Notes under the pieces: model-generated
What the model was told of the DNA's origin: nothing
What the model saw: the letters and a program-made list of their open reading frames with translations, nothing else
Database searches by the model: none
DNA from: Acidobacteriota bacterium
GTDB taxonomy: Bacteria > Acidobacteriota > Terriglobia > Acidiferrales > UBA7541
Direction: 5' to 3'
DNA: 37,566 bases
NCBI GenBank assembly: GCA_003154775.1
Contig: PMES01000045.1
Span: 1-37,566, forward strand
Position numbers and translations under genes: made by a program
Part shown: piece by piece, positions 1-37,566 of the stretch
How the letters are laid out: the number at the start of each line of letters is the position of its first letter
Numbering within the stretch: the stretch's first letter is position 1

Positions 1-4
1 CATC

Positions 5-2764
5 CTAGGGGTTCACCCCAATATCCTGAGGCCGATTGAGGTGCAAACCACGGGTCCACTGGTAACCGGCGCTGAGCTTCCAGTTGCCGGCGATCACGTG
101 CTCGATGGTGAGGTTAGCCTGCTGCGCGTAACCATATGTGAAATTCTTCTCCACGGGCAGGGTGAAGGGAAGAATCGGAAGCGGGAAGCCGAGATTCAGA
201 TACGTCTGATTGGCGAAGATGGAGTTGGAAGCAAAGGGATCGAAGCGCTGCTGGTTCGGCAGATAGAACATGTTGGGCAGCGCGTTTAGAACGCCCTGGA
301 AAATCGAGGAGCCGTTGAGGTTCTGCGGACCGTCCGCGCCACCGCCGCAGTAGCCCGGAGGCGTGGGAGAGCCCGTGGGAAGCGTGAGCAGGCCGCAAGC
401 TGAAGGAGTCCCTCCAGCGGAGAGCAATTGTACGGAGCGTCCGCCGTCAGCGGTGACGGAATCGAACGCAATCGCAAGCAACGGATGATCGTAGAAGAGA
501 CCATAGCCTGCGCGGACGACGGTCTTGCCGTCTCCCCGGGGATCCCAAGCGAGGCCGATGCGCGGAGCAACGTTTTTATAGTCGCGCGGGATGCCTTCGA
601 CGACGCCGAGAGATTTTTCCGCGGCCGCATTCACGGCGGTGGCAGGGGCAAACAACGGGGTAATCTCGAAATCATAACGCAGCCCGTAGTTCAGCGTGAG
701 ATTCCGGGTGAGGCGCCAGGTGTCCTGAGCAAAGAAACCAAAGGGGAGATTGTCAAAGGGCTCGTTGGAAGTGCCAATGCCCTGGATGTAGGTGGTGGGA
801 ATACCCAGGCCGTAGGCTTGCAGCCCGGTGAGACTGGGCAAATTGAGGGCAAGTTCTCCCTGCGCACATGTGCCGGTGTGGGTTGCAGCGGTGCTTGGAT
901 TCACGCAATCCGGGAAACCCAGGGAATCGGCAGCGATGGCGCCGAAGTTGACGTCACCGCCAAAATCCAACTGGAAAATCTGCTGCTTTTTCGAGCGCAA
1001 TTGAATGATGTTGGTGTCGGCGCCGAATTTGAAAGTATGGCGGCCGCGCGTCAGCGTGGCGTTGTCGGTGAACTCGAAGCGGCGTTCGATGCGGTCGACG
1101 GTGGAGTAGGGTTCGCGGCCGAAGTAGGCGTAACCGGGAATGTTCACACCGATATCGCTGCCGCCCGGAAGGTCGGAATAGCCGAAATGAATACCGCGGC
1201 GGGCGACCTGAAGGCGGAACTCGTTGAAGGCGCTGTCACTCAGGATGGTGTCGTGCTGGAAGGTCACGTTGAAGTCACGGGATTGATTGACGCCGGTACG
1301 CGAGCCCGCGTTCTGGCCGAAGACCTGGTTCTGCGAGGTGGACTGAATGCCGGTGACCAGCGAAGGAGAAACGCCAACGCGGAGGAACGATGTGTTGTGA
1401 TTGTTCCAGCGCTGATCGAGGCGAGCGGACCACAGACTAGTTTTCTCCATGGCAGGGAAGTTGCCCCTGACGTCATTCAGACCGACGTAGGAGGTTGGCA
1501 AAGAGGCCAGGAAGTAACCTTCCGGGCCTTGCACGGGAATGGGAAATCGCGCGCCAGGCCCGGGGTACGGAAAACCCTGAGTCGTAGCGAAGAGTCCCGG
1601 ATCGATCTTGGAGACGGCAACGGAGGAAGCAGATCCGGCAAGAGCCCCATAGGCCAAGCCGATATCCTGGAGTCCCGGCGTGTTCAGCAGCGTGGAAACA
1701 GTTTGCGACTGCGCCGGGGTCATTTCCAAGCCCTGTAGTGGGCACGCGTTCTGACAATTGAAGGGCGTGAGGCCAAAGTTGTTGATACCAATGCTGGAGA
1801 AGCCAGTCTCCTCGCGTTGGGTGTATTCATAGCTGAAGAAATAGAACGTCTTGTCCTTCTTGAGGGCGCCGCCGAAGGTCAACCCAGATTGCGTGCGGGT
1901 ATAGGCCTGCTTGACGGGGACGAGGTCGCCGTTGGCGTCAATTTCACCGGAGAAGGCGTTGCGCGCCTGGAAGGCTTTGTTGCGGAAATAACCGAAGACA
2001 TCGCCGTGGAAATCGTTGCCGCCGCTCTTGGTGACGATGTTGATCACACCACCCGTGGCGCGGCCGTACTCCGCATTGTAGTTGCTGAGAATCATCTGGA
2101 ATTCCTGCACCGCTTCCTGAGAGACGGTGGAGCGAATGCCGTTGGTGGAGTTATCTCCGGCATCGGCGCCATCGACGCTCACCATGTTGGAACGCGCGCG
2201 AGCGCCACTGAGGTTCAGGCCGCTGTTGGGCGCAGGGCCAATGGTGGGAGAGATGTCTCGGGTGGTTTGGGAGTTTGTGAGAGTGAAATTGATATAGTTG
2301 CGGCCGTTGATGGGCAGGTTATCGATCTGGCGTTCCTCGACGGTCTGTGCGCTTTCCGAGCGGGTGGTCTCAATCGGCAGGGATTCCGAACTAACCGTCA
2401 CGGTCTGGGTCTGCGTGCCAAGTTCCAGCCTCACGTTCAGGATGGCTTCCTGGCCGACCGTGACCTGGACGGAAGGGTTTTCGTAGGGCGCGAAATTCGT
2501 GCTGCCTTCCACGCGGAGTTTGTATTCGCCCGGCACCAAACCCACGATGGTGTAGCGCCCGCCCTCGTCTGCCGTGGCAGTGCGTTCCGCACCGGTGGCT
2601 AGACTCGTGGCCGTGACCTTTGCGCCGCGGACCGTCAATCCTTGCGGATCGGTGACCAGGCCGGTCAAGGTCGCGGTGTTCACCTGCGCCACTGCCGTTG
2701 CTACCCCCAGCAAAATCGCCACGCACAGAATCACACACGCAAACAGCAACTGCCTGCGTTGCAT
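5..2764 (-). CDS. TonB-dependent receptor (Oar-like), C-terminally truncated
   Basis: Outer-membrane receptor, 919 residues. A signal peptide (MQRRQLLFACVILC..., cleavage near VAQ) is followed at about 28-115 by a carboxypeptidase-regulatory-like beta-sandwich (TLTGLVTDPQG, GGRYTIVGLVPGEYKL). A TonB plug follows at about 120-270 (LPINGRNY, VQEFQMILSNYNAEYGRATGGVINIVTKSG), then barrel sequence with alternating aromatic strands. The architecture is typical of Acidobacteriota, where such proteins usually run to about 1,000-1,200 residues. Here a TAG stop (5-7) falls just after a WTRGLHLNR-type barrel motif that normally lies well before the end, so the last barrel strands are missing. The stop follows a C4 run on the coding strand, so a one-base frameshift is an alternative to a real nonsense mutation. 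The start has a strong site (AAGGAGG, 7 nt from ATG). The substrate is unknown; family members are often linked to polysaccharide or protein uptake. Confidence 0.9.
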   Translation of the reverse strand: MQRRQLLFACVILCVAILLGVATAVAQVNTATLTGLVTDPQGLTVRGAKVTATSLATGAERTATADEGGRYTIVGLVPGEYKLRVEGSTNFAPYENPSVQVTVGQEAILNVRLELGTQTQTVTVSSESLPIETTRSESAQTVEERQIDNLPINGRNYINFTLTNSQTTRDISPTIGPAPNSGLNLSGARARSNMVSVDGADAGDNSTNGIRSTVSQEAVQEFQMILSNYNAEYGRATGGVINIVTKSGGNDFHGDVFGYFRNKAFQARNAFSGEIDANGDLVPVKQAYTRTQSGLTFGGALKKDKTFYFFSYEYTQREETGFSSIGINNFGLTPFNCQNACPLQGLEMTPAQSQTVSTLLNTPGLQDIGLAYGALAGSASSVAVSKIDPGLFATTQGFPYPGPGARFPIPVQGPEGYFLASLPTSYVGLNDVRGNFPAMEKTSLWSARLDQRWNNHNTSFLRVGVSPSLVTGIQSTSQNQVFGQNAGSRTGVNQSRDFNVTFQHDTILSDSAFNEFRLQVARRGIHFGYSDLPGGSDIGVNIPGYAYFGREPYSTVDRIERRFEFTDNATLTRGRHTFKFGADTNIIQLRSKKQQIFQLDFGGDVNFGAIAADSLGFPDCVNPSTAATHTGTCAQGELALNLPSLTGLQAYGLGIPTTYIQGIGTSNEPFDNLPFGFFAQDTWRLTRNLTLNYGLRYDFEITPLFAPATAVNAAAEKSLGVVEGIPRDYKNVAPRIGLAWDPRGDGKTVVRAGYGLFYDHPLLAIAFDSVTADGGRSVQLLSAGGTPSACGLLTLPTGSPTPPGYCGGGADGPQNLNGSSIFQGVLNALPNMFYLPNQQRFDPFASNSIFANQTYLNLGFPLPILPFTLPVEKNFTYGYAQQANLTIEHVIAGNWKLSAGYQWTRGLHLNRPQDIGVNP

Positions 2765-2788
2765 ACCCTTCCTCCTTATGAAACTTGC

Positions 2789-2811
2789 AAAAACCCCGCT
2801 ACCCCTAGCGG
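2789..2811 (-). terminator. Terminator-like hairpin in the receptor's 5' leader
   Basis: On the minus strand CCGCTA-GGGG-TAGCGG (2796-2811) is followed by GG and five T (2789-2793), about 25 nt before the receptor start. It could end transcripts from the upstream SemiSWEET gene or act as an attenuator. The stem has only 6 bp, so this is tentative. Confidence 0.3.
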
Positions 2812-2867
2812 TGACGGGCTTGGCCCGCCAGTTGATGGCCTAAGACACAATGAAATGGATAGGAGGC

Positions 2868-2896
2868 CTTGTACAGCAAAGCGCGAATCTTTGCAA
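2868..2896 (-). promoter_or_regulatory. Candidate promoter of the TonB receptor
   Basis: Minus strand TTGCAA (2896-2891), a 17-bp spacer, then TACAAG (2873-2868). Each box matches the sigma-70 consensus at four of six positions. This would give a leader of roughly 95 nt containing the hairpin at 2796-2811. Assigned by sequence only. Confidence 0.35.
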
Positions 2897-3020
2897 CTGT
2901 AATCTGCAGAGGCACGTAGCGCGAAACGCTTCGGGCAGTCCAGGTGCGCAACCCGTTATGGCGCGGCACCCCCCCTATCTTTCAAATTCTGAGGGTGCAC
3001 CCAAAGTTTGCAGGGATGCT

Positions 3021-3329
3021 TCAGCTTTCGGTGAGCTGTTCGGGGACGAGGGGCTTGCCGGGTTCCTGGCGTTCTTTCCAGGCCTTCAGGAGAGTGGCAG
3101 CGGCGATCAGAATGGCGGTGGCCGCATTGGTGATCGCGACCGCTTGCGCGTGGATCAGGAGGCCGTATGCCAGCCACATGAGCACACCACCCAGATAGAA
3201 GCTCAGCATCCCGTAGGAGAGGTCGCGGCCACCCTGCTTATAGATCTTCACAAGCTGGGGCACGAAGGCAAAGGTAGTGCAGAAGCCGGCCACAGCTCCT
3301 AAAATTTCAACCCAACCGGGGGCAGTCAT
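3021..3329 (-). CDS. SemiSWEET family sugar transporter (PQ-loop)
   Basis: A 102-residue membrane protein with three predicted helices: EILGAVAGFCTTFAFVPQLVKI, LSYGMLSFYLGGVLMWLAYGLL and VAITNAATAILIAAATLLKAW. The PQ motif lies in helix 1 (FVPQLVKIYK). This is the standard SemiSWEET layout, in which two three-helix protomers dimerise to form a sugar facilitator in the inner membrane. The length is normal (about 85-105). A ribosome site (AGGAG) lies about 11 nt upstream of the ATG. The substrate cannot be read from sequence; bacterial members move mono- or disaccharides. It lies upstream of, and in the same direction as, the TonB receptor, but 256 bp away with a separate candidate promoter between them, so an operon is not required. 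Confidence 0.88.
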   Translation of the reverse strand: MTAPGWVEILGAVAGFCTTFAFVPQLVKIYKQGGRDLSYGMLSFYLGGVLMWLAYGLLIHAQAVAITNAATAILIAAATLLKAWKERQEPGKPLVPEQLTES

Positions 3330-3542
3330 CGTTCGGTTTCTCCTAAGTGTTTTCTGGCCCTATGGCGCTCACCGGAACCCGCAGGGCGGCGGCTCGCACC
3401 AGCTCAAGGCCATACTTAATTTTAGCAACAGCCCTGGGGTACTCCTAAACTTACGTTTTGGATGTGACGCATTCGTGAGCGTAATGCAAAAAAAGAGCTG
3501 CGCTTGGCTAGGGTGTACCGGAGGGGAACTAAAGGGTTTATG

Positions 3543-3729
3543 GCTAGTGTCCTGAGTTGCAAATTCATTGAATAAATAAACGTGTCATTCCGAGCGAAGC
3601 GAGGAATCTGCTTTTTCAGCCGCGTTGAAACAAAAGCAGATTCCTCGGGCCCCGCGCGGCGCGGGACCCTCGGAATGACAGGGACAGTGCCGTGACATAT
3701 GCAAACTGTTTCCGACTCGGGACACTAGC
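3543..3729. repeat. Nested palindromic MITE-like element
   Basis: Outer inverted repeats at 3543-3557 and 3715-3729 match at 14 of 15 positions (GCTAGTGTCCTGAGT). Inside, TGTCATTCCGAG (3583-3594) pairs perfectly with 3669-3680, and GAGGAATCTGCTTTT (3601-3615) pairs perfectly with 3632-3646. The right arm carries an extra GC-rich hairpin (3647-3668, CCCGCGC-GG-CGCGGG). There is no ORF inside, so it is a non-autonomous element or an extended hairpin. It fills most of the 419-bp gap 3330-3748 between the SemiSWEET start and the PilZ gene end; the rest of the gap shows nothing further. Confidence 0.75.
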
Positions 3730-3748
3730 TCGACGTAGCAGTAAGGGA

Positions 3749-6367
3749 TCAGAGGTGCAAATGCCGCTGTACGAGTTTGCGCAGGCGCTCGCGGTCTTCG
3801 TCCTTCATGTACACGAATTCAACGCCGCCGCCATCAGGGCCGATATTGCGAACCACGGCAGTGAAATGAATTTTGCGGAGGCCAGCGCGCACTTCAAGCT
3901 GGATGGAATCGCCGACGCTCAGGCGGCTGGGGGATTCCAGGTAAGCGCCGCCCAGGCTGATAGTGCGCACGCGCACAGGGCTCATCATTTGCTGGCTGCC
4001 CATTTGCGCGCGCAAGGGAGATTCAAGCGGGATGCGCGCATAACGGCGCGGCACCACGAAATTCGCAAGCGGGGCGGCGGCCGGCTCGAACGCGGCGCGT
4101 GCTCGCGCGGAAGCAGGACTCTCTTCCATAAGCGCCAAGGCATCTTCGGCAACCGCACGGAGCCCGGCGGGCTCAGCGTACGTTAGGCCTTCCCGTCTAC
4201 TGGCGAGATGGCGGAGCAGTTCAGTGGCTTCGGTGGCGCGAAGGCGGCCGAGAGCTTCGATGGACTTGATACGGACGAACTGGTCGCGCAGGATTTCGTG
4301 TTCACCGGCGGCGATCTCCATGAGCATGGGGACGGCGGTGGCTTCCTGGCCGATGCCGATCTGATCGATCATCATGGGCACGACCAGGGGGTGGGCGTCG
4401 GCAAGGATGGCGGAGAAAACAAACGCGGTGCTTTGCGCGGAGGGCGTGTTTGAGGGTCGCGCCAGTTCGCTGACGGCCAGATCCTGCAGGTTCCATTCCC
4501 AACTGGCCATCGCGCGCGTCAGGCCACGCAGCAGCCGGTCGGGGTCGGCGGCCGCCAGGAGTTTGATGGCGGCACTGACGCGCTGCCGCCGCGCTTCAAA
4601 GAGCCGCGTTTCCAGGAGGGTCAGCGAGGGAACGCCAATAGCGCGCAAGATGCGAGCCATCGCCGGCAACATCTCCGAGCCGCGGGGATCGGTCAGCAGA
4701 AGAGTCAGGCGATCCAGCAAACGCTCCGGATCGCGCTGCAGGAGCCGAGGCAGTGCGGGATCGAGAGGGCGATTGGCCAGCGCGGCGTCCACGAGCACCA
4801 TCCAGCGGTCGTTCGCGACGAGGCGATGGCCGAGCGCGTTCATGTGCTCGTGCTCGGCATCGCGCGGCACTTTTTCCAAGCTGATCAGAATGTTCTCGAA
4901 ACTTACAAAATCGCCGCGGGTGACGGCAATGCGGCCGAGGGTTTCGAGGAAGGCCGCGAGCAGAGCGCTGGTTTCCGGGGCGTGCTCCTTGGAGAGGGCC
5001 TTCATCGTGCCGCGGCTCAACTCTTCCGGAAGCTGGTTGGGCCACAGGGATTCGAGAAGCGGCGTAAGTTCGCTAAGACCTGCGGCGACGATGCGCCGCG
5101 CCGCAGGAACTTCGTGTTCGAGGCGTCTGGCGTAGTTCAACAGAATATTGCGGGCTTCACGCCGGGGAGCGTCCGTGCCGGCTTCGACAAGTTGGCCAAG
5201 AGTTTGGCGGATCGCCGTAATGGGCACGCACCAAATCTCCGTGCCGCGAAGGACGGCGGACTTCTCACGTGGCGGAAGCTCCAGCCAGAAGCGCTCAAGC
5301 AGCTGTTCCCGGTAGGTTTCGTCGGCCCAGGCGGAGGCCAGCACGGAAAGATGCTGCGAGGAATGTGGCCCGCGATATCCGCCGGCACTGACCAGGACAT
5401 CGGCAAGTTGATTCAGGACCGCGCGCACGGCTACGGCGGCCAGGGTGCCAGCGGCGGATTCCGTGGTGAGATGCTCGAGGACCAGGCTCTGCGAGAGCCG
5501 CTGCAGATAGGCCTGAGGTGCTTCGCCTTCCTGCGGGGTGTAATGCGTTACGGCCGCCATAAGCATTCGGACCGTGCTCCGGCTGGCGAGTTCCATCGAG
5601 GAGTGAATGGCGCGCGCCGCGTCTTCCGCGGAAAGACCGCTGGCCACTTCCATCGGCGGCGTCAAGCAGCCGATAAGGCGGAGTGTGTCGAAGGTCGCTT
5701 CGGCTTGCGGCGCGCGGATGGGCGTGTCGCCGTTATCTTGCGGGGCATTGCCGCCATAGGCCACCAGCGCGGCGATGAGGCTGGCCAGGACCGTGTCCAC
5801 CTTGCGCTCAGTCAGCGTATTGATCTGAATTCCTTCCACGCGCTGCTCTCGAAGCTGCGCCGGCCAGCCTATCGCTCCGGGGCGGCTTGCGGGCTCATCT
5901 GATCTTAGCAAGGTGGCTTTGATGAGTTGTGCGAGCGTGTCCAATTCGCCCACATGGAACTTTGTGGCGAAGTAAAGGGTCTGAATGCCGGCGCGTTGCA
6001 GGTCGTTCGCCAAGGTATAGAATTCGCCGCGCGCATCGGGCAAATGGCCCTCGGCAAATTTGGCTACCACGATGCCACCCCGTTCGGTGCGCACTTCCAG
6101 GCCGTCAAAATCGGTGGCGGCGCGCTTCAGGGAATCGTATGCGGCGTCCAGGCTGTCCAGCACGCGAGGGTGAGCGGAATCGTACAGACGGTGGGCCCGC
6201 AACAGCAGATGCAACTCGCGCAGGGCTTGGGTCAGGTCGGCCAACTGCGGGTCGCTCTGGCGAGCGCGCTCGCGAAGTGCACCTGCGGGCTCGTGCTTCA
6301 CGGCACGAGGAGAGGCAGCCTTGGCCGACCTCTTCTCATCGATCAGAAGTGAGGCACGCAATACCAA
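3749..6367 (-). CDS. Helical-repeat protein with C-terminal PilZ domain
   Basis: An 872-residue soluble protein with no signal peptide or membrane helix. Residues about 45-760 are Leu/Ala-rich, mostly helical and reminiscent of HEAT-type repeats (for example the stretch around AVPMLMEIAAGEHEILRDQF and EALGRLRATEATELLRHL). The C-terminal ~95 residues are a PilZ domain: RRYAR matches the RxxxR c-di-GMP motif and is followed by TISLGGAYLES, close to the (D/N)xSxxG motif but with Thr in place of Asp/Asn. The likely role is a c-di-GMP-responsive scaffold or effector; which process it controls cannot be told. The first codon is a TTG at 6367 behind GGAAGG. Homology-like sequence only becomes convincing from about residue 40, so the true start may be further in. 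Confidence 0.8.
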   Translation of the reverse strand: MVLRASLLIDEKRSAKAASPRAVKHEPAGALRERARQSDPQLADLTQALRELHLLLRAHRLYDSAHPRVLDSLDAAYDSLKRAATDFDGLEVRTERGGIVVAKFAEGHLPDARGEFYTLANDLQRAGIQTLYFATKFHVGELDTLAQLIKATLLRSDEPASRPGAIGWPAQLREQRVEGIQINTLTERKVDTVLASLIAALVAYGGNAPQDNGDTPIRAPQAEATFDTLRLIGCLTPPMEVASGLSAEDAARAIHSSMELASRSTVRMLMAAVTHYTPQEGEAPQAYLQRLSQSLVLEHLTTESAAGTLAAVAVRAVLNQLADVLVSAGGYRGPHSSQHLSVLASAWADETYREQLLERFWLELPPREKSAVLRGTEIWCVPITAIRQTLGQLVEAGTDAPRREARNILLNYARRLEHEVPAARRIVAAGLSELTPLLESLWPNQLPEELSRGTMKALSKEHAPETSALLAAFLETLGRIAVTRGDFVSFENILISLEKVPRDAEHEHMNALGHRLVANDRWMVLVDAALANRPLDPALPRLLQRDPERLLDRLTLLLTDPRGSEMLPAMARILRAIGVPSLTLLETRLFEARRQRVSAAIKLLAAADPDRLLRGLTRAMASWEWNLQDLAVSELARPSNTPSAQSTAFVFSAILADAHPLVVPMMIDQIGIGQEATAVPMLMEIAAGEHEILRDQFVRIKSIEALGRLRATEATELLRHLASRREGLTYAEPAGLRAVAEDALALMEESPASARARAAFEPAAAPLANFVVPRRYARIPLESPLRAQMGSQQMMSPVRVRTISLGGAYLESPSRLSVGDSIQLEVRAGLRKIHFTAVVRNIGPDGGGVEFVYMKDEDRERLRKLVQRHLHL

Positions 6368-6630
6368 AAGGCCTTCCTAGGTCCGATGCACTCTGTCGGG
6401 GCCGCGCCATGCATCCGAAATCACGCCCGCCCGGGGTGTAAAGGGAACAGTTGAGCGAGAAATCCGCGCCCCGGAGGGAGCGAATCCCGCAACAATAGGG
6501 TAGTAGGAAGGAGTGTGTATGGATATAGTACTAACAGTCCATTATGGGATAGAAATGTTACCAGTCTGGAGGAAAAACCTGTTCTTCTGCAAGCCCATTT
6601 TTCTCTTTTCTTCGCTGTACTCCGCAGTCT

Positions 6631-8982
6631 CTACTTGCGCTTCAGCTCTTCGGTAACGGGCACGGTGCTACCTTCACTGACCTCAATGCCCCGCCTTACT
6701 ACCTGGAAGCCGTTTAATTTCAGCGCGATAATGTGAGTACCTGCGGGAATCTGCACGCGAGAGGGAGAGAGCTGACCGGTCGAATTGCCGTCAATGATAA
6801 TTTCAGCACCTGCCGGGGTGGTTGTGACCTGTGCCCAAGCCACGTGAGTCTGACTGCGCTCCTTGAGTTCGGCGTCCAGCGTCGTCTGGATATTGTCCTT
6901 GACCTGAACTTCACCGACATAGGGGGCGTAACCCTGAAGTCGGAGGACCAGGTCGTAGTGGCCAGGAGCGAGGGGGAGTGTAGTAGGGGTTTGCCCGGAT
7001 TGCTTCGCGCCGTTAATGAATATATCCGCGCCAGGGGGCCTGCTGCTGATGTAAACACCTTTCGCAAGGGCTTCCAGGTGAAACTTCTGGTCCTGAGATT
7101 CACCCGCCTTCAACGCCACTGCGGTTTGTACCTGAACGTAGCCATCCTTCTGCACCTGAAGACTGTACCGCTCCGGGAAGAGGTTGTTGAAGCTGCAGGG
7201 TGTCTGGCAGTCGGCCAGAGAGCGTCCGCCAGGACCGAAAAGCGTGGCCTTCGCACCGAGCACGTCTGTTAACACGTGAACCGCGCTCAGGCCCTTTGCA
7301 GGGACTGGGTGACCTTCTGCTTCTCCCGCGCCGGGGGCTGCAAGGGGTGTGTCATCGTAAAGAATGTCGTCAACAATGTGAACGGTGCCGGGAGCGTCGT
7401 GCATAAACCGGAGCAGCGAGGCGTGCTCTGCGGGACGCAGTTTGCCGCTCAGGGTAAGCGTGTTTCCGATACCCGCAATCGTGACGCGGCCGTTCAAGCC
7501 GCGATCCGCAACCGCTTCCTCGATGCGGCCCTTATATTCGAGTGCGGCGGCGTTTAAGGCAGCTTCCGGCCTCTTGACTGCAACGATTGTTGTGACCCGA
7601 GGGTCCGGTTTTTTCAAGGGAGTCGCGGCAGGCGCAGCGGCTACGGGTTTTGGCTCCTCGACGGGTGCCTGATTCAATGAAGTCTGCTGAGAATCGCTTT
7701 GTGCGGGCACGGGAATGGTGGTTGGTCCAGTCACCGTGGCCGTAGCTGCGGATGAATCAGCGGGGGTATCTTTCACGACGGGTGACTGGACCGCGGTCCC
7801 ATCGGGCACAGCGTCCTGTTGCGGCGAATTGTTGCGTTCGTGCGCGGCCTGAAATTCCGGGCGCAACTTATTGCCGCCATAGATGATCACACCAACGAGA
7901 AACAAAGCGGCCAGCACTGTCGCAAAGGTATTTTTCTTCTTCGGCGGTTCGATGGGCTGGATGGGGCCGGTGCGCCGCACCACGGGAGTCTGCGCCGGGC
8001 CGCCCGTGCGATTCTGAAGAGAACGCACCGTTGCGGCAGTCATCGGATCTTCAATATGCACGCCGCGCAGACCCCTGGCTTCGGCGTTCAGTGGCAATAT
8101 GGCGCCAGGGCGCGGCGAAATCATGGTGGCATCGGGGTTTCGTTCGTTGCCGCCCATGGCGCGGTAGTTCCGCAAATCTTCCAGCAGTTCGCGGCAACTC
8201 TGGTAACGGACCTCGGGTTCCTTGGCGAGTGCGCGGAGGACGATGTCATTCAGGCCCGGATGGATGGAAGGATTGATCTGCCGAGGAGGTATGGGTTCCT
8301 CGTTGACGATTTTGTAGATCACTGTCGTGATGCTCTGGCCGGGGAACGGCTTTTCGCCGGTCAGCATTTCGTAGAGCATGACGCCGATGGAAAAGATATC
8401 GCTGCGGCCATCAACGGGGCGCCCTTTGACCTGTTCGGGGGACATGTAACTGGGCGTGCCCATCACATGAGCAGTCTGCTGGGCGGTGCCGAACTGCAGG
8501 ATCTTGGCGGTGCCGAAATCGGTCACTTTGACGGTGTCGTCGGCGGTCAGCATCAGGTTGGCGGGCTTGACATCGCGGTGCACGATGTTGCGTTCGTGAG
8601 CGAATTGCAGCGCGCTGCACGTCTGCTCCATGATGCGAATTACGCGGGGGACCGGAAAGGCGTGGCCGCCATCGAGCAGCGCTTGCAGGCTTTTGCCTTC
8701 CACCAGTTCCATGGTGATGAAATAGAGGCCGTTCTCTTCCCCCGCGTCGTACACCACGACGATGTTGGGATGCGTGAGGAGACCCGCGGCGCGCGCTTCG
8801 GTCTGGAACCGCGCCAAAAGTTCGGGCCGCGTCAGGCCGGTGCCTTCTTCGCTCAGGCGAATCGTTTTGACGGCGACGGTGCGCCCGATGACGGGGTCCA
8901 TGGCGCGATAGACCACACCCATGGCGCCGCGGCCGAGTTCGTCGAGGATTTCGTAACGCCCCGCTTTGACCATCGTTGCCAT
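6631..8982 (-). CDS. Ser/Thr protein kinase with BON-like and PEGA domains
   Basis: A 783-residue, single-pass membrane Hanks-type kinase. The cytoplasmic kinase domain (about 10-270) has every catalytic element: GRGAMG glycine loop, Lys39 in VAVK, Asp137 in HRDVKPAN, Asp155 in DFG and the GTPSYMSPEQ activation segment. A membrane helix (FATVLAALFLVGVIIYGG, around 350) leads to a Pro/Ala/Thr-rich linker. After it come a BON-like segment (RVTIAGIGNTLTLSGKLRP) and three PEGA-type repeats, each ending in a G(Y/F) motif: KDGYVQVQ, LQGYAPYV, LNGFQVVR. PEGA and BON domains are thought to bind cell-surface material, so the tail is a plausible extracytoplasmic sensor. The gene lies alone between the PilZ gene and cydB. 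The start ATG has no strong Shine-Dalgarno sequence; another ATG lies three codons in. Confidence 0.92.
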   Translation of the reverse strand: MATMVKAGRYEILDELGRGAMGVVYRAMDPVIGRTVAVKTIRLSEEGTGLTRPELLARFQTEARAAGLLTHPNIVVVYDAGEENGLYFITMELVEGKSLQALLDGGHAFPVPRVIRIMEQTCSALQFAHERNIVHRDVKPANLMLTADDTVKVTDFGTAKILQFGTAQQTAHVMGTPSYMSPEQVKGRPVDGRSDIFSIGVMLYEMLTGEKPFPGQSITTVIYKIVNEEPIPPRQINPSIHPGLNDIVLRALAKEPEVRYQSCRELLEDLRNYRAMGGNERNPDATMISPRPGAILPLNAEARGLRGVHIEDPMTAATVRSLQNRTGGPAQTPVVRRTGPIQPIEPPKKKNTFATVLAALFLVGVIIYGGNKLRPEFQAAHERNNSPQQDAVPDGTAVQSPVVKDTPADSSAATATVTGPTTIPVPAQSDSQQTSLNQAPVEEPKPVAAAPAATPLKKPDPRVTTIVAVKRPEAALNAAALEYKGRIEEAVADRGLNGRVTIAGIGNTLTLSGKLRPAEHASLLRFMHDAPGTVHIVDDILYDDTPLAAPGAGEAEGHPVPAKGLSAVHVLTDVLGAKATLFGPGGRSLADCQTPCSFNNLFPERYSLQVQKDGYVQVQTAVALKAGESQDQKFHLEALAKGVYISSRPPGADIFINGAKQSGQTPTTLPLAPGHYDLVLRLQGYAPYVGEVQVKDNIQTTLDAELKERSQTHVAWAQVTTTPAGAEIIIDGNSTGQLSPSRVQIPAGTHIIALKLNGFQVVRRGIEVSEGSTVPVTEELKRK

Positions 8983-9343
8983 GCTGTTGTCGCCACGTGC
9001 CCGTGGCCTATCCCCTTAAACACCGCGCGCGGCGCAGTGTTCCGCCCGGTTTCCTCAACGCGCAGAAGCGGAAAAGGCTGCCTTTGTTGGGACCTTAATC
9101 GTTACCGCGATGTGTTCATGCCTCTTCCGCGCACACCCCTCGCCAATAAAGACAGTAACGAGCGCCTTTTCAAAGGGTCAACGCTACGGCAGTACTAGTG
9201 TGCCGCACTCGATATGTCCATTCGGACAGGTCTAAGGACGCGGCATAGTTTCGGCTGGAGCCAGCGTGCGGTTGGACGAGGGCACGTTGGTCTCGCGGAC
9301 AGGACGGTAGAATTTGCCGGGGCGCTCTGTCCCGGTTTGCTGA
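8983..9343. other. Gene-free gap between cydB and the kinase gene
   Basis: 361 bp without a supportable ORF, presumably the kinase promoter plus the cydB 3' region. A weak minus-strand TTGACC/TACTGT pair with an 18-bp spacer lies around 9157-9181. A GC-rich palindromic patch (GCGCCGCGCGCGGTG on the minus strand) lies near 9018-9035. No small cydX-like gene was found after cydB. Confidence 0.4.
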
Positions 9344-10393
9344 CTAATCGCCGTGGCCGGGCGAATCGGGGGTTTCGGAGACTTTGCCGGCGAACGAGCG
9401 ATAGACGTAAACAAAATAGACGGTTACCAGCGCCATGCCGATAACCCACCAGATCAGGCCAATTTTCAAGCCGTAGTCCGCCGCCTTGGCATTTTGCACG
9501 GTGAGGGAGAAGGCCGGATTCCGCGCGGGCAGGACCATCGGATAGACACCGAAGACCACGCTGGTGAGCATGCCCAGGAAATAGGTGCAGGAGGCCAGGA
9601 AAGCGTTGCGTTCGTTTTTGCGGTGCAATTCGAATTTGACAGCGGCGAAGCCGGCAACGGCTATGAGCGGCAAAACGTAGCCGGCGGGCCAAGTATGGAA
9701 ATTCGCGATCACTTGCGGTTGCAGGACAAAGGTCGCCCCCGTAACCACGGCAGTCATCACCAGCACCCCCCACCACGCCCTGCCAGCAACTTTTTCTGCG
9801 CGTTCGCTGACGGCGCCGTGCGTTTTCAGTTGCACCCACAAGCCGCCGTGCATCATCAGCGCCAGAAGCGCCTGAACGCCGACAAGAATCGTGAACCAAT
9901 CGAGAACGCCAGTGTGTTCGCCGAGGCGGAAATTGGTCCAGAGCGGCTCGAAGAAGTAGCCGGTCTGATCCAGCGGCACGCCGCGCACTACGTTGCCAAG
10001 GGCGGCGCCGAAGAAAACCGCCAGCAGCAGGCTGGACAAGAAGAAAACAAAATCCCAGAAGGGAATCCAGATGGGGCTCTGGATGTGGTTGCGAAATTCC
10101 ACCGCGGTGCCGCGCAGAATCAGCAGCCACAACACGATCATCAGCGGCAGATAAAAGCCGCTGAAGCCGCTGGCATAAAGGGCGGGGAAGGCGAAATAGA
10201 GTGTGCCGCCCGCGGCCAGCAGCCAGACTTCGTTGCCGTCCCAAACGGGGCCGATCGTCGCGATCACCTGGCGACGCTCTTCGCTTGTCCGGGCGACAAG
10301 AAAATGGATCGCGCCCGCGCCCAGATCAAAGCCATCCAGGAGCACGTACATTGCCACCATCACTGCGACGAGGCAAAACCAGATCGTTTCCAT
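9344..10393 (-). CDS. cydB: Cytochrome bd ubiquinol oxidase subunit II
   Basis: A 349-residue integral membrane subunit of the bd quinol oxidase, which reduces oxygen to water with quinol at high affinity without pumping protons. It opens with the family hallmark (WFCLVAVMVAMYVLLDGFDLGAGA) and contains GPVWDGNEVWLL and FPALYASGFSGFYLPLM, with about nine hydrophobic helices. The length is close to other CydB proteins. The start follows cydA by 9 bp and uses a GGAGG ribosome site that overlaps the cydA stop region, so the pair is one operon and probably translationally linked. No assembly genes (cydCD) or cydX are in view. Confidence 0.95.
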   Translation of the reverse strand: METIWFCLVAVMVAMYVLLDGFDLGAGAIHFLVARTSEERRQVIATIGPVWDGNEVWLLAAGGTLYFAFPALYASGFSGFYLPLMIVLWLLILRGTAVEFRNHIQSPIWIPFWDFVFFLSSLLLAVFFGAALGNVVRGVPLDQTGYFFEPLWTNFRLGEHTGVLDWFTILVGVQALLALMMHGGLWVQLKTHGAVSERAEKVAGRAWWGVLVMTAVVTGATFVLQPQVIANFHTWPAGYVLPLIAVAGFAAVKFELHRKNERNAFLASCTYFLGMLTSVVFGVYPMVLPARNPAFSLTVQNAKAADYGLKIGLIWWVIGMALVTVYFVYVYRSFAGKVSETPDSPGHGD

Positions 10394-10402
10394 CGCGCCT
10401 CC

Positions 10403-11764
10403 TCAGTCCGCCGCCAGCGGGGTTACGCCAGCGTGCTGCGCATTTTCCGGTTCGGGCCCGCGTTCGATCTCACGATAAACCAGGAACAACCAAAGGATCG
10501 AGAGCACGGTGTACATGCCCATGAAGCCCAAGAGGGTGAACCAGACATTGCCGGCACCGACGCGGGGCGACGCGCCGTGGATGGTGCGAAGCAATCCATA
10601 AATGAGCCAGGGCTGGCGTCCGAGCTCCGCGGTCATCCATCCGGCCGTGTTGGCGATGTAGGGAAGCGGCACGCTCAGCATGAGGATCCAGAGCATCCAG
10701 CGCGACTCATAAAGCTTGTTGCGCCAGAGCAGAAAGACGGAGAGGACCATGACGGCGATGAAGATGGTTCCGAGTCCCACCATGACGTGATAGCTGTAAT
10801 ACAACAGCTCGATTTTGTCCGGCCACTGGTTTGCGGGAAAGGCGTCGAGCCCCTGGACGTGCGCGCTCCAGTGCTGGTAGGTGAGGAGGCTGAGCATGCG
10901 CGGGACTTGCAGGGGATTGTCGAGCTGGCGCTTCTCCACGTCCGGCTGGCCCAGAATGGCCAGCGGCGCGCCTTCCTGCGAGACGAAAAGCCCTTCCATC
11001 GCGGCCAGAGTGGCGGGCTGATTTTCCGCAACCATTTTTCCCTGGAAGTCGCCGGTAGGCACAAGTTGCAGAATCGCGGCGACAACGCCGACGAGGACGC
11101 CGAGACGCACAAAGGTGCGGCCGTAGGGCAGGTCGCGCTTGGTCAGAAGATAGAAGGCGCCAACAGCGGCCATGACGAAGCAGCCGGTTTGCACCGCACC
11201 CAGCATATTGTGCGCATACTGCCAGAGCGCCCAGGGGTTCAAGATCAGGTGCCAATAGCTAGCCAGTTCGATGCCGCCACTGGCGTTGAGCCGGTAGCCG
11301 GTGGGATGCTGCATCCAGGCGTCGGTGGCGACAATCAGATAACCGGACATCCACGAGCCGAGGAAAACGAAAAACGCGGCCCACCAGTGGCCGATTCGCC
11401 CGAGACGCTTCTCGCCATAGAGAAACAGCCCCAGGAAACTGGACTCCAGGAAGAAGGAAAAGACTCCCTCCATGGCCAGGGTTTGCCCGATGACGCCGCC
11501 GGCGGCCTTGGAGAATTCCGCCCAATTCGTCCCGAACTGAAATTCCATGGGGATGCCGGTCACCACTCCGAGGGCAAAGTTGATGCCGAAGATCTTGGCC
11601 CAGAAACGCGCGGCGCGGTTGTAATGCTCATCGCCGGTGCGGAGTGCGAGCGTCTTCAGAATGACCAGCAAGAGCGCCAGGCCCATGGTGAGTTGCGGGA
11701 ATAGGTAATGATAGGTAACAGTAAATGCGAACTGCAGTCGGTGCACATCCAGAGCTGATCCCAT
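10403..11764 (-). CDS. cydA: Cytochrome bd ubiquinol oxidase subunit I
   Basis: A 453-residue haem- and quinol-binding subunit of the bd oxidase. With the start chosen here, key residues fall at almost the same numbers as in E. coli CydA: His19 (TYHYLFPQL), Glu99 and Glu107 (AMEGVFSFFLESS), and His185 in QYAHNMLGA. The GRQPW motif is present (ELGRQPWLIYG). The protein is shorter than the E. coli one and seems to have the short Q-loop form. The open frame extends about 96 codons further upstream, but the ATG at 11764 is preceded by GAGGTG at good spacing and begins the conserved N-terminus (LDVHRLQFAFTVTYH). The 139 bp to the upstream gene must hold the promoter. Confidence 0.95.
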   Translation of the reverse strand: MGSALDVHRLQFAFTVTYHYLFPQLTMGLALLLVILKTLALRTGDEHYNRAARFWAKIFGINFALGVVTGIPMEFQFGTNWAEFSKAAGGVIGQTLAMEGVFSFFLESSFLGLFLYGEKRLGRIGHWWAAFFVFLGSWMSGYLIVATDAWMQHPTGYRLNASGGIELASYWHLILNPWALWQYAHNMLGAVQTGCFVMAAVGAFYLLTKRDLPYGRTFVRLGVLVGVVAAILQLVPTGDFQGKMVAENQPATLAAMEGLFVSQEGAPLAILGQPDVEKRQLDNPLQVPRMLSLLTYQHWSAHVQGLDAFPANQWPDKIELLYYSYHVMVGLGTIFIAVMVLSVFLLWRNKLYESRWMLWILMLSVPLPYIANTAGWMTAELGRQPWLIYGLLRTIHGASPRVGAGNVWFTLLGFMGMYTVLSILWLFLVYREIERGPEPENAQHAGVTPLAAD

Positions 11765-11903
11765 GCGATCACCTCGGTGCGGGATTGATGCGAACGGCCC
11801 ATGTGGACCGCAAGGGAGCGAAAGGTGCGGACGATACGCCGCCATTCTCCCCCCTTTTCGCGAGGGAGGCAACAGCAGATTGCCCCGGTCTTCGGCCTTG
11901 GCC

Positions 11904-12731
11904 TCAGTATTTTTGGTGGAAGACGGCTTTGTTGACGTCGGGCCAGAACTCTTTGAAGAGGTTGCCGAGGCCGTCCTGAGCGATTTGGCTGATCCAGCGC
12001 TGGTAGGTTTTAACCAATTGATTCTGATCTGCGGGGTAATAGGCATTGCCAATGCCCGCGGCGGCTCCAGCCCCGACGGTCTCGGATAAATTGAATGCCC
12101 TTTTCCCCGAGTCTTTTCTGGTGATGAACAGGCGGCTTAAGGCATACCCGCTGCGTTTAAAGAATCCGCCTTTGCCAAGTGTGTAATAGCGCGAGTCTTC
12201 TTTGGTCAACGTCGGCACAATCGCTTCCACCATGTAGTTCTCTACGGTGTCATCGGCAAAAGTGTGCGCAAAGTAGTTTCCATAGCCGGCAGCGCCTTGG
12301 CCAAATTCGGGTTCCGACTTTCCCGCCATGGCGGTCCCGGCAAATATGCCCGCATAAATAAAAGCCGAGTAGTCGAAGCTATCTTGGGTGGCTAGCCAGA
12401 ACTTTTCCTTGAAACTCTGCGGAGGCAAGTAGGTATTGGCGCTCACCGAGCGGTAATTGGGAATGATCCACAGGATGCGTTTGGTCTGCTGGCCGGACTC
12501 CTCGGGCTCAATCTTCGGTTGCGGCGAGTCGGGTTTCGCGCTTGTTGCTCCTTCAGGGGCTTTCGTCACTGGAGGATCTTGTGCTGGTGTCGCGGCAGTG
12601 CCGGTAGGCTTGTCTTGCCCATTCGCGGGCGGAGCTGCAGGGCTCTCCTGAGCGCAAAGCCGCGATCCTCCCGCGGTTAAACTGAATAGCAAAATCGCGG
12701 CAAGAAGTCCCAGACTAATCCTGTCTTTCAA
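11904..12731 (-). CDS. Exported protein of unknown function
   Basis: 275 residues from a TTG start at 12731, chosen because it is preceded by AGGGGGA and begins directly with a signal peptide (KDRISLGLLAAILLFSLTAGG, cleavage near CAQ). The frame stays open upstream to 12953, but that part is Arg-rich and does not look like protein. After cleavage comes a Pro/Ala/Glu-rich linker (about 30-85). The folded part has motifs such as RILWIIPNYRSVSA, KFWLATQDSFDYSAF, GYGNYFAHTFADD and GYALSRLFITRKDSG. It resembles conserved secreted proteins I associate with Acidobacteriota, but I cannot name a function. It is probably periplasmic or outer-membrane associated. Confidence 0.75.
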   Translation of the reverse strand: MKDRISLGLLAAILLFSLTAGGSRLCAQESPAAPPANGQDKPTGTAATPAQDPPVTKAPEGATSAKPDSPQPKIEPEESGQQTKRILWIIPNYRSVSANTYLPPQSFKEKFWLATQDSFDYSAFIYAGIFAGTAMAGKSEPEFGQGAAGYGNYFAHTFADDTVENYMVEAIVPTLTKEDSRYYTLGKGGFFKRSGYALSRLFITRKDSGKRAFNLSETVGAGAAAGIGNAYYPADQNQLVKTYQRWISQIAQDGLGNLFKEFWPDVNKAVFHQKY

Positions 12732-12975
12732 TGTTCCCCCTAGGCTTTTATTCTCGATGCACCAGCCGGTTCCATCAACGATTTCTTCCTCGAAGACGGA
12801 GTTCGCCTCTATTTGGATACGTGGGAGGCGGATTCGGATGCTTTTGAGGATGCTCTTTTTTTTTGTTCCGTGACCTGCTCGTCTACGCCCTATAGGAGGG
12901 CGCGCGTTTCTGGCGCGGACGGGAAACGTGTTTGCGAGGAAGAGCGGATGCAATGCCGGAGGCGCGGCGTCGTTC

Positions 12976-13314
12976 TTATTGAAAAGAGGCCACGGCTTGC
13001 GGTAGCTCCTCGAACGTTGCGAAGAGGTTCAGCAGCCCCACCATCTTGAGCGTCTGAACCGTAAACTTGGAAGGCTTCAAAAGCCGGATTGCCCCACCAC
13101 TCTGCTTCATGTTCGTTAGAAAGCGCACCAGCATGCCGATGCCACTGGAATCGATTGTCGGGACTTCTTCCAAATCGAGAATAATCCGATTGTGCCCTTC
13201 GCCGAGAAGCTCGCTCATGGTGGCATTGAAGCGCTCCAGCGCGGGACCCATGCTGACGCGCCCCTTCAGCTTGACGACTTTCACGCCGTCCTGCGTTTTC
13301 GTTTCAATCTCCAA
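12976..13314 (-). CDS. STAS-domain anti-sigma factor antagonist
   Basis: A 112-residue single STAS domain of the SpoIIAA/RsbV type. The phosphorylatable serine motif is clear (VPTIDSSGIGMLVRFL), preceded by the NRIILDLEEV strand and followed by LLKPSKFTVQTLKMVGLLNLF. Such proteins bind and release anti-sigma kinases in a phosphorylation-dependent switch; no partner kinase or sigma factor is nearby. The start is a TTG at 13314 preceded by GGGGAG at good spacing. A longer version from an ATG at 13380 would run antisense through the HicB-like gene and adds residues that do not belong to the fold. The two start codons lie 2 bp apart on opposite strands, leaving no room for a normal promoter. Confidence 0.85.
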   Translation of the reverse strand: MEIETKTQDGVKVVKLKGRVSMGPALERFNATMSELLGEGHNRIILDLEEVPTIDSSGIGMLVRFLTNMKQSGGAIRLLKPSKFTVQTLKMVGLLNLFATFEELPQAVASFQ

Positions 13315-13316
13315 CG

Positions 13317-13550
13317 TTGCGTCTCCCCGGTAGCAGGTGGCTTGCCATAGAGGCGGACTCAGAGGGCTATTTCGTCTCATGCCCGGCGCTTCAGGGCTGC
13401 TACAGCCAGGGTGATACCTATGAGGAAGCCGTCGAGAACATCAAGGATGCGATCCGCTTGCACATCGAAGATCGCATTGCAGATGGCGAAGAGATCCCCC
13501 AACAAATTTCCGTGAGCCTCTCTACTGTTGAAGTTGCCGTCTCATGCTAA
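13317..13550 (+). CDS. Orphan HicB-like antitoxin, 5' end probably damaged
   Basis: 77 residues with a HicB-type fold signature: EGYFVSCPALQGCYSQG, then DTYEEAVENIKDAIRLHIED. HicB antitoxins neutralise the HicA mRNA interferase and often autoregulate. No hicA-like gene (about 60 codons with a dsRBD-like fold) is on either side, and the C-terminus is short with no obvious DNA-binding domain. The only start in frame before an upstream TGA (13272) is a TTG at 13317, with no Shine-Dalgarno sequence. The first dozen residues (RLPGSRWL) do not look like a normal HicB N-terminus. The original 5' end may have been lost in a rearrangement, and expression is doubtful. Confidence 0.65.
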   Translation: MRLPGSRWLAIEADSEGYFVSCPALQGCYSQGDTYEEAVENIKDAIRLHIEDRIADGEEIPQQISVSLSTVEVAVSC

Positions 13551-13895
13551 TCCGCGGTTGAATGCTGCAATCCAGGTTTTTTTCAACCCACTCGCCGTTT
13601 GTCAACCGTTATCTCCATCGCTTTTTCTTCGATTCAATTTTCCGCATTAGCTTTGCCCTAATTCCCTCATTCTAGAGTTTTTCCCGCGACTAACTCCTGT
13701 CCTTGCAACCGATTACCTTTTCCGCGCATCTCATCCAGGACTAACAATCCGTTCACGTTTTCCTCGCATAGCACCCATCAAAATTATTCTTGGGCCAATC
13801 CCAGGATTGCGGTTAACGTGTAATTGTGAGGAAGCTTCCGAGCCGCCAGTCCGGTTCGCGCCCGCAGTGGCGGGCAGAAAGAAGGAGTACTTTTC
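13551..13895 (+). other. Intergenic region upstream of the HAD gene
   Basis: 345 bp without a gene and distinctly AT-richer than its surroundings. GGTTGAA (13555-13561) can pair with TTCAACC about 19 nt on, giving a weak hairpin after the HicB-like gene. The 3' part should carry the HAD promoter; the AT-rich stretch around 13815-13830 (GGTTAACGTGTAATTGTG) is the best candidate, but no confident -35/-10 pair was found. AAGGAG lies just before the ATG at 13896. Confidence 0.4.
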
Positions 13896-14714
13896 ATGGT
13901 GAAGCAGTATCTTCTGGCCAGCGATTTTGACCAGACCCTTAGCTTCAACGACTCGGGCGTCGTACTCAGCGAACTCATCGGCTTTCACGGGTTTCACGAC
14001 AAGGTGAAAGGCTTGTCCGATATCCACCTGGTGCAGCAGGGCGCCGAACTCTCTTACCTGATTCTTCATGACCCGGATTTCCGCCGCGTGCGGCGCGAAC
14101 ATCTGATCGAAACGGGCAAGCGCATCCGTCTGAAGCACGATGTCGATCTTTTCGCGCGTTCGCTCGAAAAACTTTCCGAAGACTACAAATTCTCGTTTCA
14201 CGTCATCTCCGCGTCGCCACAAGAAATCATCCAATCGGCGCTGGAAGGCATTGTGCCGCCCGACCACATTGTCGGCACGCGATTCCGCTTCAACGAAGCG
14301 ACCGGCGAGGTCCAGTCCATCGTTCGCGCCACTGCGGGCTGGGGGAAAATCACCGCTCTCGAAGAGGTTCGCGCCTCCCTGGGCATCAGCACCGACAGCG
14401 TCATCTACATGGGCGATGGCAGTTCCGACCTGCCCGTGATGATGCACGTCAACCAGCATGACGGCCTGACCATCGCCGTGTCCGAGGCGCAATTCATCAC
14501 CCGCGTCGCGCGCCGCACCGTGCTTAGCGACAACACCATGAGCGCCCTCGTGCCCGTGCTCGAGGAAGTTCTCCGCTGGGATTCCGCGCAAGTCCGGCGT
14601 TTCTTCGCCACGCGCGGCCTGACACTGCGCGAATGGGACAAAACGCGCACCGACATGCTTACCATTGAGGAATCGAATCTCCAGGTGCCGGCGCAACCGG
14701 CGCAACCGCGGTAA
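13896..14714 (+). CDS. HAD-superfamily phosphatase (SerB-like)
   Basis: 272 residues, cytoplasmic. All four HAD motifs are visible: motif I DFDQT with Asp10 (nucleophile) and Asp12; motif II Ser in HVISASPQE; motif III Lys in [10 protein letters not shown]; motif [12 protein letters not shown]. The helical cap between motifs I and II ([18 protein letters not shown], then LIETGKRI) is of the C1 type found in phosphoserine phosphatases and related HAD-IB enzymes. It should hydrolyse a small phosphate ester, but the substrate cannot be assigned. The Pro/Ala tail (VPAQPAQPR) is not part of the fold. The start has a good ribosome site (GAAGGAG, about 8 nt). Confidence 0.85.
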
Positions 14715-14873
14715 AGCGCGGGCCGCAATTCGCGGCGCCGGCGCAACGCGAGCCCATGCGGAGCTCAGCGACAATTCGTTTCACGGGAATTTGCTGCCGG
14801 CTTCGAGGAGCAACTCGATCACCCCTGGGTGGTCTCTACCGGCCCGACGCGGGACGCCATGTCCCCTGCAATT

Positions 14874-14882
14874 TGTTATGCT
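14874..14882 (+). promoter_or_regulatory. Extended -10 candidate for the DJ-1/PfpI gene
   Basis: TGTTATGCT gives a TGn extension and a -10 box (TATGCT) 23 nt before the start codon. It is followed by AAGGAG (14894-14899). No convincing -35 box was seen. It implies a very short leader. Confidence 0.25.
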
Positions 14883-14905
14883 TTCTGTTTTCCAAGGAGC
14901 CTGCG

Positions 14906-15487
14906 ATGTCCCGCAAAAACATCCTGATGCTGGTTGGCGATTATGTCGAAGACTACGAGGTGATGGTGCCCTTCCAGACCCTGTTAATGGTTGGCCATGT
15001 GGTCCACGCCGTTTGTCCCGGCAAGAAAGCCGGCGAAACCGTCCGCACCGCCATCCACGATTTTGAAGGCGACCAGACCTATTCCGAAAAACGCGGCCAC
15101 AATTTCGCGCTCAACGCCACCTTTGACCAGGTCAAGCCCGAGGAATACGACGCGCTGGTGATTCCAGGAGGCCGAGCCCCGGAGTACATTCGCCTGAATC
15201 CTCGCGTGCTGGAAATAGTTCGTCATTTCGCCACCGCGAAGAAACCCATCGCCGCGATCTGTCACGGTGCGCAAGTGCTCGCTGCCGCCGGAGTTTTGGA
15301 AGGGAAGAAATGCAGTTGCTACCCCGCGGTTTCTCCCGAGGTCACGCGCGCGGGGGGCACGTTTGCGGAGTTGGCCATGACCGACGCGGTGGTGGACGGC
15401 AACCTTGTCAGCGCACCGGCGTGGCCGGCGCATCCCGCGTGGTTGGCGAAGTTTCTGGGCGTGCTGGGAACGCGCATCGAGCCGTAG
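14906..15487 (+). CDS. DJ-1/PfpI family protein
   Basis: 193 residues of the class I glutamine-amidotransferase-like DJ-1/PfpI fold. The nucleophile elbow AICHGAQ places Cys119. The family acid residue is in the N-terminal segment (VGDYVEDYE, Glu15 or Glu18), and the loop [15 protein letters not shown] is characteristic. Members act as glyoxalases, debated protein deglycases or chaperones, and are often induced by stress; the exact activity is open. The ATG at 14906 was chosen over upstream in-frame codons because of AAGGAG at 6-nt spacing and because homology starts there ([11 protein letters not shown]). It stands between two unrelated genes in the same direction, with its own likely promoter. 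Confidence 0.9.
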
Positions 15488-15676
15488 CGCCTAATTTCGC
15501 GTGTCGGTCACGCGGCCGCGACGCGCCGGAATGCTGCGTATATCCCTCTGACTTAAGCATTTACGGCTCGCCAACGCCTCGCCGCCAGATTTTCTTCGCA
15601 CTACGCCCTTTCTAAATTCCTTTTCTTCTTACATAATCATTGGTTCTCTATCCCACACTAAGGCGATCCTTGCACA

Positions 15677-16885
15677 ATGGCTAATATCAACGTAAAGAAA
15701 GGCGTAATTGGCATCCTGACCGGCGGCGGCGACGTCCCCGGGCTAAATCCGGCGATCCGCGCGGTAACGCTTCGAGCGCTCCATGAAGGCTACGAGGTCA
15801 TTGGCTTCCGTCGCGGTTGGGCGGGAATCGTGGACATGGTCCGCGATGAAAAGCACGACAATTCCAACAACTTTCAGCGGCTCACCGAAGACGAAGTGAA
15901 TCGTGCCGGCAGAACCGGCGGCACCTTCCTCCATTCCTCGCGCACCAACCCTGGCCGTGTCAGCAAGAGCAGCGTTCCCGACCACTTGAAAGGGCAGTTC
16001 AACGCGGAGAAAAACGACCTGACGCCGGAAGTCCTGAAAAACCTCTCCTGGCTGGGCATCGAGTACATGATCCCGATCGGCGGCGACGATACGCTGAGTT
16101 ATGGCGTGCGCCTATACCAGGAAGGCGTGCGCGTCGTTGCCATCCCCAAGACGATGGACAATGATGTGCCCGGAACCGACTACTGCATTGGTTTCAGCAC
16201 TTGTATCACCCGCACCATCCAGATGACCAACTCTTTGCGCACCTCGGCGGGTTCCCACGAACGCTTCATGGTCCTCGAAGTGTTCGGCCGCTACGCGGGC
16301 TTCACTGCTATGCTGCCGACAATGGCTGGTGCGGCCAATCGCTGTGTCATCCCCGAGCATAATTTCGATATCGAACAACTGACGGAACTGCTGGTCCACG
16401 ACCGCAACAAGAATCCCAGCCATTACTCCATCGTGCTGGTCTCCGAAGGCGCGATGTTCAAGGGTGGTGAAATGGTCTTCCAGCGGGATGCCTCGGATGC
16501 CTTTGGCCATAAGAAGCTCGGCGGCATTGGCGACCTCGTTTCCGAGGAGCTGACCACTCACTCTCCCAAATTCAACAACGGCAAGAAAATTGACTGCATC
16601 ACTCAGAAGCTCGGTTACCTGGTGCGTTGCGGTGATCCCGACGCCATCGATTCCATCGTTCCGATGGCCTACGGCAATCTGGCGTTCGACCTGATCCTCA
16701 ACCGCATTCACGGGCGTCTGGTGGTGTTGAAGAACGGGCGCTATGACAACATGCCCATCGACACCGTCACCGCGACCAAGAAAGTCGTCAACGTCAAGGA
16801 GTACTATAATATCGAGCGCCTCCGCCCTATCTATCAGAGCTTCGAAATGAAGCCCCTGTTCCTGATGACCAGCGAACTCGGCTGA
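15677..16885 (+). CDS. pfp: 6-phosphofructokinase, pyrophosphate-type signature
   Basis: A 402-residue cytoplasmic enzyme that phosphorylates fructose 6-phosphate. The phosphoryl donor site begins with LTGGGDVPGLNPAIRAV. Two positions separate donor classes: here GGDDT (around 135-139) has Asp where ATP enzymes have Gly (GGDGS), and PKTMDND (from 157) has Lys where ATP enzymes have Gly (PGTIDND). Asp plus Lys is the known signature of PPi-dependent enzymes, so the reversible PPi reaction is the better guess. FSTCITR and EVFGRYAGFTA (usually EVMGR) make up the rest of the substrate site. No strong Shine-Dalgarno sequence precedes the ATG. An ATP-dependent or mixed activity cannot be excluded without assay. 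Confidence 0.88.
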   Translation: MANINVKKGVIGILTGGGDVPGLNPAIRAVTLRALHEGYEVIGFRRGWAGIVDMVRDEKHDNSNNFQRLTEDEVNRAGRTGGTFLHSSRTNPGRVSKSSVPDHLKGQFNAEKNDLTPEVLKNLSWLGIEYMIPIGGDDTLSYGVRLYQEGVRVVAIPKTMDNDVPGTDYCIGFSTCITRTIQMTNSLRTSAGSHERFMVLEVFGRYAGFTAMLPTMAGAANRCVIPEHNFDIEQLTELLVHDRNKNPSHYSIVLVSEGAMFKGGEMVFQRDASDAFGHKKLGGIGDLVSEELTTHSPKFNNGKKIDCITQKLGYLVRCGDPDAIDSIVPMAYGNLAFDLILNRIHGRLVVLKNGRYDNMPIDTVTATKKVVNVKEYYNIERLRPIYQSFEMKPLFLMTSELG

Positions 16886-17013
16886 TTTCGCCGGGCCCGC
16901 TGGCCGCCCGAGGGTGTGCCCCTCGAAATTGCCGGCAGAACAAAATAAGGGCATGTAGCCGGGCGTGGACGCTACTCATCTATCTTGCAGTACGCTTCAA
17001 CTGAGGTGCCCGC

Positions 17014-18003
17014 ATGCAACTCCGCAAACTTGGAAAGATCGGACCGCTCGTTTCGCCCCTGGGCCTTGGCTGCATGGGCATGTCGGAATTTTATGGCCCG
17101 CGGAACGACGCCGAATCCATCGCCACGATTCACCGCTCCATTGAACTCGGCATCAATTTCCTGGACACCGCCGACGTCTATGGCTACGGCGACAACGAAA
17201 TTCTCGTCGGCCAGGCCATTCGCGATCGCCGTGAAAAGGTATTTCTCGCCACGAAGTACGGCATCGTGCGCGACCGCTCCAACCCGCACGTGCGCGGCGT
17301 GAGCGGCAAGCCGGAATACGTGCGCGCTTGCTGCGAGGCCAGCCTGAAGCGGCTCGGCGTTGCAGTGATCGATCTGTATTACCAGCACCGCGTCGATCCC
17401 GTAACGCCCATCGAGGAAACGGTGGGAGCCATGGCACAGCTTGTGCGCGAAGGGAAGGTGCGATACCTCGGGTTGTCCGAAGCATCGCCGGCCACACTCC
17501 GCCGCGCCCACGCGGTTCATCCCATCGCCGCGCTGCAGACGGAATATTCGTTGTGGACGCGCGACCCTGAGGAGGAAGTTCTGAAGACCACGCGGGAATT
17601 GGGCATCGCGTTCGTTGCCTATAGCCCTCTCGGCCGCGGATTCCTCACCGGGCAATTCAAAAAATTCGAGGATCTGGCGGCGGATGATTACCGACGGTTC
17701 TCGCCGCGTTTTCAGGGCGAGAATTTCCAGAAGAATCTGGATCTCGTCGCCCGCGTGGGAGCACTCGCCCGGGAAAAGCATTGCGCGCCGGGGCAGCTTG
17801 CGCTGGCGTGGCTGCTGGCGCAGGGCGAAGACATCATTCCGATTCCCGGCACAAAGCGCCGCAAATACCTGGAAGAAAATGTTGGCGCGTTGCAGGTGAA
17901 GCTCAGCGCCGAGGATCTGCGGCGGATCGAAGAAGTTGCGCCTAAGGGAGCGGCCTCCGGCCTGCGCTATCCCGAAGCCATGATGTCCCTGGTCAACCGC
18001 TGA
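17014..18003 (+). CDS. Aldo/keto reductase
   Basis: 329 residues, a complete NADPH-dependent aldo/keto reductase barrel. The catalytic tetrad is visible: Asp51 and Tyr56 in DTADVYG, Lys in LATKYG (about 84) and His in YYQHRVD (about 126). C-terminal cofactor motifs are [15 protein letters not shown] and [12 protein letters not shown]. The sequence is closest in style to the group containing [12 protein letters not shown] proteins, which reduce varied aldehydes; the substrate is unknown. Start: ATG behind GAGGTG. It follows the phosphofructokinase by 128 bp on the same strand and converges with the decayed cytochrome locus, 89 bp away. Confidence 0.92.
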
Positions 18004-18092
18004 CGTATGGAGTGCGCCGGCTTGCCGCCGCTTTTACAACTGTTACCCTAGCGAAAAATTCCCCCGCCAAGCGCAGACCCGCTTCTTAAGGC

Positions 18093-18527
18093 CTATCTTC
18101 CGCCGGTCTGCACCACGGGCAAGCTATACGCCGGCTTCACTTCTTTCCGCTTCGACCAATCGTGGTAGGTGTGGCACTCAAAGCAGCGCGACTCGGCATG
18201 CTCCGGGCCGGGCGCGTGGCAGGTCTTGCAATTCTCGATGCCCGGCACCAGCACGTTGCTCGTCTCCGTGCTGCTCAGCGCCTTCGCGTGGCAACTGGTG
18301 CATGTGAAGCTGCGATGCGCGTCGTGATCGAACTTCGCGTGTGGCAGCCAGCGTATTGTGATTTTTGCCGGGGCAATGTCGGGAAGCGGTCCAACCGTTT
18401 CCGATTCTGATTCGATGCGAGTGGGAATCCGAACAACTGCGTTATCCACGGGAGTCTCGTACAGGTGGCACTGCTTGCAGGTTTTTCGCGACAACAACTC
18501 TTCTGCATCCGCAGTTCGTTCCGCGAC
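18093..18527 (-). pseudogene. Distal part of multihaem cytochrome c, after an in-frame TGA
   Basis: Four haem-binding CxxCH motifs (CKQCH, CTSCH, CKTCH, CFECH) and a Lys-rich end (YHDWSKRKEVKPAY). It is in the same frame as the ORF immediately upstream (18528-19541), separated by one TGA (18528-18530). Reading through gives TPAQ-stop-VAERTADAEELLSRKTCKQCH, continuous cytochrome sequence in which a Trp codon (TGG) at the stop would fit well. On its own this half has no credible start with a ribosome site and no signal peptide, so it is most likely a dead remnant of a periplasmic electron-transfer protein of the cytochrome c3 family type. Confidence 0.75.
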
Positions 18528-19541
18528 TCACTGAGCTGGCGTCAAAATGCGCACTTCCGGTAACAACGGTTTCCCGGTTAGATCGCGGGTGGGTTCACGC
18601 ACCACGCGTACTTCAGCCGGACGGGCAGCGATGTATTCCCGAAACTTCCTTATCAAGAACACATGAACGACTTCTGGCTTGTCATGCGGCACTCCTAAGT
18701 CTAACCGCTTGTCAAATGTGAGCAAATGGCACGCAGCGCAAGTGGTGGCAAATTTCGCTGGGATCATGTTCTCGCGTCCGGTCAGCGGCTTCGGAGTCCA
18801 GAGGGTGTCGTTTGGCAATACCTCTGAGAGGTCTAGGCTGTATGAGCTTGCGGCCATGACGTACGCCTTATCGGCATACGGCCACCCCTGATTCACGCCC
18901 GCCGGGCGGTGGCAATCGTCGCACTCCAGTTGCACGATCGGCCCATTCGGCCCGCGTCGAATGGGTTTCATGTGAATCGCGTGATTCAATTGAATTGTTC
19001 CGCCTTGCGTTTTTACGTGGGCAATCGGCGTGGCAATTGCCACTTGCGCCTTGCCTTCCAGGATGTAGAACGCCGTCGAGCCAAACTCGCCTTCGCGGCA
19101 GATCACTTCGCCCTTGCGGTAGCGCTGCTTCACGATGGCGCCGCGATTCAGCTCCAGGAACGTGCCGGAAACGCCCGCGAATACCGGCAGCCTGTGAAGT
19201 TCCTCCGCCGTCAGGCTCTGCGCGTCGCGGCCCGCGGCGATGGCCGTGCCCACCACGCCTTTGTTTGTCAGCGCGCCGGTGGGGCAGGAGACCATGCATT
19301 CGCCGCAGGAAATACAGGTGGAATCGCCCATCGGCGAATTCAGATCGAAGGCGATGCCGGCGGAATAGCCCTTGCCCATGCGCCCGAGAGCGAAATTGTT
19401 TTTGATTTCGTCGCAGCCGCGGATGCAGCGGTCGCACAGGATGCACGCGTCGTGATCCACGGCAATCGCCAGCGACGAATCGTCTGCTCCACGCGAAACC
19501 GTGCGGCGAGCGAATCGCAATGCCATGGACGCGCGCCGCAT
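18528..19541 (-). pseudogene. Fused remnant: [4Fe-4S] / cyclic-nucleotide-binding / cytochrome c
   Basis: An open frame of 337 codons made of pieces that do not normally join. First comes a two-cluster ferredoxin segment (CILCDRCIRGC and CISCGECMVSCPTGA). Next is the start of a cyclic-nucleotide-binding domain (YRKGEVICREGEFGSTAFYILEGKAQVAI), which stops after only half the beta-roll. It then runs directly into cytochrome c sequence (GGTIQLNHAIHMKP, CDDCH, CAACH). The internal boundary lies near 18990-19010 and is in frame. No signal peptide could export the haem part of this protein while leaving the ferredoxin part inside, which argues against function. The 5' start is not genuine; the real N-terminus is in another frame (19511-19629). 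Confidence 0.75.
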
Positions 19542-19629
19542 CGTAGACGGTCGTTCCAGCGGGCACCTGCACCAGCTTGCCGTCGATCGTCAGTTCCACG
19601 AGTCCCGCGTTGGTTGCCGAAGTGCTCAT
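19511..19629 (-). pseudogene. N-terminal stub of a HoxU/NuoG-type [2Fe-2S] protein
   Basis: Starting at an ATG at 19629, the reading begins MSTSATNAGLVELTIDGKLV, then VPAGTTVYDAARVHGIAI: the first strands of a 2Fe-2S ferredoxin domain as in NuoG/HoxU proteins. In intact relatives the Cys ligands follow at once. Here they are missing, and sequence continues in a different frame with the segment before the [4Fe-4S] motifs. The switch point contains GCGATTC (near 19511-19518), which can encode both the end of the IAI segment and the start of RFARR. That suggests a deletion between short direct repeats. Confidence 0.65.
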
Positions 19630-19711
19630 CGTCTTCGCTGAAATCCGCTGCTCAATGTCTCCGTGACCTCTGTGTTCTTAACTCTGTGCTCTCTGTGTTA
19701 AAGCTTTTCTC

Positions 19712-19940
19712 TTAAGGTCTGATCCCCACGCGTGGCAATTCCGGCATGCGCGCGCTCGCCGAAAAACAGATCCCGCTGGGGCACTGGCCCTGCAACACGT
19801 GCGCATCAATCTCCGCCCGGAAATGCTTTAGCACGGATTGAATCGGCGCCGGCGCAATCTGCCCCAGCCCGCAAATGGAAGTGAGGCTCATGGCCTGCGA
19901 CAACTCCTCCAGCAGCGCCAGGTCCGCGCGATACTGCGCC
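19712..19940 (-). pseudogene. C-terminal fragment of a NuoF-like NADH-binding subunit
   Basis: About 76 codons ending at a TAA (19712). The sequence [20 protein letters not shown], then [20 protein letters not shown], matches the iron-sulfur end domain of NuoF/HoxF proteins. It keeps only the last of the four [4Fe-4S] cysteines (SICGLG); the flavin, NADH and first three Cys segments are gone. It lies 82 bp upstream of the [2Fe-2S] stub on the same strand, as expected for a former NuoF-HoxU-like operon. The gap 19630-19711 is a low-complexity stretch rich in CTCTGTG. Confidence 0.7.
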
Positions 19941-19954
19941 TCGCCCACGCCGGC

Positions 19955-20221
19955 GACGCCATCCTCATGGCGCAGAAGCTCGCCTTTAATCTTGGCTTGG
20001 CTGTGGGGATCTCTTCTGGCTGCAACTTCCTCGCCGCTTTGCGCGCCCAGGACAAAATCGCGCCGGACGCCGCCGTCGTCACCGTCTTCTGCGACGACAA
20101 TAAGAAATACCTGAGCACCGCGCTCATGCACAACGAGCCTGTGCGCGAAGACTACCTCACGCCGCACATCGAATTGCTTGGTTTGGGTACGGTCGGCCGC
20201 GCCTGCGAGTTCTGCCACTGA
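19955..20221 (+). pseudogene. C-terminal fragment of a cysteine synthase-like PLP enzyme
   Basis: About 88 codons from [15 protein letters not shown] to a TGA (20219-20221). [12 protein letters not shown] and [17 protein letters not shown] are the C-terminal PLP-phosphate and active-site segments of the CysK/CysM family. The N-terminal two thirds, including the PLP lysine, are absent. The frame upstream of 19955 reads into the antisense of the NuoF fragment, so the break lies between about 19930 and 19955. There is no start codon with a ribosome site. It ends with an unusual CEFCH tail. Confidence 0.7.
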
Positions 20222-20541
20222 TCAATCTTGAATTGCCAGGGCTGGCAAGAGCCCAATCCCCAGTAAGCGGGTCACGCGTCCCGTTAGTAGTGAGCCGACG
20301 CTTTCTGGACTTCCCCGAACGCCGTTTCTGGCCAACTTCCCGTATACCGACGATTCGGGAGTCACTGACGGTAAGCGCGTTTAGCGATACTAATCTTCCA
20401 AGGTAGCTCAAGAATGGTGCCGCGTCGGTTCCTGCCATATGCTTTGTTGTGGAGATAGCAATTTCCGAATCGGTGACCATCCGACCAGAACCCAGCGCGA
20501 AAGTAATAAAAGCCGCCGCATTGGTAAAATGTTAGCCACGA
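20222..20541. other. Gene-free stretch after the cysteine synthase remnant
   Basis: 320 bp. A perfect hairpin TTGCCAG-GG-CTGGCAA lies at 20233-20248, with no T-run after it, so it is REP-like rather than a clear terminator. A 107-codon minus-strand frame across 20157-20480 is Arg-rich and unlike protein. Nothing else was seen. Confidence 0.4.
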
Positions 20542-21240
20542 TTACCAACCCATTTGGCCCATGCGCTTAAGGATAATCGCGCTGTAGTTATTCATGCGCT
20601 CGGGTCGTCGCTTCAGGGGAGCCGGCAGAATTGCAGCGAGCCGTGCCGCCTGTTGCCGGCCGATATTCCGGGCTGCGGTTTCGTCGTAGTAACGACACGC
20701 CGACTCTGCACCATAAATACCAGGGCCCCATTCGACCACGTTGAGGTATATCTCCAGAATGCGCTGTTTGCCGAGGACGAATTCGGCCACCGGTACCAGT
20801 GTGACCTCTGCGCCCTTGCGGAGGATAGAGCGGCCCGTTCCGAAGAATAGGTTTTTTACGAGTTGCTGCGTAATGGTGGAAGCTCCGCGAGTGCGATCGC
20901 CTTCCAAATCATCTTCGGCAGCGATTTGGATCTCGTGCCAATCGAATCCATGGTGCTGGTAGAAGTGCGCGTCCTCTGCGGCGATTACAGCGTGCTGGAG
21001 ATCGGCGGAGATTTGGCTGAGCGGAATGAATTTGTAGCGTTCGCGATACGGCGTGTGGTGAATCCAGGCCTGCAAGCGGCGCTGGAGGTGCACCGCGGTT
21101 GTCGGTGGGTCGATCCACCGGGCGGCCACAAGGATCAGCGCGGCAAGCGACCAAAGAAGCACCACGCCGATGACAAGCCATCGAATAAAGGGTCGGAGGA
21201 AGCCCGTCCGAAGCGGGGTCTTGGTGTCTGTGTTCGGCAT
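20542..21240 (-). CDS. mtgA: Monofunctional peptidoglycan glycosyltransferase
   Basis: 232 residues from an ATG at 21240 (a GTG three codons earlier is possible; neither has a clear Shine-Dalgarno sequence). A single N-terminal membrane anchor (WLVIGVVLLWSLAALILVAA) places the GT51 domain in the periplasm, where it polymerises lipid II into glycan strands. GT51 motifs are complete: AAEDAHFYQHHG with the catalytic Glu, RGASTITQQLVKNLFFG, KQRILEIYLNVVEWGPGIYG and the RQQAARLAAILPAP segment. There is no transpeptidase domain, and the length is normal for MtgA. It stands alone between the decayed locus and a repeat-bearing gap. Confidence 0.93.
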   Translation of the reverse strand: MPNTDTKTPLRTGFLRPFIRWLVIGVVLLWSLAALILVAARWIDPPTTAVHLQRRLQAWIHHTPYRERYKFIPLSQISADLQHAVIAAEDAHFYQHHGFDWHEIQIAAEDDLEGDRTRGASTITQQLVKNLFFGTGRSILRKGAEVTLVPVAEFVLGKQRILEIYLNVVEWGPGIYGAESACRYYDETAARNIGRQQAARLAAILPAPLKRRPERMNNYSAIILKRMGQMGW

Positions 21241-21335
21241 TGCAGTCACATTTCAGAATAATAGCCTGGGCTGGGTTGCCGCTGATGGATGATCTTGTGC
21301 GCGCGAACACAGAGTGCTGCGTTCTACTCAGGCCA

Positions 21336-21407
21336 CTCGGGACAAAGCCCCTTGGTCCTGAATCACATTGAACCCCACTACAAAGATAAAGTGGGATCAG
21401 TCCCGAG
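21336..21407. repeat. Nested inverted repeat upstream of mtgA
   Basis: CTCGGGAC (21336-21343) pairs with GTCCCGAG (21400-21407). Inside, CCCACT (21374-21379) pairs with AGTGGG (21390-21395) across a 10-nt loop. It lies in the 283-bp gap between mtgA and the Cys-rich membrane gene. It looks like a small palindromic repeat element; no gene is inside. Confidence 0.5.
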
Positions 21408-21532
21408 AAGTCCCGATGTGGGAAGTTGGCGCACGGCTAATAATTTTCACTTGGACGTATGAGCGGCGGACCGGAAACGAATAATCGAGTGCCGTATGCC
21501 CAGATCTAAAGCCCTTCGCTAGCGACTTCAAC

Positions 21533-22156
21533 TTAGCTTGCTCGCCTTATATCTTTCGCCGGAGCCGCCGGTTCTTCTTTTGGAACATACTCGCCGCCCG
21601 GGCCGCGCTCCCATGTCCGGTCCAGAACCTTCTCGGGATTCTGCCGCCGGAATGTCTCCGCGATGTAGCAGTTCCAGCACACCGGCAGGTACGACTCGAA
21701 AACCTCCGGCAATCTTTCCGGAGCCACTTCATTCCATTGCACGCAGGTGTGATCCGGTGCCAGCAACGCAGGATGCCGGTCATGCCAGTGGATTTCGGTG
21801 AAGGGCTTCTGGCAGTACGCGCATGACTTGCCCTTGTACCACTGGTCCACCATGTTCCAGACCAGGCACTGTGCCGGGTCCGCGTTCACCTGGGAGAGGC
21901 ACTCCTGCCCGCAATTCTGGCGCTCCGGCCAACGCGAGCATTGGTCCAGCCGCACATTCGTCTTGCCAAACAGCGCATCGCGCGCCGCATTCGTCGCATT
22001 CACGTGTACCGCCGCGGCCTGGTGCGTTTCCGGGCAGGTGATCACGCGCTCCCCGCGATACTTCACGTAGGTGCGCAGTGCCACGGTCAATCCGAAGACG
22101 ACCGCTCCGGCCGCCAGCACGATGATCGTCGCAAGAATCAGGTTGGAAAAAACCAT
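21533..22156 (-). CDS. Membrane-anchored Cys-rich protein of unknown function
   Basis: 207 residues from the ATG at 22156, chosen for its excellent ribosome site (AAGGAGG, 6 nt); the frame remains open 26 codons upstream. An N-terminal helix (LILATIIVLAAGAVVFGLTVAL) is followed by a soluble part with paired cysteines and histidines: TCPETH, CSRWPERQNCGQEC, CAYCQKPF, EIHWHDRHPALLAPDHTC and CWNCY. The pattern suggests metal or Fe-S/haem binding, perhaps a zinc-ribbon-like unit, and CPETH is not a standard CxxCH haem site. I do not recognise a named family. Neighbours (mtgA and the PEP/pyruvate-binding protein) give no clear functional link. Confidence 0.75.
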   Translation of the reverse strand: MVFSNLILATIIVLAAGAVVFGLTVALRTYVKYRGERVITCPETHQAAAVHVNATNAARDALFGKTNVRLDQCSRWPERQNCGQECLSQVNADPAQCLVWNMVDQWYKGKSCAYCQKPFTEIHWHDRHPALLAPDHTCVQWNEVAPERLPEVFESYLPVCWNCYIAETFRRQNPEKVLDRTWERGPGGEYVPKEEPAAPAKDIRRAS

Positions 22157-22387
22157 GCCCGCCTCCTTGTCCCGGCCCGTCCCTCGCGAATAGGCAGGGA
22201 ACCCCGCAAAGAGAAAGAGCATTACCGGGTCCAAATGGGCCTGTCGTTTTCCCTCTACCCGCGATCCTTGAAAGAAAAAGACTTACGCTTTGCGGAACCA
22301 CCCTCTTTCTAAGCGCTCCAGTAACCCTCAGGGGAATTCCACACAGACTCCCTGCGCCATCTCCCCAGCACCAGCGCGCACCCCAGC

Positions 22388-25363
22388 TCACTCCGGCTTG
22401 AATATCATCCCCTGGCTCGTTCGCCCGTTCATCAAGACCAGCAGCGGCTCCGCGAACCGCAGGTGCCGCACACAGCCGCGCTCTTCCATCGCCGGTTGGG
22501 CCGCCAGCCACGCCCAATCCACCGATCCTTCTCCCAGGTCGGGATTCACCGTGAAATAGCCCACCTGGAACGCCGTCAAATTCTGGAAGAAGTGGCTGCC
22601 CTGCGACGGCGTCACCCGGAAATCCCGGAATCCCGCCTCGACGATCACGCGCGCCCCCGAAATTTCGTCCCACTCCACCGGAATCCCCAGCCACGGTTCG
22701 TTTGAGCCCCACCGCCCCACTCCCACCAGCAGGTACGGCCGGTTCTCCTCGTTCAGCTTCGCATTGAAGTACGACACCAGCCGCGCCACTTCCTGGCTCT
22801 GCCCGCGCTCAAACCGCTGCGAATCAACCACCACGATATCCCGCAAATTCTCGATGCGCCCGTTGCCCAGCACCTTCGTGCTGTGCGCCATCACCCGCGA
22901 AGCCTCCGCATTCTCCATGCGCAGTTCTTCGCTCTCCTGCGAAAGCACCAGCGGGCGGATCTGCAAAAATCCAAACTCCGCAAGCTCGCCCGTTTGCCGC
23001 GGCAAGCGCACCGCAAATTCAATTTCCACCGGCTGCCCAAACGCGTCCTCGCCATCCTTCAGGAGTTGCTCCAAAAGTGGCGCCAGAGGGAAAAGCCCGT
23101 ACTTGAGAACCGGCGCGAAGGTCACCACGCGCATCCCCGGCCGGTTCAATCCGTCCCTGATCACGTCGTTGTCCTGCGAATAGGTCGAGCCCACTGCGTG
23201 CAGCGTGCCGTCCGCCTCCGCCACGTCCAGCGTGAAGCGCACCTCGCGAAGTCCTGGCGGCGCGGTTTCCTGTTCCACGTGATCCAGCGAAAGTGCCCAG
23301 AAATCCGCTTGCGACTCGGAAAGAATGTCCTCCACGGTCGAGAACTGCACCAGATTCGCCGGATACCGTGGGCAGAACGAGAGGCACTTTCCGCCGTCCA
23401 CCACCGCGCGCCCCAGCCCCAGCGCCACCGCGGCGATGCCATCCTCAAAATGCATCGGCGGAATGGGATAAAAATTCCGCGAACGCGCCACGCCGGAAAA
23501 GTCCGGATAAAAACGCGGGCCGTGAAACGCCCCCACCACTTGCTGCAGGATTACCGCCATCTTTTCTTCTTCCAGGCGGAACGGCGTCGCCCGCACGTAC
23601 GACTTCGCATGGCGGCTGAACGTGGAGGCGTACACCAGCTTCACCGCCTCCGTCAGATGCTGCAGCCGCAGGGAATCGTCGGTCTGCTGGTTGCCCAGCA
23701 TGAACGTCTCGTACACTCCCGTGAACGGCTGGTACTGCGAATCCTCCAGCAAACTCGAGGAGCGTACCGCCAAGGGGTAGTGCGCTTCCGCAAGAAAGGC
23801 CCGCAAATCCTCCGTGACCGCCGCGGGGAGAGGCGCGTCCAGGAATCTTTGCTGAATCTCCGAATCGTCGGCCGCATGAACCGCGAAATCGAGCAGGTTG
23901 TTCTCCGCAAGAAAGCGGTCAAACGCATCCGTCGCCAGCACCGCGGCCGGCGGCACGCCCACGCGCACCTCCGGAAACCGCCGCGCGACTCTTCGCTTGT
24001 GCAGCATGTGCCGGATAAACGCCAGCCCGCGCGCCTTGCCGCCCAAAGAACCCGCCCCCATCCGCAGGAAATACGAGCCGCCGGCCTTGAACGCGGCGGG
24101 CTTGAAGTCCCCAATCAGGATTTCGCTCTGTTCTCTGCGGTACTCCCCGATCGAGTCGATCAAGTTCTGCCGCAAGCCTTCAATCGTCTCGAAGTCGGAA
24201 ACCTTGCGCGGCCGCAGCTTTTGCGACAGCGCAAATTCCGTCCGTGCCATCAGCCAGTGAGAAAAGTGGTTCCGTTGCCCGTGGTACGCGATGCTGTCCA
24301 CCGGCACCGTGTGCAGCAGCGCTTCCAGTGAATTCAGGTCTGTTGCGCGCGCCACTTCGCTGCGATCCGATGTGCGGAACACGAAATCGCCGAACGCAAA
24401 TTGCTGAATCAGCAGCCGCCGCAAATCCCGCAAAAAGGTCGGCGATCGCTTGCGCAGAAAAGAAAACCCCTCCGCATGAGCCCGCGCCCGGAATTTCGTC
24501 CGGCTCGATTGCAGCACCACGGCCAAATCAGGTACGGCGGCGCGCACCCGCCGTGCCAGCTCGAACCCCGCGTCCGCGCTCAGCACGCCGCCGTGCGGAA
24601 ACTCGACGTCGGACACAATCCCCAGCAGGTGATCCTGGTAGCGCAGCGCCAGTTCGTAGGCCTCCTCGAAATTCGAGGAAAGCAGAATCTTCGGCCGCGC
24701 CCGCATGCGCACCAGCTTATGCGCCAGGTTCAAGCCTTCCTGGATGACGCGCCGCGTCTGCGTGATCAACTCGGTATAAATCACCGGCAGAAACGCCGAG
24801 TAGTAACGGATGTTGTCTTCCACCAGCAGCACCACCGGCACGCCCATCGTGGAGGTGTCGTGCTCCACGTTCCGCCGGTCCTCGACGCATTTCACGATGG
24901 CAATCAGCACGCGCGCGCTGCCCTGCCACAAGAAAATCCGTTCGATATCCGTCACCGGATTGCGCGCAATGAAATTCTTGATTTCGCGGTAATCGTAGGC
25001 CAGCACCACCACCGGCACATTCAATCCCGCCGCCTTGATTTCGTGCGCCAGTTGCGCCGCATTCATCTCTCCCACCGCCAGGTTCGTCACGATGAGATTA
25101 AAGCGCCGCGGATCGGAACGCGCCAACGCCAGCGCTTCCGAACAACTGGAGACGTGCGTGATCCGCGGAATCTGCTGCAGGTGCAAGTCCAGCGACTCGC
25201 CGATCAGCAACTCGTTTAGCCGCCCGTCTTCCCGCAAGATGAACGAATCGTACAGGCTCGAGACCAGCAGAATCTCCTGCACGCGGAAGGGCATCAGGTT
25301 GTCGAAGCCCTCCAGGAGCAGTTCCGCGTCCGGCAATGGCTTGGGAAACTGGTCTCGATTCAT
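22388..25363 (-). CDS. Tandem receiver-like domains fused to a PEP/pyruvate-binding (PPDK N-terminal) domain
   Basis: 991 residues, soluble. Residues about 25-150 resemble a degenerate receiver domain (ILLVSSLYDSF, NLIVTNLAVGEMNAAQL). A second receiver-like unit at about 170-330 keeps more features (VVLLVEDNIRYYS, GIVSDVEFPHGG, VVLQSSRTKF, FLRKRSP). From about 430 onward is the ATP-grasp nucleotide-binding domain of PEP synthase/PPDK enzymes: AGSLGGKARGLAFI, PLAVRSSSLLEDSQYQPFTGVYETFML, AVILQQVVG and GFLQIRPLVLS. The phosphohistidine swivel domain (TxGGxxSH) and the C-terminal PEP barrel are absent, so it cannot carry out the full reaction alone. A phosphotransfer or signalling role is an inference. 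The ATG at 25363 was chosen because the earlier GTG (25408) lies inside a terminator hairpin. Confidence 0.8.
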   Translation of the reverse strand: MNRDQFPKPLPDAELLLEGFDNLMPFRVQEILLVSSLYDSFILREDGRLNELLIGESLDLHLQQIPRITHVSSCSEALALARSDPRRFNLIVTNLAVGEMNAAQLAHEIKAAGLNVPVVVLAYDYREIKNFIARNPVTDIERIFLWQGSARVLIAIVKCVEDRRNVEHDTSTMGVPVVLLVEDNIRYYSAFLPVIYTELITQTRRVIQEGLNLAHKLVRMRARPKILLSSNFEEAYELALRYQDHLLGIVSDVEFPHGGVLSADAGFELARRVRAAVPDLAVVLQSSRTKFRARAHAEGFSFLRKRSPTFLRDLRRLLIQQFAFGDFVFRTSDRSEVARATDLNSLEALLHTVPVDSIAYHGQRNHFSHWLMARTEFALSQKLRPRKVSDFETIEGLRQNLIDSIGEYRREQSEILIGDFKPAAFKAGGSYFLRMGAGSLGGKARGLAFIRHMLHKRRVARRFPEVRVGVPPAAVLATDAFDRFLAENNLLDFAVHAADDSEIQQRFLDAPLPAAVTEDLRAFLAEAHYPLAVRSSSLLEDSQYQPFTGVYETFMLGNQQTDDSLRLQHLTEAVKLVYASTFSRHAKSYVRATPFRLEEEKMAVILQQVVGAFHGPRFYPDFSGVARSRNFYPIPPMHFEDGIAAVALGLGRAVVDGGKCLSFCPRYPANLVQFSTVEDILSESQADFWALSLDHVEQETAPPGLREVRFTLDVAEADGTLHAVGSTYSQDNDVIRDGLNRPGMRVVTFAPVLKYGLFPLAPLLEQLLKDGEDAFGQPVEIEFAVRLPRQTGELAEFGFLQIRPLVLSQESEELRMENAEASRVMAHSTKVLGNGRIENLRDIVVVDSQRFERGQSQEVARLVSYFNAKLNEENRPYLLVGVGRWGSNEPWLGIPVEWDEISGARVIVEAGFRDFRVTPSQGSHFFQNLTAFQVGYFTVNPDLGEGSVDWAWLAAQPAMEERGCVRHLRFAEPLLVLMNGRTSQGMIFKPE

Positions 25364-25380
25364 GAATGTTTCCGTCTGAA

Positions 25381-25414
25381 TAGTAAAACGGCGGGGTGAA
25401 CTTTTCACCCCGCC
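25381..25414 (-). terminator. Rho-independent terminator after gdhA
   Basis: On the minus strand a perfect 11-bp GC-rich stem (GGCGGGGTGAA / TTCACCCCGCC, 25414-25390, loop of 3) is followed by GTTTTACTA. It begins 23 bp past the gdhA stop and lies before the next gene on the strand, so it separates the two transcription units. Confidence 0.8.
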
Positions 25415-25437
25415 GCATAGTAACCGCTGAACGGGTC

Positions 25438-26850
<1,413 letters not shown>

Positions 26851-26930
26851 CTAATTGAATTTTGGTACTCGGATGTCATGAGATAAGCGGTTCAGGGGCC
26901 GGCAATCGAGGCTGGCCGGAGAGCACTACT

Positions 26931-26936
26931 ATTAAA
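26931..26936 (-). promoter_or_regulatory. gdhA -10 box candidate
   Basis: Minus strand TTTAAT matches TATAAT at five of six positions. It lies about 30 bp from the centre of the CRP-type palindrome, the spacing of a class II activated promoter with the activator near -41.5. A leader of about 86 nt is implied. No good -35 hexamer exists, as expected if the activator covers it. Confidence 0.45.
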
Positions 26937-26958
26937 CTTGCTTATAGGCACCAAAAGC

Positions 26959-26974
26959 TGTGACATATATCACA
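26959..26974. promoter_or_regulatory. CRP/FNR-family operator between gdhA and asnA
   Basis: TGTGACATATATCACA is an exact TGTGA-N6-TCACA palindrome, the consensus of CRP-type regulators. It lies in the divergent gdhA/asnA region. The rest of this 330-bp gap holds a small CACACG/CGTGTG hairpin directly next to it (26971-26986) and the REP-like element. Which regulator binds here is unknown. Confidence 0.6.
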
Positions 26975-27038
26975 CGCCTCCGTGTGTGCCGTACTGGCCA
27001 CCCTGCCAGCTTTGCGCGATTGTCTGTTTGGCAGGTTG

Positions 27039-27142
27039 CTGAAAAACTCCTCCTTAGGAGGTGGGGGCTTCAGCCCCCACGTTAGTGTTTCAGGGAATTA
27101 TTGGGGCTTTAGCCCCTGAAGAAATCGCGAACCCTTTTTCAG
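27039..27142. repeat. REP-like element with three hairpins
   Basis: Bounded by CTGAAAAA (27039-27046) and its complement TTTTTCAG (27135-27142). Inside are CCTCC-TTA-GGAGG; then GTGGGGGCT / AGCCCCCAC (27061-27080); then GGGGCT-TT-AGCCCC (27103-27116) nested in TTCAGGG / CCCTGAA (27089-27120). The GGGGCTTTAGCCCC core resembles REP families mobilised by RAYT transposases. It sits between the CRP-type site and asnA, so it could also affect asnA transcription. Confidence 0.65.
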
Positions 27143-27168
27143 TATGTAGCCTAGCGGAGGTTTGACCT

Positions 27169-28299
27169 ATGTCCAGCAAAGCAGCGGATTTGGCAGGACC
27201 CGGTATTGGCAACTATGAGGAATTGGAGAAGATCCTTCCCCTGGACTATTCCAGTGCGCTTACCCGCAGGGAAACGCAGAAAGCGATCTTCGCCGTCAAG
27301 CGCTTCATCGAGGACAACCTCTGTAAGGAATTGAATCTGTTGATGGTAACAGTCCCCCTGATCGTGGACATCGCAAGCGGTGTCAACGACATGCTGGACC
27401 GCGACGGTTCCCGCACCCCCATCCAGTTCCATATCCGCAACGATTACGATAAGCACCCCGTGGATGCCCAGATTGTCCAGGCCGCCACCAAGTGGAAGAG
27501 GGTGGCCCTGAAGGAATTCGGCATGCGTCCCGGTGAAGGCCTTTGCACGGACATGCGCGCCATCCGCAAGGACTATTTCCTCGACCATGACCACAGCGTC
27601 TACGTGGATCAGTGGGATTGGGAGCGCGCCATCACCTCCGATCAGCGCGACCTCGATTTCTTGAAGGAGATCGTCGGCAAAATCTGGAAAGTGCTCGTCG
27701 AAGCCGAACTCTACGCCCAGGATCTCTTTCCCGAGCTCAAGAATGAAAAGTATCCGAACCTGCCGGAGAAGCTCACCTTCCTCCATGCCGAGGAACTCCT
27801 CCGAATGTATCCCAATCTCCCCAGGAAGCAGCGCGAAACGGCTATTCTCCAGCAGCACCCCGCGCTCTTCATCGTTGGCATCGGCTATCCCCTCGAGGAT
27901 GGCTATCCGCACGAAATGCGTGCCGCCGATTACGACGACTGGGTCACCGAAACCAAAGGCGTTGATGGCCGGCCCCTGCATGGTTTGAATGGCGACATCC
28001 TGGTCTGGAACCACGTCACGCGGCGCCGGCACGAGCTCAGCTCCATGGGCATCCGCGTGAATGCGGAAAGCTTGAAGAAGCAGCTGGAGTTGTCCCATCA
28101 GTTGGACTTCCTCAAATTCCCCTATCACCAGGCCATTGTGAAGAATGAAATCCCGCTGAGCATCGGCGGCGGCATCGGCCAGTCCCGCACCCTCATGCTC
28201 CTGCTCAGGAAAGCGCATCTCGGCGAAGTCACCGTAAGCGTGTGGCCCCAGATCCTCAAGGAGATCTGCGCCAAAAAGAACATCCACGTCCTCGAATAA
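27169..28299 (+). CDS. asnA: Aspartate-ammonia ligase (asparagine synthetase A)
   Basis: A 376-residue cytoplasmic enzyme making asparagine from aspartate, ammonia and ATP. It belongs to the class II aminoacyl-tRNA synthetase-like fold. It aligns by eye with E. coli AsnA along its length: HSVYVDQWDWERA, DYDDW, LNGDILVWN, ELSSMGIRVNAESLKKQL and IGGGIGQSRTLMLLL. It is about 45 residues longer than the usual ~330, part of this an N-terminal extension (SSKAADLAGPGIGNYEELEK). The start has GGAGG at 8 nt. Unlike AsnB it uses free ammonia, which fits its divergent pairing with gdhA. Confidence 0.95.
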   Translation: MSSKAADLAGPGIGNYEELEKILPLDYSSALTRRETQKAIFAVKRFIEDNLCKELNLLMVTVPLIVDIASGVNDMLDRDGSRTPIQFHIRNDYDKHPVDAQIVQAATKWKRVALKEFGMRPGEGLCTDMRAIRKDYFLDHDHSVYVDQWDWERAITSDQRDLDFLKEIVGKIWKVLVEAELYAQDLFPELKNEKYPNLPEKLTFLHAEELLRMYPNLPRKQRETAILQQHPALFIVGIGYPLEDGYPHEMRAADYDDWVTETKGVDGRPLHGLNGDILVWNHVTRRRHELSSMGIRVNAESLKKQLELSHQLDFLKFPYHQAIVKNEIPLSIGGGIGQSRTLMLLLRKAHLGEVTVSVWPQILKEICAKKNIHVLE

Positions 28300-28502
28300 G
28301 CGCGGCGTGGCCGATTGGGTTTCGCTCCGACCGGCAATTTGCACTTGTTGCGCCCGCCGCTTTCCGGAGGGCGTGCCATTCTACTTCGCGGTGATTTGTT
28401 GCAGTGGTATCCTAGGCAACAATGCGTGTGCCCAATCCAATCGCCCGAATTCCGGCCGGGCCACGCCAATAGGGAGGACACCCGCCCGATACTCTTCACC
28501 TT

Positions 28503-28547
28503 ATGGTTACGGCTCCGGTACTCGCGGTTGAAAAACTGACAAAGGAA
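28503..28547 (+). pseudogene. Possible 5' stub of an ABC transporter ATPase gene
   Basis: An ATG starts MVTAPVLAVEKLTKE, which looks like the first strand of an ABC ATPase (PVLAVEKLTKxF). After Glu15 the reading turns into unrelated sequence and stops about 26 codons later; no Walker A follows. Upstream, TGGTATCCT (about 28406-28414) resembles an extended -10 promoter. The break coincides with the left edge of the AT-richer island. The match is short, so chance similarity is possible. The rest of the gap 28300-28554 holds only a TTGTTGC/GCAACAA inverted repeat around that promoter-like site. Confidence 0.3.
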
Positions 28548-28554
28548 AAGCGGC

Positions 28555-28872
28555 CTAGCGATTGTTCCACAAGTCATCTATTCTCTTTCTCTTTTCCTGT
28601 CTCTTTTGCATGGCTTTACGGATGAGTTTGCGAGGAACACCCGGCAGGGCCGTAATCCACCATTCTTCATCGTCGAAAACGGGCACATACGAGTGTAAAT
28701 TCTCTTTCTTGCGAACCTTTTGTTCAGTTTCGTCCATGCATTGAATCACTTGGGGAACCTTCTCTTCGTCCTCCATTGCATCCCGTTTTTCTTTGAGTTC
28801 TCTAAATAAGCTTCGTACCCCCATCACCGCGTCCCATCCGCTCTTGAACATTGCAATCGACCACTGCCACAC
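28555..28872 (-). CDS. Small protein of unknown function
   Basis: 105 residues from a GTG at 28872 preceded by an almost ideal ribosome site (GGAGGTGA, 28876-28883 on the minus strand). It is highly charged: a helical, coiled-coil-like middle (RSLFRELKEKRDAMEDEEKV), then a Trp-rich segment (FDDEEWWITALPGVPRKL) and a basic end (KRQEKRKRIDDLW). There is no signal peptide or membrane helix. No family is recognised. It opens the AT-richer island and is divergent from the methyltransferase gene, with which it may have travelled. Codon use is more AT-rich than in asnA. Confidence 0.6.
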   Translation of the reverse strand: MWQWSIAMFKSGWDAVMGVRSLFRELKEKRDAMEDEEKVPQVIQCMDETEQKVRKKENLHSYVPVFDDEEWWITALPGVPRKLIRKAMQKRQEKRKRIDDLWNNR

Positions 28873-29025
28873 TCTTCACCTCCACGCTTAAAGCGGGACG
28901 TCATATCGCGCTCTAGAAGTGGTGCCACATTTAGTTGAAAGCACAGGAAGGCCCAATCAGCCCACCGCCGCGAGCCTTCATACTTCTATAGGGTACATCT
29001 TGATAACCGGTTCTTGCATGACCGG

Positions 29026-30714
29026 ATGAGTGTCGGTAGACTGTCGTTTGTGAATCAACTTTTCTATGGCGACAATCTGGACGTTCTCCGGCGCTATGTG
29101 AAAGACGAGTCCATTGATCTCGTTTACCTCGACCCACCTTTCAAATCCAACCAGGACTACAACGTTTTGTTTGCGGAGAAGGACGGGACGGCGGCCGCTT
29201 CACAGTTCAAGGCTTTCGAGGACACATGGGAGTGGAATCAGGATTCAGCGGCCACGCACGAACAGCTTATCGAATCTGGAGGTAGCGTCTCCGATGTGAT
29301 GCAAGCGTTCCGGCGGTTCCTGGGAACGAACGACATGCTGGCTTATCTGACGATGATGGCTCCCCGCCTTGTCGAACTCCGGCGTGCACTCAAACCTACA
29401 GGTAGCATCTACCTACATTGTGATCCCACAGCGAGCCATTATTTGAAGCTACTGCTAGATGCAATCTTCGGTGGTCCAAACTTCCTGAACGAAATCATCT
29501 GGAAGAGGACGACGACGAAGAATGATTACACGCAAGGGGCAAAGAACTGGCCTAGGATTCACGATGTACTGCTCTACTTCGGCAAGAATGCACCGAGCGC
29601 AACATTCCAGCAGTCTTTTGCAGAGTACGATGAATCTTACATTCGCTCTCACTATCACTCGGTAGACGAGAACGGGCGACACTTTCAGTTGTTCGATCTG
29701 ACTGCTCCAGGCTCGGGGATGCGTGGCCACCCTCAGTACGAGTTTATGGGAGTCACGCGCTACTGGAGGTACAACAAGGAAAAGATGCAGAAGCTCCTGG
29801 ACGAAGGCCGGGTAATCCAGCCCCGTCCGGGCGGGGTTCCTCGCTACAAACGCTATCTCGATGAAATGAAGGGAGTGGCGCTTGGTGATGTGTGGCGGGA
29901 CATTTCAGCGATCAACTCTCAAGCACAGGAACGTCTTGGCTACCCCACGCAGAAGCCCGAAGCGTTGCTCGAACGAATCATAAACGCCAGCAGCAACGAG
30001 GGCGAGACTGTTCTTGACCCGTTCTGTGGCTGCGGCACAGCCATCTCAGTTGCTCAACGGCTGAATCGCAACTGGATAGGGATAGATATAACGCATCTTG
30101 CGATTGGATTGATTAAAAGTCGCCTGCTCGATGCTTTCGGTCGGTCAGTGGCAAAGACCTACACTGTTATTGGAGAACCAACCTCATTGCCGGATGCCGC
30201 CGAGTTGGCGCACGAAGACCCTTATCAGTTCCAGTGGTGGTCCCTTGGACTTGTGGGCGCTCGTCCCACCGAACAGAAAAAGGGCGCAGACCAAGGCATC
30301 GACGGACGCCTTTTCTTCCACGATGAAGGCGGGACCGGAAAGACAAAACAGATTCTGTTCTCGGTGAAAGCAGGGCATGTAAACGTTAGTCAGCTTCGGG
30401 ACTTGCGAGGCGTGATAGACAGAGAGAAAGCTGAGATTGGCGTCCTGCTTTGCCTCGAAGATGTCACCAAGCCGATGCGAACAGAAGCAGCGTCAGCAGG
30501 TTTCTATAAATCACCCTGGGGAAATCATCCGAAATTGCAGATTCTCACGATTGAGGAACTTTTCGAGGGGAAAGGGGTTGACTACCCGCACCCTGCCGGA
30601 AATCTGACATTCAAGCGTGCCCCTAAGGTGGAGACACCTGTCCCTGAGCAAATGGAACTTACCTCCGCTGACGCCACGCCAAGGCCAAAGAAAGCAACGA
30701 AGAAGCGACGTTAA
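29026..30714 (+). CDS. DNA methyltransferase fused to an Mrr-like nuclease domain
   Basis: About 562 residues. The beta-class order of amino-methyltransferase motifs is clear: LFYGDNLDVLRRY, catalytic motif IV as DPPF (YLDPPFKSNQDYNVLF, near the start), YPTQKPEALLERII, then the AdoMet motif I VLDPFCGCGTAISV (about 330-345) and NWIGIDITHLAIGLI. The DPPF form points to N6-adenine, less likely N4-cytosine. From about 400 a second domain begins (WWSLGLVGARPTEQKKGADQ). GADQGIDG and ILFSVKAG fit the GxDxGID...(Q/S)xK pattern of Mrr-type PD-(D/E)xK nucleases. Modification and cleavage on one chain would make a self-contained restriction system. The start is uncertain: TTG 29014, ATG 29026 or GTG 29050, none with a strong ribosome site. 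Confidence 0.85.
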   Translation: MSVGRLSFVNQLFYGDNLDVLRRYVKDESIDLVYLDPPFKSNQDYNVLFAEKDGTAAASQFKAFEDTWEWNQDSAATHEQLIESGGSVSDVMQAFRRFLGTNDMLAYLTMMAPRLVELRRALKPTGSIYLHCDPTASHYLKLLLDAIFGGPNFLNEIIWKRTTTKNDYTQGAKNWPRIHDVLLYFGKNAPSATFQQSFAEYDESYIRSHYHSVDENGRHFQLFDLTAPGSGMRGHPQYEFMGVTRYWRYNKEKMQKLLDEGRVIQPRPGGVPRYKRYLDEMKGVALGDVWRDISAINSQAQERLGYPTQKPEALLERIINASSNEGETVLDPFCGCGTAISVAQRLNRNWIGIDITHLAIGLIKSRLLDAFGRSVAKTYTVIGEPTSLPDAAELAHEDPYQFQWWSLGLVGARPTEQKKGADQGIDGRLFFHDEGGTGKTKQILFSVKAGHVNVSQLRDLRGVIDREKAEIGVLLCLEDVTKPMRTEAASAGFYKSPWGNHPKLQILTIEELFEGKGVDYPHPAGNLTFKRAPKVETPVPEQMELTSADATPRPKKATKKRR

Positions 30715-30825
30715 GCAGAGAAGAGAGGCTTGCTCCCTTTCCTACACTTACGAGGGCAATAATATACGTGACTCAGTGATTTGACTGGGCCAATATGTTA
30801 CTGGCAGTGAAAGAGAGAATTCACT

Positions 30826-31701
30826 GTGCAAATGCCCTTATGGAGCGAACGCAGACTTATCCGTCTGTGGCACATTATGAACGAATTTCGCGCCGTTCAG
30901 TTTTGGTGGCTATCGCAGGAGTTGTTACGCCTTGAAAGGGACCTCAGCGATTCGGTGGATAAAGCCTGGGTGCTGGATTTGGAGGCGCGGATGACATGCG
31001 CCGAGGATCAGTGCAAAACGATTGCTCTGGGAGAGGTCGCGATCTTGCCTCTTTATAATATCAAGACGGAACTCCATAGATTCGAACTGACCCTGAACTA
31101 CCCCATCGAAGTAGAGAGCATCAAACGAGAACTGAGAGCGTTTCGCCAGAACATAGAAATCGAATTAGGCAAACGCAGATTCGCCTACATTCCACAGGAA
31201 AGAGCCAGATATTTTGAGAGCGAGCAACCCTTTGGGAAAGAAGTATACGATGCTTTTCCGAGCATACGATTTGATCTAAAAGAAGCAGGAAATTCTTTGG
31301 CTTGCGGAATGAATACTGCGGCAGCATTTCACTTCATGAGAGCAGCCGAAGTCGGATTGTGGGAATTGGCAAAGGATCGTCAGATACCACTAGGAGACGC
31401 GATAGAGTTTACGGACTGGGGAAATATCATCAGGGAATTAGGGAAAGCAGTGGAAGCCATTCAGCAGTGGAAGAATTCTGCCACTAAGGAGGATGCGCAC
31501 AAATTTTACAATCGGTTGCTTATAGAAATCCGGGCGTTTAACGATGGATGGAGACGCCACATAGCCCATGTCCGCAAATCGCAACTCCCCCTAGAACCTG
31601 ATGAAGTGATAGCGCTAAGTGGTCACGTCGAACGCTTTTTGAGAACGATGGCCCCTAAGATTTCGGAGCGAATCCATACTTCCCTGATCTGGACAACATG
31701 A
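30826..31701 (+). CDS. HEPN-like protein, possible abortive-infection factor
   Basis: 291 residues from a GTG (an ATG lies two codons on), no membrane segments. The N-terminal half is helical (FWWLSQELLRLERDLSD, then VESIKRELRAFRQNIEIEL). The C-terminal half begins with FDLKEAGNSLACGMNTAAAF and HFMRAAEVGLWELAK, a helical pattern typical of HEPN-like domains. It ends with FNDGWRRHIAHVRK, where RRHIAH gives the R-x4-H motif of HEPN ribonucleases. The assignment is by motif only; a non-catalytic helical protein is possible. GC content is visibly lower than in flanking housekeeping genes. It follows the methyltransferase-nuclease gene by 111 bp on the same strand and is closed by a terminator, so the two may be co-transcribed. 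Confidence 0.7.
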   Translation: MQMPLWSERRLIRLWHIMNEFRAVQFWWLSQELLRLERDLSDSVDKAWVLDLEARMTCAEDQCKTIALGEVAILPLYNIKTELHRFELTLNYPIEVESIKRELRAFRQNIEIELGKRRFAYIPQERARYFESEQPFGKEVYDAFPSIRFDLKEAGNSLACGMNTAAAFHFMRAAEVGLWELAKDRQIPLGDAIEFTDWGNIIRELGKAVEAIQQWKNSATKEDAHKFYNRLLIEIRAFNDGWRRHIAHVRKSQLPLEPDEVIALSGHVERFLRTMAPKISERIHTSLIWTT

Positions 31702-31765
31702 AAAAACTGCAGCGACAACAAGGAGGGTGGCCCGGGCGCTAGATCGCAAGTAAACTCGGGTGCCC

Positions 31766-31793
31766 CACACGTCGATTTTACGTGTGTTTTTTT
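31766..31793 (+). terminator. Rho-independent terminator after the HEPN-like gene
   Basis: CACACGT (31766-31772) pairs with ACGTGTG (31780-31786) across a 7-nt loop and is followed by seven T (31787-31793). It lies 65 bp past the stop codon of the HEPN-like gene and marks the end of the island transcript. Confidence 0.75.
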
Positions 31794-32309
31794 GACCTCT
31801 CTGCTCAGGCGTGTCCGCCTAGTACCAGTTTCGAAACTAGTACCCACTAAATAATAGTAGACAAACGGTAAACAACGTGCTATGCTTCGGTTGTTATGCT
31901 GAGGGGACGCTGCTCTTGTGCCATTTCGGGCCGTCCCGGATCCCCATCCGGGACGCAAACAACGCGCCCCACCCCCTCGTCCTTCGCCCCTTCTTCGCTC
32001 TTGCGCCCGCTAACTCCTTTGTTTCCCCTTGATGCAAGCCATTCTCCCGTAAGTCCTTTGTTTCCCCTACATACGCAAAAACAGGGGGGTAGGGGCTATC
32101 GGAAGGACGCAAAGGAAGTAGAACATCATCACGTTTTTCTAACTCATGCGTTTACTATAACATTAATCAACATTGTCGGCGCGCCGACATTTCCGTTCTT
32201 GCGCGCGACCGGGAGGTTGCCAAAGCGGCCCGCCTTATCGCGAGTCACCCCACCGCCTCCCGTGCACACTTGCCGCCGGGCGCCCCGAGTGAGGTAAAGT
32301 GGTTGCATT
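31794..32309. other. Gene-free region with hairpin, direct repeats and palindrome
   Basis: 516 bp without a supportable ORF. It holds a perfect 9-bp hairpin GTCCCGGAT-CCCC-ATCCGGGAC (31933-31954). A direct repeat of TAACTCCTTTGTTTCCCCT (32011-32029) recurs at 32050-32068 with one change, a 39-bp period. A perfect 16-bp palindrome TGTCGGCGCGCCGACA lies at 32174-32189, about 120 bp before pncB, and could be an operator. The pncB promoter must lie in the right part. Confidence 0.5.
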
Positions 32310-33695
32310 GTGATCATCAACTTCCCGCGGCGCGCCCACGACCATAACTGGGAAGTGGACCCCATTACGCGGTCTCTGCTCGACACCGATATCTACAAGC
32401 TGCTGATGCTGCAGTTCATCTGGAAGCGCTTCCCCAAAACAACCGCCTCTTTTTCGCTCATCAATCGCTCCGTCAACGTACGGCTTGGCGACTCGATCGA
32501 TGCCGATGAGCTTCGGGAACAACTCGAGCAAACCAGGAAGCTGCGATTTCAAAAGTCCGAACTGATCTGGCTCGCGGGCAACACCTTCTATGGACGCCGC
32601 GGTATCTTTCAACCGGCTTTCCTGGAGTGGCTCGATCGCGACTTCCGGCTCTCGGATTACGAGCTGTCCATTCAAGACGGGCAGTTCTCCCTCTCCTTTC
32701 ACGGCCTCTGGACAGAGACGACCATGTGGGAGATTTATGCGCTGTCGGCAATCAGCGAGTTGAAGACGCGCGCCAGCCTCAAGCGTCTGAGCGAACTCGA
32801 GCTGGATATTCTCTATGCCCGGGCCAAAACGAAACTCTGGGAAAAAATGGAGCGGTTGCGCGGCGTCCCGGGATTGAAAGTGAGCGACTTTGGAACGCGC
32901 CGCCGGCACAGCTTCTTATGGCAGGAGTACGTGGTAAAAGCCATTAGCGATGTGCTCGGCAGCAACTTTACAGGCACCTCGAATACCTATCTGGCCTATA
33001 AGCACGATTTGGAAGCGATCGGCACGAATGCGCACGAATTGCCCATGGCGTTGGCTGCGATGGCCAAGGATGACGACGAACTGAAAACAGCGCAATACCG
33101 CTTGCTGGAGCTCTGGCAGCAGACCTATCACGGCGAGTTGCGCATTCTGCTTCCAGACACCTTTGGCACGACCCAGTTTCTCGGCAACGCTCCGGATTGG
33201 GTGGCGGACTGGACGGGGCAGCGCGCGGACAGCAAAGATCCTTTCCTCGCAGGCAACGAATATATTGCCTGGCTCGAACAGAGAGGGCGCGATCCGCGGC
33301 AAAAGCTATTCATTGCTTCTGACGCCCTGGATGTGGACGCGATTTTGGGTTTGCATGCCTATTTTTCCGGCACGATTCGCAATGGCGCTGCTCCCACGGA
33401 TTTTCGGCAAGCGAGCGATTTTCTCGACGAACGGAAGTGGATTCCCGAACGCCGCATCCGCTTCAGCGCGGGATGGGGCACGTTGCTTACCAATGATTTT
33501 CGCAACTGCAATGCTCAAGGTAGTGGCGACTTCGATCCTGTAAGCCTGGTGTGCAAGCTCAACGATGCCAATGGCAGGCCGGCGGTGAAACTCTCCGACA
33601 ACTTTGAAAAGGCGCTGGGCCCCCGCGAAGAGGTTCAGCGCTACCAGCGCGTGTTTGGCCTCGCTGGCGTTGCTTATGCGCCGATCGTTACGTAG
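32310..33695 (+). CDS. pncB: Nicotinate phosphoribosyltransferase
   Basis: A 461-residue cytoplasmic enzyme of the Preiss-Handler route, converting nicotinate and PRPP to nicotinate mononucleotide with ATP. Family motifs are present: LLDTDIYKLLMLQFIW, DFGTRRRHSF, TGTSNTYLA, then GTNAHELPMA with the histidine that I take as the phosphorylated one, and RFSAGWGTLLTNDF near the end, part of the phosphate-binding site. The length and N-terminus resemble the proteobacterial type more than the shorter Gram-positive type. Start: GTG at 32310. GAGG lies about 16 nt upstream, which is long, so initiation may be weak. No other NAD genes are nearby. Confidence 0.93.
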   Translation: MIINFPRRAHDHNWEVDPITRSLLDTDIYKLLMLQFIWKRFPKTTASFSLINRSVNVRLGDSIDADELREQLEQTRKLRFQKSELIWLAGNTFYGRRGIFQPAFLEWLDRDFRLSDYELSIQDGQFSLSFHGLWTETTMWEIYALSAISELKTRASLKRLSELELDILYARAKTKLWEKMERLRGVPGLKVSDFGTRRRHSFLWQEYVVKAISDVLGSNFTGTSNTYLAYKHDLEAIGTNAHELPMALAAMAKDDDELKTAQYRLLELWQQTYHGELRILLPDTFGTTQFLGNAPDWVADWTGQRADSKDPFLAGNEYIAWLEQRGRDPRQKLFIASDALDVDAILGLHAYFSGTIRNGAAPTDFRQASDFLDERKWIPERRIRFSAGWGTLLTNDFRNCNAQGSGDFDPVSLVCKLNDANGRPAVKLSDNFEKALGPREEVQRYQRVFGLAGVAYAPIVT

Positions 33696-33749
33696 TCACA
33701 AAGAAGTTTCCTGTAGGTTTATTTCACTCGTTTCACGGAGGAAAAATTC

Positions 33750-34256
33750 ATGACCATCGATCAAGATCTCGAAAAAATTGCGCTGCAGGAAAAGCGGCTG
33801 CAATTCAAACATTTTGATTCAGGAGTGGCCTGGGCTGTGGGAACCGCCCTGAAAGCGGCTGCTGAAAAACGCCATGTTGCCGTGGCCATCGATATTCAGC
33901 TCAACGGCCATGCTCTTTTTTCGTACGCCATGCCGGGAACCACGCCGGACAATTGGGACTGGATTCGTCGCAAGCGTAACGTCGTGCTGCGCTTTCACCG
34001 CAGCTCCTACGCCATCGGGTTGAAGCAGGAGCGCGCTCAAACCTCTCTGCAGGAGAAGGTGGGCCTTGATCCAAAGGACTATGCGACCCACGGCGGCTGT
34101 TTCCCGATTCTCCTTGCGGGAACAGGGTGCGTCGGCACGATCACCGTTTCCGGTTTGCCGCAGCGCGAGGACCACGCGCTTGTCGTTTCCGTTCTTCAGG
34201 ATTACCTGCATCTGGCGGGCGAAGATCTGGCCCTCGACGCCCCTTGTGCATCTTGA
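33750..34256 (+). CDS. UPF0303/HbpS-like (GlcG-type) protein
   Basis: A 168-residue, cytoplasmic single-domain protein of the UPF0303 family, whose members share the HbpS/GlcG-like fold. Characteristic segments are LQFKHFDSGVAWAVGTALKA, VAVAIDIQLNGHALFSYAMPGT, NWDWIRRKRNVVLRFHRSSY and GTGCVGTITVSGLPQREDH. Haem binding or degradation is proposed for relatives of the fold but is not shown for this family by sequence alone. A ribosome site (GGAGG) lies about 8 nt from the ATG. It follows pncB by 54 bp on the same strand, so co-transcription is likely; the functional link is unclear. Confidence 0.85.
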   Translation: MTIDQDLEKIALQEKRLQFKHFDSGVAWAVGTALKAAAEKRHVAVAIDIQLNGHALFSYAMPGTTPDNWDWIRRKRNVVLRFHRSSYAIGLKQERAQTSLQEKVGLDPKDYATHGGCFPILLAGTGCVGTITVSGLPQREDHALVVSVLQDYLHLAGEDLALDAPCAS

Positions 34257-34961
34257 CCGCGATAAAGGCGTCAACCCGACAACTGACCTATTCGCTCTAG
34301 CCGGCCTGGACACTTGCACTCTTCAAAGTGCTGTTTCCAGATTCCGAACGGACAGGCGGAGTACCCCAGCCATCCCACCCATGCCAACTCGGCACACGCC
34401 TCCCGGTCATTTCCACGTGAAGTGGTGGAGATGATGCATGACCGCGCAGCTAAGATGACCAAGGACGAACCAGAATACTGCTTGGAGCACCTTCTTGAGT
34501 GTTGGTGGCATGGCGCATGATCAGCCTGGTTGGCTATTACGTCAACAACGATTTCAGACGCCTGCAGGTACACGACCACCGTCCCGAACCACAAAAAGCC
34601 TCTTAAGCCCCTCCGGATCGACGAGCCACACGCTTTAATTAAATAGCCGTTGCATCGCGCAAGCTTTCATTGACATCTGCGCCCGCGGACCAGTAAGATT
34701 CCTCCCTCTGCGGCCATTGGCTTTTTGGGGAACAGCATGCCCAGTGTGAAGTTCATCATGAAGCAGCTTCCGTGGTCACGGCAGGTTCCGGCTGCTTGCC
34801 TTGTATTCCCATCACAAAAAGATGAATACCCGGCTAAGGCCCGCTCACACTCGGCGGCAACACGCTGGCGGCCGGCGCCAAGGTCCGTCGGAGACATTGC
34901 TGGGAGCATGGCGCGTACCTGATTTTGGAAATGACGAGGGAGATTTCGAGGAGGCTCGAAG
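34257..34961 (+). other. Long gap; one weak small-ORF candidate
   Basis: 705 bp. The only protein-like stretch is the end of a plus-strand frame at about 34405-34520 (FPREVVEMMHDRAAKMTKDE, then CLEHLLECWWHGA), with no good start codon or ribosome site. It may be a gene remnant. A second frame at 34725-34922 (MPSVKFIMKQLPW) is no more convincing. No hairpin terminator with a T-run was seen after the UPF0303 gene. Confidence 0.35.
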
Positions 34962-36533
34962 ATGAATTGGAGCGAAGGAAGTAAAGGCCTGGTTCGCGGT
35001 CTGCTGTTTTCTGTAGTTCTATTATTTGCGGTCTCGGATTTCGCGGTGGCCCAGGAGAAGAAGCCCCCGGCTAAGGCACCGAGTAAACCTGCGGCTGCGG
35101 CTAAGCCGGCGCCAAAGGCACCCTCAAAGCCAGCCGGAAGCTCGGGTGGCGGGGCTGGCACGCACGGACCAACCACCGGCGGGGCTGGCACGCACGGACC
35201 AACCGCCGGCAGGGCTGGCACGCATGGGGCCACCAATACCGCCCACGGCGGCGCTACCAACGTGGCGGGGCATCACCCCGCGGGTGGGAGTTCCAAGCCC
35301 GGCGCGAATGGCAGCACCCACAATTTCAACTCCAGTGGTAAGAGGACGAGTATTGAGACAAAGAGTGGCACGAGAGCGAATTTCAGTCGCAGCGGCCATG
35401 TCAGCACCATTCATACCCGCAGTGGCATGACGATCAACCACGGCGCTCATGGAGAACGGCGGTTCGACTCCCATCCCCGGCCCGGTGTCAGAGTGGTCGG
35501 CTATGGACACGGCCGTGGTTACGCCGAGCATGGCTACTACCGGGGCGGCCACCCCTATATGCGGCGGTCCTATTACTATGGTGGCCGCAGTTACGCGTAT
35601 GCCTATCGCGGCTATTACTGGCACGGACATCCCTACTTCGGCTTTGTTCCTGGGGTTTACTACGCCCCCGGATTTTATGGCTGGGCCTACAATCCCTGGG
35701 CCGCGCCGGTAGCGTTTGGCTGGGGCTGGGGTGCGGCTCCCTGGTACGGGTATTATGGCTACTACTTTGCCCCTGCTCCTGTTTATGCCTCTCCGGCATT
35801 CTGGATCACCGACTATTTGCTGGCTGCCAATCTCCAGGCAGCGTACGAAGCTCGAGCGGCGGCGCAGGGCGAGGCCAATGCCGATGCGGCAGCCGAGGAG
35901 CAACCTGCATCCGGCGGCGGCGCAGTCGGTCTTACGCCCGAGGTGAAGCAGCAAATTGCCGACGAAGTGAGAGCCCAAATCGCAGCGCAACAACAAGAGG
36001 CCGCACATCCCGAACCCGCCGCCCCAGTTAGCAGCACTGCCCCGGCGGGCGGAGGCCAGACCGGCCCCGATGAAGTTCCCGCCGCGCTGGATCCCGCGCA
36101 CCGCACGTTCATCGTGTCCGCGGTTCTTAGTGAATCCACACCCGACGGAACCGAATGTTCCTTGAGCCCCGGTGATGTGTTGACGCGCATCCAGGACACC
36201 CCGGACGCGGACCAGAACGTCAAAGTACTCGTAGCCAGTAGCCAGAGGAATGACTGCACCTCCGGTTCACAGGTTGCCGTAGCCGTTCAGGATCTGCAGG
36301 ACATGCACAACGACTTCCAGGCCAAGATCAGCGAAGGCCTCGGGAAGCTCGCGGAAAACCAGGGGAAGAACGGCCTGCCCACCGGTCCGGCGGCTGGTTC
36401 CAAACCCAATCCCAACGGTCAGGCGCAGCCAGACTTGACGGTAGAGGCCGACCTGAAAGCGCAACAGGATGAGGCAACCCAAGCCGAGAAGGAAGTCCAG
36501 GACGCCTCCGCAAGCAGCAGCAGCGACGACTAG
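34962..36533 (+). CDS. Secreted low-complexity Gly/Tyr/His-rich protein
   Basis: 523 residues. A signal peptide (GLVRGLLFSVVLLFAVSDFAVAQ) leads to a Lys/Pro/Ala-rich tract. Next come Gly/Thr/His repeats (GGAGTHGPT, encoded by 30-bp tandem repeats) and a Ser/Arg segment. A striking Tyr/Gly/His/Trp region spans about 180-290 (RGGHPYMRRSYYYGGRSYAY, GYYWHGHPYFGFVPGVYYAP). The C-terminal third is Ala/Gln/Glu-rich with a more regular core (HRTFIVSAVLSESTPDGTEC, LSPGDVLTRIQDTPDADQNV). I know no function; envelope or surface proteins of this look are common in Acidobacteriota. The start ATG has GAGG about 8 nt upstream. It lies 157 bp before another secreted protein on the same strand. Confidence 0.75.
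   Translation: MNWSEGSKGLVRGLLFSVVLLFAVSDFAVAQEKKPPAKAPSKPAAAAKPAPKAPSKPAGSSGGGAGTHGPTTGGAGTHGPTAGRAGTHGATNTAHGGATNVAGHHPAGGSSKPGANGSTHNFNSSGKRTSIETKSGTRANFSRSGHVSTIHTRSGMTINHGAHGERRFDSHPRPGVRVVGYGHGRGYAEHGYYRGGHPYMRRSYYYGGRSYAYAYRGYYWHGHPYFGFVPGVYYAPGFYGWAYNPWAAPVAFGWGWGAAPWYGYYGYYFAPAPVYASPAFWITDYLLAANLQAAYEARAAAQGEANADAAAEEQPASGGGAVGLTPEVKQQIADEVRAQIAAQQQEAAHPEPAAPVSSTAPAGGGQTGPDEVPAALDPAHRTFIVSAVLSESTPDGTECSLSPGDVLTRIQDTPDADQNVKVLVASSQRNDCTSGSQVAVAVQDLQDMHNDFQAKISEGLGKLAENQGKNGLPTGPAAGSKPNPNGQAQPDLTVEADLKAQQDEATQAEKEVQDASASSSSDD
35148..35237 (+). repeat. Three 30-bp tandem repeats inside the secreted-protein gene
   Basis: Units at 35148-35177, 35178-35207 and 35208-35237. The first two differ at one base; the third is more diverged. 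Each encodes a ten-residue GGAGTHGPT(T/A)-type unit in frame, so unit number could vary by slippage without breaking the gene. Confidence 0.85.
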
Positions 36534-36690
36534 TGGAGGAGGAAAACCGGGAACGACATCCGATGGCATAAGAAGCGGGAGCGTCGGTCGTGTTCGGCTG
36601 ATGCTCCCCCTTTATGCCGGGAAAACTAGTTTTGGGGGGCAACGGTTCCTTGGGCCTGGGAGTGTTAGCGGTCGATAGGAGGAGCTTTCA

Positions 36691-37524
36691 ATGACTGGGA
36701 AAGCGGCGCGGACAATCCGGATGGTTGCTGTGGTCTTCGCGGGGATGTTTCCCTGGATACTTGCTGGAGCGCAGGATAGTGGGGCTGATTCCCTGGAGAG
36801 TCAGCTTGCCGCGAAATACAAGCTGGTGAAGCTGGGCACGGATTCGACCGGGCTTTCGGTGCTCGAAGCCGGGACGGTGCTGGTGATAAAGAAAGGTGGC
36901 ATCATCAGCGTCCCCTCCGGAAACGCGGTTATCCTGCCGAGCACCGTAAAAGATGGCCAAGTTCACGCGGCCAGCAACACGGCCGCGCAGGGAGTTAGTA
37001 AATTCCTGAAATGGAAGGGCGTGTCAGACCCCACGGGCGCGGCGTCGACGGACACGAAGTTCCTGACCGTCGGGGAGAAGGTGTATGTCTCCAAGATCGA
37101 CGTCAATCGCAAGGACTCCAAGGTTGCGCTCACGATTATCGAGTGCGACACCTGTAATTCCGTTCAGGATCCCTCCCAGCGAAGAGGCCAGGTCGTCTTT
37201 CAGTTCCCGAAAGACTATTTGAGCGGCGCCGATGGCGGCCAAGTTTCTGACCTCATCAATCAAACCCTCGAGATCGACACGGGAGATAGTGGGCAGCAAC
37301 AGCAGGGACAAGACGCGCAGGGCCAAAACGCTCAGGCACAGCAGCAGGCTGCGCAACAGCCGGCCGCGCCTCCCCCGACGATTCAGTTGGGCCAAACCCC
37401 CGATGAAGTTACGGGTGCCCTGGGTCAGCCGGAGAAAATTGTCAATCTCGGCGCCAAGCAGATTTACTACTACAAAGATATGAAGGTCACGTTCGTGAAA
37501 GGCAAAGTCACGGACGTGCAGTGA
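36691..37524 (+). CDS. Secreted protein with C-terminal SmpA/BamE-like segment
   Basis: 277 residues. An N-terminal signal peptide (ARTIRMVAVVFAGMFPWILA, cleavage near GAQ) is followed by a beta-rich domain (about 30-180) with LEAGTVLVIKKGGIISVPSG and VGEKVYVSKIDVNRKDSKVA. A Gln/Ala-rich linker (about 205-235) follows. The C-terminal 45 residues resemble the SmpA/OmlA (BamE) fold: IQLGQTPDEVTGALGQPEKI, then YYYKDMKVTFVKGKVTDVQ. That short domain occurs in many secreted Acidobacteriota proteins; its role is unknown. The ATG follows AGGAGG at about 8 nt. It is probably co-transcribed with, or related in function to, the secreted protein upstream. Confidence 0.8.
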   Translation: MTGKAARTIRMVAVVFAGMFPWILAGAQDSGADSLESQLAAKYKLVKLGTDSTGLSVLEAGTVLVIKKGGIISVPSGNAVILPSTVKDGQVHAASNTAAQGVSKFLKWKGVSDPTGAASTDTKFLTVGEKVYVSKIDVNRKDSKVALTIIECDTCNSVQDPSQRRGQVVFQFPKDYLSGADGGQVSDLINQTLEIDTGDSGQQQQGQDAQGQNAQAQQQAAQQPAAPPPTIQLGQTPDEVTGALGQPEKIVNLGAKQIYYYKDMKVTFVKGKVTDVQ

Positions 37525-37566
37525 AGTTGCAAACCGCGCCTTGCCCTAGCCCAAGTTCGTCACGAG

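Follow-up and report, generated by a model that had tools for sequence, protein, structure and literature searches.

NuoEFG/HoxEFU diaphorase modules occur in the complex I arm, in the bidirectional hydrogenase and in the NADH-dependent [FeFe] hydrogenase. Polyferredoxins of the DMSO reductase/HydN type are paired with a membrane cytochrome b, and multihaem cytochromes include those of the c3/c7 and NrfH/QrcA types. CRP and the regulatory subunit of PKA are cAMP/cGMP-responsive proteins. The component families of the gene cluster described here are known, and it is their combination that is new, as far as the open-licence part of the PMC literature shows.

The window, i.e., the whole stretch of 37,566 nucleotides that was analysed, is contig C65 of genome G000, that of a soil bacterium in the genus of Candidatus Acidiferrum (Acidobacteriota). 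The assembly (4.63 Mb, 150 contigs) is 98.2% complete and 2.0% contaminated, and the nearest relative found is Ca. Acidiferrum typicum UBA7541 (genome G046, contig C164, locus L024). On its minus strand, remnants follow one another from 19951 down to 18093 (Table 1): the C-terminal end of NuoF, a piece of a [2Fe-2S] domain, a [4Fe-4S] region, a CNB domain of which the first third is left, and part of a cytochrome c. What is seen is in all likelihood the decayed remainder, still at the original site, of a cluster cyt554-NuoEF-FdCNB-MemB-CytC, with a two-step history of damage and with intact forms that would act as a conduit from NADH to a cytochrome. FdCNB is a HoxU-like ferredoxin with two CNB domains and a polyferredoxin tail, MemB a membrane protein, and CytC a decahaem cytochrome c.

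Remnants in the window and the intact cluster in relatives

The original prediction had recognised remnants of cytochrome c, CNB, [4Fe-4S], [2Fe-2S] and the NuoF tail on the minus strand. This reading is borne out by Pfam matches and by the proteins of an intact relative (L025), which match the same stretches, the identity being 61% for the cytochrome, 82% for ferredoxin-CNB and 75% for NuoF, so that the remnants are more than chance resemblances. The cNMP_binding match (E 1.4e-4) falls below the curated cut-off because the domain is cut short, and the cytochrome c piece carries six CXXCH motifs in total. NuoF protein matches extend to 19984-19993, inside the cysteine-synthase fragment, probably by chance. 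The further claim that each remnant is cut inside a domain and joined to the next holds for some borders only. Four true lesions are found in the window: the NuoF truncation, a 275-bp deletion, the CNB/cytochrome junction, and a TGG-to-TGA substitution. The NuoF/[2Fe-2S] border, in contrast, is an ordinary spacer, as NuoF retains its own C-terminus and stop, and the [4Fe-4S]/CNB border follows the native domain order and bears no scar.

Table 1. Positions in the window of the remnants, the lesions and the flanking genes.
Feature	Position	Strand	Basis or remark
Phosphofructokinase (PFK/pfk)	15677..16885	+	Pfam PFK; downstream flank common with intact clusters
Aldo/keto reductase (AKR)	17014..18003	+	Pfam Aldo_ket_red; downstream flank
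Cytochrome c piece, 3' part, four CXXCH, behind stop	18093..18527	-	Comparison with relatives
Nonsense codon TGA (from TGG)	18528..18530	-	Splits the cytochrome piece
Cytochrome c piece, middle part, two CXXCH	18531..18999	-	Residues before ~173 missing
CNB/cytochrome junction, in-frame deletion of ~2.8 kb	18999..19000	-	Same in UBA7541
First CNB domain, ends before phosphate-binding cassette	19000..19184 (start approximate)	-	Pfam cNMP_binding positions 2-31 of 89
HoxU/NuoG-like [4Fe-4S] region	19266..19466	-	Pfam Fer4 (E 5.9e-7), Fer4_Nqo3
Scar of 275-bp frameshifting deletion in [2Fe-2S] domain	19512..19517	-	CGATTC direct repeat
[2Fe-2S] domain, N-terminal piece	19518..19629	-	Start ATG 19629-19627; Fer2_4 E 1.6e-5
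Spacer, native, with dispersed CTCTGTG-type repeat	19630..19711	-	UBA7541 locus interrupted in this repeat as well
NuoF C-terminal 79 codons and stop	19712..19951	-	Pfam NADH_4Fe-4S E 2.6e-11
Cysteine synthase gene, 3' end	19952..20223	+	Pfam PALP; 96.7% over 272 bp to full gene at G000:C15
Transglycosylase, mtgA-like	20542..21249	-	Upstream flank

In L025, the order is a divergent cytochrome c554-like gene, NuoE-NuoF in one frame, FdCNB, MemB, and CytC. NuoEF, FdCNB and MemB keep this order in 27 of the 30 loci L024-L053, and CytC comes next in 26 of them (L042 ends first). The three exceptions are the fused form of UBA7541 (L024), L048, which begins inside FdCNB and is cut before NuoEF, and L051, from a Planctomycetaceae record, in which all the parts are present in a different arrangement and are preceded by a gene that encodes both a CNB and a protein kinase domain. 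Among the loci measured for selection, FdCNB is 718-765 codons long and CytC 409-554, the shortest CytC being cut by a contig end.

The flanking genes identify the site. The pfk gene is found on the same side as in the window in L024-L027, L030, L041 and others, AKR lies between the cytochrome gene and pfk in L024, L026, L030 and L041, and mtgA is also near the cluster, on its upstream side, in L035 and L039. Since AKR and/or pfk downstream and mtgA upstream match the window flanks, the window locus is evidently the original site of the cluster. That an intact ancestral cluster had existed here was therefore well predicted, as relatives carry these parts at a site with the same flanking genes.

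Searches of both genomes found MemB in neither G000 nor G046, nor a NuoEF orthologue, the other NuoEF matches having at most 44% identity. A separate NuoEF/NuoG-like locus lies elsewhere in the window genome (G000:C146). No intact copy of the cluster was found elsewhere in G000; as the genome is 98% complete, a missed copy is unlikely but possible. With intact orthologues at the same site in relatives, frame-breaking lesions and no second copy, the locus is to all appearance a decayed (pseudogene) copy.

Within the genus, 36 genomes (G000 included) were searched with the UBA7541 fused protein. The genes are separate in 21 genomes and fused in two (G000 and G046); two have other remnants (G033 and G039), and 11 have distant paralogues only, although several genomes are incomplete, which makes absence weaker. 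The 21 separate genomes possess an FdCNB of 78-86% identity in a frame of 719-788 aa and, apart from it, a cytochrome match; the search for NuoEF covered four of these genomes and that for MemB two. In an rpoB tree of 27 of the 36 genomes, without G039 and G044, the fused genomes are sisters (100/100) and adjoin the intact G042, and the distribution of intact versus not intact requires seven changes, at least five of them on starred branches. The tree alone cannot decide between gain and loss, whereas the remnants can. Read from translations, the G033 remnant passes from NuoE residues 99-126 to CytC 183-448, out of frame with NuoE and with the cytochrome end altered too, while in G039 the cytochrome c554 gene is followed by some 15 C-terminal residues of NuoF, ~28 residues of FdCNB, and a further reduced cytochrome tail. 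On this reading of the sequences, internal deletions with different breakpoints have worn away the locus in at least three genomes.

The CNB/cytochrome fusion and its selection

The fused frame of UBA7541 is open over 603 aa and has kept its six CXXCH. Around the junction, the window and UBA7541 show 11 and 10 differences per 100 bp on either side, and 32 identical bases span the junction itself. Since a second assembly has the same fusion, its misassembly seems very unlikely. A transfer of the fusion from one species to the other by gene conversion was considered and rejected, the 32 identical bases at the junction being followed by normal divergence beyond. Two independent identical deletions were likewise rejected, as the parental ends share only ~2-3 bases at the joint; both ends were found in L025, L037 and L045 out of six relatives tried. 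The first step of the history was most probably an in-frame deletion of ~2.8 kb in the common ancestor of the window species and Ca. A. typicum. The sequence lost comprised the greater part of the CNB domains together with the C-terminal polyferredoxin, the membrane protein and the cytochrome front, so that the [2Fe-2S]/[4Fe-4S] subunit became fused to the back part of the cytochrome. Purifying selection then maintained the fused gene.

Selection was estimated by the Nei-Gojobori method between the window and UBA7541. In the alignment with intact relatives, the ferredoxin half has a dS of 0.236 and a dN of 0.009 (dN/dS 0.037), and the cytochrome half a dS of 0.281 and a dN of 0.058 (dN/dS 0.207). 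By segment, dN/dS is 0.033 for the 168 codons of [4Fe-4S]/CNB and 0.168 for the N-terminal 41 codons, and within the cytochrome 0.256 before the stop and 0.168 after it. The overall pairwise value of the fused gene is 0.15; the flanks give 0.063 (AKR), 0.084 (PFK) and 0.068 (cysteine synthase, C15 copy versus G046). The synonymous excess relative to a neutral N:S ratio has a binomial p of 4.7e-22. Given this excess of synonymous changes between the two copies, the firm point is that the fused gene has been under constraint during most of its history since the two species separated, and that the fusion was kept after it arose. Comparison with intact genes says less about the cytochrome half. 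Among the 25 least diverged of 111 usable pairs, the intact pairs range from 0.03 to 0.24 for the ferredoxin and from 0.035 to 0.54 for the cytochrome, most of them being near saturation. Only two intact pairs, with a ferredoxin dS below 0.5, match the fused pair in closeness, and these disagree in cytochrome dN/dS (0.54 and 0.035), so that to call the fused cytochrome half "like intact cytochromes" is a weak statement.

The distribution of the replacements bears on another reading, namely that all junctions are stages of one neutral decay and that the UBA7541 frame is open by luck. We regard this as improbable. The ferredoxin half shows 4 replacements versus 31 synonymously changed codons, and on the UBA7541 branch, where 2 of 12 assigned replacements fall at invariant or conserved sites, 10 of the 11 assigned in the cytochrome are at variable sites and none at its 51 invariant sites. 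What neutral decay would explain is the lack of NuoEF and MemB in both genomes and the state of the window branch, on which 8 of 15 assigned replacements (stop included) affect invariant or conserved sites, e.g., H428R and W472S, and the cytochrome half has 12 assigned replacements (stop included) and 11 synonymous changes. The two branches do not differ significantly in replacements at conserved sites (Fisher p 0.11), with 13 replacements assigned to neither. Pooling these with the UBA7541 branch yields 2 of 24 (p 0.002), a value of little weight since changes remain unassigned because the site varies. Only the spread of the window-branch changes looks unconstrained. An older fusion that was retained is therefore preferred, and the original prediction, which took the CNB/cytochrome junction for ongoing decay, is contradicted at this one junction by a relative carrying the same fusion in an open frame under purifying selection. 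Decay of this kind is ordinary in evolution, and what was not to be expected is the retention of the fusion in UBA7541.

With a simple hydrophobicity cut-off, no hydrophobic export or membrane segment was detected in the UBA7541 fused protein, which in this respect fails as an exported multihaem cytochrome. As the cytochrome half has no export signal, haem attachment is not expected, and the protein, having neither a signal nor a membrane segment, most probably serves only as a ferredoxin partner in the cytoplasm. The cytochrome half nevertheless shows constraint as well, which speaks against the preferred account and is hard to explain. It might be argued from the 603-aa open frame, the six CXXCH, the purifying selection on both halves, and other frames that join Fer4 and CXXCH regions (L191, 3774-6500) that the fused gene of Ca. 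A. typicum is a working new ferredoxin with a six-CXXCH tail and not a step toward loss. This is rather unlikely, as the signal or membrane segment that haem c maturation requires is absent, the NADH and membrane partners are missing, and the window species has already lost the fused gene. The ferredoxin-cytochrome fusion of Ca. A. typicum provides a clear natural example of a chimeric gene arising from one deletion.

Lesions private to the window genome

The second step of the history would be confined to this genome, where the 275-bp deletion, the nonsense substitution and the disappearance of the greater part of NuoEF would have broken the fused gene. The 275-bp deletion ran between two CGATTC copies and shifted the reading frame. 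The TGA lesion is a substitution, not a deletion, Trp being present at its position in UBA7541 and in 22 of 22 intact relatives. Both the deletion and the stop are absent from UBA7541. Loss by short deletions, as had been proposed, accounts for the 275-bp deletion; it does not apply to the TGA, nor to the ~2.8 kb fusion, which is older and was kept.

NuoEF has been cut to the last 79 codons of NuoF, joined at ~19951/19952 to 272 bp of cysteine synthase, whereas in UBA7541 NuoEF was lost by a different break, which lies inside a dispersed repeat of the CTCTGTG type, upstream of where the ferredoxin starts. On contig C116 of G046, a single run contains a 233-aa gene, two more genes, cysteine synthase, and a short-chain dehydrogenase. 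In G000, this run is split. Contig C15 has the complete cysteine synthase and the two genes, but just 396 bp of the 233-aa gene; in the window, the complete 233-aa gene is followed by mtgA and then by 272 bp of cysteine synthase. The duplicated fragments of the window and C15 are 3-5% divergent, and across 87 codons the cysteine-synthase tail of the window has a dS of 0.087 to C15 versus 0.184 to G046. For these two reasons, the cysteine-synthase fragment looks like a duplication that followed the species split; a mixture of strains could also have been the source of the duplicated fragments.

The NuoF/cysteine-synthase joint could itself be an assembly error. That the whole window is an assembly chimera, its scars being artefacts, is scarcely credible: the assembly is a draft, and the cysteine-synthase and neighbour fragments do lie on two contigs, but they are not identical, the fusion recurs in the assembly of another species, and two more genomes bear different remnants at the same place. 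The lesions found only in the window look young and are probably recent.

Parts of the intact system and comparison with known systems

NuoEF of L025 displays the Pfam domains Nuo51 FMN, SLBB, NADH_4Fe-4S and thioredoxin-like 2Fe-2S, and together with the HoxU-like subunit it fits the domain set of an NADH diaphorase, with predicted NADH oxidation. FdCNB starts with a HoxU-like region (E 4.7e-48), followed by CNB and Fer4 repeats. In NCBIfam it comes closest, below the cut-off, to a subunit of NADH-dependent [FeFe] hydrogenase, and its PDB relatives are HydA1, formate dehydrogenase alpha and the complex I 75-kDa subunit. At least 28 of 29 sequences keep 32 Cys, and a 16-Cys polyferredoxin forms the C-terminus. 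The two CNB domains are putative cyclic-nucleotide binders. The phosphate-binding cassette of CNB1 reads GEM..PRSA, with PRSA in 29 of 29 sequences, and that of CNB2 GEI..R, with the Arg in 27 of 29 (missing in L048 and L049).

MemB harbors two HX13H pairs (H81/H95 and H305/H319) in 28 of 28 sequences, located on long helices of its predicted model (mean pLDDT 73). It is a candidate di-haem b-type protein, the haems being read from these four histidines. MemB has no match in Pfam or NCBIfam, a single irrelevant match among PDB sequences (E 0.16), and, for its model, no Foldseek match among PDB folds at E 1e-3. VIA-align returned cytochrome b561 (4o6y_A, Z 9.7, rmsd 3.4 over 137 residues), in the range expected for helical bundles, STEAP2 (7tai_A, Z 6.9), and mostly unrelated long-helix proteins; these scores were not taken to place MemB in a known cytochrome b fold. 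CytC carries ten CXXCH in 25 of 27 frames (8 in L036, at a contig end, and 9 in L053) and a hydrophobic segment above a simple cut-off in 19 of 27.

Beyond the genus, MemB is found at E 1e-10 in 50 of 396 genomes drawn from the Acidobacteriota (9 better than 1e-60) and in 41 of 294 genomes of the Planctomycetota, the phylum of L051 (19 better than 1e-50), with five to seven candidates scored per genome. Many of the weaker matches cover a part of the protein and may stem from other proteins of a broader family. No MemB was found in viral contigs. Genome G311 has, in the 10 kb read, CNB-polyferredoxin, MemB, CytC and cyt554 without NuoEF or the HoxU part, and in G305 and G110 a single frame encodes both CNB-polyferredoxin and a MemB-like part, next to another frame that has eight CXXCH. 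The frame at L191 also joins Fer4 and CXXCH regions.

The domains of the parts, and their co-occurrence beyond this arrangement in G311, G305 and G110, suggest a route from NADH to the decahaem cytochrome, with its direction of electron flow and its gating. Electrons from NADH would enter at NuoEF and pass to the HoxU-like ferredoxin part of FdCNB; cyclic nucleotide on the two CNB domains would control their transfer to the C-terminal polyferredoxin, from which they would cross the membrane through the di-haem b-type MemB to the decahaem CytC outside. Tentatively, and with somewhat more doubt than confidence, the intact relatives in Acidobacteriota and Planctomycetota may be viewed as having a respiratory module in the form of a ligand-gated transmembrane wire, in which a CNB switch lies between two ferredoxin sections on the way from NADH to a periplasmic decahaem cytochrome. 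As the core, made up of CNB-polyferredoxin, di-haem b and decahaem c, also occurs without the NADH part, and CNB-polyferredoxin and the b part also form one protein, different donors might plug in. The original prediction suggested that the intact form may be little studied, in agreement with which no description of the cluster was found in the open-licence portion of PMC. The scars of the window point to a conserved cluster of uncultured bacteria that would couple the sensing of a second messenger to the export of electrons from NADH across the membrane, and its repeated loss within one genus lets one ask when the cluster is dispensable.

The cluster resembles the NuoEFG/HoxEFU modules in having NuoE and NuoF domains in one protein, and in that its next gene opens with a HoxU/NuoG-like [2Fe-2S][4Fe-4S] region. 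It differs from them in that no hydrogenase or pumping subunits are seen in the L025 cluster, which scores below the curated cut-offs for HoxU, NuoG, NuoF and [FeFe] hydrogenase A6, and in that the HoxU part runs on into two CNB domains and a polyferredoxin. Neither the membrane Nuo subunits of respiratory complex I nor NuoB/C/D/I were found in the L025 locus, the neighbours of which are an M50 peptidase, a P450, an ATP-grasp protein and, by similarity, pfk. The 16-Cys tail beside a paired-histidine membrane protein recalls the DMSO reductase/HydN-type polyferredoxins and their membrane cytochrome b; however, no molybdenum subunit is seen in the L025 cluster, MemB falls outside the Pfam and NCBIfam families, and the CNB domains are fused on. 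CytC, with its ten CXXCH, Cytochrome_C7 and Cytochrom_c3_2 matches and a weak QrcA match, is akin to the c3/c7 and NrfH/QrcA multihaem cytochromes, although two NCBIfam scores are far under the cut-off and its partners are fixed as FdCNB and MemB. Finally, CNB1 and CNB2 of FdCNB share phosphate-binding cassettes with CRP and the PKA regulatory subunit, but here the CNB sits inside an electron-transfer protein, and not beside a kinase or a DNA-binding domain.

The cysteine-synthase run and mtgA

The cysteine-synthase run of the present genome is divided between two contigs, window 19952-21952 and contig C15 (locus L126, 4093-6366). The ends of this split run are present twice, as stretches of 272 bp (the 3' end of the cysteine synthase gene) and 396 bp (part of a 233-aa gene) found both in the window and on C15. 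In the window, mtgA, a transglycosylase gene, sits between these two duplicated ends, and is closer to its counterpart in the next relative, G042 (93% identity), than to that of the sister species UBA7541, G046 (87%).

Repeats

The rearrangement breakpoint of UBA7541 is located inside the counterpart of the CTCTGTG-type repeat listed below. The dispersed repeat, which contains the hairpin-like GGGGGCTTCAGCCCCC, is perhaps REP-like.

Repeats of the window and their other copies (G000, present genome)
Repeat	Window	Length	Other copies
CTCTGTG-type, intergenic	19659-19713		G000, G042, G044, G046
Dispersed	27027-27140	~70-110 bp	numerous in G000 and G046
Second	28348-28464		G000 C150, C103; G046 C96 (three), C12

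Cluster variants elsewhere

An Acidobacteriota-like cluster is found in L029 (CAJCHZ010000048.1), a record labelled Betaproteobacteria, a label that is likely wrong. Ahead of the Planctomycetaceae version (L051, 200-9914) lies a gene whose product carries both a CNB domain and a protein kinase domain. At locus L191 (1277-6500), one frame encodes CNB-polyferredoxin-MemB; the next, which combines FHA, Fer4 and pyridine-nucleotide oxidoreductase parts with eight CXXCH motifs, is a further case of fused ferredoxin and cytochrome regions.
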